DNA from: Tenuifilum sp. 4138str
GTDB taxonomy: Bacteria; Bacteroidota; Bacteroidia; Bacteroidales; Tenuifilaceae
Assembly (NCBI RefSeq): GCF_041102575.1
Contig: NZ_JBGCUE010000003.1
Span: forward strand, 186,001-250,000
Reading direction: 5' to 3'
Length of the DNA stretch: 64,000 bases
Shown piece after piece: positions 1 through 64,000 of the stretch (within the stretch, counting starts at the first letter, position 1; the number at the start of each line of letters is the position of its first letter). The notes beneath the pieces were generated by a model. It worked only from the letters and a program-made list of their open reading frames with translations, made no database searches and was not told the DNA's origin. The position numbers and the translations under genes were made by a program.

Positions 1-490
1 GTTTCAAAAATTTTAGTCAAGTCCTTTTCAAATTTGTAAGGTGTCTTGTAGTATTTGAGGTTGTTTCCTAATATAAAATGTCTCATTCTGTTGTTTTATC
101 TTGTTAGTTTGTATATCGTCCAAAAATGTCTTATAACTCATTTATAACCTTACCAAAAGTAATCATATACATCTATTCTGCATGTATAACCGTACTTTTT
201 GTAAGATTTATTTATTCAAAAATAAAATATTTTCAAATATCATCAAAAGGGCTTTTAATTTTTGGCTCATTATTTTACCTAACAAGTAAAGTGGTTCGTT
301 GATGTCAAAAGCGAACTCAAATCCAGCCACATTCCTGATAATACAAGGGAACGCATGCGTCTAGAGGTTCACCCTAACGAAGGGGAAGGGGATTTTTACT
401 TGGGGTTCTAGAGATTTATTATACAAGTAGGAAAAAAAGGTACTCAGCTCTCAATTTTAGCACCTTATTCCGTACTATGCAGATACCATG
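1..490. other. AT-rich intergenic stretch at the window edge
   Basis: No convincing reading frame, RNA gene or terminator is visible here. The sequence is AT-rich, with no recognisable repeat shared with the rest of the window. The neighbouring minus-strand gene ends at 491, so this is downstream sequence of that gene and possibly the flank of something lying outside the window. Confidence 0.5.
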
Positions 491-1474
491 CTAACAACTA
501 GTAATTTTTATGTAAAGTCGTTCTGCCAAATTTTCTATTTCGTGATGTTTTGCAATTTGAAGTATCCATTCTTCGGGAATATTTTCAAAACCATAAAGCA
601 AGCCTGCAAGGCCTCCTGTTACCGCTCCTGTTGTATCAGTGTCATATCCCAAATTGACCGCTTTCAAAACGGCTCCTTTGAAATTACTTGTTGTCATTAA
701 ACACCAAATACTGGCTTCAAGAGTATGCACCACATAACCAGTACTATAAATTTGTTCCGTGTCAAGTTCGTAAATACTTGATTTTAGCAATCTGTCAAAC
801 AAAGATATTTCTGCTGGGTTAATTGAAAGATTTGTTAAATGATTTAAAACAAATGTTTGCAAATTGCTGTAAATATCAAACTTGTCTCTTCCCTCAATAA
901 TTTGCTTAGCGAATTCAAGGTAGTAAAAGCATGCAATAATTGAACGGATATGCCTGTGAGTTATTGAAGATACCTTTCTTGTAATTTCGAAACGCACATT
1001 AATTGGTTTGTTATATAAATAAAAAAGCAGCGGTAAGATTCTCATTAGCGAACCGTTACCGTTATCGGTTTCTTTTGAACTACCCGCCAACTCAGGATTT
1101 TCGCCTTTTGCAATTCGCAAAATTGCCTGTTTGGTTGTTCCACCAATGTCAAAAACTTCACCATAGGGTGTCCAATAATTTTCGTTGTACCATTTTACAA
1201 AATTCTGTCCTATTTCATCAAGGCAAAAGTCATTAGTCAATCCTTCGGCCAAACAAAAAGTTAGCGAACTGTCATCGGACCAAGTCCCAGGAGGCTGATT
1301 GTGTGTGCCGTAACCAATCATAGTAGTTACAGGATTTTGGCTTATCTCTTGTCTGCTTTTAAACTCGACTGGAACCCCTAAAGCATCGCCAACTGCAACC
1401 CCAAAAAGTGCAGATTTAATTTGTTTAAGAGTCCTATTATCTTTACGAATTTCGTTTTGCATTAACGCTTTCAT
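491..1474 (-). CDS. ADP-ribosylglycohydrolase family protein
   Basis: This 327-residue protein belongs to the DraG/ARH family, which removes ADP-ribose from proteins or small molecules using a two-metal (Mg) centre. The sequence shows the family's N-terminal GDALGVPVEF block (residues 29-38), an acidic pair at D67/D68 in a WSDDSS motif (usually TDDT), the middle GNGSLMR block, and the C-terminal metal-binding block GYDTDTTGA with D278, D280 and T281. All metal positions seem present, so it should be active. The length is normal for the family. It is the last of three minus-strand genes and lies 200 bases after the deiminase-like gene. The substrate is not deducible; nothing next to it encodes an ADP-ribosyltransferase. 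Confidence 0.9.
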   Translation of the reverse strand: MKALMQNEIRKDNRTLKQIKSALFGVAVGDALGVPVEFKSRQEISQNPVTTMIGYGTHNQPPGTWSDDSSLTFCLAEGLTNDFCLDEIGQNFVKWYNENYWTPYGEVFDIGGTTKQAILRIAKGENPELAGSSKETDNGNGSLMRILPLLFYLYNKPINVRFEITRKVSSITHRHIRSIIACFYYLEFAKQIIEGRDKFDIYSNLQTFVLNHLTNLSINPAEISLFDRLLKSSIYELDTEQIYSTGYVVHTLEASIWCLMTTSNFKGAVLKAVNLGYDTDTTGAVTGGLAGLLYGFENIPEEWILQIAKHHEIENLAERLYIKITSC

Positions 1475-1674
1475 TGTTTATTGAATTACTTTATTTATAA
1501 ATTTAAAAATAAAAATCCACCAAAAAAACTATTTGCTCATCTTTGGCGGGGCTTATAATCAATAACAAATACTTTTCATACACTTTATCGCTTGTTTGAT
1601 ATTCCATATTATGCTTTTTGCAATAGTAGTGTGGAAAAGGGTTTAGTAAGGAGTGTCATATGGCGTTTCTCTTA

Positions 1675-2514
1675 TCACGTTGTCAAAATGTTCCATGTTA
1701 TACAATTAAGTATTCCGCCATTGTTAGCCACTTCGTTACTGTCAATAGTTGCTATTTGTTGTCCTCTAAAAAGTTGTTCAAATTGTCGAATTGCGATATC
1801 ATCTTCCCTAATACCAAAAGTTGGAACGATAACCGTATTTTGCATTTGTAAAAAGTTGATGTAGATGCCATTTGCTTGTCCGTTAGTCTTGTTACCGTAT
1901 GGGTTGTATGGGATTTCGATGTAGTCAAGCCCTGCGGTGTCCAATGCAATTTTAAATGCTCTCTGAAATTCTGGTTTCTCTTTTGAATAGTCGTTAATTA
2001 TTACCGTATTGTTGTCAAGGAAACGAACCATTCCATCTGCGTGACCTGTAAAATCCTTTGGTTGTTGAGGAACAAAAAAGAGTTTATCTATTTCAAATAA
2101 TTCTTTTAATTTATCTGAAAGTTGTCGCCTTGAATAGTTTGGATTTTCAAGAAAAATCTTGTCGCACATTATTACTTTATCGGTTGTCTTTATTACGTTA
2201 CCTCCATCTAAAACGATGTTTGATTTTATTCGATTAAGTCTTATTGAGTTGCAAATACTTTCAACATCCGGAATTGTCTTTAACCATTTCCGGCTTTGCA
2301 AATAGTCTGGGTTGTAAACAAACTGAACAAACTTGTCAGCTGTAACTTGAACTGGCATATAATCAACAGCCCAAATGTCTTTGGTGTAAGGTAATAGCTG
2401 AAAAGTGATACCACACTTTTTTAATACCGCTTCAAAGTCCATAAAGAATTTTGGATGCTTTTTTGGTAAGCAGTCAGCAATGTAAAGAGTATTTGTTTGG
2501 CTATCGGGTATCAT
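1675..2514 (-). CDS. Agmatine deiminase / peptidyl-arginine deiminase family protein
   Basis: This 279-residue protein has the guanidino-group-modifying fold of the agmatine deiminase / Porphyromonas-type peptidylarginine deiminase family. Visible landmarks are the acidic DIWAVDYMP motif (D46, D51), LDGGN near 102-106, GHADG with H158 and D160, and the C-terminal NGGILNCIT block with the likely nucleophile C271. The family converts a guanidinium group to a ureido group with release of ammonia. At 279 residues it is shorter than classical agmatine deiminases (about 340-370), mainly at the N-terminus, so the substrate is uncertain. Its ATG directly abuts the stop codon of the upstream gene, which indicates co-transcription and probable translational coupling. 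Confidence 0.85.
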   Translation of the reverse strand: MIPDSQTNTLYIADCLPKKHPKFFMDFEAVLKKCGITFQLLPYTKDIWAVDYMPVQVTADKFVQFVYNPDYLQSRKWLKTIPDVESICNSIRLNRIKSNIVLDGGNVIKTTDKVIMCDKIFLENPNYSRRQLSDKLKELFEIDKLFFVPQQPKDFTGHADGMVRFLDNNTVIINDYSKEKPEFQRAFKIALDTAGLDYIEIPYNPYGNKTNGQANGIYINFLQMQNTVIVPTFGIREDDIAIRQFEQLFRGQQIATIDSNEVANNGGILNCITWNILTT

Positions 2515-3249
2515 TTACGGATTTATGTCGTAGCCCATTATTTCTTTGGCTTGTTTTTTATTGATTTTGTTGTCTGCCAAAAGTTGCCGAACAACTTTTG
2601 CTTTATCCTTGAATTTATGTTGAAGATTTAGTTCAACTATATATCGATATTTTTTCTCGGCATAATTTTCTGTGTCCTCTTTTTTCTTAGTCAAGCCGAT
2701 ACGAACCGCTTGGATTGGTTCGGTTTTTATCTCTTCAATTTTATCTTTTTTTAGCTCTCTCAAACAAATGCTTCCTTTGCCTGTCAAAATGTTACCGATG
2801 TTTGAGAAAATTTCTTTAAGAACGTTTGATGGGCCGCTTATGTAACGTGGACTATCTCCAAATTTCATAATTCCCCTGATTAAAAGCCCACCATAAATTT
2901 TCTTTTCATAGTCGCCAAATGTAATATCTAAACCTGCTCCGTTAAAATACCAGTTGCCCGCAAAAAGTTGTTCTGTAGAACAATGAACATAAGGATCCGG
3001 GTGATTGTCTTTATCGTAGTAGTAAACTTCTAATTCAGTAATTCTGTATGGTTGGTAGGCAACAACTAAACACAAGTAATTCATTAAATAGTAGGCCAAT
3101 GTTGAAAACTTCTCGTCAAGCGATTTGATTTCAAGGCACCCGTTTAAGTAATGCCAAAATTCTGCAAATTTACTTTGTTCAATTTCTTTGTCTTTACTCT
3201 CAAGTTCAAATGCTGATAGGTAAAGGTCGAGGTATTTAATGTCTTTCAC
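2515..3249 (-). CDS. Unknown protein, possibly 3-methyladenine glycosylase-like
   Basis: I do not firmly recognise this protein. An open frame runs back to 3459, but the part upstream of 3249 lies in a dispersed repeat and in transposon-end hairpins, so I prefer a GTG start at 3249, giving about 244 residues starting MKDIKYLDLY. The middle contains ITELEVYYY, an HPDPYVH segment, GNWYFNG, LDITFG and GGLLIRGI in that order. This resembles the order of motifs in the AAG (alkyladenine glycosylase) fold, where an ExE-Y block is followed by a barrel ending in AVLIRA. I infer a related fold, not the activity. The C-terminus is lysine-rich. The gene stops exactly where the deiminase-like gene begins. 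Confidence 0.6.
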   Translation of the reverse strand: MKDIKYLDLYLSAFELESKDKEIEQSKFAEFWHYLNGCLEIKSLDEKFSTLAYYLMNYLCLVVAYQPYRITELEVYYYDKDNHPDPYVHCSTEQLFAGNWYFNGAGLDITFGDYEKKIYGGLLIRGIMKFGDSPRYISGPSNVLKEIFSNIGNILTGKGSICLRELKKDKIEEIKTEPIQAVRIGLTKKKEDTENYAEKKYRYIVELNLQHKFKDKAKVVRQLLADNKINKKQAKEIMGYDINP

Positions 3250-3380
3250 ATCCGTACAAAATAAAATTTTGTAATATAAAAAAGCGAAGTTGGAAACATC
3301 CTTGTTAAGGGATAGTTTTACAATAACCCTAAAACCAACTCCCATGGTAAAGTTAGCGCTTTTTTCCAAAATCACCAGCC
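3246..3380. repeat. Dispersed repeat copy A (about 130 bp)
   Basis: This stretch matches 6467-6599 in the same orientation at roughly 85-90 percent identity by eye. Shared blocks include cacatccgt, gaagttggaaacatcc, gttaagggatagttttacaa and cccatggtaaagtta. It lies directly upstream of the preferred start of the unknown gene ending at 2515. The match ends near agcc; beyond that the two copies diverge completely. Confidence 0.85.
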
Positions 3381-3430
3381 TTATTCCCCGGCATATATTC
3401 TTATGTTGAGTCGAGGCTGTAAAAAGCAAT

Positions 3431-3500
3431 AAACGCCCCGTGTTCGGCGGCGGTTGCACCGCCGTCGGGCTATCAGTAGCAGGCTGTGCCTGTTTTTTTA
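3431..3500. repeat. Left hairpin pair of the RAYT element
   Basis: Two stem-loops lie upstream of the transposase gene. The outer one is CGGCGGT (3448-3454) with ACCGCCG (3458-3464); the inner one is CAGGC-tgt-GCCTG (3480-3492), preceded by gtag and followed by a T run. The outer flank reads CCCCG-tg-TTCGGC. The same order, in inverted orientation, is found after the gene at 4219-4275. Paired hairpins around a Y1 transposase of this type are the expected REP sequences. Confidence 0.75.
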
Positions 3501-3644
3501 TAATTCAAGTACAGGCAAAGCCATAAGCATAATGAGCCTAAGCCTAACGTTACACTTTAGCCAGAATAGGTTAACAAAATCTAAGTTACACGTAAAAGTT
3601 ATTGCTGAATTTTTGTAGATTTGTTATAGCAACAGACCGGATCA

Positions 3645-4208
3645 ATGTCCACAGGCTACAAGATACAGGAGCAGGATGGCGCGTACTACCTAACGTTTCA
3701 GATAGTGGGATGGGTGGATCTGTTCACCCGCAAGGAGTACCGCGATGTGGTTATCGATAGCCTAAAGTTCTGCCAAAAGAATAAGGGGCTAAACCTATTC
3801 GCGTACGTAATCATGTCGAACCACATTCACCTGCTGGCGCAGAGCCAAAATGGTAATTTAAGTGGGTTTGTCCGTGATTTTAAGAGCTACACCAGCAAAC
3901 GGTTCCTCGAAATCATGCAAAGTGGGAAGGAAAGCCGGAGCGAATGGCTCCGGGTGGTATTTGAGTACCAAGGCAAGCTAAAAAGCAAGCAAACCTTCCA
4001 GCTTTGGACGCACGAGAACCATGCCGAGCATATTTACAGCCAAAAGTTTATAGAGCAGAAGGTTCACTATATCCACCAAAATCCAGTACGCAGCGGCATT
4101 GTAGTAAACCCAGAGGATTACCTGTACTCCAGCGCACGCAACTACTCAGGGTTAGATTCAGTAATAGATGTAATTACCGTAGACATACGGTGGAAAACGT
4201 ACAATTAG
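3645..4208 (+). CDS. REP-associated tyrosine transposase (RAYT, Y1 family)
   Basis: This 187-residue protein is a single-strand DNA transposase of the Y1/HUH superfamily, in the REP-associated (RAYT) branch. The HUH metal motif is NHIHLL (about residues 58-63), and the catalytic tyrosine probably sits in the HYIHQNPVRSGIV block, which is typical of RAYT proteins. The start ATG at 3645 gives a complete domain of normal length. RAYTs cleave single-stranded hairpin (REP) sequences; they are usually domesticated, single-copy genes. Paired hairpins lie on both sides in inverted order, so the substrate sites appear to be present. Its codon use and base content are less AT-rich than the genes on either side, which fits insertion into the AT-rich island. 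Confidence 0.93.
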   Translation: MSTGYKIQEQDGAYYLTFQIVGWVDLFTRKEYRDVVIDSLKFCQKNKGLNLFAYVIMSNHIHLLAQSQNGNLSGFVRDFKSYTSKRFLEIMQSGKESRSEWLRVVFEYQGKLKSKQTFQLWTHENHAEHIYSQKFIEQKVHYIHQNPVRSGIVVNPEDYLYSSARNYSGLDSVIDVITVDIRWKTYN

Positions 4209-4218
4209 CTATATTTAC

Positions 4219-4277
4219 CGGGCAGTGCCCGAATAGATAGATTCGACTGAGGCGTATAGCCTCAGCCGAACGGGGTG
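4219..4277. repeat. Right hairpin pair of the RAYT element
   Basis: The inner stem is CGGGC-agt-GCCCG (4219-4231). The outer stem is CTGAGGC (4247-4253) with GCCTCAG (4259-4265), extended by TTCG/CGAA (4242-4245 and 4267-4270). Read on the minus strand the order is CCCCG-TTCGGC, outer stem, GTCG, inner stem, which mirrors the left end at 3434-3492. The last bases also form the 3' flank of the minus-strand gene that ends at 4278. Confidence 0.75.
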
Positions 4278-6362
4278 CTATTTATATTCATCAGGTAAAT
4301 TTTGAACTATTTTGTTTATTTGTTCCTCCTTCTTTTCGAAAGAAAAAAGTCTATTCCAACAAAATCGTATTAGCCCCACAATTGCTCCTAACAGAGCAAC
4401 ATTGACTGCCATCATCCAATTACGTTTTGACTCACTCGGATTATTGTCAATATATTGAATTAACTTTTCAACATAGTTGTACTCCCAATCAATATAGAAC
4501 AATTGGAAAAAGAAAAATGCGCCTATGGCAATAATCAATGGCAAACACCAATAGGCTGAAGTACGCCAATCACTCAATTTACTGTCAATAAATTCCTGAC
4601 TAAGTTTAGCTTTAAGCCTTTTATTTTCTTCTTCTTTCTCTATTAGTTCCTTTGCTTGTTTAGTGGCTTTCTGATCTAAATCTTGTATCAGTTTAGAAGT
4701 AGATTCTTTGTGTGTCTCAAGCTCTGATTGTAGATTTTGATGCTTCGCTGCAATTTCTTCAACTTGTTTTTGTAACTCAGTTTTCGCAAAGTCTTTTGTC
4801 CTTTCTAGGATCTCCTCATCCTTGATTCCGTTTTCAAGTACTCCTTCAAATTTTCTTTGAACCAATGTTTGAACCAAAAATCTCTGTTGGTCAAAGTTTG
4901 TGGTCATTTCACTGATGCCTTTTAAAATGATATGAATTTTCTCGCTGTCTATTTTAGTTTCTCCACTCGGCAAGTTCAAAAAGCTAACAAAGCTTTTATA
5001 ATCGTCTGTTGTTCTGCATATATATCTAAGTATAATGCTAAGCCATTGGCTTGGAAGAATAACAACAGGGGTTGATAAATTTCTATAGTAGTCCCATCTT
5101 CTTAATGATTGGTCGGTGGAAATAAAGAACTGTTTTGTTTCAAATATATTCGATTCTTTGCCTTCTCGTCTTGTTTCAATTAAGAGAATATTTGAAGCAT
5201 CATAATAATCTCCATTCCAATTGTGACGGGAATTGTCAGCGTCTTTTTGTCGAGAAATTTCATTTGAAAGAGATGTTATTTTTTCTTTTATTTTTTCATC
5301 ATTATCATTAAAAGGGATCTTGTATTCAGTAGTGACATTAAATTCTTCTTTGAATTTCTCATAAAGCCCTAGGATATGAGCTTCAAATAGTTCTAAGCTA
5401 TCATTCACTAATCCCAATCGCCATTGATAATAAAAATCGTAAATGTCAGACAAACTTTTGAAATATTTTTCATTGAAAACATCAGGACTAATTGGCTGAT
5501 TCAAAGAATACTTTTTTAATTTATCAACATAGAACTTTACAGAATCTTTAAGCTCTAAATCAGTATATTTCGAAATAACTAATTTAGTTTCAGTTTCAGT
5601 TACCTTCTTTAAAAAAGTTATAGTTCTTTTCTTTCGGTTTTCACCATTTATGCCTAATGCTCTATAAATAACATTAGTGTCTATGTAGAAAACTTTATTT
5701 TTTAGATTATTAAGTTGTAATTGGACACCTTTTCCATTATTGGAAATCATACAATATTCAAGAGCATAAGAAGCAATGTCAAAAATCGCTTTGTTTTTAT
5801 CGTTATTATCCCAAGTTAGAAATTCGTTAATAACTTCTCTTTCAATTGTAGTGTAGTTATGAGATTCAATATTAATTAGGTCTTCAATTTGATTTTTGCT
5901 GTTAAGTAGTTTTTTAAAACCTTCTACATTTGTACTAAGCAATTCATATAAAAATCTGTAAATAATCTCTTTTACATTGATGCCTGTAGCTAATTCTGAT
6001 TTTAGTTTCACAAACTCATCAATGAAAAAGTCAATAGTTTTATTTGAAACTTTTGATTCAAGGTGAATCTTCCTTTTTTCAGTTAAGTTTATAATTATTT
6101 CTTCTTTCTTAACATTAACAACAAATCCTTCTTCTTTCTCGTGAGTTACAATTGAAATTACTTCTTCTTCAATAAGATCTAAATTGTAAGACGTCTGGAC
6201 AAACTCAATTATTTGATGAATGTTCAACGGTTTATTGCCATTACTTAAAATAGCACATTCAATAACCTTTCGGATGATAGTTTTTGTAGAAACCTCATAA
6301 TTGTTGTCAGCATACAATACTGCTGCTAGCCTGAATAATTGATTGTTGTCCTGTTTTATCAT
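4278..6362 (-). CDS. Membrane-anchored PIN-like domain protein with coiled coil
   Basis: This 694-residue protein is not one I can name. Residues 1-120 are helical with a winged-helix-like stretch (roughly 45-100). A PIN-like nuclease core is suggested by FYIDTNVIY with D228, a TDLEL segment with D268/E270, and FFISTDQSL with D417, which are the acidic positions expected at strand ends of PIN folds. Residues about 520-600 are a charged coiled coil. Two hydrophobic helices follow (about 604-624 and 649-669), separated by a short loop and ending in a basic tail. The likely topology is a cytosolic nuclease domain tethered to the inner membrane. It is monocistronic, AT-rich, and preceded by dispersed repeat copy B. 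A role in phage defence or RNA decay is possible but unproven. Confidence 0.7.
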   Translation of the reverse strand: MIKQDNNQLFRLAAVLYADNNYEVSTKTIIRKVIECAILSNGNKPLNIHQIIEFVQTSYNLDLIEEEVISIVTHEKEEGFVVNVKKEEIIINLTEKRKIHLESKVSNKTIDFFIDEFVKLKSELATGINVKEIIYRFLYELLSTNVEGFKKLLNSKNQIEDLINIESHNYTTIEREVINEFLTWDNNDKNKAIFDIASYALEYCMISNNGKGVQLQLNNLKNKVFYIDTNVIYRALGINGENRKKRTITFLKKVTETETKLVISKYTDLELKDSVKFYVDKLKKYSLNQPISPDVFNEKYFKSLSDIYDFYYQWRLGLVNDSLELFEAHILGLYEKFKEEFNVTTEYKIPFNDNDEKIKEKITSLSNEISRQKDADNSRHNWNGDYYDASNILLIETRREGKESNIFETKQFFISTDQSLRRWDYYRNLSTPVVILPSQWLSIILRYICRTTDDYKSFVSFLNLPSGETKIDSEKIHIILKGISEMTTNFDQQRFLVQTLVQRKFEGVLENGIKDEEILERTKDFAKTELQKQVEEIAAKHQNLQSELETHKESTSKLIQDLDQKATKQAKELIEKEEENKRLKAKLSQEFIDSKLSDWRTSAYWCLPLIIAIGAFFFFQLFYIDWEYNYVEKLIQYIDNNPSESKRNWMMAVNVALLGAIVGLIRFCWNRLFSFEKKEEQINKIVQNLPDEYK

Positions 6363-6466
6363 ATTTTACATTTCCCCTTTAAACGCTTTATCCATTAAAC
6401 TGGGCTAAAGTTCGTTAATTCTTTTTCTTTCTCTTTGTGAATTTTCAACAAACTATTTATTTTTTC

Positions 6467-6599
6467 TCACATCCGTCCAAAATAAATTTTGTAGATAAAA
6501 AAAGTGAAGTTGGAAACATCCCCGTTAAGGGATAGTTTTACAATAACCCAAAAACCAAATCCCATGGTAAAGTTAAAACTTTTTTTCAGATTTCAAGCC
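6467..6599. repeat. Dispersed repeat copy B (about 130 bp)
   Basis: Direct repeat of 3246-3380, with scattered substitutions and one-base indels. It sits about 105 bases upstream of the start of the PIN-like gene, in the same orientation relative to that gene as copy A has to the gene ending at 2515. No transposase, terminal inverted repeats or target duplications are evident. Confidence 0.85.
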
Positions 6600-6843
6600 T
6601 AAATCTACATCACATATCCTCTGCCATTCAAAGCAAGTACAAAGGGGCAAATAAATTAAGGGGATTGATAGTTGGACACATCTAATCAGCATGGTGTTTT
6701 GTCACCTGTGGCAGTTCTTTGTTCGAGTTCGTCTTTCAGACGCTTTCGCCCCTGCTTTGCCCAGATTTACAATCAGAAAAACCTAAACACTATAAACTAA
6801 ACACAAATTTCTCTTAATCAGCATGTAAATCAATTTTTGTTTG

Positions 6844-6851
6844 TATCTTTG
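6844..6851 (+). promoter_or_regulatory. Putative -7 box (TATCTTTG) for the pseudouridine synthase
   Basis: TATCTTTG matches the Bacteroidota -7 consensus TAnnTTTG and lies 54 bases before the ATG at 6906. A clear TTTG element at the expected distance upstream is not visible, so only half of the promoter is supported. Confidence 0.5.
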
Positions 6852-6905
6852 CAAGCCTAAATGGCTATGACGTTAGCCGTAAATAGTTAATAATTAAGCA
6901 TATAA

Positions 6906-8111
6906 ATGAGAAAAGAGAGTATGAACAGGGATGTTAAACGCGAGAAGCGGAGTAACTCCCCCGAGGAACCCGCCAGGGTTTACAGGCCTAGAACCCTTAC
7001 GTTGAAAAAGGTAGATGCCAACGACGAAAGCGATTCTAAGCCCGAGAAAAGAGTATCACCCCGTTCCGATGAACACAAACCGGAACCAAAGCGCAGGTCA
7101 GAGGATAGCCGCCGAGGCGATTTCCGCAAACCAAAATCCGACAATTCCGAACAGCCAAAATCGTACCGCCCACGCTCATGGAAAAAGGATTCCGATTCCA
7201 GGGAGCATGAGCCGCGCGAAACCGCACACGAGCGTAGCTCAAGACCATCACGGGATGAGCGTAAGCACGAAAGTGGACGGAAAAACGATGGCTTTAAGCT
7301 GGTAAAACATACCCGTTACAACGAAAGCAAAAGCAAGGAGTACACCCGCGATAACGCAAAGGCGGAGGGCATGGTTGCCAAAAAAACAGCCGATGAGCTT
7401 ATCCGCCTTAACAGGTATATAGCCAACTCAGGGGTGTGCAGCCGTCGCGAGGCCGATGAGCTGATTGCTAACGGCATGGTTACCGTTAACGGCAAGGTGG
7501 TTACCGAACTGGGTACCAAGGTTCGTCGCGACGATGTGGTTATGTATAAGGGCAAGCGGCTAACCGCTGAGCGCAAGGTTTACATCCTGCTTAACAAACC
7601 CAAGGACTACGTTACCACCGTTGACGATCCCCATGCCAAGCATACCGTGATGGAGCTCATTGAGGGTGCCTGCGATGTTCGTGTTTACCCCGTTGGTAGG
7701 CTGGACCGCAACAGCACTGGCGTGCTTCTGCTCACCAACGATGGTGACCTTACCACCAGGCTGACACACCCCAGCTTCAAAAAGCGCAAAATATACCATG
7801 TGGGACTCGACCGCAAGGTTCGCCCCGAAGATTTGAATAAAATATTTGAGGGGGTTGAGCTCGACGGCGAAAAAATTCAGGTAGATGCCATTGATTACGT
7901 TGATGGAAGCGATGGCTCCGAGGTGGGTATCGAAATCCATAGCGGCCAAAACCGCGTTGTCCGTCGTATCTTTGAGTCGCTAGGCTACAAGGTAATAAAG
8001 CTCGATAGGGTTTACTTTGCCGGCCTCACCAAGAAGAATTTGCCACGTGGCAAGTGGCGCTTCCTTACCGAGAAAGAGGTTAACATGCTTAAGATGAATA
8101 GGTTTTATTAG
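6906..8111 (+). CDS. rluB: 23S rRNA pseudouridine synthase (RluB/RsuA family) with long basic N-terminal tail
   Basis: The C-terminal 240 residues form a standard RsuA/RluB-type enzyme that isomerises uridine to pseudouridine in rRNA. An S4 RNA-binding domain (about residues 163-220, LNRYIANSGVCSRREADELI region) precedes the catalytic domain, whose nucleophile is D267 in GRLDRNSTG. Residues 1-160 are a low-complexity tail rich in R, K, E, S and D, predicted to be disordered. Such tails are seen in Bacteroidota members of the family, but this one is long, giving 401 residues against about 240-290 for the bare enzyme. ATGs at 6906 and 6921 are both possible. It is followed 13-19 bases later by era, so it is probably in one transcript. 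The exact target uridine is inferred from family only. Confidence 0.88.
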   Translation: MRKESMNRDVKREKRSNSPEEPARVYRPRTLTLKKVDANDESDSKPEKRVSPRSDEHKPEPKRRSEDSRRGDFRKPKSDNSEQPKSYRPRSWKKDSDSREHEPRETAHERSSRPSRDERKHESGRKNDGFKLVKHTRYNESKSKEYTRDNAKAEGMVAKKTADELIRLNRYIANSGVCSRREADELIANGMVTVNGKVVTELGTKVRRDDVVMYKGKRLTAERKVYILLNKPKDYVTTVDDPHAKHTVMELIEGACDVRVYPVGRLDRNSTGVLLLTNDGDLTTRLTHPSFKKRKIYHVGLDRKVRPEDLNKIFEGVELDGEKIQVDAIDYVDGSDGSEVGIEIHSGQNRVVRRIFESLGYKVIKLDRVYFAGLTKKNLPRGKWRFLTEKEVNMLKMNRFY

Positions 8112-8130
8112 GATTTAATCATCTTTGGCC

Positions 8131-9012
8131 ATGTCGCACAAATCGGGTTTTGTAAATATTATTGGTAACCCCAATGTGGGTAAATCAACCCTAATGAATG
8201 CCCTTGTGGGCGAGCGGATTTCCATTGTTACTAGCAAGGCGCAAACCACCCGCCACCGCATAATGGGCATTGTTAACTCCGACGATTTTCAGATTGTTTA
8301 CTCCGATACGCCGGGTGTTCTGAAGCCCGCCTACAAGCTGCAATCGGCCATGATGCGGTTTGTGGAGTCGGCGCTGGAGGATGCCGATGTAATCCTTTAT
8401 ATCACCGACACGGTTGAAACACCCAATAAGAATCAGGAATTCCTGGACAAAATCCAGCAGTTGGATATTCCAATTATCCTGGCAATAAACAAGGTTGACC
8501 TGTCCACACAGGAAAAGGTTGCGCTCCTAATTGAGCAGTGGGGGCAAATGATGCCCAAGGCCGATATTCTTCCAATATCAGCCCTGCACGGCTTTAACAC
8601 CGATGCGTTGGCAAACATGATTGTTGAGAGGCTGCCCGAGGGGCCTGAGTATTTCCCCAAGGATACCCTAACCGACAAGACACTCCGCTTTTTTGCAGCC
8701 GAAATTATCCGGGAAAAAATCCTGCTGAACTACAAAAAGGAAATCCCTTACTCGGTTGAGGTTGAAATTGAAGAGTACAAGGAATCGGAAACAATTGACC
8801 GTATTAGGGCGATAATCTATGTGGACAGGGAGTCGCAGAAGTCAATTATAATTGGAAGCCAGGGACGAATGCTGAAAAAGGTGGGAACCGAGGCACGCCT
8901 CGAGCTGGAAACCTTTCTGGGGAAAAAAGTATTCCTGGAGATTTACGTAAAGGTTGACCCCAACTGGCGCAACGACGAGGGCAAGCTCAAACGCTTTGGT
9001 TACCCCTTGTAA
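8131..9012 (+). CDS. era: GTPase Era
   Basis: Era is a GTPase that binds the 3' end of 16S rRNA and helps 30S subunit maturation. The 293-residue protein has G1 GNPNVGKST, G3 DTPG, G4 NKVD and, after about residue 200, a type II KH domain with GSQGRMLKKVG. Length is normal. An in-frame TTG at 8125 would add two residues; I chose the ATG at 8131 because MSHKSGFVNI aligns with the usual N-terminus. It lies between the pseudouridine synthase and der, so three ribosome-biogenesis genes form one run. Confidence 0.97.
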   Translation: MSHKSGFVNIIGNPNVGKSTLMNALVGERISIVTSKAQTTRHRIMGIVNSDDFQIVYSDTPGVLKPAYKLQSAMMRFVESALEDADVILYITDTVETPNKNQEFLDKIQQLDIPIILAINKVDLSTQEKVALLIEQWGQMMPKADILPISALHGFNTDALANMIVERLPEGPEYFPKDTLTDKTLRFFAAEIIREKILLNYKKEIPYSVEVEIEEYKESETIDRIRAIIYVDRESQKSIIIGSQGRMLKKVGTEARLELETFLGKKVFLEIYVKVDPNWRNDEGKLKRFGYPL

Positions 9013-9054
9013 TTCGATATTGGTAGTATTTCATTTAAAACGATATTTAGGGCA

Positions 9055-10362
9055 ATGGGAAATTTAATTGCTATTGTAGGAAGGCCCAACGTGGGTAAAT
9101 CGACATTCTTTAACCGTTTGGTTGGCTGGCGCCATGCCATTGTTGACGAAATTGCCGGCGTTACCCGCGACCGCATTTACGGGAAAAGCGATTGGAATGG
9201 AAAGGAATTCTCAGTGATTGACACGGGCGGTTGGGTGGAAAATTCCGATGATATTTTTGAGGAGGAGATTCGCAAGCAGGTGCTTATTGCTATTGATGAG
9301 GCCGATATTATCACCTTCCTGGTTGATGCCCAGGAGGGCATAACCGACATGGATATTGCTGTGGCAGAGATACTGAGGCGGAGTTCAAAGCCCGTTTACC
9401 TGGTGGCCAACAAGGTTGACAATAACGCCATACGCATGCAAGCGGGTGAGTTCTACAGCTTGGGTCTTGGCGACCCATGGTGTATCTCATCCATCAATGG
9501 TTCCGGTACGGGCGATTTGCTCGATGATATTGTGAAACATTTCACCGATATTGATGAGTCAGCTGAGCAAAACGAAGTGCCCCGCATTGCCGTTGTTGGC
9601 CGCCCAAATGTGGGTAAATCGTCGTTAATCAACACCTTTATTGGTGAGGAACGTAACATTGTAACCCCGTTGGCCGGCACCACGCGCGATGCCATTGATA
9701 CCCACTACCGTAAGTTTGGCCATGATTTTATTATTGTCGATACTGCTGGCCTACGGCGTAAAACCAAGGTAAAGGAGGATTTGGAGTTTTACTCCGTGAT
9801 GCGTTCCGTAAGGGCAATTGAGAGCTCCGATGTATGCCTTTTGCTCATTGACGCCACCCAAGGAATTGAACGGCAGGATATGAATATCTTCAGCCTTATA
9901 GTCCGCAATAAGAAAGGTTTAGTGCTGGTTGTAAACAAATGGGATTTGGTGGAAAAGAACAACAAAACCGTTGATGAGTACACCAAGCTCATCAAGGAAC
10001 GAATTGCCCCTTTCAACGATGTTCCTATCATTTTTGCATCGGCATTAACCAAACAGCGTGTTTTCAAGGTGATTGAAGCCGCCATGCAGGTTTACGAAAA
10101 TCGTAAGCGCCGAATTCCCACTTCGGAGCTAAACAATTTTCTGCAGGAAACACTGCAAATCAAGGAGCCGCCGGTTTATAAGGGTAAACTTGTGAAAATT
10201 AAGTATGCCGCGCAGTTACCCACCAAAACCCCACAGTTTGCATTTTTCTGCAACTTGCCACAGTATATAAAGGATCCTTACAAGCGATTCATTGAAAATA
10301 GGCTAAGGGAAAAGTTTAACCTTACCGGAGTACCTATTCAAATATACTTTAGGGAGAAGTAG
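9055..10362 (+). CDS. der: Ribosome assembly GTPase Der (EngA)
   Basis: Der carries two GTPase domains in tandem and is required for 50S subunit assembly. Both P-loops are visible: GRPNVGKST near residue 9 and GRPNVGKSS near residue 182. The matching NKVD and NKWD specificity motifs are also present. The C-terminal KH-like domain (after about 345) ends in the usual YFREK. The 435 residues are typical. The gap to era is 42 bases, and a strong hairpin with a T stretch follows the stop codon. Confidence 0.98.
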
Positions 10363-10368
10363 CATTTC

Positions 10369-11293
10369 TCAGGGCTGGCTTTGGTTACGCCAGCCTTTTG
10401 TGTACAGTTTAGCCAGTAGCGTTAGCTTGTATAAGTCCATCAGCAGGATCGATGGACGGCTACCGCAAAGCTGTTTGCGGAGCAGGGGAGTGTATACACG
10501 CGACACCCACCTTAAGGGGTAGAGCATTCCAACCTTTCGCAGGAAACGGAATACCTTGAGTAGGGTAATTGATTTTTCAATATCCCTACGCATGCAGGGC
10601 ATAATGTGCAAAATCTTAACAAGATTTTTCACGCCCTGATCGGTTTTCTCCAAAAACTCCTGGTTGCTATCGAGCCCCATGTGTATGGTTGGATTATCGA
10701 TATGGAGGATATCAACCCTATGTTTTTTTAGGTCAAGGCCAAGGAGGGTGTCCTCGTGCCCGTAGCCTGAAAGTTCCTCATTGAATCGGATACTGTGGAA
10801 GGTTTCGTACTCAATCAGGAAGTTTCCGCTGATAAATGAGCTGTAAGGTTTTAGCTGCCGGGAGTATGCCGAGTGGCATTCGCGTTTAACGCCGTATTTC
10901 CAACGGAGCAGAAGCTCGGGACGGAATGGCTTGGGGGCCATACTTACGTCCGCCACAAACCACCTTTGCGTTAGGTAGATTTTCAATGTAACGTTTAAGG
11001 TAATTCGGGTCGTCAACCATTACATCGCAGTCGAGGAATAACAACCATTGCCCGGTGGCAACATCGGCTAGGCGGTTGCGAATTTTTGAACGGCCTATGT
11101 TGAAATCGAACTCCAGGTAGTTGACCAAGCTATGCGAGGCAAGCAGCGAGTTGCGGTTCCGGAAGTAGCTGTGCGAGTGGTCGTCGAATATGAGAATCTC
11201 AATAGGGTATTGCAACCGGTTGGCCTGAGCAATAAGCTCACCAACCAGCTCGGTAACATCGAAATTGTAAACCGGAATGCAAACCGAAATCAT
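10369..11293 (-). pseudogene. Glycosyltransferase family 2, frameshifted
   Basis: Two minus-strand frames together make one GT-A fold glycosyltransferase of about 307 residues. The first (11293 to about 10937) starts MISVCIPVYN and contains the nucleotide-binding DDHS and the metal-binding DCDV motif. The second (about 10933 to 10369) continues with PKPFRPELLLRWKYG, an HEDTLLG acceptor-site motif and a basic C-terminal tail. The frames join at a run of five Gs on the plus strand (10933-10937); removing one base restores KYG-PKPF as a continuous reading. This is either a recent inactivating mutation or a homopolymer error in the assembly. The rest of the sequence shows no other damage. It stands alone between der and rmuC. 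Confidence 0.85.
10373..10400 (+). terminator. Rho-independent terminator after der
   Basis: The stem GGCTGGC (10373-10379) pairs with GCCAGCC (10389-10395), followed by TTTTG. It begins 10 bases after the der stop and overlaps the 3' coding end of the convergent glycosyltransferase. Confidence 0.75.
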
Positions 11294-11367
11294 TCTAAGC
11301 CAATTAAACTGCTAAAGTAACACAAATTGCCTCATCTTAATACGATGAAATCGGAATTTTGTTTGCC

Positions 11368-12837
11368 CTACTCATCCAATTCGTTATCAATAGGCAGGAA
11401 ATCGTCGGGGATACTTTTCTTTGCCTTTGCTCCTAGTTCCTTTAGCTGCTGTGCCTGAACCACAAGGTTGCCCCTGCCATCCTTTAGCTTCCCAAACGCT
11501 TCCTCGTATTTTTTTTGAGCAGATGTGAGGCTATCGCCAATTTTACGGAAATCTTCCAGGAAACCCACAAACTTATCGTAGAGCTGGCCGCCCTTTTTGG
11601 CAATTTCCTCAGCGTAACGGTTGCGGTACTCGCGCTGCCACAAATCGTATATCAGCTTTAAAGCAGCAATCAGGTTTGTAGGGCTGATAAGCAAAACACG
11701 CTTTTCGTAGGCATAGTTCCAGATTGCCGGGTCGCGTTCCATCACAAGCATAAATGCGGGTTCAATTGGGATGAACATCATTACAAAATCGAGCGAATCA
11801 ACCAGCTCATCATAGCTTTTTGCCGATAGTCCATCTATATGTCGCTTAACCGATTGTAGCAATTCGTTTGCAGCAGCTTGCTGCTCCGTTGGGTTCGATG
11901 CCGAGCAATAACGCTCATAGGCCACCAGTGTCACCTTTGAGTCAATCACCACCTTGCGGTTATCGGGGTATGAAATGATAACATCGGGCTGAAAACGCTT
12001 CCCCTCCTCGTCGGTTATCGACTCCTGCACGGTGTACTCACGCCCCTTTACCAACCCCGATTTGGATAGAATGGACTCCAGAATCATTTCGCCCCAGTTT
12101 CCCTGTGTTTTCACCTGCCCCTTCAGCGCCTCGGTTAGGTTCTTGGCCTCCTGGCTGATGGTTCGGTTAAGCTCGCTAAGCTCCTTAACCTTCTCGCCCA
12201 GCGAGAAACGCTCACGGCTTTCCTTCTCGTAAACCTCTTGAACCTGCTTTTGGAACTGCTTTATATTCTCGTCGAGCGGCTTCAGCAGCCTATCGATGGT
12301 TTCCGCGTTCATTTTGGTAAACCGTTGCGATTTATCCTCAAGGATTTGGTCGGCCAGGAGCTTAAACTCCTTGGTGAACTGCTCGCCAATTGCCTCTAAG
12401 TCCTTTTTTTGCTTTTCAAGCGATTCTTTAAGGTAGATATTCTCCTTTTCAAGTTCTACTCCCCTGTAACGTGCCTGTTCAAGCTGATGCTGTTTGGTGT
12501 CGATGTCAGCCAGTAGTTTCTCAATTTCCTGCCTCAGCTCATCGGTTGTTTTAGTGGCACTCTGTAGCGATGCTTCAAGCGATGAAACCTTTGCGGTTAG
12601 CGCTATTCTTTCCTCATCGCGTTGTGCAAGTGTGGCTTGTAATGTACTTATGGTTTCGCTGGCGTGTCGGTTCCTTTCGGCTAATACATCAGCCTCGGTA
12701 GTCAACTGGTTCAGCTTTGCGGTCAACTCATCAATATAGGCTTGCTGTTTTGCAGCATTAGTTGTTTTGCCTTTTAAAATCAGGTAAATAAGCAATGCGC
12801 CTACTCCAACTCCGGCTAACGCGATAATAACTTCCAT
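11368..12837 (-). CDS. rmuC: DNA recombination protein RmuC
   Basis: RmuC proteins have an N-terminal membrane helix, a long coiled coil and a PD-(D/E)XK-like nuclease domain, and limit inversions at short repeats in E. coli. Here a hydrophobic helix (residues 3-20) is followed by a coiled coil to about residue 215, then the RmuC core with GNWGEMILESIL, QPDVIISYPD and VVIDSKV, in which the D and the E/DxK-type positions are visible. Length of 489 residues is typical. It appears monocistronic: the convergent or divergent neighbours are on other transcripts. Confidence in family is high, in the biological role moderate. Confidence 0.95.
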   Translation of the reverse strand: MEVIIALAGVGVGALLIYLILKGKTTNAAKQQAYIDELTAKLNQLTTEADVLAERNRHASETISTLQATLAQRDEERIALTAKVSSLEASLQSATKTTDELRQEIEKLLADIDTKQHQLEQARYRGVELEKENIYLKESLEKQKKDLEAIGEQFTKEFKLLADQILEDKSQRFTKMNAETIDRLLKPLDENIKQFQKQVQEVYEKESRERFSLGEKVKELSELNRTISQEAKNLTEALKGQVKTQGNWGEMILESILSKSGLVKGREYTVQESITDEEGKRFQPDVIISYPDNRKVVIDSKVTLVAYERYCSASNPTEQQAAANELLQSVKRHIDGLSAKSYDELVDSLDFVMMFIPIEPAFMLVMERDPAIWNYAYEKRVLLISPTNLIAALKLIYDLWQREYRNRYAEEIAKKGGQLYDKFVGFLEDFRKIGDSLTSAQKKYEEAFGKLKDGRGNLVVQAQQLKELGAKAKKSIPDDFLPIDNELDE

Positions 12838-13038
12838 AAATTTATGTTTATCAAACTATTAGAAAAAACGTTACAGTCTATAAAGTTACTAAAAACTGCT
12901 TTCCCTCTCCCATGTATTTAGTAAAGTTGTCAACAAGTTTGGGCTGTTTATCAAACTTTTTTCAAATGTTGGTGTAAAAAGAGCGACATTTCTACCCCTA
13001 ACGAGCAAGAATTTTTGTAATTTTAGATACTTGATACT

Positions 13039-14076
13039 ATGAGTGCGATGAATTGGAAAGCAGGGTTTACTTTAATTTTACTATTCTTTATCGGCATAAA
13101 TGCTTATGCACAGGATAAAGAACGGTTTCAAAAGATTTTTGAAAAGGAAACCTCCGGTGAAACAGATAACCAGAAGCGGTTTAAAAATGTATCGCGCCTA
13201 AGTTACTACCCCGATACTTTACCCTCCTGGTTTTTTAATCCACACGCTAACGGTATGGGTTACTATGCCATTGGAGTTTCCGACCCCGACATGGTGCTCG
13301 ATGAAGCCAAAGAGCAGGCTATTATCAGGGCAAAGTCAATAGCGCTCTTAAACGAGGAGTGTAAAATTCAGTACTTCAAGGATATTTACACCGATGCAAA
13401 GGAAGTTCAACGCTACACCAACCTTAACGAGCGGTTTGATATCTACTTTAAGCTGACAGCCAAACGCAAGGTTTCCGATGCTATGTTTGCTGTGCTCGAC
13501 ACGCATGTAACACGCTATAACGAGTTTGTGGTTCTGGTTAGCTATAACCCACAACGGGTTAATGAGTCCGATACCCTTTACCCGCTAATGGCCAACGCAT
13601 CGGCGTTTTTTGTTTCGGCAAGCTACGATGGAGCTGAGGATAACCAGGCTGAGTACGAAATGAAAAACTACCTGCTTACTCCTGACCAGAAGGTTACTGG
13701 TGCCGAATTCCTATTCAGGGAGAAAGGTAATAAGTTCTTAAGCGTATCGAGCTTTAACGGTGAGCAGCTTGAATATCCGGCGTTCCCATACTCCTACACA
13801 TCGCCCGATGCCACATCGCGGAATCAGGTTCTGGTAACCTACAATGGTTTATGGAGCATTCTATCGAGGCAAATGCTTTTTACCCTGATGCTAAACACTC
13901 AGCCCTACAGCGTTAAGCTGAAAAATGTTGACCAACAGTACAGCAGCGGTGTTACCCGGTTAGCACGTGAAATAGCATCATTTTCATCCACCCTTGAAAT
14001 TAACGGCATCAAATTTGTAAATGATACCTTGAAGTTTGACCTGAACCTTAAGGGTCAAACCAATAGCATGTGGTAA
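13039..14076 (+). CDS. Secreted LPP20-like protein upstream of the caspase-like gene
   Basis: A 345-residue exported protein with a clear signal peptide (hydrophobic 10-20, cut after AYAQ). Residues about 60-175 contain PSWFFNPHANGMGYYAIGVS and a helical EAKEQAIIRAKSIAL segment, the pattern of LPP20-like domains (a WY..P.......Y..G.......A...A..A signature). The function of that domain is unknown. The second half has no motif I recognise. A second start ATG at 13048 is possible. It lies 34 bases before the caspase-like gene on the same strand, so the two are likely co-expressed and both act outside the cytoplasm. Confidence 0.65.
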   Translation: MSAMNWKAGFTLILLFFIGINAYAQDKERFQKIFEKETSGETDNQKRFKNVSRLSYYPDTLPSWFFNPHANGMGYYAIGVSDPDMVLDEAKEQAIIRAKSIALLNEECKIQYFKDIYTDAKEVQRYTNLNERFDIYFKLTAKRKVSDAMFAVLDTHVTRYNEFVVLVSYNPQRVNESDTLYPLMANASAFFVSASYDGAEDNQAEYEMKNYLLTPDQKVTGAEFLFREKGNKFLSVSSFNGEQLEYPAFPYSYTSPDATSRNQVLVTYNGLWSILSRQMLFTLMLNTQPYSVKLKNVDQQYSSGVTRLAREIASFSSTLEINGIKFVNDTLKFDLNLKGQTNSMW

Positions 14077-14110
14077 AAGCTTTATATGTAAAACTAAAAT
14101 AGATGGCGCA

Positions 14111-16090
14111 ATGAAAACATTTATCAAAGCAACGCTACTCTCAGCATGGAGTATCATAGGTTTACTTGCTACAACGCAAGCGCAAGAATTTAGCAAGCTA
14201 ACGCCTAAACAGATAGGCGATAAAATTACTCTTGAATACGCCATTTCCGGCGAGGCTGTGGGACAGCAATTTACAGTTTCGCCCTTCTACTCCATCGATG
14301 GGGGGAAATCGTTCTTACCGCTCAAGAGCGTTAAGGGTAATGTTGGAAACAATCTCCCCGGCGGTAGAAATCAAATAATTGTTTGGGATGTACTAAAAGA
14401 CCTCAAGGAACTTGACTCCGATGTGGTTTTCAAGCTCGAGGGTGTCTCAAAAAGCGTTGTGCCCCTTCAGGACGATTTCCGTGACGTTCTCTTTAAGCTG
14501 GAGAGCTTAAATCGCACACCCGATGGGAACGTTGAGCTGATACTCTCCATTACCAACAACGGCCCCACCCGCGATTTAAAAATGATTAACGGGTTAATCA
14601 CCATCACCGATTTCAATAAACGTAAATACGATGCCCAGAAGGGTAAAATAGCAGAGGTTGAAGGGAACGAGCGTTACTCCACCCCACAACGAACCATTAA
14701 GAAGGGCGAGAACGTTAAGGCCCGCTTCCTGTTTGAGCGTGTACCCGCCGAGGTTGACCGCGCCATGAGGCTCGATATAGGTATTGAACTAATAACCGAT
14801 GAAACTTATGGCATTGACCTGAAAATTGGCAAGCTTCAATTCCGCGACCTTCCCGTTAGCACCGTTCAAACTGCAGGGATGCGTGTTGAACAAACCAAAA
14901 AACTTCAGCTAGCGTCATCGCCTGAGCATTTTACCATTCGCAAGGTGGAGGTAGTTGACAATAACCCGCCGGTAATTAAGCTTATTTCGCCAGCCAACAT
15001 CCCGCTTGTAGGCAAAGAGGCAACTCGCGGTCGCCCATACGCACAGTCGTCCATTGGGATGGACGATAAGCGGCTCCGCTCCCTTGCTACCGGAGAGGAA
15101 CTTGCCACCACCGATGAGTTTACCATGGTTAAGGCCAAGGTTACCGATGAGAGCGGGATATACGATGTAACCGTTAACGGTATTTCTACCGAGCCCTCAA
15201 AGGATGGAGTATTCCAGGTTAAGGTTCCTTTGGAGATAGGAAGGAACGAGATTGTAATCCGCGCAGTTGACTTACGCCAGAATAGCATTGAAAAGAAATT
15301 CTTCGTGCTTCGGAAATCACCCTCTGGAAAGGTAGCAAAGGGCGACACCGAAGAACTTGACCTGGTTTTTGATTCCCCAAAAACAGCCCCTCGTTACTTT
15401 GCTCTAATCATGGGTGCCAACGACTATGCCGACGATGCCATTACCGATTTGGATAATCCCATACAAGATGCCACCAAGCTTTATAACGTTCTGGTTAATC
15501 GCTATACATTCGACCCAAGCAATGTAATCTTCCTGAAAAATCCAACCCGCGAGCAAATGATAAATGCCATGGATTGGCTTACCCGTAAGGTAACCAAGTA
15601 CGATAACCTATTGGTATTTTATGCGGGCCATGGTTTTTGGGATAAGGAAACCGACTTTGGTTACTGGATACCCACCGATTCAAAATCGAATAGTACTGCC
15701 AATTGGCTGGCTAATAGTCAAATAAAGGATTACGTTGCTGCCATCAAATCGAAACATACCCTGGTGATTGCCGACGCATGCTTTGGTGGAAGTATTTTCC
15801 GTTCACGTAAGGCTTTTGAGGAGGGGTCACAATCAGTTAAAAAGGCATTTGATGCCCCAAGCCGTAAGGCTATGACTAGCGGTAACCTTACCGAGGTGCC
15901 CGACCGTAGCGTATTCCTTGAGCAGCTTGTTGACAAGCTAAACAATAACACCAAGAGTTACGTAACTGCCGAGGAACTTTTTGCCTCAATCCGCAATGTG
16001 GTATTAAGTAGCAGTCCTGTAACCCCAATGTACGGCGATATTAAAGATGCTGGCGATCAGGGTGGTGACTTTATTTTTGTTCTCAAATAG
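14111..16090 (+). CDS. Secreted caspase-like (peptidase C14) protein
   Basis: A 659-residue exported protein. The signal peptide ends at about residue 25 (TTQAQ). Residues 25-415 look like beta-rich, Ig-like or adhesion-type modules. The C-terminal part, from about 430, is a caspase-fold peptidase: it starts YFALIMGANDY, has the catalytic histidine H507 in YAGHG and the catalytic cysteine C557 in DACFGG. Both catalytic residues are intact. Caspase-like enzymes (metacaspases, gingipain relatives) cut after basic or acidic residues; the specificity here is unknown. Bacteroidota often export such proteins to the periplasm or surface. The upstream gene encodes an exported LPP20-like protein, and a terminator follows, giving a two-gene unit. 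Confidence 0.9.
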   Translation: MKTFIKATLLSAWSIIGLLATTQAQEFSKLTPKQIGDKITLEYAISGEAVGQQFTVSPFYSIDGGKSFLPLKSVKGNVGNNLPGGRNQIIVWDVLKDLKELDSDVVFKLEGVSKSVVPLQDDFRDVLFKLESLNRTPDGNVELILSITNNGPTRDLKMINGLITITDFNKRKYDAQKGKIAEVEGNERYSTPQRTIKKGENVKARFLFERVPAEVDRAMRLDIGIELITDETYGIDLKIGKLQFRDLPVSTVQTAGMRVEQTKKLQLASSPEHFTIRKVEVVDNNPPVIKLISPANIPLVGKEATRGRPYAQSSIGMDDKRLRSLATGEELATTDEFTMVKAKVTDESGIYDVTVNGISTEPSKDGVFQVKVPLEIGRNEIVIRAVDLRQNSIEKKFFVLRKSPSGKVAKGDTEELDLVFDSPKTAPRYFALIMGANDYADDAITDLDNPIQDATKLYNVLVNRYTFDPSNVIFLKNPTREQMINAMDWLTRKVTKYDNLLVFYAGHGFWDKETDFGYWIPTDSKSNSTANWLANSQIKDYVAAIKSKHTLVIADACFGGSIFRSRKAFEEGSQSVKKAFDAPSRKAMTSGNLTEVPDRSVFLEQLVDKLNNNTKSYVTAEELFASIRNVVLSSSPVTPMYGDIKDAGDQGGDFIFVLK

Positions 16091-16100
16091 TTTATCAAAA

Positions 16101-16130
16101 GTCGGGGCTTTACACTGCCCCGACTTTTTG
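16101..16130 (+). terminator. Rho-independent terminator after the caspase-like gene
   Basis: GTCGGGGC (16101-16108) pairs with GCCCCGAC (16117-16124) and is followed by five Ts. It starts 10 bases after the stop codon and separates the caspase gene from the next small gene. Confidence 0.85.
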
Positions 16131-16226
16131 TAACCTGTAACTTGATTTTTCGTAAGATTTTTAAGAATTTGCAAATGAATTCCTCCGGTAAGTAAATGGA
16201 TGTTAAACATAATAACCCTATTTAGC

Positions 16227-16754
16227 ATGAAAAAATTTACTCTTCTAAGCATTGTTGCCGTTTGCTTTTGGGCTATTGCCGCAAACGCCCAGGATGACAA
16301 GTTACAGAAACTTGAGGCAAAGGTTGAAGCCGCCAAGGCTAAGGTTGAAAAAGCCGATGCAAAGATTTACTCAGCCGACAGCTTGATAACCGAAGGGAAA
16401 AAAATTATGCAGGATGCATCCGTTGATATTAGAGCGCTTGAGGCTGAACAGAAACAAATGGAAAAGGCCCATTTTAACGAGATTAAGCCATTGGAGAAAA
16501 AACTCCGCTCCAAGGATAAGGATGAGGTAAATAGCGCTAAGGCTGAAATAAAGGAATCGGAGAAAAAGTTTAAGGAAGAGGTAAAGCAATGGAACGTTAA
16601 GTATAAGGAGGCTCTCAAGGTTTATGAGAATGGCCAAAAGATGGTGGCAAAAGGTGAGGAGAATATGAAAAAGGCTAAGGGCGAAAAGAAACTTGCGGAG
16701 GATGCCCTCAAGGAGGCCCAAAAGGCTTACGAAAAGGCAAGCAAAACAAAGTAA
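16227..16754 (+). CDS. Secreted coiled-coil protein
   Basis: I do not recognise a named family. The start ATG at 16227 gives MKKFTLLSIV, a standard signal peptide ending AANAQ (about residue 20); an upstream start at 16200 would bury it. The mature part of about 155 residues is almost entirely helical and rich in K, E and A, with a heptad-like pattern (KLEAKVEAAKAKVEKADAKI), so it should form a long coiled coil in the periplasm. There are no cysteines after the signal peptide and no lipobox. A structural or stress-related role is possible but not shown. It has its own terminator. Confidence 0.7.
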   Translation: MKKFTLLSIVAVCFWAIAANAQDDKLQKLEAKVEAAKAKVEKADAKIYSADSLITEGKKIMQDASVDIRALEAEQKQMEKAHFNEIKPLEKKLRSKDKDEVNSAKAEIKESEKKFKEEVKQWNVKYKEALKVYENGQKMVAKGEENMKKAKGEKKLAEDALKEAQKAYEKASKTK

Positions 16755-16777
16755 AACATAATTACATTATAGATACA

Positions 16778-16803
16778 GGGGGATTATATCCCCCTTTTTT
16801 TAC
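16778..16803 (+). terminator. Rho-independent terminator after the coiled-coil gene
   Basis: GGGGGAT (16778-16784) pairs with ATCCCCC (16788-16794) and is followed by nine Ts. A textbook intrinsic terminator 24 bases after the stop codon. Confidence 0.9.
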
Positions 16804-16872
16804 AATTTGATTTTTATCATGCTTACAAATGGGAAAAAAGTTGAATATTGCGAAAATTAATTGTGAGTAACT

Positions 16873-18156
16873 ATGAAAAAAGGCTTTGGCTCGTTTGGTA
16901 AAAGTTTTTGGACTGCCATTACCATGGAGTTCTTTGAACGAGGCTCATACTACGGTGTGATGTCGGTTCTTTCGGTTTACCTGGTTCTTAGTACTGATCA
17001 AGGCGGATTGGGTTTTACCAAAGAAAAGGTAGGAATCATAAAAAGCGTTATTACGCCGTTACTATATATACTCCCCATAGTGGCAGGAGCCATTGCCGAT
17101 AGATTTGGCTACCGAAAAACACTATTCTTTGCCTTTGCCGTAATGAGTTCAGGGTACTTCCTAACAAGCATTAGCACCTCATACTCTGCTGTATTCCTAA
17201 GCCTTACGCTCATGGCAATAGGAGCGGGAACCTTTAAACCAATAATTTCCGGAACAATAGCCCGAACCACCAACGAGTCGAACTCATCGTTAGGATTTGG
17301 AATATATTACTGGTCTATAAACCTTGGTGCCTTTCTTTTCCCATTACTCTTAGTCCCTTACCTTAAATCGTTGGGTTGGAACTACATTCTGCTGATGGCC
17401 GCATTTGGCACAGGTTGGCTGCTTTTTTTAAATTTCTTTGTATTCCGTGAACCCGCAAGGCCACAAAGCCAGAAAAACCTTGTTCAGGTTTTTGCCGATA
17501 TGCTTTTGGTTCTGAAAGATTATAAGTTCATACTAACCATAGTAATATACTCAGGTTTCTGGATTCTTTACTTTCAGATGTACGACTCTGTACTCTGGTT
17601 CTTGAAGGAGCGTATCGATATGACCCCCGTTAACAATGCCGTAAATTCCTTTTTGGCTATTTTTGTCGATAATCCATCGTGGAGGTTTGATGCTGAACAT
17701 GTTACAGTAGTTAACGCGGGAACCATAATACTTTTGCAGCTTATAGTATCGGCAATTCTAAAGAATGCCAAACCCTTACCAACCATGATAGTTGGAATAT
17801 CGTTTGGGACACTGGGACTTGGCCTTTTGGCCATTTCAACCTATGCATGGGTTTTTATTTTAGGATTAGTGATTTTTACCATTGGCGAGATGACCGCCCA
17901 CCCAAAGTTTATTTCCTATATAGGTTTAATTGCGCCACAGGACAAAAAAGCCCTTTACCTGGGCTACTCATTCCTTTACGGAGTAATAGGTAGCGGTATT
18001 GGTGGGGTTCTTGGAGCTTTTGCTTACGTTAAGTTTGTAACTAACATGAACCGCCCCGAGTTGTTCTGGTTGATGTTTTGCGGAATTGGTGTATTAACCA
18101 TTATCGGTTTAATCCTGTTTAACAGGTTTGTTCTAAAGGGTTCAAAGCCGAGCTAA
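16873..18156 (+). CDS. POT-family proton-coupled oligopeptide transporter-like protein (MFS)
   Basis: A 427-residue inner-membrane protein with about 12 predicted helices. Several POT/PTR2 signatures are visible: ERGSYYGVMS in helix 1 (the family has ExFxYYG), GAIADRFGYRK in the loop after helix 2 or 3, and YYWSINLGAFLFP, the PTR2 FYxxINxG signature. POT proteins import di- and tripeptides, and in some cases other small solutes, with protons. The protein is slightly shorter than many POT members (about 480-500), and the first motif differs from the canonical ExxER, so the substrate is uncertain. It converges with the histidine kinase gene, only four bases apart. Confidence 0.85.
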   Translation: MKKGFGSFGKSFWTAITMEFFERGSYYGVMSVLSVYLVLSTDQGGLGFTKEKVGIIKSVITPLLYILPIVAGAIADRFGYRKTLFFAFAVMSSGYFLTSISTSYSAVFLSLTLMAIGAGTFKPIISGTIARTTNESNSSLGFGIYYWSINLGAFLFPLLLVPYLKSLGWNYILLMAAFGTGWLLFLNFFVFREPARPQSQKNLVQVFADMLLVLKDYKFILTIVIYSGFWILYFQMYDSVLWFLKERIDMTPVNNAVNSFLAIFVDNPSWRFDAEHVTVVNAGTIILLQLIVSAILKNAKPLPTMIVGISFGTLGLGLLAISTYAWVFILGLVIFTIGEMTAHPKFISYIGLIAPQDKKALYLGYSFLYGVIGSGIGGVLGAFAYVKFVTNMNRPELFWLMFCGIGVLTIIGLILFNRFVLKGSKPS

Positions 18157-18160
18157 CCAG

Positions 18161-21100
18161 TTAAGCTTCGTAGAGTGGGAGATCGACCGTAAAGGTTGTG
18201 CCAATGTTTTCGGTAGAGGTAAAATGGATGTAACCTCCAAAATTCAAAATTATTTCGCGTGTAATGGCTAGCCCTAAACCGGTTCCTCCCGATTTAGTCG
18301 TGAAATTAGGCGTAAAGATTTTTTCCCGAGCATGTTTTGGTATGCCTATGCCCGTATCGGAAACATCAACTCTTACCATACTGTTGGATGTTTTTGATAT
18401 ACTTATGCTAACCTCACCGGTTTTCCCACGCTCAATGGCCTGTATGCCATTCTTAACAAGGTTGTTGAACACCCTTAAAAGCTGATCCCTATCGGCAAAA
18501 ACAAACGGTTCGCCCGCTGCATTGTTAAGCACTATCCTGATATGTTTATAGCTGGAGTAAAGGGTGATAACATCGTTTATAACAGCAACAAGGTTAACGG
18601 GCTCACGTTTTGCGGTGGGAAGTTTTGCAAACGACGAGAACTCATTGGCAATAACCGTTAGGGCTTTTATCTGTTCGGTTAGCGATTGTGCAAACTGCTC
18701 AAAACGTTCGTCCCAGTTTGGCAAACCTTCGCGTTTGGCTTTAACCAGGTGTTGCAGGCTAAGTTTTATTGGCGTTAAGGGGTTTTTAACCTCGTGGGCA
18801 ATCTGTTTAGCCATTTCGCGCCAGGCCGTTTCGCGCTGGCTACGGGCAAGTTCTTCGGCGCTCCGAGCTAATTCTATAACCATTCGGTTATACTCGGCAA
18901 TGAGCTGTCCTACCTCATCGTTTCCCGCATACTCTATGGTGGCATTGTTGCCGGTAATGTTAACCCGGCTCATACTCTCACGGATCAGTTCTAGCGGTTT
19001 GGTTAGTTCTGAGGCTATTGCTACCACCAACGAAATTGAAAGCATGGCAAGCAGTGCAAATATGTTGATAATAGCCACAATAATTCCATAGAGCTCATTG
19101 CGAAGTTCCTCCTGCCGGGTAAAGTAGGGTAAGTTGAGGTAGGCAACTGTTTTACCATAGGGGTTCAAAAGGGGGACGTAAGCGGAAAGGAATTCGGCTT
19201 TCCCTATGCTCTCCCGCTCTAAATACTTGGGATTGTGTAGGTGATGAAGCTGATACCATGCAATGGGGTTCATCATTCGACCTAATAGGTTTTTATCAAA
19301 AACTTCGGAACGCGATGTGGCCAACAGAACTCCGCTTGTATCGTAAATGTTAATGTCCGTGTAAAATGTGTTAGAAAGGTCAATCAGCTTCTCTTTAAGC
19401 TGCTCAACATCCTGCCTGTTCTTGTTCATGTAGGGAAGCATGTGTTCCAGTTCAAACTGGAGCGAGAGCAACTTTTCGCTTAGGCTACTTCTATTTCTGT
19501 CATCAAAGTTCTTAACATTATAGTAAATTGTGGCTCCAGCCACAAGCACCATCGATAAAATAATTATTGACACCATTGCCCATCCAATTTTGTGCTTCAG
19601 GCTGGTAAATTGGGTGCTTAGCTTTATTCCAAGCAGGTAAAGGTAAAGCGATAGTATTATAAGGAGGAAAACCAGGATGTAGGCAAACGAAGCCGTTGAG
19701 CTAAGGGGTTCCTGACGAGGTCGGCTAATTACAATAGTATCGGCCTGGTTTGGTTTATAGGACAAGTGGTTGTACCTATTCTCATTATAAAATTCGTAGG
19801 AACCCGTAAGGGAATCGGAATCTGTTACTGTTAACTTGTACTCGTACGCCCCCGATTTTGTAACCAGCTTTCCCTTGTGATACTTAGCCCACGAGTAACC
19901 CTTTAGCTGATTACGTTTGTTTTTCCCTTCAATAAGTAGTTCAGGATACCCCAGGAGTTCCCAGCTCGGGCGGCTATTCAGTTCTATGTAAAGGTTACGA
20001 ACCTCATCGTCGAATCGGTAGCTCAACACGCCAATGTAGTAGATGTAGCCCGACTGGGTTGATAGGTAGTAGAATCTTGAGCTGGGTAGGATAATTCCGT
20101 AACTTGAAATCAGGTTATCAAAAAATAGATTGCAGTTTGTTTTGCCTCCCAACTCGTCGATAAGAATTGAGTTTTCCAAGCAAACCGTGGCGGTTAAGTC
20201 GTACCGATTAAGGTAGTCCTTAAAGTATTCACGGCGTAAGTAATCGTAAAGTTCAACGTTTTTGTTCTCAATATCCTTAACGCAGCTACGGGCATAGGCA
20301 TCGGTTGTGAGTGCCTGGTAAAGCTGTGGCAGTATGGTTTCAGCCAGTGGATCTCGCTCGCTACTCAAGCTTACTGCAAGAACTTTTCGAACGGCAACCT
20401 CCTTTTGTCGGCTGTAGATTGAAACTATTACAGTGATATAGATTGACGAAACAGCTGCAAGAAAAAGCAGAGCCTTAGCTCCAATTGCTTTGTTTTTTAC
20501 CCAACAGAACCAGTAAAGGGTAACCGAAACTAACAAGAACCACCCATAGCCAAAAAAGGATATGTGGCTAAAATCGGTTAGCATAAAAAATGGGAGAGCA
20601 ACAATAAGTGCCGCGAGCAATGTGTATTCAATAAAGCGTTTACCTTTGGCCTTTTCGTTAATCCGAAGCCAAAGCAGGTTGAGGGTAATTGCAGTAAGAA
20701 CCCAAAAAAACACTGAAAGGTATCCTATTACCGAGTAAATGTTGAGGTTGAAGATATTTGATGTGTCGAGAGGAATTGTAGAGTGATTAACCAGCGATAC
20801 CATTGTGGCATGGGCAGCAATATAGCAAAGGATTGTGAGCAGCAGACTGATAGCCGAAATTATTCTATCGCCTAATAAGCCAATATTTACCCTGTAATTA
20901 CTTAAGTTACGGAAAGCAAATGCTGCCACTACCAAAACTAACACTGAATTTATTAAGAAATCGCCAAGCGAGGGGTTATACCAGGTATGAGCGTAAAGTT
21001 CAGGATTAAAAATAGTTAGTGGAAGTATCCCCGGGAACGATGTTTTAAGACTAACTAGTCTAATAGCCACAATTGCAGCTATAAATATCATAACTTTTAT

Positions 21101-21823
21101 TGCCGGGTGAATTTTTTTGAAATATTGGTTTAGCAAAAAGGCCAGCGAAACTAGAATCAAAACCAGCGAAATGTATCGTAAACCCGTTTTAAAGTTTTCT
21201 TTTAGGACAGTCCCTGTTTTGTCGGTTGGAACCAAGTAAAAGGGCTCAAAGTTTTTAGGCCTTATTGGAATGCAGTACGATTCCAATTGCTTTGATATGC
21301 TAAACCCTGAGAGTATATCAAAATCATTGGTGTAGCTGTTTACAAGATACTTATTTTGGTAAGGGTATTCGTTCGATACATGGATAAGAACCCTTGCGGA
21401 TAGCGAAGAGTCGGCATTGTAGTTCCAGAATGAGATGTAGTAAGCGCTGTTCAGCTTCACCAGTTGAGCAATACCTGCTTTCTGTGGACTCTCCTGGGGA
21501 TCGATATTTGTTGACCAAAAGCAGGTTTTCCCATTCTTTAGGATAAAAATCTCAAAACGGTCATCATCTGACAGTGAATTAATAAAGCCAAGGCATGTTT
21601 GAAACGATTTTGATGAGCAGGAACTATCAATTTTGTCCAACAGCATCTTCGATAGGTCAAATGCTTTTTGGGTTTTCCTCTCAAAGGTTTTTTCTATGGA
21701 TTTTTTTTGAGCTGTTATGGGTTGTACGTAAGGGATTCTACTTAGTCCATACTCCGCAATAAATAGGAGTGCGAACATGATAGCAAGTAGGATTACTGGT
21801 ATATAGCGTATTTTTTGTTTCAT
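18161..21823 (-). CDS. NtrY-like membrane sensor histidine kinase
   Basis: A 1,220-residue sensor. An N-terminal helix and an extracytoplasmic segment are followed by a block of about eight membrane helices (roughly 215-475), a second extracytoplasmic region (about 490-700), another helix, a third sensor region (about 760-920), a helix and a HAMP linker. The transmitter follows: HisKA with HEVKNPLTPIKLSL, then HATPase_c with NNLVKNGIQAIE, DTGIGIP and GTGLGLAI. The H-box wording is typical of NtrY-type kinases. No response regulator gene is next to it. The large multi-helix N-terminus is unusual for NtrY. It overlaps nothing; the stop lies four bases from a convergent transporter. The stimulus is unknown. 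Confidence 0.88.
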   Translation of the reverse strand: MKQKIRYIPVILLAIMFALLFIAEYGLSRIPYVQPITAQKKSIEKTFERKTQKAFDLSKMLLDKIDSSCSSKSFQTCLGFINSLSDDDRFEIFILKNGKTCFWSTNIDPQESPQKAGIAQLVKLNSAYYISFWNYNADSSLSARVLIHVSNEYPYQNKYLVNSYTNDFDILSGFSISKQLESYCIPIRPKNFEPFYLVPTDKTGTVLKENFKTGLRYISLVLILVSLAFLLNQYFKKIHPAIKVMIFIAAIVAIRLVSLKTSFPGILPLTIFNPELYAHTWYNPSLGDFLINSVLVLVVAAFAFRNLSNYRVNIGLLGDRIISAISLLLTILCYIAAHATMVSLVNHSTIPLDTSNIFNLNIYSVIGYLSVFFWVLTAITLNLLWLRINEKAKGKRFIEYTLLAALIVALPFFMLTDFSHISFFGYGWFLLVSVTLYWFCWVKNKAIGAKALLFLAAVSSIYITVIVSIYSRQKEVAVRKVLAVSLSSERDPLAETILPQLYQALTTDAYARSCVKDIENKNVELYDYLRREYFKDYLNRYDLTATVCLENSILIDELGGKTNCNLFFDNLISSYGIILPSSRFYYLSTQSGYIYYIGVLSYRFDDEVRNLYIELNSRPSWELLGYPELLIEGKNKRNQLKGYSWAKYHKGKLVTKSGAYEYKLTVTDSDSLTGSYEFYNENRYNHLSYKPNQADTIVISRPRQEPLSSTASFAYILVFLLIILSLYLYLLGIKLSTQFTSLKHKIGWAMVSIIILSMVLVAGATIYYNVKNFDDRNRSSLSEKLLSLQFELEHMLPYMNKNRQDVEQLKEKLIDLSNTFYTDINIYDTSGVLLATSRSEVFDKNLLGRMMNPIAWYQLHHLHNPKYLERESIGKAEFLSAYVPLLNPYGKTVAYLNLPYFTRQEELRNELYGIIVAIINIFALLAMLSISLVVAIASELTKPLELIRESMSRVNITGNNATIEYAGNDEVGQLIAEYNRMVIELARSAEELARSQRETAWREMAKQIAHEVKNPLTPIKLSLQHLVKAKREGLPNWDERFEQFAQSLTEQIKALTVIANEFSSFAKLPTAKREPVNLVAVINDVITLYSSYKHIRIVLNNAAGEPFVFADRDQLLRVFNNLVKNGIQAIERGKTGEVSISISKTSNSMVRVDVSDTGIGIPKHAREKIFTPNFTTKSGGTGLGLAITREIILNFGGYIHFTSTENIGTTFTVDLPLYEA

Positions 21824-21853
21824 TACTTAAATATAGCAAAAATCGAGCCTAAA

Positions 21854-22327
21854 TCAAGGATTATGGTAAGGTTCCCCCTTAATGATTGTGAAGGCCCTGT
21901 AAAGCTGTTCGGCAAATATCAATCTAATAAGTTGATGCGAAAAGGTCATAGGCGATACGGAGAGTTTTCCGTGACATGTGGTTTTTACCCGCTCATCGAA
22001 ACCGTAGGGCCCACCAATAAAGAAAGCCATATCGCGTTGGCCGGAGTTCATACGTTTTTCAATTAGACCCGCAAACTCAACCGATGTATAAAGCTTTCCG
22101 TGCTCATCGAGCAGTATGCACTCCTGGTAGTTCTCCATCTCGGCAAGTATCATATCACCTTCCTTTTGCAGCTGCAGTTCAACCGGCATCGATTTGGTAT
22201 TTTTTAGCTCAGGAAGGACTTTAAAGTCAAACCTGCAGTAACGGCTAAGCCGTTTTGTGTAATTATCGAACCCTTCGGCAATGTACTTTTCACTTGTCTT
22301 TCCTATTGCTACAAGAGTTATTTTCAT
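21854..22327 (-). CDS. rlmH: 23S rRNA (pseudouridine1915-N3)-methyltransferase RlmH
   Basis: RlmH is a SPOUT-class enzyme that methylates pseudouridine 1915 in helix 69 of 23S rRNA. The 157-residue product, starting MKITLVAIGK at the ATG at 22327, has the family's exact length. The SAM knot is shown by FFIGGPYGFDERV and the C-terminal LSPMTFSHQLIRLIFAEQLYRA-type tail ending GEPYHNP (positions in the last 60 residues). A longer frame to 22375 adds an implausible tail. It lies 30 bases upstream of the kinase gene on the same strand and may be co-transcribed. Confidence 0.97.
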   Translation of the reverse strand: MKITLVAIGKTSEKYIAEGFDNYTKRLSRYCRFDFKVLPELKNTKSMPVELQLQKEGDMILAEMENYQECILLDEHGKLYTSVEFAGLIEKRMNSGQRDMAFFIGGPYGFDERVKTTCHGKLSVSPMTFSHQLIRLIFAEQLYRAFTIIKGEPYHNP

Positions 22328-22572
22328 TGGCAAAATGGTAAAAAATTTATGGTTTCCTGCTAACACAGAAACCATAAAATTATGTAAAACTTGATATAGT
22401 TGTTACAGGCTGTGCAAATGTTTACTGCTTGATGGGGGATAGGCGTGGGTTAAATGGCACAGTTTAGATGGCATTTTGTAAACATCGCAGAATGATAGTT
22501 GTGCAGGAATTATAAGATGGAAGACAAGAAGAAAACCTCATGTGTAACGTTTCTCGGCAAACGGTTCACGAT

Positions 22573-22950
22573 TCAAGACTCACGTTTCATGTTTTTCTTC
22601 TTCATCGACACCAGGACGAAAACGGTATGGCTATTGCCTGTGGAAATCACCTTTTTGCGTTCTACGCGAACGTCGCGTAGCTCAGCCTTTACCACTTCAG
22701 TGGTAATGCTTTCGCCATCCTTGCTAAGGTACTTAACATGCCCAACTTGCCGGGCCAGCTGGATTTTTGCATCCATTGTTGCCTTTTTCTCGGCAACGTC
22801 AACAGTTGGGCCTGTAGCCGTACCAGCAGCATAAATCTTTCGGGCTGAGGTTGGGGGATTGTTGTACCAATCAGGTATCGATTCAATATCTATCTGAGCC
22901 ATTGCCGTAGTGGCAAGCATCAACAAAACAAAGGTAATTAGTCGGTTCAT
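22573..22950 (-). CDS. Small secreted LPP20-like protein
   Basis: A 125-residue exported protein starting at the ATG at 22950 (MNRLITFVLL), with a signal peptide ending TAMAQ. The mature part begins with IPDWYNNPP, then YAAGTATG and a helical VAEKKATMDAKIQLARQV, matching the layout of LPP20-like domains; the same layout is seen in the larger gene at 13039. The function is unknown. It stands alone between rlmH and valS. The 245 bases between it and rlmH hold no gene. Confidence 0.65.
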   Translation of the reverse strand: MNRLITFVLLMLATTAMAQIDIESIPDWYNNPPTSARKIYAAGTATGPTVDVAEKKATMDAKIQLARQVGHVKYLSKDGESITTEVVKAELRDVRVERKKVISTGNSHTVFVLVSMKKKNMKRES

Positions 22951-23050
22951 GGTGCTTTGGTTTATCAACTTCAATTTATCATAAATCGTGCCAAGGCAAG
23001 CGGTGCTAATAAGCTTTTGCTAAAGCTATAGTCCATTGTTGAAAAAATGC

Positions 23051-23058
23051 TATTTTTG
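23051..23058 (+). promoter_or_regulatory. Putative -7 box (TATTTTTG) for valS
   Basis: TATTTTTG fits the Bacteroidota TAnnTTTG consensus and lies 28 bases before the valS ATG at 23087. No TTTG at the correct distance upstream was found, so support is partial. Confidence 0.45.
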
Positions 23059-23086
23059 CGGTTCGATTTAGTTTACAACACAATAT

Positions 23087-25723
23087 ATGGATAGCACAAG
23101 AGAACTTTCGGCTAAGTACAACCCGGCTGAGGTTGAGGATAAGTGGTACAAGTACTGGATGGAAAAAGGATTTTTCCGTTCTACCCCCGATGAGCGCGAG
23201 CCCTACTGTATTGTTATACCCCCACCCAATGTAACCGGAGTGCTTCACATGGGACACATGCTTAACAATACCCTTCAGGATGTTCTGGTGCGTAGGGCAC
23301 GAATGAAAGGGAAGAATGCATGCTGGGTTCCCGGAACCGATCATGCTTCAATTGCTACCGAGGCTAAGGTCGTGGCCAAATTGAAGGCCGAAGGGATAGA
23401 AAAATCGCAGCTTACCCGCGAAGAGTTCTTGAAACACGCCTGGGAGTGGAAGGAGAAGCATGGCGGTATAATCCTTGAGCAGCTAAAAAAGCTGGGCGCA
23501 TCATGCGATTGGGAGCGAACCTGCTTTACCATGGACCCAACCCTATCGGACAGTGTTATCCATGTTTTTGTTGACCTATACCGTAAAGGCTATATTTACC
23601 GTGGCGTACGTATGGTAAACTGGGACCCGCAGGCTAAAACAGCCGTATCGGACGAGGAGGTTATATACCGTGAGGTAAATGGTAAACTTTACTACCTGAA
23701 ATATAAAATTGACGGGGAGGATGGCTTTGTAACCATTGCTACCACTCGCCCCGAGACCATTCTGGGCGATACTGCCGTTTGTGTAAACCCCAACGACCCA
23801 CGATATACACACCTAAAGGGAAAACACCTTTTGGTTCCGCTCATCAATCGGAGAGTGCCTGTTATTTTTGATGAGTACGTTGATATGGAGTTTGGTACAG
23901 GTGCGTTAAAGGTTACCCCGGCTCACGATATCAACGACTACATGCTTGGCGAAAAGTATAACCTTGAGGTTATTGATATATTCAACGACGATGGAACCCT
24001 CAACCAGTTAGCACAGCTTTACGTTGGGATGGACCGCTTTGAGGTGCGTAAGCAAATAGTTGTTGATCTGGAGAAAGCTGGCCATCTGGCTAAGGTTGAG
24101 GATTATGTAAACAAGGTTGGATTCAGCGAGCGTACCGATGCCGTTATTGAACCAAAACTCTCGATGCAGTGGTTCCTTAAAATGAAGGAGATTTCCAAAC
24201 CTGCACTCGACGCTGTGGTTAACGGCGATATCAAGCTGCACCCCCCTAAGTTTGTGAATACCTACCGCCACTGGATGGAGAATGTTAAGGACTGGTGCTT
24301 ATCGCGTCAGCTCTGGTGGGGACATCGTATACCTGCCTGGTACCTGCCACATGGTGGGTATGTGGTTGCTCACAATGAGCAGGAAGCGCTTGAAATTGCC
24401 CGTAAAGAGACAGGCAATGCAAGCCTTCAGCTATCGGATTTGCGCCAGGACGAGGATGTGCTTGACACCTGGTTCAGCTCCTGGCTTTGGCCAATATCGG
24501 TATTCAACGGTATTTTGGACCCCGAAAATCCCGATATCAGGTATTACTACCCTACTCACGACCTAATTACCGCACCGGAAATCCTTTTCTTCTGGGTTGC
24601 CCGCATGATAATTGCTGGTTACGAGTACCTGGGCGATAAACCTTTCCGCAACGTTTACCTTACCGGTATTGTTCGCGACCACCTGCGTCGTAAAATGAGC
24701 AAACAGCTTGGCAATTCACCTGATCCGCTCCACCTTATGGCCAAGTATGGTGCCGACGGTGTAAGGGTTGGAATGCTCCTTTGCTCACCCGCAGGAAACG
24801 ATTTGCTCTTTGATGAGAGCCTAACTGAACAGGGACGTAACTTCTGTAATAAGGTTTGGAATGCTTTCCGTTTGGTAAAGGGTTGGCAGGTTGATGCTAA
24901 TGCAACACAGCCCGATTCCTCTAAAACGGCCGTTGAGTGGTTCAACAATGTGCTAAACAAGGCCATTGAACAGTGCGACGATGACTTTGAGAAGTATCGC
25001 ATATCGGAGGCCTTGATGAACCTCTACAAGCTATTCTGGGATGAGTTTTCGTCGTGGTACCTGGAGGCAATTAAACCAGCCTACGGACAGCCAATCGATG
25101 CAGCAACCTACCATGCAACCCTTGAAATCTTCGAGAAGATGTTGGCCCTGTTGCACCCATTCATGCCATTCATCACCGAGGAGTTATGGCAGCACCTGCG
25201 CAACCGTGCCGATGGTGAAAGCATTATGGTGAGCCAAATGCCCAAATCGACCGGGGTTGATGAGGAGTTAGTTAAAACCTTTGAGCGGGTTAAGGAAATT
25301 ATTGCTGGTATCAGAAATATCCGTCAGGAGAAAAATATTGCTCCAAAAAAATTGCTTTCAGCATCGGTTCGTACCTCAAGTAAACTGCCCAAAGGGTTTG
25401 AGGAAATCATTATGAAGCTTGCTGGGCTCGATCAGCTAAGCTATACCGATGGAAAGATTGAAGGCGCAGCATCGTTCATGGTTGGGGTTGATGAGGTATA
25501 TGTACCCCTCCAGGGTTTAGTTGATGTTGATGAGGAACGTCAGAAAATTCTGGCCGAGCTGGAGTACACAAGGGGATTCCTGGATAGCGTGCTGAAAAAG
25601 TTAAGCAATGAGCGATTTGTTAATAACGCCCCTGCAAATGTTGTTGAGCTTGAACGCAAAAAGCAAAGCGACGCCGAAACCAAAATTAAGGCGCTTGAGG
25701 AAAGGCTGAGAGAACTGAAGTAG
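23087..25723 (+). CDS. valS: Valyl-tRNA synthetase
   Basis: ValS charges tRNA-Val and edits mischarged threonine. The 878-residue class I synthetase shows the HIGH-type motif HMGHM after PPPNVTG, the editing (CP1) domain with TTRPETI and DTAV, the ADYGADGVR catalytic part, [12 protein letters not shown] as the KMSKS loop, an anticodon-binding domain, and a C-terminal coiled-coil arm beginning at about residue 815. All landmarks are intact and length is standard. It is transcribed alone, with a -7 box in front and an intrinsic terminator behind. Confidence 0.98.
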
Positions 25724-25776
25724 TCTTGTAAGGCAGCAAGATTAGTTGCTCCATAAAAAGTACAAATAAGAACATA

Positions 25777-25813
25777 AATCGCATTCGAGCTGTTCCGAGT
25801 GCGATTTTTTTTG
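25777..25813 (+). terminator. Rho-independent terminator after valS
   Basis: AATCGCATTCG (25777-25787) pairs with CGAGTGCGATT (25796-25806), with one T:G wobble, followed by a run of eight Ts. It lies 54 bases after the valS stop. Confidence 0.85.
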
Positions 25814-26040
25814 CCCCCGCGGATGTTTGCAAAACTATCATTTTGTCAACCTGATCCCCAATTATAAAGGGATAAGCTTTGCCGAGGTATCTTATACTTA
25901 GTGTGCAGTTTACAGTGTACAGAGAGGGTTGCGTTTATGTTTGGTTGTAATATTGCGCCTGACCCCTCTAAATCTCCCTTGAGAGGGGAGACTTTAACCC
26001 ACGATAAAACTTTCTTATTGCGCTCCCATCTCCTGTCAGG

Positions 26041-26155
26041 AGAGGGGCTGGGGGTGAGGTCGTTTTCCAAGAACAACGAGCAACGAACAACGTTTCCAGC
26101 CCCGTAGGGGCTAAACATTTGTAACTCCATGCCTACTCCCTCATGTATTGCGATG
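26041..26155. repeat. Intergenic repeat Y, copy 1
   Basis: Contains gggctgggggtgaggtcgtt, a short caacga-type tandem (aacaacgagcaacgaacaac) and the hairpin AGCCCC-gta-GGGGCT. The same order recurs at 27637-27755 (direct) and, in part, reversed at 39545-39625. Such copies suggest a dispersed, hairpin-bearing intergenic element. Confidence 0.8.
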
Positions 26156-26221
26156 CATGCTATGATTTCCTAAAGAGCAAAACTGAGCCCTTGCATCGCA
26201 AAGGAAAAGCATTGCAAAGAG

Positions 26222-26425
26222 CATGTTCTTTCTTGTCTTGATACAAGAAAGAACCAAAGAAAATCAAGGCTGAAAAGCCCGACCCGATGGGTGCCCCGTG
26301 GGTGAAACTGCCACGCGATACAATTCGCCACGCCTGCGGCGTGACTCATGTGGTATCGCTTACTAAGCCCACTGCCACGTACCACCCCCGACCCATTGTC
26401 GGGTCAGGCTTTTATGCAACTGCGT
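26222..26425. repeat. Intergenic repeat X, copy 1
   Basis: The core at 26222-26362 (141 bp) matches 27398-27538 with only about two mismatches by eye; similarity continues on both sides with more gaps. The core contains three strong palindromes: TTCTTTCTTG with CAAGAAAGAA, CACGCC-tgc-GGCGTG, and after the core GACCC-attgtc-GGGTC. There is no transposase gene within it. Confidence 0.85.
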
Positions 26426-26920
26426 ATGGCTCCGTGCTGGTTGAGGAATCGCATTAAAGAAGAGTTGAATGTACTAAGAGATGCTATGACTGGGCTCAGC
26501 ATGACATGAGCGCTAAATTCTCTTTTTCTGTCAAACAATAGCTGTCAACTTTCAAATAAATCAAATGTTTCATCTGTGTTTCATTTGTTTTAAGCATCAA
26601 TTAATGCTTGTAAACTGTGAAAATCAAATAGATCAGCGTAATCTTCGTTCTTTTAAAACACACACAACCTTCGTAGAACAACTTCATATATTTGGGAATT
26701 GGTTTAAAAAAAAAACTTAAAGTCCATTTGATGATTTATATTTTTTTTAATTTTGTTAATAAAATAAGACACTATATTACAACACATGTAAAATAGTTAT
26801 AACCCATTTATCACAACATCTAGTTGTAAAAATAACTTTTTAATTTGATTATTGCTGAGTTTTTTGGTCAATATAATTTATAGATAGAGAAATAAGTCAC
26901 TAACTAAAAAAAACAAGATT

Positions 26921-27238
26921 ATGAAGAGGTTACTTTTTATTGCAATGATTCTGATATTTTTCTCATGTGAGAAAGAAGAATATCTGACAATTGGAGAAAT
27001 CAACGCCAAAGAGATTTCTGAATGTGTTAAAAATAATAAGTTACAAAATGTAACAATAAACTCCTGGGAAATTTCGTGGGTTGGTGAAGGCTCTGTAAGT
27101 TATTGGAAACCAATTGTTACTCAGAGTGATTTTAGAATTGAAAAATCCTTCATTGTAGTCAGTTATAAGTACTATAATTTAGAAAGGCTTTATTATTTTA
27201 ATCATGAAGGGAATACCTTAATTCTTTATTTGAAATAA
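26921..27238 (+). CDS. Small lipoprotein of unknown function
   Basis: A 105-residue protein with a lipoprotein signal: a hydrophobic stretch (residues 4-15) ending in FFSC, so C16 would be acylated, followed by EKEE. An acidic residue pattern after the cysteine is common in exported Bacteroidota lipoproteins. The mature part is small, with several aromatic strands, and resembles no family I know. The gene is AT-rich compared with its surroundings and lies alone between two near-identical direct repeats, which suggests that it was acquired or moved with them. Confidence 0.65.
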   Translation: MKRLLFIAMILIFFSCEKEEYLTIGEINAKEISECVKNNKLQNVTINSWEISWVGEGSVSYWKPIVTQSDFRIEKSFIVVSYKYYNLERLYYFNHEGNTLILYLK

Positions 27239-27397
27239 AACGGGTTAAGACAATAATTATTGCATCAAGTAGAATAATCACTTGTTGAAAACACCAAGCT
27301 TAATCCCACATCTATTGCGATGGACGCAATACCTTTTACAAGGAGCAAGGGTGAAGTGTTGCATCGCAAATGAAAAGCATGGCGAAGAGCCATTTCA

Positions 27398-27604
27398 CAT
27401 GTTCTTTCTTGTCTTGATACAAGAAAGAACCAAAGAAAATCAAGGCTGAAAAGCCCGACCCGATGGGTGCCCCGTGGGTGGAACTGCCACGCGATACTAT
27501 TCGCCACGCCTGCGGCGTGACTCATGTGGTATCGCTTAATGGACCCACCGCCATGTTCCCCCCCCCCGACCCATTGCCGGGTCAGGCTTTTATGCCACTG
27601 CCTG
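27398..27604. repeat. Intergenic repeat X, copy 2
   Basis: Direct copy of 26222-26425 at a constant offset of 1,176 bases through the 141-bp core. The downstream part carries a run of nine Cs (about 27558-27566) not present in copy 1, which is a likely place for length variation. The palindromes of copy 1 are preserved. Confidence 0.85.
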
Positions 27605-27636
27605 CTTTTTCCGCTCCATTCAACCCCAGGGAAAAG

Positions 27637-27755
27637 GGCTGGGGGTGAGGTCGTTATCCAAGAACAACGAGCAACGAACAACGAACAACGTTTTCAGCCC
27701 CGTAGGGGCTAAATATTTGTAACTTCATGGCTACTCCCTCATGTATTGCGATTGC
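27637..27755. repeat. Intergenic repeat Y, copy 2
   Basis: Direct copy of 26041-26155 with one extra aacgaac unit. It keeps the AGCCCC-gta-GGGGCT hairpin and the ending ctactccctcatgtattgcg. Together with copy 1 it encloses both X copies and the lipoprotein gene (Y-X-gene-X-Y). Confidence 0.8.
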
Positions 27756-27913
27756 TTGAAAACCAGTCAGAAGGGATTAAGGTTTAAAGGTACAAAGAGA
27801 TGTTTCAGCAGCGCTCAGCATAACAGAGAGATGTTTCGCTGCGCACATCATGACAAATATCCTTAACTTAACAATATTAAATAAATTTTACATTCTAAAC
27901 ATTTTTCAAAGCA

Positions 27914-28513
27914 CTAAATCCAGTGAAAACGCAATCCAAGGCTTGGCATGATGTAGACAAAATCGGCATTTAGGCATTTATTTAGTTTTCCATCTATAAA
28001 GAAGGTGATGTTCAGTGCCGACCGTGTGGATAGTTTAATTCCGGCAATCTTTTGTTCAAGCCCAATGCGCGCAACAAAGTCGGGTGAAAAAGAACTTTCC
28101 CCGTCCAGCTCTCTTTTGCCGCCCTCAATGCCAAAACCAATGTAAGGGTTTAGCAGTATTGGCAGGTAGAACTTAGTATCTATTCCGTAGCGTATGCTCC
28201 CTTTCTCCCAGGTCTCGTTATTCTGCCTTTCTATCAGGGAGCCTAACAGCAAACCTTCCATGCCAGCCCAAATACCAATGGCAATTTTCTTGTTAATGGC
28301 AAATTGGCTTGTGCAGATCTTGCTCAAACGGTAAAACTGAACATCCACCGCTGTTGGCTCAACAATATTGGCACCAACACCTACACGCCAGCGGCCTGTG
28401 TACTCGTTTTTCTCCTGCAACCAGTTTGTTCTCTTCTGCTGGGCGTACAATGTATTTACTAATATTACCGTAGTTAGAACAGTAATGATTATGGGTAAAA
28501 GTTTATGTTTCAT
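27914..28513 (-). CDS. Outer-membrane beta-barrel-like protein
   Basis: A 199-residue exported protein with a signal peptide ending TLYAQ. The mature part alternates short amphipathic strands and turns (GRWRVGVGANI, KIAIGIWAGMEGLLLG, LNPYIGFGIEGGKRE) and ends in a strand with a terminal aromatic pair FHWI, a usual barrel signature. This suggests a small 8-stranded outer-membrane barrel. I cannot name a function. It is monocistronic, with no neighbour on the same strand nearby. Confidence 0.6.
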   Translation of the reverse strand: MKHKLLPIIITVLTTVILVNTLYAQQKRTNWLQEKNEYTGRWRVGVGANIVEPTAVDVQFYRLSKICTSQFAINKKIAIGIWAGMEGLLLGSLIERQNNETWEKGSIRYGIDTKFYLPILLNPYIGFGIEGGKRELDGESSFSPDFVARIGLEQKIAGIKLSTRSALNITFFIDGKLNKCLNADFVYIMPSLGLRFHWI

Positions 28514-28883
28514 GCAGCTACAGATTTTTCCACCATTATTGGTTATACTTAAAAGTTAACAGTGCAATTTAACGAAATTATTGTCCGTTGCTGTCATTTT
28601 GCCTGCAATTAAATTAGATGGTATAAGCCTCTGCAAGCAACAATCCTTTAAAAACATCTACGAGCCGTGGGAAAGATACCCAAATATATCTAATCGCCTA
28701 ACCAATTCAAAAATTGAGTCAAACTCACTTTCAGCAGAAATATATCGAGACAAAGCCTTTGGTTTCAGAAAAAACATCTATGCATTTTGTCTATTGCTGA
28801 AAATATTTCTACTTTAAGGGAAAATGCTATAAAATGATGTTGATAAACATAGCCGCAAGCTAATGCAATGTCGATTGATTTTG

Positions 28884-28891
28884 TAGCTTTG
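28884..28891 (+). promoter_or_regulatory. Putative -7 box (TAGCTTTG) for glutamine synthetase
   Basis: TAGCTTTG fits TAnnTTTG and lies 24 bases before the ATG at 28916. The remaining 370 bases between the two divergent genes (28514-28883) hold no other feature that I can support. Confidence 0.5.
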
Positions 28892-28915
28892 GCAAAATAA
28901 AAAAATTAGGAACAC

Positions 28916-30421
28916 ATGAACGATTCTGAAATCCTGATGAACCCTAATGAGCTGGTTCGCTTTCTGAAGAAACCCGCATCGGAGTTTACCAAGAACGATA
29001 TTATTCGCTTTTGCGAGGCTAACAACATTCAAATGGTTAACTTCCGCTATGTGGCCGAGGATGGCAAGCTAAAAACTTTGAACTTTGTAATATCATCAAA
29101 GGAGCACCTCGATTCCGTTCTATCGGCCGGAGAGAGGGTTGACGGTAGTAGCTTGTTCTCGTTCATTGAGGCCGGAAGTAGCGACCTTTACGTTATACCA
29201 CGTTACCGTACCGCTTTTGTGAATCCCTTTTCCGATGTTCCTACAATTGACATTCTTTGCTCATTTTACGATAGCACCGGCAAACCCCTTGAAAGCGCTC
29301 CTGAAAATGTGCTACGCAAAGCTCACGATTTATTCAAGAGCGAAACGGGCATGACCTTTAAGGCACTTGCAGAACTGGAGTACTACGTGATTAGCGAACG
29401 CGAAGATTTTTACCCGGGTGTCGATCAAAAGGGTTACCACGCCTCGGAACCATTTGCAAAGTGGGAAAACCTACGTCGCGAGGCTCTTATTTACATTGCC
29501 AGTGCTGGAGGCAAGGTTAAGTATGGCCACTCAGAGGTTGGTTGCTTCATGACCGACGAATATCTATACGAGCAGCACGAGATTGAATTCCTTCCCATGC
29601 CTGCTGAGGAGGCTGTTGAACAGCTGATTATTGCCAAGTGGATTGTTCGAATGCTTGGCTATCGTTATGGAGTAGATATTAGCTTTGCCCCAAAAATCAC
29701 TGTAGGAAAGGCAGGAAGCGGTTTACATTTCCACATGATGGTGGAAAAAGATGGCAAAAACATGATGGTTGAAAACGGTAAGCTTAGCAATACCGCCAAG
29801 AAAATGGTTGCCGGAATCCTCGATGCAGCCGATGCCCTTACCGCCTTTGGTAATACCATACCCATATCGTACCTGCGCCTTGTTCCACACCAGGAAGCAC
29901 CTACTAACATCTGCTGGGGCGAGCGTAACCGTTCAGTTGTAATACGTGTTCCGTTAGGATGGATTGGTGCTGAGCACATGGTTCAACATGCCAACCCCAA
30001 CGATTGCAGCGTATACGAGGCTAAAGAAAGCAAGCAAACCGTTGAGTATCGTGTTGCCGATGGATCAGCTAACCCTTACCTAACTGTTGCCGGCCTTATT
30101 GTTGCTGCACTCGATGGGCTTCGTCGCCCCGATGCACTTGAGCTAGCCGAAAAGCTATATGTTGATGTTAATATCTTCAGGCCAGAGTTTAAGGATAGGC
30201 TTGCCAGCCTCAAGCAATTACCTGCATCGTGCTGGGAATCGGCCGAGGCGCTTGAGGCCAAAAGGCAAAAGTTTGAAAAGGATGGTATTTACCCACACGG
30301 CATGATCGACTCAATTATTTCAAAGCTGAAAGCTTTTAACGATAAGGGGCTAAGCGAGAAACTATACGGAAATAACGCCGAAATAGCCAAGCTGGTATCG
30401 CAGTTCCTACATATTGCTTAA
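28916..30421 (+). CDS. glnA: Glutamine synthetase (GS-I-like)
   Basis: Catalyses ATP-dependent condensation of glutamate and ammonia. The 501-residue protein has an N-terminal beta-grasp domain and a catalytic domain with ELEYYVI (metal-binding glutamate), GSGLHFHM, the NRSVVIRVP substrate-binding block and VEYRVADGSANPYL. The NLYxLPPEE adenylylation tyrosine site of GS-I-beta enzymes is missing at the C-terminus, so it is probably not controlled by adenylylation. Alternative ATG codons near the start (28937) would remove only a few residues. A -7 box precedes it and a strong terminator follows; it is a single-gene unit. Confidence 0.92.
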   Translation: MNDSEILMNPNELVRFLKKPASEFTKNDIIRFCEANNIQMVNFRYVAEDGKLKTLNFVISSKEHLDSVLSAGERVDGSSLFSFIEAGSSDLYVIPRYRTAFVNPFSDVPTIDILCSFYDSTGKPLESAPENVLRKAHDLFKSETGMTFKALAELEYYVISEREDFYPGVDQKGYHASEPFAKWENLRREALIYIASAGGKVKYGHSEVGCFMTDEYLYEQHEIEFLPMPAEEAVEQLIIAKWIVRMLGYRYGVDISFAPKITVGKAGSGLHFHMMVEKDGKNMMVENGKLSNTAKKMVAGILDAADALTAFGNTIPISYLRLVPHQEAPTNICWGERNRSVVIRVPLGWIGAEHMVQHANPNDCSVYEAKESKQTVEYRVADGSANPYLTVAGLIVAALDGLRRPDALELAEKLYVDVNIFRPEFKDRLASLKQLPASCWESAEALEAKRQKFEKDGIYPHGMIDSIISKLKAFNDKGLSEKLYGNNAEIAKLVSQFLHIA

Positions 30422-30440
30422 CATTTCAGGGAATATATCA

Positions 30441-30470
30441 ATGCCGATCCTGTTGGATCGGCATTTTTTA
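30441..30470 (+). terminator. Rho-independent terminator after glnA
   Basis: A perfect 10-bp stem, ATGCCGATCC (30441-30450) with GGATCGGCAT (30455-30464), loop tgtt, followed by Ts. It also reaches the 3' end of the convergent gene that ends at 30468, so it may act in both directions. Confidence 0.93.
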
Positions 30471-31157
30471 TTTTCTCAACCCAACTCCAAGGTTCAGATG
30501 CCCTGCAACGTTCACAAACCTTGCATGACCACCATTGATAGGTACTTTGGCGAATGCAGCTGTAGTTTTTGCCCCAAATAAAAGGTAAACGTGCTTTGAT
30601 ATGTCGATTTTACGCTCAGCGCTGGCTGAAAATACAGGCCCAGTAAGGTAGTAGCCCATATCCCAATCATCGGTTGAGTTTCCGAACTCAAGTCCACGAA
30701 TTTTCGACTCCGGGTGTGCAATTACAAGCCCTAGCCCTGCTCTGTACCGGTATTTACCCCTTTCAATTCCGTAGTTAAAAATCAGCATGTTAAACCCATG
30801 CGAAACGTTAAACTTTTGCACTTCGGCAGTAGTGTTTTTCAGGTACAGCTTGTGGTGTATTAACTCAGCTTCATAGATTCTTTTCCCAACTATTTTTCCA
30901 AGTCGAACATCCCAGTAAACCGGTAAAGTGAAAGGCTCAGTTTTAAATCGGGCTGTCATTCTAATTGTTGGTGTGCCATCCTGATAAATAGCTAGCGGCA
31001 TTGGCAGATTATAGACACCCCCACCAGAGGCCTCAGCGTACCATTGAGCATTTAAACTGCTTGGCTGTAAGGTAAAAAGTATAAGAGCTGCCCAAAGTAT
31101 ATTAAAGCCACAGCTTGAGTTGTTCCGCAATGTTTTGCGAAGCTTTCCCATTTCCAT
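30468..31157 (-). CDS. Outer-membrane barrel-like protein overlapping wecB
   Basis: A 229-residue exported protein: a basic N-terminus (KLRKTLRN), a hydrophobic segment and a cleavage site near LNAQW. The mature part is rich in alternating strands (YRYRAGLGLVIAHP, VYLLFGAKTTAAF) and ends LNLGVGLRK, typical of a small barrel. Its signal peptide can be reached only by starting inside the end of the wecB gene, so the two frames overlap by about 50 bases; ATGs at 31157 and 31151 are both possible. Such overlap usually means translational coupling. The function is unknown. Confidence 0.62.
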   Translation of the reverse strand: MEMGKLRKTLRNNSSCGFNILWAALILFTLQPSSLNAQWYAEASGGGVYNLPMPLAIYQDGTPTIRMTARFKTEPFTLPVYWDVRLGKIVGKRIYEAELIHHKLYLKNTTAEVQKFNVSHGFNMLIFNYGIERGKYRYRAGLGLVIAHPESKIRGLEFGNSTDDWDMGYYLTGPVFSASAERKIDISKHVYLLFGAKTTAAFAKVPINGGHARFVNVAGHLNLGVGLRK

Positions 31158-32187
31158 ACAAATCGATATCGAAGTTCGATTTTTTATTTATCATTTCACT
31201 GTAAGCATGGTAAATGGTATCGGCATTGGGGCCTGCTAATCGATTAAAGCCATGCTCAACCAGTTCAACCCACTCGGTTTGTTCGCGCAGGGTAATGCAG
31301 TGTTTACCAAAAAAGAAAGCCTCTTTCTGTAACCCTCCGCTATCGGTCATAACCAGCTTGCAATTGCTAATAAGCATCAGCATATCAAAATACCCAACCG
31401 GATTAATAACCGTAAACTCAGGGGAAATTCCCATTTGCTCAAGTATTTTCCTGGTTCTTGGATGCAGTGGAACCACTACACGTGTTTCACGGTTAATCCT
31501 ATTCAGCCCATCAATAATGTTTTTGAGGTTTGAAGGATCATCGGTGTTCTCCTGCCTGTGAATGGTTGCTAAAACAAAGTCGTTGCTGAGCTTGAGTTCG
31601 TTTAATATTTTCGATTCACGTTTTGCTTTGTCGAGGTAGAAGTAGGCCGCGTCCTGCATTACATCGCCACACTTAACAATTTGCGCTTTAAAGCCATCAA
31701 AGCCTTCGGCTTTAAGGTTGGCAACTGCGGCATCGGTTGGGCAGAATAGAAGGCTTGAAATGCGGTCGGTAAGAATTCGGTTCACCTCCTCGGGCATGGC
31801 CATGTTGAACGAGCGTAACCCGGCTTCAACGTGGATTACCCTTACATGCAACTTAACAGCAGCAAGCGCTCCGGCAAGGGTTGAGTTTGTATCGCCATAA
31901 ACCATAACAGCCAATGGCTTCTCCTTCAGGATTACCTCTTCAACCTGCTCGAGCATCCGCCCGGTCATTGCCCCATGGTTAAGGCTGTTGATATTCAGGT
32001 TGTAGGCAGGTGCCGGTATGCTCATTTCGCTGAAAAACACATCGGACATGTTTTGGTCAAAATGCTGACCGGTGTGAACAATTATCTCGGGAATGCCAAA
32101 TGCCTGCAGTTGGCGGCTAACAGCCGCCGCCTTTACAAACTGAGGGCGTGCCCCAAGAACAGTAAGAATTACCTTTTTACTACCCAT
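31102..32187 (-). CDS. wecB: UDP-N-acetylglucosamine 2-epimerase
   Basis: The 361-residue enzyme interconverts UDP-GlcNAc and UDP-ManNAc for surface polysaccharide synthesis. It starts with VLGARPQFVKAAA, has HTGQHFD, the HVEAGLRSFN block, HRQENTDD and, near the C-terminus, the TDSGGLQKEAFFFGKH nucleotide-binding block, all standard. Length is normal for this family. It overlaps the preceding glycosyltransferase by eight bases, so the two form one transcriptional unit. Other members of the polysaccharide pathway are not in the window. Confidence 0.95.
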   Translation of the reverse strand: MGSKKVILTVLGARPQFVKAAAVSRQLQAFGIPEIIVHTGQHFDQNMSDVFFSEMSIPAPAYNLNINSLNHGAMTGRMLEQVEEVILKEKPLAVMVYGDTNSTLAGALAAVKLHVRVIHVEAGLRSFNMAMPEEVNRILTDRISSLLFCPTDAAVANLKAEGFDGFKAQIVKCGDVMQDAAYFYLDKAKRESKILNELKLSNDFVLATIHRQENTDDPSNLKNIIDGLNRINRETRVVVPLHPRTRKILEQMGISPEFTVINPVGYFDMLMLISNCKLVMTDSGGLQKEAFFFGKHCITLREQTEWVELVEHGFNRLAGPNADTIYHAYSEMINKKSNFDIDLYGNGKASQNIAEQLKLWL

Positions 32188-33493
32188 TTGTGATTTGGTT
32201 TAAAATCTCGGACAACCTGCCGGTAAGGGCTTTACGGGAGTATTTCTCAATACCCTTGGGCTCGGGAGAGAGGTTGCCCTGCCTGAATAAGTTAAAGTAT
32301 TTGACGAGTGTTTGAGTGGCCCCCTCAACATCGGTATAATCAATAACATCGCCAGAGGCCGTTTCGTGCACTATTTCTGCTATATCGCTATCGGTGGGGC
32401 CTATGGCAAGAATTTGCTTGCCAACAGCAAGGTACTCAAAGAACTTCCCAGTCACAATTCCCTTTGCGTTTGGGGTATTATTGATGACAAGCAGCAGAAT
32501 TTGAGCGTTTTTTTGAAGCGCCAATGCCCGGTCGTGTGGAAGTAATCCATGGTGCTCAAAGTTCTTTTCAAGCCCATAACTCTTTATGGCCGTAGTAACC
32601 GAGATATCAATCTGACCAGCCATTTGTATCCTCAATTTTTGGGCAAACTCAGCGTTTTCCGCGCATATCCTACTTAACGTTTGCCATAAAACATGTGGGT
32701 TACGGGCTGAGTTCATGGTTCCCACATAGCAAATGGAAAAACTATTGTTTCTTTGGGTTTCACCAGCAGGGATGTCATCCGTATCAAAGCCGTTGGTTAA
32801 AACCAAAACTTTATTACTGCCTAAGCCTTCAAATTCCCGCTTCATTTGCTGCGATACTACAACAACGCAATCGGCTGTTTTTACAACTATCCGCTCAAGC
32901 CTATGGTGATACCAGTTGGCAAACTTGGTAAGCCTCAGCTCATGGTAAAAATCAATATTTGTCCATGGGTCTCGGAAATCGGCAAGCCATGGTATATTGA
33001 GTTTACGCTTCAGTTTTAGTCCAATTAGATGCATGGAGTGAGGTGGCCCAGTGGTAACAATGGCATCAACTGGGTGTTGCTTAAGGTAACGCTTTAAAAA
33101 CTTTACCGATGGCCTAACCCAGAATACGCGCGGATCGGGTATCAAAATGTTACCCCGTATCCAGACCATCAGTTTTGCCAACCTCCCTTTTTTACCGCTA
33201 TCGTCGGCAAAGCCAAGCCCTAGTTTTTTCCCTTTTCGCCCTGTTATCCATTTGTAAATGTCGTAGGGTTCCCAAATTGGCCGTTTAATTACCTCGATGT
33301 TCTCAGGGATATCTTTAAACAGGGAATAGTCGTCGTAAAAGGATTCAGGGTTCTCAGGGGTGTAAACAATTGGCTCCCAGCCAAAATCGCGAAGGTACTT
33401 TACAAACTTTAGCCAACGTTGCACGGCAACACCACCCGATGGAGGCCAGTAGTATGTTACTATCAGTACCCTTTTACGCGATGTTTGACTCAT
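32180..33493 (-). CDS. Glycosyltransferase family 4
   Basis: A 437-residue GT-B glycosyltransferase. The N-terminal half begins RVLIVTYYWPPSGGVAVQRW, a typical acceptor-side segment with the glycine-rich loop, and includes ADFRDPW. The C-terminal half has the FSICYVGTM start of the nucleotide-binding domain and the GKFFEYLAVGKQILAIGP loop with the conserved glutamate. The start at 33493 (MSQTSRK) was chosen because a good promoter lies just upstream at 33508-33539; a longer frame to 33538 would begin inside that promoter. It overlaps the epimerase gene, which suggests a role in capsule or O-antigen-like polysaccharide synthesis. The sugar is not deducible. Confidence 0.85.
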   Translation of the reverse strand: MSQTSRKRVLIVTYYWPPSGGVAVQRWLKFVKYLRDFGWEPIVYTPENPESFYDDYSLFKDIPENIEVIKRPIWEPYDIYKWITGRKGKKLGLGFADDSGKKGRLAKLMVWIRGNILIPDPRVFWVRPSVKFLKRYLKQHPVDAIVTTGPPHSMHLIGLKLKRKLNIPWLADFRDPWTNIDFYHELRLTKFANWYHHRLERIVVKTADCVVVVSQQMKREFEGLGSNKVLVLTNGFDTDDIPAGETQRNNSFSICYVGTMNSARNPHVLWQTLSRICAENAEFAQKLRIQMAGQIDISVTTAIKSYGLEKNFEHHGLLPHDRALALQKNAQILLLVINNTPNAKGIVTGKFFEYLAVGKQILAIGPTDSDIAEIVHETASGDVIDYTDVEGATQTLVKYFNLFRQGNLSPEPKGIEKYSRKALTGRLSEILNQITNG

Positions 33494-33507
33494 GCAAAAA
33501 TTTTTGT

Positions 33508-33539
33508 TAAAGATAGATAGATTAGCCAATTCCAACAAA
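33508..33539 (-). promoter_or_regulatory. Promoter for the glycosyltransferase-wecB operon
   Basis: On the minus strand TTTG (33539-33536) is followed after 20 bases by TATCTTTA (33515-33508). This matches the Bacteroidota TTTG-N19-21-TAnnTTTG promoter except for the last base. It predicts a start of transcription around 33502, just in front of the ATG at 33493. Confidence 0.6.
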
Positions 33540-33600
33540 TGGGGGCATCACTTGATTGTCAATTCAAATGTTTTTCATACCTTTCCTAATCTAACTTAAA

Positions 33601-34569
33601 ATGCATAAGTGTATGGTACTATTTAAAGTTATTGCGTGGTTAATCCTTGTTTATGGCATAATTGCATTGGTTGCCAAAAAGGCAAGGCCATCGGGGTTTG
33701 ACCTTCCCTTTGCTTTGCCAGCCATTTTGGTTGGGGCTATACTTTTAGTGATGCTTTCGCTGATTGTGGTTGTTGGACCGCAGGAGGTTGCTGTGGTTAC
33801 CACACCGAGTGGTGTCCGCTCTGAACCCCTGCACACCGGATGGCATGTAATAGCCCCGTGGAACGATATTCACTACATGGATAAAACCGTTTGGGTTTAC
33901 ACCTGTGCCAATTCTATAGGCGAGGGCGAAAAACCTAACTCCGATGCCATTTGGGCGCCTACCAAGGACGGTATAAAGCTTGGTTTTGATGTATCCGTTT
34001 CGTGGCGCATTGATGCCAATGAAGCTCCTTGGATATACCAAAACGTTACAGAGAACGACGGTGGCCGATCGGGACGTTACCTCTGGCTTGAGGAGAATGT
34101 AATCCGCGCAAAGCTGAAATCGGCATTAGCTCTAACTGTTTCGGGTTTTACTCCCATTGAGGCATACAGCACTAAGCGAAACGACATCCAACAGGAAATC
34201 CTTGAACGCATTAAGGATGAATGCAAGCAGTATCGAATAATAATTGATAACGTGGATGTGCGCGAAGTTTACTATAACGAGGAGTACGAAAAGGCTATTA
34301 ATGCTAAGAAATTGGCCGAGCAGGAAGCTTTAAGGTTAATTGAGGTAACCAAGCAAAAGGAAGAGCAGCTCAAGCAGGCTACTATCGATAAGAATATTGC
34401 CATTGAGAAAGCTAAGGGAGAGTCGGAGGCTCTTAAAATCAAGGGTCAGTCCATTAGTAGCAATCCTAAGATCATTGAGCTTGAATGGATCAATAAGTGG
34501 AATGGTCAGCTTCCCACTTACATGATGGGGAATGGCCAGGGAATAATGGTCAACCTTAACAACAAGTAG
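33601..34569 (+). CDS. SPFH / band 7 domain membrane protein
   Basis: A 322-residue protein of the stomatin/prohibitin/flotillin superfamily. Two hydrophobic stretches near the N-terminus (about 8-24 and 38-60) anchor it, followed by the band-7 domain starting VVGPQEVAVVTTPSG and a charged helical region (about 225-285) likely to form oligomers. These proteins assemble into large membrane-associated rings or cages and often regulate a protease. No NfeD-like or FtsH partner lies next to it. An ATG at 33613 is a possible alternative. It appears to be a single-gene unit between the divergent glycosyltransferase and the carbonic anhydrase. Confidence 0.85.
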   Translation: MHKCMVLFKVIAWLILVYGIIALVAKKARPSGFDLPFALPAILVGAILLVMLSLIVVVGPQEVAVVTTPSGVRSEPLHTGWHVIAPWNDIHYMDKTVWVYTCANSIGEGEKPNSDAIWAPTKDGIKLGFDVSVSWRIDANEAPWIYQNVTENDGGRSGRYLWLEENVIRAKLKSALALTVSGFTPIEAYSTKRNDIQQEILERIKDECKQYRIIIDNVDVREVYYNEEYEKAINAKKLAEQEALRLIEVTKQKEEQLKQATIDKNIAIEKAKGESEALKIKGQSISSNPKIIELEWINKWNGQLPTYMMGNGQGIMVNLNNK

Positions 34570-34587
34570 TAACCCCTACTGAACTAG

Positions 34588-34615
34588 CGAAGCCGGTAAT
34601 CCCGGCTTCGTTTGC
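34588..34615 (+). terminator. Probable terminator after the band-7 gene
   Basis: CGAAGCCGG (34588-34596) pairs with CCGGCTTCG (34602-34610). Only three Ts follow, so termination could be weak. The stem lies between convergent genes. Confidence 0.55.
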
Positions 34616-34640
34616 TATGATTTATCTGTAAGGAAAATAT

Positions 34641-35267
34641 CTATTCAAGGCGATATATCGACATAATTTCCGTAAGAATAGCATCGGTATCGACCTTTAA
34701 ATCTTTCAGCAGGCCCGTTTCCATATCGAAAACCCAACCATGCACGTTGAGTGTTTTGGATCGGATAGCTTTTTGAACTTCAGGGGCCTTGATAACGTTT
34801 ACGCACTGCTCCCTCACGTTCAGTTCTACCAGACGTCTTTGCCTATCGGTAATAGAGTTGCTTGTTTCAATTTCATGTCGATGGTGGCGATAAATATCAC
34901 GGATATTCCGTAGCCAGGGATTGAGTATACCCATATCTTTTGGCTGCAGTGCAGCCTCAATGCCTCCACAGTGGTAGTGACCGCAAACTACAATATGTTC
35001 AACCCTTAGTACCGTTACAGCATAGTTTATTATTGCCATTGAGGCAAGGTCGCCAGCGGGAACAAGGTTGGCAATATTGCGGTAAACAAAAACATCGCCC
35101 GGATTTGCCCCCATAAGTTCTTCAGCTGTAACCCGGCTATCGGAACAGCCAATGTAAAGCATGTTGGGCTGCTGGCTCAGCGAAAGGTTTCGAAAGAAAC
35201 TGGGGTTAACGCGCTTCCGCGCTTCAGCCCAGTTCCTGTTATTCTCAAAAACCTTTTTGATGTCCAT
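34641..35267 (-). CDS. Beta-class carbonic anhydrase
   Basis: The 208-residue enzyme interconverts CO2 and bicarbonate. Zinc ligands are C41 (in CSDSRV, with the D43-R45 dyad), H97 and C100 (in GHYHCGG). All are intact and the length is normal. It lies three bases downstream of the carboxyltransferase gene on the same strand, making it the last gene of the acyl-CoA carboxylase operon. Bicarbonate is the co-substrate of biotin carboxylase, so the placement has an obvious metabolic meaning. It may also have general roles in CO2 retention. Confidence 0.95.
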   Translation of the reverse strand: MDIKKVFENNRNWAEARKRVNPSFFRNLSLSQQPNMLYIGCSDSRVTAEELMGANPGDVFVYRNIANLVPAGDLASMAIINYAVTVLRVEHIVVCGHYHCGGIEAALQPKDMGILNPWLRNIRDIYRHHRHEIETSNSITDRQRRLVELNVREQCVNVIKAPEVQKAIRSKTLNVHGWVFDMETGLLKDLKVDTDAILTEIMSIYRLE

Positions 35268-35270
35268 GAG

Positions 35271-36812
35271 CTACAAAACAATGTTACCATGTTTGCGGGG
35301 TGGGTTCTGCTGGCTCTTGGAACGGGTCATCTCCAGTGCCTGAATCAGCTTGGCACGAGTTTGTTTTGGGTAGATAACCTCATCGATATAGCCCAGTTCC
35401 GCAGCACGGTAGGGGTTTGCAAATGTCTCGCGGTACTCATCAATTAGTTCCTGACGGGTTTCCTCGCTGTCAATTTTATTCCTGTACAGTATGTTTACTG
35501 CTCCCTCGGGGCCCATAACAGCAATCTCAGCCATGGGATAGGCGTAGTTAACATCGGCGCCAACCTGCTTGCTGGACATTACACAGTATGCACCACCGTA
35601 TGCCTTGCGGGTGATTACCGCAATTTTAGGAACTGTTGCTTCCGAGTAAGCGTATAGCAGCTTTGCCCCATGGCGAATAATACCATTCGATTCCTGATTA
35701 ACACCCGGTAGAAATCCCGGAACATCAACAAAGGTTACAATGGGAATGTTGAACGAATCGCAGAAGCGAATAAAGCGAGCGCCCTTAACCGATGCGTCGA
35801 TATCGAGCACGCCGGCAAGATGGGCAGGCTGGTTGGCAACTATGCCAACGGTGTGTCCCGCCATACGCGCAAAGCCAACAACAATGTTTTTGGCAAAGAG
35901 CGGCTGAACCTCCAGAAAGTTTTTATCGTCAACCACGGTTAGGATTAACTCCTTGATATCGTATGGTTTATTTGGGTCGGCTGGGATTAGGGTTTGTAGA
36001 CTTTCGTCCTCGCGGAGCGGGTCATCGGTTGTTGGGAAAACGGGTGGCTCCTCCATGTTGTTAACGGGTAGGAAACTCATTAGCTCCCTAACAAGCATAA
36101 GTGCCTGTTCGTCGTTTTCGGCAATGAAGTGCGCTACGCCGCTTTTGGCATTATGGGTAACGGCTCCGCCCAGCTCATCCTTGGTAACATCCTCGTGTGT
36201 AACGGCTTTTATAACATCGGGTCCGGTAACAAACATGTAGCTGGAATCCTTAACCATAATAATAAAATCGGTTAGGGCTGGTGAGTACACTGCACCACCA
36301 GCGCAAGGTCCCATTATGCAGGTTACTTGTGGGATAACCCCGGAACTACGAACGTTGTTGTAGAATATCTCGGCATAGCCTGCCAAACTCTGAACACCTT
36401 CCTGAATACGTGCACCACCCGAGTCGTTCAACCCAATAATTGGTGCGCCCATACGGGTGGCCAACTGCTGAAGCTTGATAATCTTATCGGCGTTAGCCCT
36501 ACTAAGCGTACCGCCAAAAACAGTAAAATCGTATGCATAAACGTAAACCAACCGTCCGTCAATCTTGCCATAACCGGTTACCACGCCGTCGCCGGGTATT
36601 CGGTTCTTATCCATGCCAAAATCGTTGGTACGGTGGGTCACAAACTTGTCAAATTCATTGAAAGTACCGGGGTCGAGCAGTTCAACAATACGTTCCCTTG
36701 CAGTTTTTTTTCCACTTTCGTGTTGTTTGGCAATACGGTCGGGTCCGCCAGCCTGCTCGGCTATGGCATTGCGTCGCTCTAACTCCTGATATAGCTCATC
36801 AAGTGTTTTCAT
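35271..36812 (-). CDS. Acyl-CoA (probably propionyl-CoA) carboxylase carboxyltransferase subunit
   Basis: A 513-residue carboxyltransferase (crotonase-like fold) that moves CO2 from biotin to an acyl-CoA. Visible blocks are the N-terminal [23 protein letters not shown], the oxyanion region [31 protein letters not shown], and [11 protein letters not shown] in the C-terminal half. The PccB/MmdA branch has this length. With separate biotin carboxylase and carrier genes immediately upstream it resembles the Bacteroidota propionyl-CoA carboxylase / methylmalonyl-CoA decarboxylase-type set. Whether it runs towards methylmalonyl-CoA formation or decarboxylation cannot be told from sequence; no membrane sodium-pump subunits are nearby, which favours carboxylation. 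Confidence 0.92.
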
Positions 36813-36845
36813 GGAAAAAAAATGATAATGGTTAAAGGATAGAAT

Positions 36846-37367
36846 TTACTCAATCTCAACAAGTGGTTGGTTAGCATTGATATTATCGCCCTCAGTCACG
36901 TATATCTTCTTTACCATCCCATCAACGGGGCTTTTGTACTCGCTTTCCATTTTCATGGCCGATATAACAATCACCGTTGTTCCTTTTGAAACGGTTTCGC
37001 CTTCGAATACCGGAATCTTAACCACCCTACCGGGCATGGGTGTTGATATTATCTTATCGGCAGCATGGTCGTCGAGAGCCTTTCGGCTTCGTTGGTATCG
37101 ACTTTGGGCGTCAATAATTTCCACCTCGTGGGAGTTGTAAAAGGTATTCACGTAGTAATTTTTTGGCCCATCGCCAGGAATAATCTCAATGTTAAACGAT
37201 TTGCCATTATGGATTATGGAAAAAACACCGTTCTCAACCTGGGCAATGTCCACCTCGTACTCAACGCCATCAACCTCAAAAACGGCAATATTTTCATCGC
37301 GGCGCACCAGCTTAACCTCGGCTATGCGATCGCCAATTCTAACTTCAAGTCCCATTTGTTCAAGCAT
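36846..37367 (-). CDS. Biotin carboxyl carrier protein subunit
   Basis: A 173-residue protein with an N-terminal region of beta strands (about 1-90) and a C-terminal biotinyl-lipoyl domain (about 100-173). The biotinylated lysine is K139 in the AMKME motif. A short linker joins the two parts. It sits between the biotin carboxylase gene (six bases upstream) and the carboxyltransferase gene (33 bases downstream), as expected for a shared carrier. The N-terminal half is not the standard Pro/Ala-rich linker but appears folded; it may dock to the partner subunits. Confidence 0.93.
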   Translation of the reverse strand: MLEQMGLEVRIGDRIAEVKLVRRDENIAVFEVDGVEYEVDIAQVENGVFSIIHNGKSFNIEIIPGDGPKNYYVNTFYNSHEVEIIDAQSRYQRSRKALDDHAADKIISTPMPGRVVKIPVFEGETVSKGTTVIVISAMKMESEYKSPVDGMVKKIYVTEGDNINANQPLVEIE

Positions 37368-37373
37368 GTTTGT

Positions 37374-38885
37374 TTAGTAAGGAAGCAAGCTGCGCTTTAA
37401 CCCGTATGTTTTCCAGTTGTCGGAGTGGGTTACGGTAAAATCGCTCATGGCCACCTTTTCCATCTTGGTGATAAAATCGAAATAGGCTGCAATTATTGCC
37501 ATATCCTCAAAGATTTTACTACCACGAGGCTGAATATCCATCAGCTCATCAAGGTGTTCGGGTATGAAGTGGGTGTTGTAGTTACCCATCCTAAAGTCGT
37601 GGTTATCCATGATACGCTCAAGGAAGCGGATGGATGTTTTCACCCCGGTGATTTTGTACTCAAACAAAGCCCGTTTCATTCGGTTGATGGCCTCGGTACG
37701 GTCGCGCCCCCAAGTAATTAGCTTGCTAATCATGGGGTCGTAGTAAATAGGAATTTCGTAGCCCTCGTAAGCATAGCCATCGGTTCTAACGCCAAGCCCA
37801 TTGGGCTCGCTGATGTGCCTGATAAGTCCGGGCGATGGCATAAAGTTGTTGAACGGATCCTCGGCAAGTATGCGGCACTCAATGGCATGCCCGTGCTGGG
37901 CTATCTCATCCTGCCTGAACGATATTGGTAATCCGGAAGCAATTCGGATTTGCTCCTTAACAAGATCGATTCCGGTTACACGCTCGGTAATGGGGTGTTC
38001 AACCTGTAGACGGGTGTTCATTTCAAGGAAGTAGAAGTTGCGGTTGCCATCAACAAGGAACTCAATGGTACCTGCACCAACATAGTTTACCGCTTTAGCG
38101 GCAGCCACGGCAGCTTTCCCCATTTCCTCCCTAAGCTCAGGGGTAAGGAATGGCGATGGGGTCTCCTCAATCACCTTTTGGTGGCGGCGCTGTATGGAGC
38201 ACTCGCGCTCAAAAAGGTGAACAGTATTCCCATGCCTATCGGCAAGTATCTGAAACTCGATGTGGTGGGGCGATTCAACATACTTCTCAATATACACCGT
38301 ATCGTCGCCAAAGGCCGACAATGCCTCCGATTGAGCCATTTTAACGGCCGAAATAAGATCTTCGGGACGGCGAACCAGTCGCATTCCCTTGCCTCCACCA
38401 CCGGCTGAGGCTTTAATTATGACGGGTAAACCAATCTCATCAACAATTTTGCGAACGGTTTCCATGTCCGAAACCTTTTGCTGGGTTCCAGGTACCACGG
38501 GTACGCCGGCAGCAATCATGGTTTGGCGGGCGGTTATCTTATCGCCCATTTGGTTAATGGCATCGGGGTCGGGCCCAATAAAGGTTATGCCTGCGGCGGC
38601 GCATTTACGGGCAAACTCAGCGTTTTCCGAAAGGAAACCGTAGCCCGGGTGAATGGCATCGGCGCCTGCCTTAAGGGCAACCTCAATAATCTTATCGCCA
38701 TTCAGGTAGCTCTCGCGCGAGGGCGATGGCCCAATGTGGTATGCCTCATCGGCATAGCGCACATGGAGTGCACGTCGGTCGGCATCGGAGTAAACCGCAA
38801 CGGAGAGTATCCCCATCTCGCGGCATGAGCGGATAACCCGGACTGCAATCTCGCCCCGGTTAGCAATTAATACTTTTTTAATCAT
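37374..38885 (-). CDS. accC: Biotin carboxylase subunit of an acyl-CoA carboxylase
   Basis: A 503-residue ATP-grasp enzyme that carboxylates the carrier-bound biotin using bicarbonate and ATP. It starts KKVLIANRGEIAVRVIRSC, has HPGYGFLSENAEFA, the glycine-rich lid KASAGGGGKGMR, EFLVDGNRNFYFLEMNTRLQVEHP with the metal-binding glutamate and asparagine region, and the biotin carboxylase C-terminal domain. About 50 residues follow the usual end. I chose the ATG at 38885 because a promoter lies at 38911-38942, inside a longer open frame. It heads the operon accC-carrier-carboxyltransferase-carbonic anhydrase. Confidence 0.95.
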   Translation of the reverse strand: MIKKVLIANRGEIAVRVIRSCREMGILSVAVYSDADRRALHVRYADEAYHIGPSPSRESYLNGDKIIEVALKAGADAIHPGYGFLSENAEFARKCAAAGITFIGPDPDAINQMGDKITARQTMIAAGVPVVPGTQQKVSDMETVRKIVDEIGLPVIIKASAGGGGKGMRLVRRPEDLISAVKMAQSEALSAFGDDTVYIEKYVESPHHIEFQILADRHGNTVHLFERECSIQRRHQKVIEETPSPFLTPELREEMGKAAVAAAKAVNYVGAGTIEFLVDGNRNFYFLEMNTRLQVEHPITERVTGIDLVKEQIRIASGLPISFRQDEIAQHGHAIECRILAEDPFNNFMPSPGLIRHISEPNGLGVRTDGYAYEGYEIPIYYDPMISKLITWGRDRTEAINRMKRALFEYKITGVKTSIRFLERIMDNHDFRMGNYNTHFIPEHLDELMDIQPRGSKIFEDMAIIAAYFDFITKMEKVAMSDFTVTHSDNWKTYGLKRSLLPY

Positions 38886-38910
38886 AGTTGTCCCAGATAT
38901 GAATCCGAGG

Positions 38911-38942
38911 CAAAGGTATAGAAAAAAATATTTTTTGTGCAA
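38911..38942 (-). promoter_or_regulatory. Promoter of the acyl-CoA carboxylase operon
   Basis: On the minus strand TTG (38942-38940) is followed after 21 bases by TACCTTTG (38918-38911), a match to the Bacteroidota TTG/TTTG and TAnnTTTG elements. It lies about 25 bases before the accC ATG. Confidence 0.6.
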
Positions 38943-39862
38943 GCATTTTTATACAAATATGTTGTTCGGCATAATTATATAGCATGCTTGTTTTTGCTGC
39001 AAACGTTTTAAATCAACACTTTCGGTAAAACGTTCGTTTGATAATTTTTAATCGTTCTAAAGGAAGTTGATGGTTGGGGCGAGTTTGATAGAATACAGAA
39101 TACGCTGAGTTTGTTGCTTACACTGCAATAAAAATATGCGATTGTTGATAATTAAGGTGTGTTTAGTGTTTGGTGTATTGTGTATAGTTTGGTAATGGAA
39201 CGCAGATGACACAGATAATGCAGATTCACACTGTGCAACTCTGTGATACTGCTGTTGCTCAGTTCACGAAACGATTGTCATGCTGTTCCCCGTCGAAGCA
39301 TATCATTGAACTTATAACTCTTCATTAATGAGATTCCTCGACTAGCTCGGAATGACAATACCATTAGCTCTCTCACTCCCTTTGTCATGCTGAGCGTTGC
39401 CGAAGCATCTCTTTTTTACCATCAATTCCTTTCCCTTTTAGTTGGTTTCCCAGCAGTTGCTCTTTGCAATGCTTTCCTGTTGCGACGCAAAGCTTCAACC
39501 TTGCTCTTTGGAAAAAGTGTTGTGTGCATCGCTGTACATGTAGGGTTGCCATGGCGTTACAAATATTTTGCCCCTACGGGGCTGGAAGCGTTGTTCGTTG
39601 TTCGTGAATCGTTGATCGTTGTTCGTAAAAGAACCTTGAATCCATTACATTTATCCTTTATCCATTATCCATTATCCTTCTATCCCGTTTAACGGCTAAC
39701 GATTCACGTTTAACGCCTCATATTCCTCTAAATTCCAAATATTCTCCATTTTTTCCGTTTTAATGTTTACTAGCCATTCACCATGTCCATCCGCTAATTC
39801 TATACCTCCATTACTTCATCATTAAAAAGCTATATTTGCAAAAACATAAAAATATATGCATC
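38943..39862. other. Intergenic region with degenerate repeat remnants
   Basis: These 900 bases between divergent operons contain no convincing gene. The stretch from about 39460 to 39625 is a reversed, decayed copy of parts of repeats X and Y (shared blocks gcattgcaaagagc on one strand, and gcccctacggggctgg with the gttcgttgttcg run). TATATTTG at 39831-39838 could be the -7 box of the dsbD-like gene. Confidence 0.55.
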
Positions 39863-41917
39863 ATGAAGCGAATAGCTCTTTTAAAATCATTAGGTGTATT
39901 CCTGTTTGGGCTGCTTGCGCTGGGTCAAGTACATGCGCAGATGGACGATCCGGTTCAGTGGTCGGCAACCACCAAAAGGATTGACGCCAGCAAATTTGAG
40001 GTGGTGATAAGTGCCAGCATCGATGAGGGGTGGCACCTTTACTCAACTAAGCTGCCCGAGGGCGGGCCGCTGCCCACCAGCTTTTCCTTTGAGAAACCTG
40101 TTGGCTACAAGCTGATAGGCAATATCAAGGAGGTATCGAAGAGCAAGACCGAACACGATGAAATCTTCAACCTTGACCTTTCGTTCTTTGATGGTGAGGC
40201 AGTTTTCTCGCAGCTTATTGAACTTGAATCCGAGGAGGCACCCATAAACATTACGGTTGAATACCAGGCTTGCTACGCTGATAAATGTATCTATTTGGAA
40301 AAGAGCATTAGCACAGTAGCAAAGTCTTCGGCGCCCATTGAGGGAGCAGTTACAAGTATTGAGGGGCAGGGAAGCGAACAAACAGCAGTAGCCGATAGCG
40401 TTCAAACCGAGAAAATAGAGGTAGAGAGTGCAACCGATACAGGTAAAACAGAGGAACAATCGCTGTGGTGGTTTTTCCTTGTTTCGTTTGCTGCCGGACT
40501 AGCCGGATTGCTAACCCCATGCGTATTCCCCATGATTCCAATGACAGTTTCGTTCTTCATGGGTAAGCAACAGAACAGGGCTAACGCCATACTTAACGCC
40601 TTTGTGTTTGGCATTTCAATAGTAGCCATTTACACTTCGCTGGGGTTGATAGTTTCGTTGTTCAGCCTAGGTTCCGATTTTGCGAATACCCTAACCTCGC
40701 ACTGGATAACCAACTCAATATTTTTTATCCTTTTTATTGCCTTTGCGGCATCGTTCTTTGGACTTTTTGAGATAGTGTTACCGGGCAGCCTGGCCAACAA
40801 AACCGATAGCAAGGCCGATAGGGGAGGACTAATTGGCTCATTCTTTTTGGCTTTAACAACAGTTATTGTAAGCCTTTCGTGCGTAGGCCCCATTGTTGGT
40901 GCGCTGCTAGTTGAGGCTGCATCGGGGTTGGGTGCAAAACCCATTGTTGGGATGTTTGGCTTTTCGCTGGCTTTCTCCATACCGTTCACCCTGTTTGCAA
41001 TTTTCCCGTCGTGGCTTAACTCGCTGCCCCGCAGCGGTGGCTGGATGAATTCAGTGAAAGTTTTTCTGGGATTCATCGTGCTTGCCTTCTCGCTAAAATT
41101 CTTACTTACCATCGATCAGGGATACCAGCTTAACCTCATTAGCCGCGAGGGCTACATTGCTATCTGGATGGCTATTTTCACATTGCTGGGGCTATACCTG
41201 TTAGGCAAAATCAAATTCAAGTTCGATTCCGATCTTCAACATGTGGGTGTTTTCCGTTTATTCCTGGCCATAGCCAGTTTTGCCTTTGTTTTCTATCTTC
41301 TTCCCGGGTTATTTGGGGCACCGCTTAAAACCATTTCCGGTTTGTTGCCTCCACAAAGCAGCCAAAGCTTTGACTTGAAGTCGAATCAGGTAATTATTAG
41401 CCAGACCACAGCCCCTGTTGCCGACGAAAACTCGCTATGCGAGGAGCCTCGCTTTGCCGATTTCCTTCACCTCCCTCATGGCCTGAATGGTTATTTTGAT
41501 TACGACCAGGCTTTGAGTTGTGCACGGGAAAAGAAAAAGCCCTTGTTTATCGATTTTGTTGGGCATACCTGTGCTAACTGTAAGGTAATGGAGGCGCAGG
41601 TTTGGAGCGATCCCCGAGTACTGGAGAGGTTGCGCCGCGATTACATTATTGTAGCCCTTTACGTTGACGATAGAACTGAGTTGCCCGAGAGCGAATGGGT
41701 AACTTCGGCCCGCGATGGCAAGGTTAAAAAGACAATTGGAAAAAAGAATTCCGATTTTCAGGCTACCCGGTTCAACGTGAATGGGCAACCATACTATGTG
41801 TTGCTCGATAACCAGGAGAAGATGCTTGCTGAGCCTCGTGGATTCGACCTCGATGTGGAGGCATTTATTCAGTTCCTGGATAAAGGCGTTGAGGAGTTCA
41901 AGAAACGTAACCAGTAA
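39863..41917 (+). CDS. dsbD: Thiol:disulfide interchange protein DsbD
   Basis: A 684-residue inner-membrane protein that carries electrons from cytosolic thioredoxin to the periplasm. The signal peptide ends VHAQ. A periplasmic alpha domain (to about residue 150) has the CYADKC pair. The central eight-helix CcdA-like domain carries its two cysteines in TPCVFPMIPM and SCVGPIVGAL. The C-terminal thioredoxin-like domain has HTCANCKVMEA. All three pairs are present, so the relay is complete. The start at 39863 (MKRIALL) gives a proper signal peptide; the longer frame to 39836 does not. It is a single-gene unit with a terminator. Confidence 0.95.
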   Translation: MKRIALLKSLGVFLFGLLALGQVHAQMDDPVQWSATTKRIDASKFEVVISASIDEGWHLYSTKLPEGGPLPTSFSFEKPVGYKLIGNIKEVSKSKTEHDEIFNLDLSFFDGEAVFSQLIELESEEAPINITVEYQACYADKCIYLEKSISTVAKSSAPIEGAVTSIEGQGSEQTAVADSVQTEKIEVESATDTGKTEEQSLWWFFLVSFAAGLAGLLTPCVFPMIPMTVSFFMGKQQNRANAILNAFVFGISIVAIYTSLGLIVSLFSLGSDFANTLTSHWITNSIFFILFIAFAASFFGLFEIVLPGSLANKTDSKADRGGLIGSFFLALTTVIVSLSCVGPIVGALLVEAASGLGAKPIVGMFGFSLAFSIPFTLFAIFPSWLNSLPRSGGWMNSVKVFLGFIVLAFSLKFLLTIDQGYQLNLISREGYIAIWMAIFTLLGLYLLGKIKFKFDSDLQHVGVFRLFLAIASFAFVFYLLPGLFGAPLKTISGLLPPQSSQSFDLKSNQVIISQTTAPVADENSLCEEPRFADFLHLPHGLNGYFDYDQALSCAREKKKPLFIDFVGHTCANCKVMEAQVWSDPRVLERLRRDYIIVALYVDDRTELPESEWVTSARDGKVKKTIGKKNSDFQATRFNVNGQPYYVLLDNQEKMLAEPRGFDLDVEAFIQFLDKGVEEFKKRNQ

Positions 41918-41929
41918 GGTAAAAATAAG

Positions 41930-41962
41930 TAGGCTGCTCACAGGGCAGCCTATTTTTTTGTG
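41930..41962 (+). terminator. Rho-independent terminator after dsbD
   Basis: TAGGCTGC (41930-41937) pairs with GCAGCCTA (41945-41952), followed by seven Ts. It lies 12 bases after the dsbD stop and just before the 3' end of the convergent gene. Confidence 0.9.
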
Positions 41963-41970
41963 TCCATTTG

Positions 41971-42696
41971 CTAAGGAACTCTAACCAATTCGCCTGAACC
42001 CTGGCGGGTTAGCTCTATTGTAGGGTTACCGCTTAAGTGAATGTTTCCTGCCGTGGTAATATTTGCCTTAAGGTGGTCAGTTACCCAAATATGCATGGTT
42101 TCCGTTGAGCCCTGATTAGCCGTGCAATACTTAACTTGGGTTTGCGAAAGGTCGATTAGTGCGGCGCCATGTGCATTCAGGGTTGCATACTCAGCGTACC
42201 CCTTGCACCTGTATGTGCCAAAGCTTTCGCCCGATACATCAATCCTAAGTATATCCACATCTACGTAAGCACTGCAATCTACATAGTTACCCCAGTCCAC
42301 CAGGTAAAAGCTGTGGCTTTTGAAATTGTTTGGTATGGTTAGCTTACAGGGTTGTCGGACTTCTATCATGGGTATTTCAGCCAAGTGCAGCTCAATGTTG
42401 ATAATGGGGTAGTCCTTTAACCATCGGCTTTTCACATTTTCACGCAAGAGTAAAATATCATTTTGAATTTTAACATCAACATCGTGTATAACCTTATCGT
42501 GGCATTTAACAACAAGGAATCCCACAGTGTCCTGAAGTATGGTTATGCTAAATGAACCCTTTATATCGAATTTCTCAAGGGTAAGGGGAAGGCTTATCCG
42601 GCGTTCAGCCATATCACCCAGTGTGTAATCGTCTATCAGGCTACACGATTGGGAAATCCAAGCGAAAAGAATCAGTATATACAGTCTATTTCTCAT
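41971..42696 (-). CDS. GIN-domain (DUF2807) lipoprotein
   Basis: A 241-residue exported protein, start at the ATG at 42696. The hydrophobic segment ends ISQSC, so a lipoprotein is likely. The mature part has the right-handed beta-helix-like repeats of the GIN (head GIN, DUF2807) family: FDIKGSFSITILQD, KCHDKVI, LTIPNNF, then repeated short strands. The family is widespread in Bacteroidota with unknown function. The start lies 11 bases inside the preceding barrel gene, so it is the last gene of the five-gene overlapping operon. Confidence 0.72.
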   Translation of the reverse strand: MRNRLYILILFAWISQSCSLIDDYTLGDMAERRISLPLTLEKFDIKGSFSITILQDTVGFLVVKCHDKVIHDVDVKIQNDILLLRENVKSRWLKDYPIINIELHLAEIPMIEVRQPCKLTIPNNFKSHSFYLVDWGNYVDCSAYVDVDILRIDVSGESFGTYRCKGYAEYATLNAHGAALIDLSQTQVKYCTANQGSTETMHIWVTDHLKANITTAGNIHLSGNPTIELTRQGSGELVRVP

Positions 42697-43801
42697 TCTT
42701 GATAAAAGAGTATTTAATGCTAAACTCCACAAAATCGGCCTGGGCGAGCCAGTGGGCCTTTATAGCTATTGCTGCACTTATGCCCTTATACAAGTTGAAG
42801 CGTATTCCAACCTTGTTGGTAACAGCTCCAAAACCATAAAAACGGTTTCGTAGATAAATACCGGGTTGGAAGGCAATACTTATGCGCTCAAACCCCATTA
42901 GGTAAGTGGCATTAATCGCCATGGCTAAGTTGTCGTACCTGTCGGCTGTAATTGGAATATCGCTTTTATCTTTCACCAGGTAGGGTATGGAGTTATCGCT
43001 GTATGCGCTGAGCTCCAAACCAAGCATGGAGAGCGGTGCAAATCGGTATAGCTTTTCGGCCGAAAATCCTATAATGCCGTACTGCTTACCTGTAAATGCA
43101 TTAACCGATTTTACGCTGGAAAAAATGCCTACACTCCACGTTGTGTAGGGTGTGTTATCGGTTGGAAACTCGTTTTTTACCAGATTGGGTTTGCCAAAGG
43201 AGTACCTATAACCCAGTGAGGTGGTAAAGATATTAAACCCTAAATTTGGTTCCTTAATGCTTCCGTTGGAAGCATGTGCAAGCCCAACGCTTGCGGAGAT
43301 GTTATGGTTGGTGGTTAGTTTGTAGTTTACTCCCAGTTCGTACTGAAAAAAAACATTTAGTGGTGTACTCAATACCATGTTAGTTCTGTTTACAGGGCAG
43401 TGCCACTTTGATGCGTAGCTCAAGCCTACCGATAGGGTGTTGCTGATGTTAAACCGCCTATTGGTGTTTAAAAAGAAACGGTTGATAAAAAAGTATAACC
43501 CGGTTAGATTCCCGTAAAGGGTGTCGTTTCCTAACCCGGAACGATGTATTCCAAAGCCAATAATAGGATAGCTGTACTCCTTGTGCCAGAACTTGCTACC
43601 ATCGGTTGTTATGCCAAGATTTAGCTGAATCGCATTAATATTTTCTGACAGGAAGTAGGCCATGTAGCCATGATGGGGTATAATAAAGCCCGGCCGCAAT
43701 TTTAGGTCGACGCTGTACTTTCCCTCCTGTGCAAGGCAAACATGGTTTACAGCTATTGCAGCTATAGCTATCGTTAAAATTCGCTTGGCGTTTGATAACA
43801 T
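42686..43801 (-). CDS. PagL-like acyloxyacyl hydrolase (lipid A deacylase family barrel)
   Basis: A 371-residue outer-membrane protein with a signal peptide ending CLAQE. The second half contains LAHASNGSIKEPNLGFN, matching the active-site block of the PagL / acyloxyacyl hydrolase family, with H and S in the expected positions. PagL removes the 3-O acyl chain of lipid A. The barrel is longer than PagL itself (about 150-190 residues), as is common for Bacteroidota members. The start is the ATG at 43801, forming TGATG with the stop of the previous gene; a GTG three bases earlier is less likely. Activity on lipid A is inferred from the motif. Confidence 0.75.
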   Translation of the reverse strand: MLSNAKRILTIAIAAIAVNHVCLAQEGKYSVDLKLRPGFIIPHHGYMAYFLSENINAIQLNLGITTDGSKFWHKEYSYPIIGFGIHRSGLGNDTLYGNLTGLYFFINRFFLNTNRRFNISNTLSVGLSYASKWHCPVNRTNMVLSTPLNVFFQYELGVNYKLTTNHNISASVGLAHASNGSIKEPNLGFNIFTTSLGYRYSFGKPNLVKNEFPTDNTPYTTWSVGIFSSVKSVNAFTGKQYGIIGFSAEKLYRFAPLSMLGLELSAYSDNSIPYLVKDKSDIPITADRYDNLAMAINATYLMGFERISIAFQPGIYLRNRFYGFGAVTNKVGIRFNLYKGISAAIAIKAHWLAQADFVEFSIKYSFIKNEK

Positions 43802-44412
43802 CACTGAATCCTATAAATAGCCACAAACTCCAAAACCCGGTTGTATTGACCCTTGTTTAGCCGGTACGAAATATTATCCCTGTAGGGTCGAACAGGGAAT
43901 ATGGAGTAGGTTATGTTTAAGCCAAAACGCCACTTTGCGCTGTAGTTGTACTCCATCCCAGCAATACCGGCTATCTCAAACTTGTTGAAGGCCGATACCT
44001 CTTCGGGGGGGAAGGGGCCAAGCGAGTTCTCCTCGGTTGCCTTGCTTAGGTAACCAGCCGATAGGCCCAAAACGGCATTGAACCCGTTTACAAACCGGTA
44101 GCCAGCAACAACTGGTAGGTCAAAGTAGTTAAGCCGCATACGGTAAAAGTCGGGCGAGTCGGAGGAGCGGTCTTTGGCATAGCTGCCCTTTTGGATATAA
44201 CGAAAGCTGATGCGGAAAAACCAGTCTGGCAGAAAGTTGCGTTCAACCCAAATGCCTGCAATGGGGCCAGCCTTGTTGTAACCACCATAGGTATCGCCAT
44301 CAACCTGGGTTGCAGCTATTCCGGCAAGCAGTCCTCCTTTAAAGTTCTGTGCATTGGCCTGGTAAAGGCTTAGGAGTAATGGAATTAGTCCAATGAATAT
44401 CGGCTTATTCAT
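43801..44412 (-). CDS. PorT-like outer-membrane beta-barrel protein
   Basis: A 203-residue exported protein with a signal peptide ending ANAQN. Alternating strands (GGLLAGIAATQVDGD, YNKAGPIAGIWVERNF, YFDLPVVAGYRF) and a final FVAIYRI strand indicate a small barrel of the PorT/OmpW-like class. PorT-family proteins are general in this phylum and mostly uncharacterised. It begins eight bases inside the end of the sirtuin gene, and its stop overlaps the next gene, so it is part of the coupled operon. Confidence 0.7.
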   Translation of the reverse strand: MNKPIFIGLIPLLLSLYQANAQNFKGGLLAGIAATQVDGDTYGGYNKAGPIAGIWVERNFLPDWFFRISFRYIQKGSYAKDRSSDSPDFYRMRLNYFDLPVVAGYRFVNGFNAVLGLSAGYLSKATEENSLGPFPPEEVSAFNKFEIAGIAGMEYNYSAKWRFGLNITYSIFPVRPYRDNISYRLNKGQYNRVLEFVAIYRIQ

Positions 44413-45094
44413 TCTTAATCATCTCAATAAACTTTGGAACACCTACCGATGCTTTTTCTTTTATTACTGTAACATCGCGTCGCCAGATATTTATATCGTT
44501 TGGGTCAATAAGGTATATGGGACAACCTTTAGGGGCATAATCGAGCAGTCCGGCTGCGGGATAAACATTCAGCGAGGTGCCAATAACAGCAAAAATCTCG
44601 GCAGTTTGAACCAGTTTAATGGCCTCGTTCATCATGGGTACCTCCTCGCCAAACCATACAATATGGGGTCGTAGCTGGTACCCATCGAGGGTATCGCCCC
44701 AGTTAATATCGTTATATCCAATATCGATTATCCTGTTGGGGTTTCCTGTTGGTCGGGCTTTGGTTAACTCACCGTGCAGGTGAAGCACATTCTTACTTCC
44801 TGCACGCTCGTGCAGGTTATCAACATTCTGGGTGATTACAAATACATTGAATAGGTTTTGGGCATCGGCGAGCGCTTTGTGGGCTTCATTCGGCTCAACG
44901 GTTGGTAGTTGTCGTCGGCGTTGGTTGTAAAATTCCAGCACTAGCTGTGGGTTTTTCTTCCATCCATCGATGCTTGCCACCTCCATAACGTCGTACTCTT
45001 CCCAGAGCCCTCCCATATCGCGAAACGTACGTATTCCGCTTTCGGCACTTATGCCTGCTCCCGTGAGAACTATCAGTCGTTTACGTGTGGTCAT
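44405..45094 (-). CDS. cobB: NAD-dependent protein deacylase (sirtuin, CobB type), zinc-free
   Basis: A 229-residue class III sirtuin. The NAD-binding GAGISAESGIRTFR, the catalytic histidine in HLHGEL and the QNVDNLHERAG block are intact. Just after GLWEEYD the sequence FYNQRRRQL holds the Tyr-x-x-Arg pair that in CobB and SIRT5 recognises acidic acyl groups, so it may prefer succinyl- or malonyl-lysine. The usual two zinc CxxC pairs are absent: there is no cysteine at all between the catalytic histidine and the end of that insert. Its ATG overlaps the stop of the upstream gene (ATGA). Such zinc-lacking forms occur in Bacteroidota; I infer that it is still active. Confidence 0.92.
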   Translation of the reverse strand: MTTRKRLIVLTGAGISAESGIRTFRDMGGLWEEYDVMEVASIDGWKKNPQLVLEFYNQRRRQLPTVEPNEAHKALADAQNLFNVFVITQNVDNLHERAGSKNVLHLHGELTKARPTGNPNRIIDIGYNDINWGDTLDGYQLRPHIVWFGEEVPMMNEAIKLVQTAEIFAVIGTSLNVYPAAGLLDYAPKGCPIYLIDPNDINIWRRDVTVIKEKASVGVPKFIEMIKNE

Positions 45095-46296
45095 AAATCG
45101 AAATGGATTTTATAGAAATTTTCAACATCCCTGTTAAGTGTTAAATAGAAATTGTAAGCTTCAGTGGGATTGAACTCAAACTTAGTCCACTTGTCGTAAA
45201 GCGTTTTGGTACGGGCAATAATTTCCTTGTCGAAAATATTGGTGAGCTGTATTAGTCCGGTTTGCTCCTTGTTGATAAGTTTGCTTAGCAGTACGTAGTT
45301 TTCCCCTTCGGCCCATGAGCTAAGCGGGAAGCAATCCTTTTTTAGTTTAAGTGTGAAATCGCATAGCTTGGCGTTTAGTCCATCGGGGGCAGTTATGATT
45401 TCGGGCAGCATGCCACCTGCGCCAACCCATAGAGGAATAGCAACCGATGCAGGCTGAAAGCCCAGCTTTACCCACATGGTGGCAAAATCGGTAGGTTCCT
45501 TGGGCAGTACTCCCTGAATAACCACTGTTGATGATGAGTAGTACCGAACAATAAAATCGCGGAGCGGGTAAATCTTTTCAGCCTTAGCTATTTCCTTTGA
45601 TAAATCAATTCCGGTGATATCCTGTCGCAGGCTAACTGTGGCTTTGGTTAGGAAGAATTCGGCGGTAAGCTGACCGTTTTTTTTAGCCTCCTCAATGAGG
45701 TTTGAGGCTGTGTTAAAGCGAATGTATCCTGCCCCCTTGTTGGGTTCACCCGAAACCGAAAAGTTTGAACGGATAAGGTACCCTTCCGGGGCATCGGTTG
45801 AGCTATTGGCATCGTAAAAGCGGTAGCTGAAGTTGTTAACCTCAAAGTAGCCGGCTCCTCCCTTGGCATCGATAATGCCAAAGTTGGCCGATACACCCCA
45901 GGGCTTTGGAAGCGTATCGAGCATTTGGGCAAAATCGGTAATAGTGGCGCACCTGCCAAGGGCTAACTTCATGATGTAGCCTTCCATATCCTCAATCCTT
46001 GTTGAATCGGACTTTGGCTTGATATTGTACGATGCCGAGTTCATTATGGCAAATCCGGCGCTGTTGGTGCCAGCCCAGGCATGGCGCTCAGGGTCGTTTG
46101 AGTTGATGAGCGCTAAGTATTTAAACCGTGGGCCAACCTCAAAAACCACCTTGTTGTTAAAGTCGTCGGCATCGCGGTGTTTCCATAATAATGGGCGACC
46201 ATCGGGGGTTGCCTTGCCGCTGATAATGGCTGTTGTGCAAGTTAAAGCCTGAAAGGCTGCAACGGTTAAACCAATTAAAAATACATACCTTTTCAT
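45091..46296 (-). CDS. Exported N-terminal-nucleophile hydrolase (peptidase C45-like)
   Basis: A 401-residue protein. A hydrophobic leader (residues 3-19) ends just before C20-T-T-A, and the sequence CTTAIISGKATPDGRPLLWKHRD (described as C20 followed by TTA and GRPLLWKHRD) is the start of a C45/AAT-type Ntn hydrolase, in which the cysteine becomes the N-terminal nucleophile. Members hydrolyse amide bonds in small acyl-amino compounds. Further blocks (WAGTNSAGFAIMNS, GYFEVN, YLIRSNF) fit the fold. It is the first gene of the overlapping operon; the sirtuin starts inside its stop codon. The substrate is unknown. Confidence 0.82.
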   Translation of the reverse strand: MKRYVFLIGLTVAAFQALTCTTAIISGKATPDGRPLLWKHRDADDFNNKVVFEVGPRFKYLALINSNDPERHAWAGTNSAGFAIMNSASYNIKPKSDSTRIEDMEGYIMKLALGRCATITDFAQMLDTLPKPWGVSANFGIIDAKGGAGYFEVNNFSYRFYDANSSTDAPEGYLIRSNFSVSGEPNKGAGYIRFNTASNLIEEAKKNGQLTAEFFLTKATVSLRQDITGIDLSKEIAKAEKIYPLRDFIVRYYSSSTVVIQGVLPKEPTDFATMWVKLGFQPASVAIPLWVGAGGMLPEIITAPDGLNAKLCDFTLKLKKDCFPLSSWAEGENYVLLSKLINKEQTGLIQLTNIFDKEIIARTKTLYDKWTKFEFNPTEAYNFYLTLNRDVENFYKIHFDL

Positions 46297-46367
46297 GGTT
46301 GAATTTTCTTAAAAGATTTAATAAAATTTTTATATTGCAAGATATGAAATAATTGTAAAACTAAACC

Positions 46368-46898
46368 ATGTTGGGTATGAGATACGCTATAATAAGCATT
46401 ACCCTGGCTATAGGTGTTTTTTTGAGCTGTAAACACCATGAAACACAAACAGTTAAACTGGCTAAATTTGACCCAGTTCACATTAAGGTGAAGAACCCCG
46501 TTAAAAAGGTTAAGGCACAAACGTTCTACTTGCCGGTTTACTCCAGCATACCATTTGCCGAGGGAAAATCGTTTTATGGGTTAAGCTCTTTTATGGCTGT
46601 TCACAATACCGATTTTAATAATCCAATTTACATTACTAGTGTCTACTACCTCGATACCGAAGGAAACCTGATAAAGGACTTCTTACTTTCGCGGGTTGAT
46701 ACAGTAATGCCCATGCAAACAGTTAACTACTTTGTTCCGGAAAGCGACAGGAGCGGAGTGGGCGCAAATTTCATTCTGGAGTGGATGGCCGATTCTGCTG
46801 TAAACGAGCCCCTGGTTGAGACCATCATGGTAAGCTTAACCAGTGGGCAGGGGGTATCGTTTTCAAGTAAAGGAAAAATTTTGAACGAACTGTATTAA
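46368..46898 (+). CDS. DUF3124 lipoprotein
   Basis: A 176-residue protein with a lipoprotein signal: MRYAIISITLAIGVFLSC, the cysteine at about residue 21. The mature part has VYSSIPFAEGKSFYGLSSFMAVHNTD, a beta-sandwich pattern that matches the DUF3124 family. ATGs at 46368 and 46377 are both possible; the second gives the more usual signal peptide. It is four bases upstream of the antiporter gene, so the two are likely co-translated. The family has no known role; the linkage suggests one in ion homeostasis, but that is only inference. Confidence 0.75.
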   Translation: MLGMRYAIISITLAIGVFLSCKHHETQTVKLAKFDPVHIKVKNPVKKVKAQTFYLPVYSSIPFAEGKSFYGLSSFMAVHNTDFNNPIYITSVYYLDTEGNLIKDFLLSRVDTVMPMQTVNYFVPESDRSGVGANFILEWMADSAVNEPLVETIMVSLTSGQGVSFSSKGKILNELY

Positions 46899-46902
46899 GC
46901 AG

Positions 46903-48384
46903 ATGAACTTCACCACTGAGAACTTTTTACTGATTGGTTCTTTGCTGCTATTCATTAGCTTAATAGCCGGAAAAACATCGTTCCGCTTGGGTGTTCCAAC
47001 GCTCATCTTTTTTCTGTTTGTTGGAATGCTTGCGGGCACGTCTTTTTCAGGACTGGTTGTTTTTAACGATGCAGTTACGGCTCAGTTTATTGGGGTTGTT
47101 GCCTTAAACTTTATTCTATTTGCAGGGGGGTTCGAAACAAACTGGATTAGCATTAAGCCGATTATACGGCATGGTATAACCCTTTCCACCCTGGGGGTGG
47201 TGTTAACGGCTCTTTTCTCGGGGTTTATAACCTGGCTAGTAACTGATTTTAGTTTTACGGAAAGCTTTTTAATTGGCTCAATTATATCGTCAACCGATGC
47301 AGCTGCTGTTTTCTCAATACTTCGCTCTAAAAATTTAGCCCTAAAGGGTAATCTGAGGCCAACCCTTGAGCTTGAGAGCGGTAGTAACGACCCTATGGCT
47401 TACCTTTTAACCATCATTTTTCTTGGGCTTGCAACAAGCCCATCGCTAACATTCTGGGAGGTAGTAAAACTCTTTCTTAGCCAGATAATAATTGGAGTTG
47501 GTATGGGTGTGGGCTTTGGGTACGCAAGCAAATACATAATTAACAACATCAAACTCGAATATGAAGGGTTATACCCTGTATTAGCAATTACCCTGATGTT
47601 GCTAACCTTTTCCTTAACCGATTTTATTGGAGGAAATGGATTTATGGCCGTTTACTTATCGGCAATATTTCTGGGAAACAGTCACTTAATACATAAAAAG
47701 ACCATCCTGAAAATGTTTGATGGTTTGGCTTGGCTTATGCAAATAATCCTTTTCATTACACTTGGTTTACTAGTGAATGCGGGTGAAATTATTCCGCATA
47801 TAGGGAACGGTTTGCTTATAGCCTTTGGGTTAATGTTTGTTGCAAGGCCATTGAGCGTTTTCATTAGTCTTTCCCCTTACAGGATGAAAAATCGTGAGCG
47901 GTGGTACATTGCCTGGGTAGGATTGCGTGGCGCAGTGCCAATTGTATTTGCTACATACCCCTTGATTGCTGGAATGGCTAAGGCTCAGGAAATATTCAAT
48001 ATTGTATTCTTTATCACCTTGACTTCGGTGTTAATTCAAGGTACATCGCTTATTCGAGTCGCAAAGTGGTTTAGGGTTTTGCTACCACAAAGGGTTAAGC
48101 AAATTACCCCTGTTGATGTTATGCTCAGGGAAAATATTAGCACTGAAATGGTTGAGGTTGACATACCTGACGATAGCTGTGTAGTTGGAAAACGAATAGT
48201 TGACCTTAATTTTCCTGAAAAATCGCTAATTGTTCTTATTCAGCGCAACGATAGGTACATTTCACCTACCGGTTCAACGGTGATTGAACCAAACGATAAG
48301 CTTATTATTGTTGCTGAGGATAAGACATCGCTTAGGGAGAGCTTTAGCTGTTTAAGTGTCGATGCTAATGCGTATCAGCGCTGA
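46903..48384 (+). CDS. Cation/proton antiporter with TrkA-C domain (CvrA/NhaP2-like)
   Basis: A 493-residue protein. The first 390 residues make about 12 helices of the CPA1 antiporter fold with LELESGSNDPMAY (family motif LExESxxND), IGSIISSTDAAAVFS and GLRGAVPIVFA. After a linker, residues about 405-490 form a soluble TrkA-C (RCK C-terminal) domain that binds regulatory ligands. The combination matches the potassium/proton antiporter CvrA/NhaP2 group. Its last 20 bases overlap the convergent methyltransferase gene. Confidence 0.9.
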   Translation: MNFTTENFLLIGSLLLFISLIAGKTSFRLGVPTLIFFLFVGMLAGTSFSGLVVFNDAVTAQFIGVVALNFILFAGGFETNWISIKPIIRHGITLSTLGVVLTALFSGFITWLVTDFSFTESFLIGSIISSTDAAAVFSILRSKNLALKGNLRPTLELESGSNDPMAYLLTIIFLGLATSPSLTFWEVVKLFLSQIIIGVGMGVGFGYASKYIINNIKLEYEGLYPVLAITLMLLTFSLTDFIGGNGFMAVYLSAIFLGNSHLIHKKTILKMFDGLAWLMQIILFITLGLLVNAGEIIPHIGNGLLIAFGLMFVARPLSVFISLSPYRMKNRERWYIAWVGLRGAVPIVFATYPLIAGMAKAQEIFNIVFFITLTSVLIQGTSLIRVAKWFRVLLPQRVKQITPVDVMLRENISTEMVEVDIPDDSCVVGKRIVDLNFPEKSLIVLIQRNDRYISPTGSTVIEPNDKLIIVAEDKTSLRESFSCLSVDANAYQR

Positions 48385-49528
48385 CTTTCTCAAGCAACGC
48401 AAGCGTTTCCACATGGTGCGTTTGCGGGAAGAAATCGAATGGCACACACCGCACTAAACGGTAACCGTTTGTGCATAGCAATTTCAAATTCTTTGAGAGG
48501 GTACCCGGGCTACACGATAGGTAGGCAATTCGAATGGGAAGCCCCTGCTTAGTAATCCATTCTAAAACCTCAGTTTCAAGCCCTGTGCGTGGCGGGTTTA
48601 CGTAAAGTAGTATTTCTTTTCCTTGACTGCGTTTTTTATCAGCCCAATCAGCAATTTGAGGTACCCTTTGCCGGCAAGCACCCCGCAAAACCATTGCTTG
48701 GGGAACATTCAAACGGGCGCACTCCACAGCCTCGCCTCCAAGCTCAATACCTAAAACATCGGCATCTCGGTTAGCCCAACGCAGCATGGAGTTACCAGTG
48801 CCGCAGTAAAGGTCAATTACAGCGCTTTGGATGCCCGGATTCAGGAAGTTTTCAGCCTCGAGTAACGATTGGTTGTAGAGTTCAGGAATAAGTTGTTGAA
48901 ATGCAGCTGGGCCGTAAAGTAATCCATTGTAATCGGTTGAACGGGGCTTCCCCCATATTAACCTCCATCCGGATTTCTCAAAAATCCTTCGGCCTGTCGA
49001 AGGATTCATGTGGTACCATAAACCCTCAATTCCTAAGCTGGCAAGGCCTTTTACAACCTCTTCGCTTAGCCAGCTCAACGTTGGCTCTTGTTTCGATTTG
49101 ATTACCAAAACAGCCTGTGCGCCTGAAATTACAATGTATGCAAGTGCAAATGAGTGTTCCCGCGGAAATGAATTCGCAAGCAAGGAAAGTGTTTTGTTCA
49201 ACCCTGGGGTATGTACGGGGCAGTTGGTAATAGGGATGAACTCGTCGCGCCGCCACATTCCAAACTCCCAAATATTTCCATTAAACCTTGCACTTAGGGT
49301 TGTTTTGGTGCGATATCCCCAACGCTTATCTTCGGTAACTGAACGCACAGGCTCAACGCAGCTAGCCCATTCCGGTAGCTTCCCCTTGATAAATGCTCTT
49401 TTTTGCTCAAGGCTATCGGTCATGGACCAATCCCTGTGGCTACACCCCCTGCATTCCGGATTACAACCCTGTGGCAGCATAAGCATCAATTTCCGCAAAG
49501 GTAATAGAGTTTTGTCTCGAATTGCCAT
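48365..49528 (-). CDS. 23S rRNA (uracil-C5)-methyltransferase-like protein with iron-sulfur cluster motif
   Basis: A 387-residue RNA m5U methyltransferase of the TrmA/RlmD group. It has the four-cysteine cluster site CNPECRGC near the N-terminus and NCPVH at about residue 108, the SAM site LYCGTGNSML, NPPRTGLE and the catalytic-cysteine block SCSPGTLSKNL. The N-terminal TRAM domain of E. coli RlmD is missing, so the protein is about 50-60 residues shorter. Target uridine is inferred, not proven. Its 3' end overlaps the antiporter gene by 20 bases. Confidence 0.88.
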   Translation of the reverse strand: MAIRDKTLLPLRKLMLMLPQGCNPECRGCSHRDWSMTDSLEQKRAFIKGKLPEWASCVEPVRSVTEDKRWGYRTKTTLSARFNGNIWEFGMWRRDEFIPITNCPVHTPGLNKTLSLLANSFPREHSFALAYIVISGAQAVLVIKSKQEPTLSWLSEEVVKGLASLGIEGLWYHMNPSTGRRIFEKSGWRLIWGKPRSTDYNGLLYGPAAFQQLIPELYNQSLLEAENFLNPGIQSAVIDLYCGTGNSMLRWANRDADVLGIELGGEAVECARLNVPQAMVLRGACRQRVPQIADWADKKRSQGKEILLYVNPPRTGLETEVLEWITKQGLPIRIAYLSCSPGTLSKNLKLLCTNGYRLVRCVPFDFFPQTHHVETLALLEKVSADTH

Positions 49529-49570
49529 GAATTAAAAGAGGAATGATTCGGAATAGAAGGAATATGTTGG

Positions 49571-49660
49571 AGTTAGAAGAAGTTAGAAGAAGTTGGAAGA
49601 AGTTGGAAGAAGTTAGAGGAAGTTAGAAGAAGTTAGAGGAAGTTAGAAGAAGTTAGAGGA
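49571..49660. repeat. Tandem repeat, 10-bp unit x 9
   Basis: Nine consecutive 10-base units of agttagaaga, with variants agttggaaga (units 3-4) and agttagagga (units 5, 7 and 9). A partial pair of related units appears at 49744-49763. The array is intergenic, about 40 bases upstream of the methyltransferase ATG. Unit variation is structured (the last five alternate), which suggests slippage plus unit exchange. Confidence 0.93.
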
Positions 49661-50042
49661 AGTTTAAGCCCGATAAACGTGAACCGTGAGCCGTTAAACG
49701 CTTGACTTTAAGCGGGTGTGATACGGAAAAGATGGAATATGATGGAGTTAGAGGAAGTTAGATGAATTGTGAAAAGTTAACAGTTAAGACCAGCAAAAAT
49801 AAATTGGGGGTAGCTCGAAATGATACGGATTCATTTGGAATGATTAAATTTTGTTGGTCGGTTCGTCAATTGATTTTTCAATTAACCAGATTACGCCAAA
49901 TTATTTTATTTACACTGATTCCCTGTCTTCATAAAAATACTTAATTTTGAAAAGTTCATATTAATTTGCAGGTTGATAATCGCTTTCTGGCTTATAATTT
50001 GTAGTTTAGACATTCTATATTTTACCTTTGGGGAATAAAAAG
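49661..50042. other. Intergenic stretch after the tandem repeat
   Basis: These 380 bases between divergent genes carry the partial tandem repeat at 49744-49763 and AT-rich sequence. No gene, terminator or convincing promoter pair was identified. Confidence 0.5.
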
Positions 50043-50489
50043 ATGAAAATAAAATACAAGATGTTGCGGAAATTAACAGTTTACTTGATGTCTGTATTGC
50101 TGTTACTTGCATCAAAGGCCGATAGTTTGGTTTATCAGGATTCGCCTGAAGCAATTGTTAAGAAGAGCGCCGAGGCCCTTGAAAAGGGTGATGTTGATAA
50201 CTTAACCCGATATTTCTTCAAAACTGTTGAGATTGATTTACTTGGCGATGAAAACTTTTACAGCCAAGCTCAAGCAGTTTTACTGCTACGATCATTCTTT
50301 GAAAAGAATATTCCGGTTAAGTTTACCGTAAACCATCAGGGAGCAAAGGATTTGACAGCTTTTGCTATTGGTACACTTCAGTGTAAGAACGGGTTATTCC
50401 GGGTATCGATATTCATGAAAACGGAGCAGGGTAAAACCTATATTCATCAGTTCCGAATTGAGCCCGAAACAGCCATTAATCCAAAGTAA
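50043..50489 (+). CDS. DUF4783 protein
   Basis: A 148-residue protein of the DUF4783 type, a snoaL-like cone fold. A hydrophobic start (LTVYLMSVLLLLASKADS) indicates export. The remaining segment has EAIVKKSAEALEKGDVDNL and strands ending in FRIEP, the family pattern. The start ATG at 50043 was chosen over an upstream TTG. It is five bases upstream of the nadC ATG, the arrangement often seen in this phylum. Function is unknown. Confidence 0.78.
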   Translation: MKIKYKMLRKLTVYLMSVLLLLASKADSLVYQDSPEAIVKKSAEALEKGDVDNLTRYFFKTVEIDLLGDENFYSQAQAVLLLRSFFEKNIPVKFTVNHQGAKDLTAFAIGTLQCKNGLFRVSIFMKTEQGKTYIHQFRIEPETAINPK

Positions 50490-50493
50490 GATC

Positions 50494-51345
50494 ATGACCC
50501 CATACGACCAACTTATTGATAGGCTAATTGACTTAGCCATTGCTGAGGACTTAGGCGATGGCGACCACTCTTCCCTTTCCTGCGTACCATACGATGCGGT
50601 GGGCGCTGTGCAGCTCATGATGAAGCAGGAGGGTGTAATTGCAGGCTTACGGGTTGCTGAGCGCATATACAAGCGTATCGATGGAAGTATCAGCATTAAC
50701 TTTTTAAAATCCGATGGCGAATTACTCCAACCTGGCGATATCGCCTTTAGGGCTTACGGCAGGGTTCATGCACTATTACAGGCAGAGAGGATTGTGCTTA
50801 ATGTGCTTCAGCGTATGAGCGGCGTTGCTACCCAAACCCGGGAGTATGTTAAACTTTGCGAGGGCACAAAAGCTAAAGTGCTCGATACTCGCAAAACTAC
50901 TCCCGGTATGCGTGTTCTCGATAAAATGGCTGTTGCCATTGGTGGAGGCTTGAATCACAGAATGGGACTTTTTGATATGATTATGCTTAAGGATAACCAT
51001 ATCGACTTTGCAGGAGGGATTGAGCAAGCAATTCGTATGGCTAATGAATACCTTGCCAAAACCGGACGAAACCTGGATATTGAGGTTGAAACACGTAGTT
51101 TAAACGATGTGGAAACTGTGCTGCGCGTTGGCGGAGTGCGTCGTATTATGCTCGATAATTTTACAGTTAGCGATACCCGCAAAGCGGTTGAAATGGTTGA
51201 TGGCCGTTTTGAAACGGAGTCGTCAGGGGGTATAAATCTGTCTACAATCCGTGATTACGCTCTCTGTGGGGTCGATTACATTTCGGTGGGGGCAATAACC
51301 CATCAGATTAAAAGTATCGACATGAACCTCAAAAAAGTGGAATAG
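50494..51345 (+). CDS. nadC: Nicotinate-nucleotide pyrophosphorylase (carboxylating)
   Basis: NadC makes nicotinate mononucleotide from quinolinate and PRPP in de novo NAD synthesis. The 283-residue enzyme has LAIAEDLGDGDHSS, the RTTPGMR core (KVLDTRKTTPGMR), HRMGLFDMIMLKDNH and IEVETRS, followed by GGVRRIMLDNF. All active-site lysine, arginine and histidine positions appear. The ATG at 50494 gives the usual length. It follows the DUF4783 gene and leads into the yihY-like and pdxH genes, all close together. Confidence 0.97.
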   Translation: MTPYDQLIDRLIDLAIAEDLGDGDHSSLSCVPYDAVGAVQLMMKQEGVIAGLRVAERIYKRIDGSISINFLKSDGELLQPGDIAFRAYGRVHALLQAERIVLNVLQRMSGVATQTREYVKLCEGTKAKVLDTRKTTPGMRVLDKMAVAIGGGLNHRMGLFDMIMLKDNHIDFAGGIEQAIRMANEYLAKTGRNLDIEVETRSLNDVETVLRVGGVRRIMLDNFTVSDTRKAVEMVDGRFETESSGGINLSTIRDYALCGVDYISVGAITHQIKSIDMNLKKVE

Positions 51346-51348
51346 GGT

Positions 51349-52311
51349 ATGGCAAAACCTTTCGGGAAAATCAGCGCAATGGGGAAAGTGTTGCGTATAT
51401 GGGCTGTCTTGTTCCGGGGAAGGTTAAAACGTTTTACGGTGCCAAGCCTACATGGAGTTCCGGTGGTAGATGTAATTCGATATTTTTTCCGCGGCATTGT
51501 AAATGGTGCTATTACCACTAGGGCATCGGCTGTGGCCTTTAGCTTTTTTCTGGCAACGGTTCCCCTGCTAATTTTTATCTTCACGCTTATTCCATACCTA
51601 CCGCTTGAAAATTTTCAGTTTCAGCTGCTTCAGCTGGCAAAGGGGATTATGCCAACCTACGCCTACCAAACGGTTGAGGCAACTTTGGTTGAGGTGGTTA
51701 CCACTAAGAGTTCCGGTTTACTTTCGTTTGGTTTCCTTGCGGCCATATTTTTCAGCCACAATGGTGTAAGCGCCCTTATTGATGCGTTCAATGCCACATA
51801 CCATACAATTGAAACCCGTAGCTTTGTTGAGCAACACCTAATTGCACTGCTTTTAACCTTTCTGTTGCCATTAATAGTGATACTTGGTATTGTGCTGCTG
51901 TTTTTTGGGGAGACCCTATTGAACATTTTGGGCGACTGGGGTGTTTTACATTCATCGTCGATTTTGTTTATCGCTATGATTATTAAGTGGTTGCTTGCCG
52001 TGCTGGTTTTCTTTTTTGGTATATCGCTGGTTTACTACCTTGCCCCGTCGCGCAAGGATAAGTTTAGCTTTTTCTCACCCGGAGCCATACTTGCAACCGT
52101 ACTCATAATTCTTACCTCCTTTGCCTTTTCATACTATGTGAACCGTTTTGGACAGTATAATAAGTTTTATGGCTCACTTGGAGGGCTAATAGCTTTTCAG
52201 CTTTGGCTCTACTTTAATGCCTTTGGGTTGATACTTGGTTTCGACCTAAATGCCAGTATCAGAAGCGCCATTAATGGTCGTAGGCAGCGAATCGACATAC
52301 AGATGGATTAA
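51349..52311 (+). CDS. YihY/BrkB-family membrane protein
   Basis: A 320-residue membrane protein with about six helices. It contains the family's short conserved N-terminal part (ITTRASAVAFSFFLATVPLLIFIF) and the aromatic-rich VSALIDAFNATYHTIETRSF region. The family was once annotated as RNase BN and later as a possible transporter; its role is not settled. The ATG lies three bases after the nadC stop. It overlaps nothing important downstream; the pdxH start is 17 bases after its stop. Confidence 0.85.
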   Translation: MAKPFGKISAMGKVLRIWAVLFRGRLKRFTVPSLHGVPVVDVIRYFFRGIVNGAITTRASAVAFSFFLATVPLLIFIFTLIPYLPLENFQFQLLQLAKGIMPTYAYQTVEATLVEVVTTKSSGLLSFGFLAAIFFSHNGVSALIDAFNATYHTIETRSFVEQHLIALLLTFLLPLIVILGIVLLFFGETLLNILGDWGVLHSSSILFIAMIIKWLLAVLVFFFGISLVYYLAPSRKDKFSFFSPGAILATVLIILTSFAFSYYVNRFGQYNKFYGSLGGLIAFQLWLYFNAFGLILGFDLNASIRSAINGRRQRIDIQMD

Positions 52312-52327
52312 TTTTAATGATGATGTC

Positions 52328-52972
52328 ATGAGCCCTAAAGACCTTAACGCACTCAGACATGAGTATTCCTTGAAGTCGCTCAGCGAGAACGATGTTAAGC
52401 CTACCCCCATTGAACAGTTCGACCTTTGGCTTAGCCAGGCAATTGAATCTGGAGTTCCTGAGCCTAACGCCATGACCCTTGCCACCTCAACCTTCGATGG
52501 CAAGCCATCGGCAAGAGTGGTTCTGCTTAAGCATTACGATGATAAAGGATTGTCATTTTTTACAAACTATGAAAGCCGAAAGGCAAAAAATATATTGCAG
52601 AACCCATATGGTGCCCTTGTATTTTACTGGCCTGAGCTTGAGCGACAGGTAAGGATCGAGGGTAAAATCCACAAGGCTACCGATGCCGAAAGCGACAGGT
52701 ACTTTAAGACACGACCCGAAGCCAGCAAAATTGGGGCTTGGGCATCGCCTCAGAGCTCAGTGATTCCAAACCGCAAGTACCTGGAACGCTTAATGGCCGA
52801 TTTTGAGGAAGAATTTAAAGGGAAAACCGTAAAACGCCCGCCCAACTGGGGTGGATACACTCTAGTGCCTACACTTTTTGAATTCTGGCAGGGGCGTCCT
52901 AACCGTTTACACGACAGGATACAGTACACACTGATTAATAATCAATGGAAAATTGAGCGCTTAGCTCCTTAG
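52328..52972 (+). CDS. pdxH: Pyridoxamine 5'-phosphate oxidase
   Basis: PdxH uses FMN and oxygen to make pyridoxal 5'-phosphate from PNP or PMP. The 214-residue protein has EPNAMTLAT, GKPSARVVLLKHYDDKG, FFTNYESRKA, the FYWPELERQVRIEG strand and the C-terminal GYTLVPTLFEFWQGRPNRLHDR block, in which the RLHDR segment binds substrate. The start at 52328 (MSPKDLNALR) gives the family length. The gene directly follows the yihY-like gene and is convergent with the hybrid kinase. Confidence 0.97.
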   Translation: MSPKDLNALRHEYSLKSLSENDVKPTPIEQFDLWLSQAIESGVPEPNAMTLATSTFDGKPSARVVLLKHYDDKGLSFFTNYESRKAKNILQNPYGALVFYWPELERQVRIEGKIHKATDAESDRYFKTRPEASKIGAWASPQSSVIPNRKYLERLMADFEEEFKGKTVKRPPNWGGYTLVPTLFEFWQGRPNRLHDRIQYTLINNQWKIERLAP

Positions 52973-55900
52973 TGATTATCGGATTTCTTTTCTATTAAGC
53001 TTAATATTTTTTGGATGAGCAGGGGTGAGTCGATGGGCTTGGTTACATAATCGTCGCAGCCGCTCTCTATACTCTTGTTAAACTCCGACTGGAGCGCATA
53101 CGCTGTTTGGGCAATAATGGGCAAATCGGGGCGCAGGCGTTTGAACTCCGCAGCTATTGTGTAACCATCGGCATCGGGAAGCCTGATGTCGAGCAGAACA
53201 ACGCTAATATCCTTATGCTTTTTGAATAGCACTCGTGCCTCGCGTGCATTATGTGCAAAAAGAGTTTTTGCACCGGTTGGTTCAAGTAAGCGCTCAAAGT
53301 ATAGCCTAATCTCACTGATATCCTCCACAACTAATATCTTTTTGCCTTTTAGCAACTCCGACGACAGGGTTTTTTGTTCCTCTTTTTTTAAGCTCTTACC
53401 ACTCTCAGTACCTTCCTGAAAAGGAATTGTGAAGTAGAATGTTGAGCCTTGACCCTCAGTGCTTTCTACCCAAATATGTCCACCTAGCAGGTCGACTAAT
53501 CCTTTGGATATGGCTAATCCTAATCCGCTACCACCGTAAATACGGGTATAGGTATCGTCGGCTTGCCGGAAACGCTCAAAAATAAGGGCCTGTTTTTCGG
53601 GCGATATGCCAATTCCAGTATCCTGAACATAGCACTGAATGTAGGGCATATCTTCATCTATCATGAGGGTATATCCAAATCGGATATGGCCAGCTGGGGT
53701 AAACTTAATGGCATTGCTCAGTAAATTGTTAAGGATTTGCCTTACCCTCACGGGATCGGAGTATATAGTAAATGGTGATTCCTGTGGCATTTCGGGCTTA
53801 AACAGGAGGGTTTTTTGATCGGCTTTCCGTATGAGCTGGTTGGAGTAAATGGTGTAAAGTTCCCGTAAAAGCTCGTTAAAATCGAATGAAGTTTTGTTGA
53901 TTCTTATTTGGTTGGACTGAATCTTTGAGATATCAATAATGTCTTCAATTAAGGCAAGAAGCTGGTTTCCGCTATTTTCAATCAGTTCAATGTATTGCTT
54001 TCCGGTTTCAGTAATACTTTCCTCTGCTTTAAGCAGTTGGATAAATCCAAGCACTGCATTCATGGGCGAGCGGATTTCGTGGCTCATGTTTGAGAGGAAC
54101 GCCGTTTTTAACCTGTCCGACTCCTCGGCCTGTTCCTTAGCCCTTATAAGCTCCTGTTCAATTAACTTGCGCTCAGTAATGTCGTTAGCAATTCCCACCG
54201 ATGCAATTGGCTCGTTGAACTCGTTGTATACAGGTGAGGTGGAGAGGAATATTGGGAAGATTGTTCCATCCTTCCGTACATTTAGAATCTCGCCTTTCCA
54301 TCCCCCTTTTTGGGTAGCTGAATGAATCTCTTTGCTGAGGTCAGAGTCGAAACCTATTGGTCTAATTAAGTTAATGTTTTTTCCCAGTATTTCCGTTTGG
54401 CTATAGCCATAAACTTTAGTGAAGGCAGGATTGACGTATATGAAATTTCCATCGAGGTCAGTGATTGATATGCTGTCGTTGGCATTCATTATGGTTTGTG
54501 CCAGAATCCGTATCTCCTCCTCAAATTTCTTTTGTTGGGTGATATCGCGCAGCAAAACCAGAAATATCTTTTCACCGGCTGGAACTATGCGAGCCTCGTA
54601 GTAAAATATGGAATTTTCTTGCCTGAACGAGTACTCAAACCTTTGAAGTTTCCCGGTTATTGAAGCATAGTTAAGCGCCTCGGAGTATTTTTCGTATATG
54701 GATGTTGGGAAAATTTCCGCAATGCTTTTGCCCAGGTGTAGGTTAGATATTTCCGGATAAAATGCTGTATCGGTGGGGGCAAAGTCGATAAGGATTCCTT
54801 CGCGGTTAAGTCGGAACAGATGGTCAGGTATTGCTAAGAGCATGGCTCTGAACTTAGCCTCGCTTTCAGTAAGCTCATCTATGGCAACTTTACGATCGGT
54901 TACGTCTGTTAGCATACCATCAAAGTAAGTGGCATCGGGGTTTTCGGTAACATTGGGCTGGAGAATATTTTGAACCCATATGGTGGAGCCATCGGCCCTC
55001 AGCATCTCAACCTCAATTGGCAACTTGGCAGTTGAGCAGTCAACCAACCACTTGTCAAAATCTCTCAGGAACGATTTAATATTGCTGCCAGTGGCCGCTT
55101 GTGAGCTACTAAACCCAAAAATTTCAGCAAATGCGGGATTGCAGTAAACAATTTGTCCATTGCTAAGAATTCGGTATAGCCCCACGGGAATCTGCTCAGT
55201 AAGTGAACGGTACTTTTCCTCGCTTTCGCGAAGCACTGCCTCGGCATTTTTCCGGTCGGTTATATCGTGACACATGGCAAAAACAACCGAAAGCCCAAAG
55301 TAGTCGCCTCGGTTAAAAACCATATCAATAGGAACAAGATCATTGTTCTTCCTGATCCCCCAAAATTCCATTTTTTGGGTATGACCCTGGTATGCAAGCC
55401 TTACCGAACGGGTAACCTCCTCGAGCGATGTTTGTGTATTATCGGTAATTTCATGAATAGTTTTTCCGAGTAGTTCATCCTTGTTGTATCCGAAGAGTAT
55501 TAGTCCGCTTCTATTGGCATCAAGAATTACGCCGCTTGAGTCAATAATAAGAATGCCTTCGCTGGAGTTGTTGAATAATCCCTTGTAGCTTTCCTCGCTC
55601 TCTTTTATGGCCTTTTCGGCCTGTTTTCTTATGGTGATATCGCGGATGAAAACAATATCGATCTTTTCACCCGCCTGATCGACAATGTTTACGTTAAATT
55701 CAACATCAATTTCCTCATTCTGGCTCGACACGAGAATGGTTTCGTAAATTGTTGGCTCAGATTTACCCGCAAGGCGGTTTTTATATCGCTGGAGCAGAAA
55801 TTCTTTTTGGCTTGGATGTATAAACTTAGTTATTGGTTGGTTAAGAAACTCTTCGGGTTTGGTTTTTAAAATCTCAATGATACGGGGATTCCCGTAGATT

Positions 55901-56766
55901 ACTACTCCTTCCTTTACAAATACAATACCATCGTTGGAGTGTTCAACTAGAATCCTATACATCTCCATCGATTCCTTAAGGGCCTCTTCGGCTTGCTTGG
56001 CTCGGCTTATGTCGGTTGAAATAACCATTATGCCATACTTCCCGTTAGGAAAAATAACCCTGGTTTCGTGAAGCTGGACAAAGCGCTTACTGCCGTCTTT
56101 TCGAATATTATAGACCTCGGTGATTAGGGATTCGCCTCGCAGTATCTTTTTAATATTGGTATCTACCTGCTCCGCTAGTTCCTTGGGTGCAAGGTCGTGA
56201 AAGCGCATTTTTAGGAACTCGTCACGAGAATAACCTAAGATTTCGGTAGCAGCAGTGTTTGTGTAAATTATGTTTCCTTCATCGTCGCTGAGGAGAACGC
56301 CGTTAGGCGATTGCTCAAAGATTATTCTCCAAGCCTGCTCCTCGGTTATAATCTTTTTAAGCCTTACATGGTTTGTGTCAAAGTTGCTGCTGGCAAAACT
56401 TTCAGCCTTTTGTATTTGCCTTTTGAGCAGCTGTAGCTCAATGGCGAGCTCTAGCTCTTTCCCTGAAAAATTAGGCTCAATGTGTAAACTCTCAGGCAGG
56501 TTTGCTATTTGGTTGGCAATTTCACTGTAATGTTTTCCGGAAAAGAAAAGAACTACCCCGTCGTAGTTGTCAGTTTTCTCTTTTAGCTTTAGGTATGTGT
56601 TTTCATTGTCCAGACCTACTATGGCAACATTAAAGATAGGTAGTTCAATATCAGTAGAAATTCTATCCAGGGTTAGGCACGAGTAACCCTTTTCTTCCAG
56701 TATTGTTTCAAATTTATCAACCGGAAGAATCTGATTAATAATAAGTAACGCAACCTTCGATGCCAA
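52969..56766 (-). CDS. Six-PAS hybrid sensor histidine kinase with receiver domain
   Basis: A 1,265-residue cytosolic sensor. The start is a TTG at 56766: an in-frame stop lies six bases further upstream, and no nearby ATG exists. Residues 1-115 resemble a degenerate receiver. Six PAS segments follow (starting near FEQSPNGVL, VEHSNDGIV, FNNSSEGIL, TEQIPVGLY, LLAIPDHLF and MNANDSISI). Then HisKA with SNMSHEIRSPMN, HATPase_c with NNLLSNAIKF, DTGIGI and GSGLGLAI, and a C-terminal receiver (VVLLDIRLPDADG, phospho-acceptor in DIRLPD, DDYVTKP lysine). No transmembrane helices. No output gene is next to it. Ligands are unknown. Confidence 0.9.
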   Translation of the reverse strand: MASKVALLIINQILPVDKFETILEEKGYSCLTLDRISTDIELPIFNVAIVGLDNENTYLKLKEKTDNYDGVVLFFSGKHYSEIANQIANLPESLHIEPNFSGKELELAIELQLLKRQIQKAESFASSNFDTNHVRLKKIITEEQAWRIIFEQSPNGVLLSDDEGNIIYTNTAATEILGYSRDEFLKMRFHDLAPKELAEQVDTNIKKILRGESLITEVYNIRKDGSKRFVQLHETRVIFPNGKYGIMVISTDISRAKQAEEALKESMEMYRILVEHSNDGIVFVKEGVVIYGNPRIIEILKTKPEEFLNQPITKFIHPSQKEFLLQRYKNRLAGKSEPTIYETILVSSQNEEIDVEFNVNIVDQAGEKIDIVFIRDITIRKQAEKAIKESEESYKGLFNNSSEGILIIDSSGVILDANRSGLILFGYNKDELLGKTIHEITDNTQTSLEEVTRSVRLAYQGHTQKMEFWGIRKNNDLVPIDMVFNRGDYFGLSVVFAMCHDITDRKNAEAVLRESEEKYRSLTEQIPVGLYRILSNGQIVYCNPAFAEIFGFSSSQAATGSNIKSFLRDFDKWLVDCSTAKLPIEVEMLRADGSTIWVQNILQPNVTENPDATYFDGMLTDVTDRKVAIDELTESEAKFRAMLLAIPDHLFRLNREGILIDFAPTDTAFYPEISNLHLGKSIAEIFPTSIYEKYSEALNYASITGKLQRFEYSFRQENSIFYYEARIVPAGEKIFLVLLRDITQQKKFEEEIRILAQTIMNANDSISITDLDGNFIYVNPAFTKVYGYSQTEILGKNINLIRPIGFDSDLSKEIHSATQKGGWKGEILNVRKDGTIFPIFLSTSPVYNEFNEPIASVGIANDITERKLIEQELIRAKEQAEESDRLKTAFLSNMSHEIRSPMNAVLGFIQLLKAEESITETGKQYIELIENSGNQLLALIEDIIDISKIQSNQIRINKTSFDFNELLRELYTIYSNQLIRKADQKTLLFKPEMPQESPFTIYSDPVRVRQILNNLLSNAIKFTPAGHIRFGYTLMIDEDMPYIQCYVQDTGIGISPEKQALIFERFRQADDTYTRIYGGSGLGLAISKGLVDLLGGHIWVESTEGQGSTFYFTIPFQEGTESGKSLKKEEQKTLSSELLKGKKILVVEDISEIRLYFERLLEPTGAKTLFAHNAREARVLFKKHKDISVVLLDIRLPDADGYTIAAEFKRLRPDLPIIAQTAYALQSEFNKSIESGCDDYVTKPIDSPLLIQKILSLIEKKSDNH

Positions 56767-56902
56767 CTCCTGTTAGTTTTTCATGCGTTTAATATATGGT
56801 ATTTTTACGTTTATTAACAAATTTACGATTCTTTTTTGGGGTGTTTTTTACCGAAAACTTATAAAGGTTGACAAATGCTGGAGATAGATTGATTAATTAC
56901 GT

Positions 56903-57373
56903 TTACCTTCTAAGTGTAGCTGCCAAACGGTTGGGATTAAGTAAAAGATCGAGTGCGTGGTTTACATTGTAGCATACAATTAAAGCCTGCTTCAGGGAAA
57001 GCGTTGAAGCACCTTCTGCTTGAATTGTTGCAATACTCAAGGCAGCATGCTTTAGCATTTGCCAATCGTTGTAACCATTGCCAATAGCGGCGTATTTATT
57101 TTTCCCAAGCTCATTTATGTAGATTTTTTTCTGCTTGTCCTGCCGCCCCTTTTCAAGTATCTTAACTTTACAGTCAATACCTCTTAGTTCGTGGGTTGCG
57201 GTTCCAAAGGTATCGGTGGTAATCACATGAACCATCAGCTGAGTTGATAATTGCTGTAAGCGTTCTCTTACCCCTTCAATCAATTTGCCATCAATGGCAA
57301 GAGTGCCGTTAAAGTCGAGCACCAAGTGCTCAATCCGTAGAACTCTTCTACCGGGTATCTCAATGGTTATCAT
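56903..57373 (-). CDS. HAD-family hydrolase (P-type-ATPase-like)
   Basis: A 156-residue HAD fold protein. Motif I is DFNGT, in which the second acidic residue of the usual DxDxT is asparagine; the motif III lysine is around KILEKGRQDKQKK, and motif IV is GNGYND. The Asn substitution in motif I occurs in soluble relatives of P-type ATPases (COG4087), which hold a phosphoaspartate without a normal acid/base. Thus a standard phosphatase role is doubtful. I chose the ATG at 57373 over a TTG six bases upstream. It follows the CYTH gene by about six bases, which implies coupling. Confidence 0.75.
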   Translation of the reverse strand: MITIEIPGRRVLRIEHLVLDFNGTLAIDGKLIEGVRERLQQLSTQLMVHVITTDTFGTATHELRGIDCKVKILEKGRQDKQKKIYINELGKNKYAAIGNGYNDWQMLKHAALSIATIQAEGASTLSLKQALIVCYNVNHALDLLLNPNRLAATLRR

Positions 57374-57379
57374 GGTCAA

Positions 57380-57847
57380 TCATTTTTTCCAGCTAGAGTA
57401 TGGGTTTTCAGATAGATACGAATTGTAATATCTATAATCGTCGGTTACTTCAATGGTTATCCAGTGGGGTACCGTAAATTTTTCGTCCTCCGAGCCAAGC
57501 TCAATCTCTGCAAGTACTAGTCCAGTGTTTTCGCCTTCAAACACATCAACCTCCCAGGTTTTGCTATCATGAACAATTAGGTATCTGTTTTTTTCGATAA
57601 CTGCTTTGCAAAACTTGGTAAGCAATTCATTGGCCTTACCGGTAGGTATTTCAAACTCAATCTCCTCGCGGGATATCCCTTGGACTTTGCCTTTAATGGT
57701 CATAAAGGCCTTATTGGCCCAAACTCTTACCCTTATAGTTTGCTCAGGGTTTGTGCTAAGATAACCCTGTACAATTCTTATAGGGTTTGGTTTGTCTAGT
57801 TTCTCCCATTTAGGGAGATCAACCAAAAATTTACGCTCAATTTCCAT
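57380..57847 (-). CDS. CYTH-domain protein (triphosphate tunnel enzyme)
   Basis: A 155-residue protein starting MEIERKFLVDLP, the ExExK signature that marks CYTH/triphosphate tunnel metalloenzymes. The family includes inorganic triphosphatases, thiamine triphosphatase and class IV adenylate cyclases. Charged positions for the tunnel (IRVRVW, TIKG, EIEFEIP, EVDVFEGENTGLVLAEIEL) are visible. Small CYTH proteins like this are usually triphosphatases. The start at 57847 was preferred to an upstream one. It lies just beyond the terminator of the ars operon, so it is probably transcribed separately together with the HAD gene. Confidence 0.85.
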   Translation of the reverse strand: MEIERKFLVDLPKWEKLDKPNPIRIVQGYLSTNPEQTIRVRVWANKAFMTIKGKVQGISREEIEFEIPTGKANELLTKFCKAVIEKNRYLIVHDSKTWEVDVFEGENTGLVLAEIELGSEDEKFTVPHWITIEVTDDYRYYNSYLSENPYSSWKK

Positions 57848-57860
57848 ACAGTAAAAATAA

Positions 57861-57886
57861 AAAAAGCCCGCCAACTTAGCGGGCCT
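57861..57886 (-). terminator. Terminator of the ars operon
   Basis: On the minus strand GCCCGC (57884-57879) pairs with GCGGGC (57871-57866), loop of seven, followed by seven Ts and an AT-rich tail. It lies directly after the acr3 stop and would end the arsenic operon before the CYTH gene. Confidence 0.85.
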
Positions 57887-57904
57887 TATATAGTTTTTTG
57901 TGGG

Positions 57905-58963
57905 TTAAAAAAATCTTTTTTTGAAGTAGAATGCAACATTTACAAGTCCAATCATCACAGGAACTTCAACCAGCGGGCCAATTACGGCAGCAAAGGCTTC
58001 GCCTGAACTGATGCCAAAAACTGCAATGGCAACGGCTATGGCAAGCTCAAAATTGTTGCTAGCAGCTGTAAAGGAGAGAGTGGTGGTTTGCTCGTACGTG
58101 GCACCTGCTTTTCGGCTCATGAAGAAGGATACAAGGAACATTATTACGAAATATGCGAGCAGAGGAATAGCAATAAGTACAACATCCATGGGGATTTTTA
58201 CAATGTATTCCCCTTTGAGGGAGAACATCACAACAATCGTAAAGAGTAACGCAATTAAAGTTAATGGGCTTATTTTCGGTATAAATTTGGTGTTAAACCA
58301 ATTATCGCCCTTTAACCTAACCAGGGTAAAACGTGTAATAAAACCAGCAATAAAAGGTATCCCAAGGTAAATAAAAACACTTTCAGCTATTTGGCCAATG
58401 GTAATCTGTTCAACAGAGTTGTTAGTGGGTATCCCAAACCAGCCGGGTAGTATGGCTATAAATACATAGGCGTATACCGAGTAGAAAAGAACCTGAAAGA
58501 TAGAGTTAAAAGCAACCAAGCCAGCCGCATACTCAGTATCGCCTTTGGCCAAATCGTTCCAAACAATAACCATAGCAATGCAACGTGCAAGCCCTATCAT
58601 TATGATGCCGTACATGTATTGCAGGTTGGTTTCGCTGGGAAACAGCTTGTAAAAAGTTATTGCTAGCGCAAACATGAGTACTGGCCCAATGAGCCAATTC
58701 TGAACAAGCGAAAGCGATAGAATTCTGTAATTTCGGAAAACATCGCCAAGCTCCTCGTACTTTACTTTTGCAAGGGGCGGATACATCATTAGTATTAGTC
58801 CAATTGCAATGGGAATATTGGTTGTGCTTTCGGGTGAAGGTTTCAATGAATCCCAAAAATCAGCTATTCCCGGGAAAAAATGACCACTTAGTACACCTAT
58901 GGCCATTGCCAAAAAAATCCACAGGGTTAAGTACCTGTCCAGAAACTTCAGACGCTTTTTCAT
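57905..58963 (-). CDS. acr3: Arsenite efflux transporter ACR3
   Basis: A 352-residue inner-membrane protein of the ACR3 (bile-acid/arsenite exporter) family with about ten helices. The conserved cysteine of helix 4 is in [19 protein letters not shown], and the [14 protein letters not shown] motif is near the C-terminus; both are family hallmarks needed for arsenite transport. Length is normal. It is the last gene of the ars operon, three bases after arsC, and a terminator follows. It exports As(III) produced by arsC. Confidence 0.96.
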
Positions 58964-58966
58964 GAA

Positions 58967-59380
58967 TCAAATTGTTTTAGTAAACTCACTAAACCTATCC
59001 TTAATCTGGTCTCTAACTTTTCGGAATACCGCCAAAACCTCTTCAGGTGTTCCTTTTGCTTCGGCCGGATCCTCAAAACCAATGTGAAGCCTATGCTTTA
59101 CATTTCCCAGGAATGCCGGACAGGTTTCCTTGGCATTATCGCAAACCGTAATCACGTAATCCCATTCCTGGCCAATAAACTGGTCAACCAGTTTGGGTTT
59201 GTTCTTGCTAATATCAATGCCCACCTCGGCCATCACCTTTACGGCGTTGGGGTTTACCTGTATGGCCGGTTCTGTTCCGGCCGACTCAACTGTTAGCTGT
59301 TTATCGAACGATTTCAGAAATCCTTCAGCCATCTGGCTTCGACAGCTGTTGCCTGTGCATAAAATCAGTATTCTTGTCAT
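58967..59380 (-). CDS. arsC: Arsenate reductase, thioredoxin-coupled type
   Basis: The 137-residue enzyme reduces arsenate to arsenite through a cysteine relay. The three active cysteines are C8 (in CTGNSCR), C80 and C87 (in VCDNAKETC); R14 completes the P-loop. This is the low-molecular-weight phosphatase-like family that uses thioredoxin. All residues are present. It sits 13 bases after the rhodanese-like gene and three bases before acr3. Confidence 0.96.
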   Translation of the reverse strand: MTRILILCTGNSCRSQMAEGFLKSFDKQLTVESAGTEPAIQVNPNAVKVMAEVGIDISKNKPKLVDQFIGQEWDYVITVCDNAKETCPAFLGNVKHRLHIGFEDPAEAKGTPEEVLAVFRKVRDQIKDRFSEFTKTI

Positions 59381-59393
59381 TTTGATTTAAAGT

Positions 59394-59810
59394 TTACTTA
59401 AACCTTGGCCTTAGCTGACACATACAGGAGCCATCGAGGCGTTCCTTGTTGTTGATTACCAACGGAAGCCCATCGCGTTCCCACTCAACAATGCCGCCGG
59501 CAAGGTTAGCAACTAATGTGAAACCTCTGGCAATAAGTATTTCCATTGCTTCGTGGCTTCGCAACCCTGTTGAGTCGGCAATTACTAGCGGGAAATCAGT
59601 GGGAAGTAACCCTAGGTTCTGCTCAAGCTGACTTAAAGGTAAGTAGATAACCTTGGGTACGTCGAAGCGTTTATAGCCTGTGAGGTTCTCTTCCCTAACA
59701 TCAACAATTATTGCTTTCCCTGTTTTAGCCTCGTAGTAAGCATCGCGTGGGGTTAGGTTGAGAAAACCTCCGCTCATAAAACCATTACCAGAAAAGGGAT
59801 TGGCTTCCAT
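59394..59810 (-). CDS. Rhodanese-like protein lacking the catalytic cysteine
   Basis: A 138-residue single rhodanese domain. The DVRE motif (residues 37-40) and the strand-helix pattern are present, but the active-site loop, normally CxxGxRS, reads D79-S-T-G-L-R-S, so the sulfur-carrying cysteine is replaced by aspartate. It therefore cannot carry persulfide in the usual way. In the last ten residues it has a CMC pair (C129, C131), which may bind a metal(loid) or act as thiol. It is in the ars operon between the IscA-like gene and arsC. A binding or scaffold role is an inference. Confidence 0.85.
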   Translation of the reverse strand: MEANPFSGNGFMSGGFLNLTPRDAYYEAKTGKAIIVDVREENLTGYKRFDVPKVIYLPLSQLEQNLGLLPTDFPLVIADSTGLRSHEAMEILIARGFTLVANLAGGIVEWERDGLPLVINNKERLDGSCMCQLRPRFK

Positions 59811-59823
59811 AGCATTCTGTTTT

Positions 59824-60111
59824 TTAGCCGCAGCAACTACCGCTTTTTTTCAGGCCATTCATCAGGAATCCAAACCCGTTATGGTCGAGGGTAACCTCGG
59901 CAAGGGTTTCAGCTAATGAATCTTCGATGTAGAAATCTACACCATCGATGTTTGTAGCAGTTTCGCCGGGCTGTGGTGCGCTTGCAACATCCATTTGCAC
60001 CGAAGGGCCACAGCATCCCTGCGTGCTGTATATACGGATTCCCTTTGAGTTTTCATCAATGGTTTCTAAAACCTTTAATAGCTCTTCCTTTGCTTTTACT
60101 GATAGTTTCAT
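59824..60111 (-). CDS. IscA/HesB-like protein of the ars operon
   Basis: A 95-residue protein of HesB/IscA type. It has a GCCGPS motif at C33-C34 and a C-terminal SCCG at C93-C94; classical IscA has one cysteine at the first place and a CGC at the end. The four cysteines could hold an Fe-S cluster or arsenite. It has homologues in arsenic operons by my recollection, without a defined function. It is 18 bases after arsR and 13 before the rhodanese-like gene. Confidence 0.78.
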   Translation of the reverse strand: MKLSVKAKEELLKVLETIDENSKGIRIYSTQGCCGPSVQMDVASAPQPGETATNIDGVDFYIEDSLAETLAEVTLDHNGFGFLMNGLKKSGSCCG

Positions 60112-60129
60112 AGTTAAATTATTTATGGA

Positions 60130-60459
60130 TTAAATCTCACAATTTACTGATGCGCTCCTTACTTTACCGAAAAAGGAGTCAAACTCATCGAGGTATTTAT
60201 GTATGCTCTCCGAGCAGAGGCAGTAGTTTATCCGTAGTCCATCAATTTCGCCATGTATGAGCCCTAGTTCCTTTAGCTCCTTTAAATGCTGCGAAACGGT
60301 AGTGCGGCTAAGCGGCAGGTTCTGCGAAATATCGCCCGATATGCATGTCTTGGTTTCGGCAAGGTACTGGAGTATTGCCAACCGAGCTGGATGCGATATG
60401 GCCCTGGCAAACCTTGCCAATTCCTGCAGCTTCTCGTCAAAAACTTCTGACTTATTCAT
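60130..60459 (-). CDS. arsR: ArsR-family transcriptional repressor
   Basis: A 109-residue winged-helix repressor. The DNA-binding helix is in LSRTTVSQHLKELKELG (about 50-66). The classical ELCVCDL metal site is not present: only C39 (KTCISGD) is near that position. C80 and C82 (NYCLC) and C107 lie near the C-terminus and probably form the arsenite sensor. It is the first gene of the operon, and the operator-like palindrome lies 13-32 bases before its ATG, so it controls itself and the downstream genes. Confidence 0.95.
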   Translation of the reverse strand: MNKSEVFDEKLQELARFARAISHPARLAILQYLAETKTCISGDISQNLPLSRTTVSQHLKELKELGLIHGEIDGLRINYCLCSESIHKYLDEFDSFFGKVRSASVNCEI

Positions 60460-60471
60460 ACCATTGTATTT

Positions 60472-60491
60472 ATGTCGTAAACATACGACAT
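60472..60491 (-). promoter_or_regulatory. ArsR operator overlapping the ars promoter
   Basis: A perfect inverted repeat, ATGTCGTA-aaca-TACGACAT. On the minus strand TTG (60510 region) is followed after 20 bases by TATGTTTA, a near match to TAnnTTTG that sits inside the palindrome. A repressor bound here would block RNA polymerase. The predicted start of transcription is just before the arsR ATG. Confidence 0.75.
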
Positions 60492-60686
60492 ATTTTTAGC
60501 TTAAACAACAATTCAGGTAAATTGTTTCAAACAAATTTTAAGATATTGTGTACTAGTCAGATAGCATTTATGCTAAAGGGTTGTGATGTTTATTGAAGGT
60601 AGCGCATTTGAGTTATTCGCTAAGTTGATTTTGGGGAAGTGGCTTACATCCTGCCATTCCCGATTTGTAATTTTATTCACAAAAAG

Positions 60687-60717
60687 TTGATTTTCTTTCT
60701 GATGGGTTGTATCTTTG
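60687..60717 (+). promoter_or_regulatory. Promoter of engB
   Basis: TTG (60687-60689) and TATCTTTG (60710-60717) with 20 bases between them, fitting the Bacteroidota consensus in sequence and spacing. It lies 42 bases before the engB ATG. Confidence 0.7.
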
Positions 60718-60758
60718 AAACCGATCTGGGACAAATTGTTTAACTAAAATTATAAGCT

Positions 60759-61376
60759 ATGGTGATTCGAACAGCTAAGTTTGTGGCTAGCTATCCTAGT
60801 GTACAAAAGTGCCCAAAAACCGATTTGCCTGAGTACGCATTTATCGGTCGTTCCAATGTGGGTAAATCGTCGCTCATTAACATGCTCACCTGCACCAAGG
60901 CCTTGGCTAAAGTTTCGCAAACACCGGGCAAAACACAGCTCATCAACTATTACCTCATAAACGACTCATGGCACCTGGTCGATTTGCCTGGTTATGGCTA
61001 TGCTAAGGTATCGAAGGGTGAGCGCGAAAAGTTCTCGGATATAGTGCTTAACTACATACTCAAGCGGGAGAATATGCACCTGCTTTTTGTTCTTATCGAT
61101 TCCCGCCTTGAACCTCAGGATATCGACATCCAGTTTATTAACTGGCTTGGAGTTAACCAGGTTCCATTTGCCCTTGTTTTCACCAAAACCGATAAAGTTT
61201 CCAGCATGGTGCTTGAGCAGAACATTGAGCTGCACAAAAAAGTGCTACATGAATCGTGGGAGGAACTACCTCCAATTTTTACAACATCGTGTGTAACTCG
61301 CACAGGACGTGAGGATGTGCTAAATTACATTGACCAGGTTTTTCGGGAAGCAAAAATAACTCATTGCCAGGTGTAG
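60759..61376 (+). CDS. engB: Ribosome biogenesis GTP-binding protein EngB (YsxC)
   Basis: The 205-residue TRAFAC GTPase assists 50S assembly. G1 GRSNVGKSS, G3 DLPGYG and G4 TKTDK are visible, and the switch region carries the TPGKTQ block. The length is typical. Start is at the ATG that gives MVIRTAKFVAS. With era and der in the same window, three of the four usual ribosome-assembly GTPases are present here. It has its own promoter. Confidence 0.97.
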   Translation: MVIRTAKFVASYPSVQKCPKTDLPEYAFIGRSNVGKSSLINMLTCTKALAKVSQTPGKTQLINYYLINDSWHLVDLPGYGYAKVSKGEREKFSDIVLNYILKRENMHLLFVLIDSRLEPQDIDIQFINWLGVNQVPFALVFTKTDKVSSMVLEQNIELHKKVLHESWEELPPIFTTSCVTRTGREDVLNYIDQVFREAKITHCQV

Positions 61377-61431
61377 AACATGAGCTATAAAATTTGTAAA
61401 TTTGCGAGCATTAACGGAAAAAAATCCTAAA

Positions 61432-62376
61432 ATGCACAGCAAACACCAAATAAAGTTCTTCACCGGACGTAGTTCGCGTTACCTTGCCGAAAGAATAGCT
61501 CAAAGTTTTGGAATTCCACTCGGAAAATCAACCCTAACTGTTTTCAGCGATGGTGAGTTTCAACCCTCATTCGATGAGTCGGTTAGGGGATGTACAGTTT
61601 TTATCATTCAGTCAACCTTTCCACCGGTTGATAATCTTTTCGAGTTGCTGCTGATGATTGATGCCGCTCATAGAGCCTCAGCGTATAAGGTGGTGGCTGT
61701 GATGCCCTACTTTGGTTGGGCAAGGCAGGATCGTAAGGATAAACCCCGTGTTGCCATTGGCGCAAAGTTGGTTGCCAATATGCTTGTTGCAGCAGGTGCC
61801 GATCGTGTAATGACCATGGACCTACATGCTGACCAGATTCAGGGCTTTTTCGATGTGCCGGTTGATCATCTTTACGCGTCATCAATATTTGTACCCTATA
61901 TCAAAAGCCTTAATTTGGAAAACATTGCGATTGCTGCTCCCGATATGGGTGGAGCAAAGCGTGCTAACGCATACTCTCGATTCCTAAACTCATCGCTGGC
62001 TGTTTGCCACAAGAACCGCGAGAAAGCAAATCAGGTAGGCGAGATGACTGTTATTGGCGATATTGAGGGTAAGCATGTAATTATTCTGGACGATATGGTG
62101 GATACCGCCGGTACCCTTACCATGGCTGCCGATTTGATGATGGGTAAAGGGGCAGCATCGGTACGAGCTTTTGCTACGCATCCCGTTCTTTCAGGCTCTG
62201 CCTATGAGCGCATTCGCGACTCAAAGCTTACCGAACTGGTTGTAACCGATACCATACCCCTGCGTACCGATAAGGATACTTCCAAAATTAAGGTGCTTTC
62301 GGTTGCTGAGTTTTTTGCCGATGTTATCAATAAGGTATACAACTACCAGTCAATCAGCGAAAAGTTTATCATTTAG
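61432..62376 (+). CDS. prs: Ribose-phosphate pyrophosphokinase
   Basis: Makes PRPP from ribose 5-phosphate and ATP for nucleotide, His, Trp and NAD synthesis. The 314-residue protein has FSDGEFQPSF, WARQDRKDKPR (catalytic Arg/Lys loop), DLHADQIQGFFDVPVDHLYA and the PRPP-binding loop VIILDDMVDTAGTL. The start ATG at 61432 (MHSKHQIKFF) was preferred to a TTG upstream. TAAATTTG at 61397-61404 could be its -7 box. rplY follows 127 bases later. Confidence 0.97.
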   Translation: MHSKHQIKFFTGRSSRYLAERIAQSFGIPLGKSTLTVFSDGEFQPSFDESVRGCTVFIIQSTFPPVDNLFELLLMIDAAHRASAYKVVAVMPYFGWARQDRKDKPRVAIGAKLVANMLVAAGADRVMTMDLHADQIQGFFDVPVDHLYASSIFVPYIKSLNLENIAIAAPDMGGAKRANAYSRFLNSSLAVCHKNREKANQVGEMTVIGDIEGKHVIILDDMVDTAGTLTMAADLMMGKGAASVRAFATHPVLSGSAYERIRDSKLTELVVTDTIPLRTDKDTSKIKVLSVAEFFADVINKVYNYQSISEKFII

Positions 62377-62393
62377 TTTTAAATATTTTTTAC

Positions 62394-62503
62394 TATCTTT
62401 GCAGCCCATTTCCCTCATGATAGGGTACGATGGGGGGCTGGTTATGTGATTGAGGGACAGCCCTGAGTAGTATCTAAGTAATAACAAAAATTATCAAGAG
62501 TAA
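62394..62503 (+). promoter_or_regulatory. rplY promoter box and structured leader
   Basis: TATCTTTG at 62394-62401 is a consensus -7 box. The following leader of about 95 bases can fold in several ways. TCCCTCA (62411-62417) pairs perfectly with TGAGGGA (62451-62457). GGGCTG (62435-62440) pairs perfectly with CAGCCC (62458-62463). The two stems interlock, so they form a pseudoknot or exclude each other. The motif CAGCCC also occurs at 62402-62407, overlapping the probable transcription start. A small hairpin CCCT/AGGG (62412-62415 and 62422-62425) competes with the first stem. Confidence 0.6.
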
Positions 62504-63079
62504 ATGAAAACAATTGAACTTTCAGCAGCCCCTAGAACCGAAACCGGTAAAAAAGCTGCTAAGCACAGCCGCAAGTCGGAGCTTGTACCCGCCGTTATTT
62601 ACGGTGCTGGTGAGAACATTATGATTTCGTTAGGCGAGAAGGAACTCAAGAAGGTGATTTACACACCTATTGTTTACCTTGTAAAGCTTAACGTTGATGG
62701 TAAAATGCACGATGCCATTATTAAAGAGGTTCAGTACCACCCTGTTACCGATAAGATTCTACACGTTGACTTCCTTAAGGTTTCGGAGAACAAACCTATA
62801 ACCATTGGGTTGCCAGTTAACCTGGTTGGACAGGCTGAGGGTGTTAAGGCTGGTGGTAAACTTTTGCAGGTAGTGCGCAAAATTAGGGTAAAAGGTTTAG
62901 CTAAGGACCTGCCCGATGCCATCTCCATTGATGTTACCCATCTTGGAATTGGCAAGAGCATTATGGTTGCTGAACTCAGTTTTGATAAGTTTACTGTGGT
63001 TGAGCCTAAGAGCATGGTGATTGCTACCATTAAATCGACCCGTGCTGCTCGCGAAGCTCAGCAGGAACAAGCTAAATAA
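62504..63079 (+). CDS. rplY: 50S ribosomal protein L25 (general stress protein Ctc type)
   Basis: A 191-residue protein with the N-terminal L25 domain that binds 5S rRNA and the C-terminal TL5/Ctc beta domain found in longer family members. It starts [20 protein letters not shown], as usual. [10 protein letters not shown]-type strands and [15 protein letters not shown] (the TL5 motif) are visible. It lies between prs and pth. Its structured leader suggests autogenous or growth-related control. Confidence 0.96.
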
Positions 63080-63090
63080 GTAGTTCAGAG

Positions 63091-63654
63091 TTGAAGTATT
63101 TAATTACCGGGTTAGGGAATATTGGAAGTGAGTATTCCAACACCCGACATAATGTAGGATTTATGGTGTTGGACGCTCTTGCTAAGGCGTCCAACATTAC
63201 TTTTGCCGATGCCCGCTACGGCTTTGTTGCTCAGCACAAGCATAAAGGGCGGACATTTGTACTCCTTAAACCCTCAACCTACATGAACCTTAGCGGTAAA
63301 GCGGTAAACTACTGGTTGCAAAAGGAAAATATCCCATTGGAAAACCTCTTGGTGGTAGTTGACGATATTGCCTTACCCCTTGGCACAATTAGGTTAAGGC
63401 CTAAAGGTAGCGACGGTGGCCATAACGGGTTGAAGAATATAAACGAAGTGCTGGGCACACAGGATTATGCCCGTCTTCGTTTTGGAATTGGTAATGGATT
63501 TAGTCGTGGCCGCCAGGTCGATTACGTTTTGGGTGAGTGGATCGATGAGGAGCTGAAGGTTCTGCCCGAACGGCTAACGTTGGCCGGCGAGGCTGTGCTT
63601 GCCTTTGGCACAATTGGTATTGAACGCTCCATGAACCTTTACAATAGCCGATAG
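63091..63654 (+). CDS. pth: Peptidyl-tRNA hydrolase
   Basis: Pth cleaves peptidyl-tRNA released from stalled ribosomes. The 187-residue protein starts [26 protein letters not shown], with catalytic H in NTRHN and D in [18 protein letters not shown] and RFGIGNG are intact. The start codon is a TTG at 63091; no in-frame ATG lies nearby, and the N-terminus matches the family from this codon. It follows rplY by 11 bases. Confidence 0.96.
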
Positions 63655-63655
63655 A

Positions 63656-64000
63656 ATGCCGACCATGAGGGTTGATAAGTGGTTGTGGTTTGTGAGGGTG
63701 TTTAAAACAAGAACCCTTGCTACCGAGTATTGCCGCAAAGGTCGCGTAACCCGTAATGGGATTGAGCTAAAACCCTCGCAGGATATTAATGTAGGGGATA
63801 CACTAAAGGTTCGAAAACCCCCGGTAACCTATACATTCAGGGTGAAGGACCTACCCAAAAACAGACTTGGCGCTAAGCTGGTTGAATCGTATATGGAAAA
63901 CTTAACTCCTCCCGAGGAACTACAGAAACTTGACCCATCGTTCATGGCATTCAACATACACCGCGAACGCGGAACGGGCCGCCCCACCAAAAAGGAACGT
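63656..64000 (+). CDS. S4-domain RNA-binding protein (Hsp15-like), cut by window end
   Basis: An open frame of 115 codons starts at the ATG at 63656, one base after the pth stop codon, and runs past the end of the window. It begins MPTMRVDKWLWFVR, the start of ribosome-associated heat shock protein Hsp15-like S4 proteins, followed by VFKTRTLATEYCRKGRV and a domain ending in a basic tail (RGTGRPTKKER). Hsp15-type proteins rescue 50S subunits with stuck nascent chains. The usual C-terminus lies only a few residues further. A second ATG at 63665 is possible. Confidence 0.88.
   Translation, partial: MPTMRVDKWLWFVRVFKTRTLATEYCRKGRVTRNGIELKPSQDINVGDTLKVRKPPVTYTFRVKDLPKNRLGAKLVESYMENLTPPEELQKLDPSFMAFNIHRERGTGRPTKKER

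Follow-up and report, generated by a model that had tools for sequence, protein, structure and literature searches.

A minus-strand gene at 4278..6362 of the window analysed here (64,000 nt of the Tenuifilum sp. 4138str genome) encodes a 694-aa protein in which a winged helix, a predicted PIN nuclease domain, a coiled coil and two transmembrane (TM) helices follow one another, and which is probably an RNA-cutting enzyme moored to the membrane. With a probability of roughly two in three, we propose that it is a self-contained, membrane-moored RNase defence effector that forms a second layer behind restriction-modification (R-M) and arrests growth on infection. The family to which it belongs is probably an unrecognised single-gene component of phage defence, a role that we regard as probable because bacteria keep placing its members inside or next to R-M operons. 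The fold, the conserved acids, the anchor, the mobility and the recurrent occurrence of family members within R-M operons and defence islands are supported computationally. A first-pass annotation had drawn attention to a 694-residue protein at this position and omitted the strand; a 694-codon ORF is present there, and that annotation taken as a whole is partly confirmed, with the corrections given below.

Domain architecture and conserved acids

An AlphaFold2 model of the full-length protein, built from an alignment of 31 sequences, reached a pLDDT of 84.7. When it was compared with known structures using VIA-align, residues 20-123 (5994..6305, minus strand, as for all features of the gene) matched winged-helix regulators of the PadR/LmrR, MarR and ArsR types (Z 9-11), and residues 223-438 (5049..5696) matched VapC (Z ~9-10). 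The latter region folded well in isolation (pLDDT 87.7, pTM 0.87), and its best 50 VIA-align rows were nearly all members of the PIN superfamily, namely VapC, FitB, HARP RNase P, Rrp44 and Nmd4, with Z values of 8 to 9.5 over 128-147 residues and nearly whole targets covered (Z 8-10 with the full-length model included). On these models, a PIN fold of residues 223-438, carrying a helical insert at about 285-375, is supported. The matches found by Foldseek for this domain were weak (best E 0.008), perhaps owing to the helical insert, and included Exo1 (FEN family) chains among the weaker ones.

The Exo1 chains belong to the evidence for another reading, in which a membrane-held nuclease would use its PIN/FEN-like domain to cut incoming DNA of phages or plasmids where it is injected, while the winged helix grips the DNA. 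PIN/FEN folds are able to cut DNA too, a membrane anchor fits the site of DNA entry and the winged helix resembles DNA-binding regulators, but RNases (VapC, HARP, Rrp44) head the structural matches, and we consider a DNA nuclease unlikely.

Behind the PIN domain the model continues as a single helix (residues 515-622), a stalk of about 100 residues that runs on into the membrane. Its long helical or coiled-coil part (residues 515-605; 4548..4820) is continuous with the first membrane helix (residues 606-624; 4491..4547), and the second comprises residues 650-668 (4359..4415), both being called from hydropathy. A C-terminal hydrophobic segment is found in 30 of the 31 sequences, and most have two. 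The winged-helix-like N-terminus, the coiled coil and the two C-terminal membrane helices that the first-pass annotation had described are all present in the model and kept among the relatives, and its PIN-like core was borne out by structure prediction and fold comparison, VapC and other PIN proteins nearly filling the match list.

Four acidic residues remain constant across the 31 homologues, down to ~16% identity: D228 in a DTN motif (codon 5679..5681), predicted to be the first metal-binding acid, followed by the predicted second, third and fourth acids E270 (TxxE motif, 5553..5555), D388 (DAxNI motif, 5199..5201) and D417 (TD motif, 5112..5114). Alignment to VapC with hhalign paired D228 with the DTN motif and E270 with the acid that follows, at a low probability (20%); with a small VapC set, the alignment was confined to the first half of the PIN domain. 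D388 and D417 are predicted to be active-site acids from their conservation and the overall fold match. Of the acids originally put forward (D228, D268/E270, D417), D228, E270 and D417 are thus invariant, but D268 is not conserved (D in just 10 of the 31) and D388 had been missed. Also invariant among the 31 sequences are N145, F181, K223, G237, Y311, K373, N391, R399, L420, P437 and D454.

The family lies outside the profile libraries that were searched. Single-protein searches of Pfam, NCBIfam, PADLOC, PHROGs and PDB sequences gave only weak, mostly coiled-coil matches, and no PADLOC-DB 2.0.0 model matched the window protein at E values up to 1, single relatives showing isolated weak matches only (E 0.002-0.03). 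The Pfam PIN model PF01850 weakly matched 3 of the 31 members (best E 0.009), the window protein not being among them; likewise, MCU (PF04678) matches occurred in 3 of the 31 relatives and not in the window protein. We discarded TIGR04211 (SH3_and_anchor), which covers the coiled coil alone at a score far under its cut-off, and a PDB profile search that returned merely SNARE and other long-helix noise. A search of BFVD gave one weak match to a viral 'PIN like domain' (rank 2, E 0.026), the remainder being long-helix or small-domain noise. The earlier statement that no named family has this order stands, as the family falls outside all Pfam, NCBIfam, PADLOC and PHROG models, and annotation based on the searched libraries therefore misses it. 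In the literature searched, we found no description of a protein that runs from a winged helix through a PIN domain and a stalk to two membrane helices.

An accessory island and a patchily distributed family

A distance of 242 bp in the congener G001 and of 116 bp in the congener G002 separates rluB from a methyltransferase gene that was judged by eye to be TrmN6-like. The window genome has ~8 kb between these two genes (C3:184917-192905), an insertion absent from both congeners, with the PIN gene at its end. The first-pass annotation had likewise placed the gene in an accessory region, and its remark that the gene is AT-rich is matched by a G+C content of 30%, the values of the window and of rluB being 43% and 51%. 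A RAYT-like transposase gene (matching NF047646) does adjoin the PIN gene, the two stop codons facing each other. Direct repeats of ~135 nt (3233-3368 and 6454-6588, ~88% alike) bracket the RAYT and PIN genes, and the genome holds four copies, three on contig C3 and one on C4, that are 88-91% identical to the query copy; the dispersed repeats reported earlier are thus two next to the gene and two elsewhere. Between the stops of the RAYT and PIN genes lies a REP-like palindrome that is also terminator-like (4242-4270), of which no other genomic copy with up to 2 mismatches was found. The island further contains an unassigned ORF and, at 491-2514 of the window, an ADP-ribosylglycohydrolase gene and a short PAD_porph (agmatine deiminase-like) gene, for both of which no defence link was found.

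No same-strand ORF of ≥80 aa occurs upstream of the PIN gene as far as rluB, so that the gene is monocistronic in the window, as had been claimed, whereas its counterparts in many relatives are coupled to R-M genes. The sole type I HsdS found in the window genome is on contig C9, and since the PIN gene stands alone in an accessory island, a partnership with that type I system would be in trans. By eye, a small HTH gene followed by an N6-methyltransferase gene and a restriction-enzyme-like gene was noticed ~17 kb from the PIN gene (L071:4882-7417, corresponding to G000:C3:170882-173417).

A scan of 84,980 species genomes yielded 33 loci, spread over six phyla (Bacteroidota, Bacillota, Chlorobiota, Balneolota, Elusimicrobiota and Verrucomicrobiota). 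Full-length homologues with 59% identity and lower are found among these loci, which places the finding of the gene far above chance. Its occurrence is sparse: the gene was present in 2 of 98 relatives and in 2 further genomes of a broad phylum sample, and in none of the five congeners and twenty other members of the taxonomic family tested. The absence of the gene from 96 of the 98 relatives led us to reject a housekeeping role. In three of the 33 loci (L009, L028 and L029) the reading frame is broken. Both L011 and L028 have mnmE next to the PIN gene, a position that islands may occupy recurrently; near the PIN gene, L028 additionally encodes a DUF4268 protein, a helicase and a reverse transcriptase. 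We set aside a 721-aa protein (L045:703-2868) with a DTN PIN motif, a coiled coil and a hydrophobic C-terminus as a distant look-alike, its match being confined to a portion of the PIN domain (E 3e-7); it may represent a sister family.

One full-length homologue, 46% identical, is located on a 47.5-kb viral contig (L041:10001-12094), directly after the terminase gene and near DNA methyltransferase-like genes and genes for an NAD-dependent DNA ligase and a head maturation protease. No integrase was found in this record, which may be a fragment. The phage-borne copy may have a role in phage-phage exclusion. No homologue of the PIN protein was found in the phage GenBank collection, and scans of viral contigs with two other subfamilies as query gave no match.

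The patchy distribution, the presence on plasmids and in a phage contig, and the AT-rich island between core genes would also suit a selfish accessory toxin, that is, a gene for addiction or for plasmid/phage stability that travels along in defence islands and leaves the host unprotected. Such a gene is improbable in our judgement, given that the family has no conserved antitoxin partner, that its members overlap or nearly abut R-M genes and that the linkage to hsd genes described below is far above chance.

Linkage to restriction-modification operons

In eight of the 33 genomes, type I R-M genes flank the PIN gene (L009, L010, L012, L016, L019, L020, L021 and L039), with HsdS within ~5 kb. 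Uniform placement of the ~72 HsdS genes in the 118.6 Mb of the 33 genomes would predict 0.26 such cases (P ~5e-11), a null that is more extreme than the true one because accessory genes cluster in islands. The coupling is tight: hsdS and the PIN gene overlap by 4 nt (ATGA) in L016, the gap between them measures 4 nt in L009 and L012, 10 nt in L010 and 20 nt in the Flavobacterium locus L021, and in L039 the order is hsdR, PIN (12 nt from hsdR), hsdM (overlapping PIN by 4 nt), another gene and hsdS. Other systems were encountered as well, the PIN gene following a type III Mod-Res pair in L026 and lying between a DNA methylase (N6/N4 MTase) and a TdeIII endonuclease gene in L022 and between GmrSD_N and a C5 MTase-EcoRII pair in L014. 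On the tree, at least four changes are needed for the type I linkage and at least six for any R-M linkage, which means that R-M linkage arose or was lost repeatedly.

Further defence genes near family members include AbiH (L034), SIR2, Piwi and TIR genes on one Hymenobacter plasmid and Qat genes on another. Immediately upstream of the PIN gene, both Hymenobacter plasmid loci (L006/L038 and L007) have a P63C-domain gene. About 20 of the 33 loci have no clear defence gene within the nearest three genes on either side, and the same holds for the window. The role in phage defence that had been suggested for the gene gains support from the neighbours of its relatives (type I, II and III R-M, AbiH, pAgo/SIR2/TIR, Qat and the phage contig) but none from the neighbourhood in the window. 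Defence islands gather many mobile genes, and co-location with defence genes is therefore not function.

The coupling to R-M genes of types I, II and III, together with a winged-helix fold close to PadR/MarR repressors, could also be read as the signature of a regulator that controls R-M expression: its winged helix would bind the operon promoter and its PIN domain would trim the R-M transcript, so that self-restriction is prevented. We regard this as very unlikely, considering that the majority of members are located away from R-M genes and that a membrane anchor would be odd for a promoter regulator.

We also looked for a small antitoxin-like partner. No family of 25-110-aa ORFs recurs beside the PIN gene, pairwise similarities being restricted to closely related loci, and a VapBC-type arrangement was rejected because there is no partner gene. 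As no such small gene recurs, restraint of the enzyme must be internal or exerted via the neighbouring R-M system.

Proposed mechanism and known systems

In the mechanism that we favour, that of an RNase acting behind R-M, the two-helix C-terminal hairpin and the long coiled-coil stalk would hold the PIN endoribonuclease at the inner face of the cytoplasmic membrane, and the N-terminal winged helix would sense or bind nucleic acid and keep the enzyme off. The enzyme would serve as a second layer: a phage infection that defeats or triggers R-M would release the PIN domain, which would then cleave an RNA that the cell cannot do without, tRNA or rRNA if VapC and PrrC are a guide, and growth would stop before progeny are made. 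We infer RNA as the substrate, this trigger and abortive infection as the outcome, as well as restraint by the winged helix or the anchor with release on infection; that the membrane itself activates the enzyme, as the first-pass annotation put forward, is a guess, although the anchor is conserved.

A broader proposal is that the family constitutes a widespread, unrecognised class of R-M guardians, in which a PIN RNase encoded by one gene and anchored in the membrane guards R-M systems of type I, II or III alike and aborts infection upon their failure. The common signal, sensed at the membrane, would perhaps be something like foreign DNA that has escaped cutting, or the products of restriction. 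We offer this generalisation tentatively and consider it doubtful. R-M operons often carry additional genes of unassigned role, and this family spans operons of three R-M types and six phyla; a single, easily cloned protein with four predicted catalytic residues makes it possible to ask directly whether an abortive-infection back-up is commonly built into restriction systems.

PIN domains in phage defence, a PIN protein near HsdRMS and PrrC in hsd loci are already known, and the order of winged helix, PIN, stalk and two TM helices is new as far as the papers searched show. With the VapC/PIN-domain RNase toxins (PF01850) the family shares the PIN fold and the D-x-N, E, D and D acids in the same order, but its members have ~690 aa instead of ~130 aa, add a winged helix, a helical insert, a coiled coil and two TM helices, and lack a VapB partner. 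In PIN-GNAT-EVE proteins, a PIN domain is likewise often encoded near HsdRMS operons (PMC7641849). Members of our family have the PIN domain in the centre and membrane helices at the end, and GNAT or EVE domains had no Pfam match in the window protein and were absent from the families listed for the 31 homologues. The DefensePredictor systems DS-3 and DS-5 need a PIN nuclease for phage defence, DS-3 being a single protein with no antitoxin (PMC13092281). By description, both differ from the present family, as the PIN domain of DS-3 is split between the N- and C-terminus, whereas here it is contiguous (223-438) apart from the helical insert, and DS-5 requires a second protein, whereas here there is one gene.

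PARIS is a pair of an ATPase and a nuclease. The family described here consists of one gene without an ATPase and shares with PARIS and other R-M guardians the proposed logic that loss of restriction is detected and infection aborted (PMC12707154). The nearest functional model, by analogy, would be PrrC, an anticodon nuclease whose gene lies within a type IC hsd locus and which is set free by a block to restriction (PMC2610378, PMC12707154). As with PrrC/RloC, the nuclease gene is found inside type I hsd operons (here in 8 of 33 genomes, not in the window) and has no dedicated small antitoxin, and the back-up to restriction described for PrrC/RloC (PMC2610378, PMC12707154) is for our family a proposal. 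Neither the ABC ATPase of PrrC nor its nuclease domain, which is of another kind, had a Pfam match here, the fold being winged helix plus PIN with a membrane anchor. Unlike PrrC, the family also sits with type II and III systems, and its linkage to all three types alike counts against a PrrC-like physical complex with HsdMSR.
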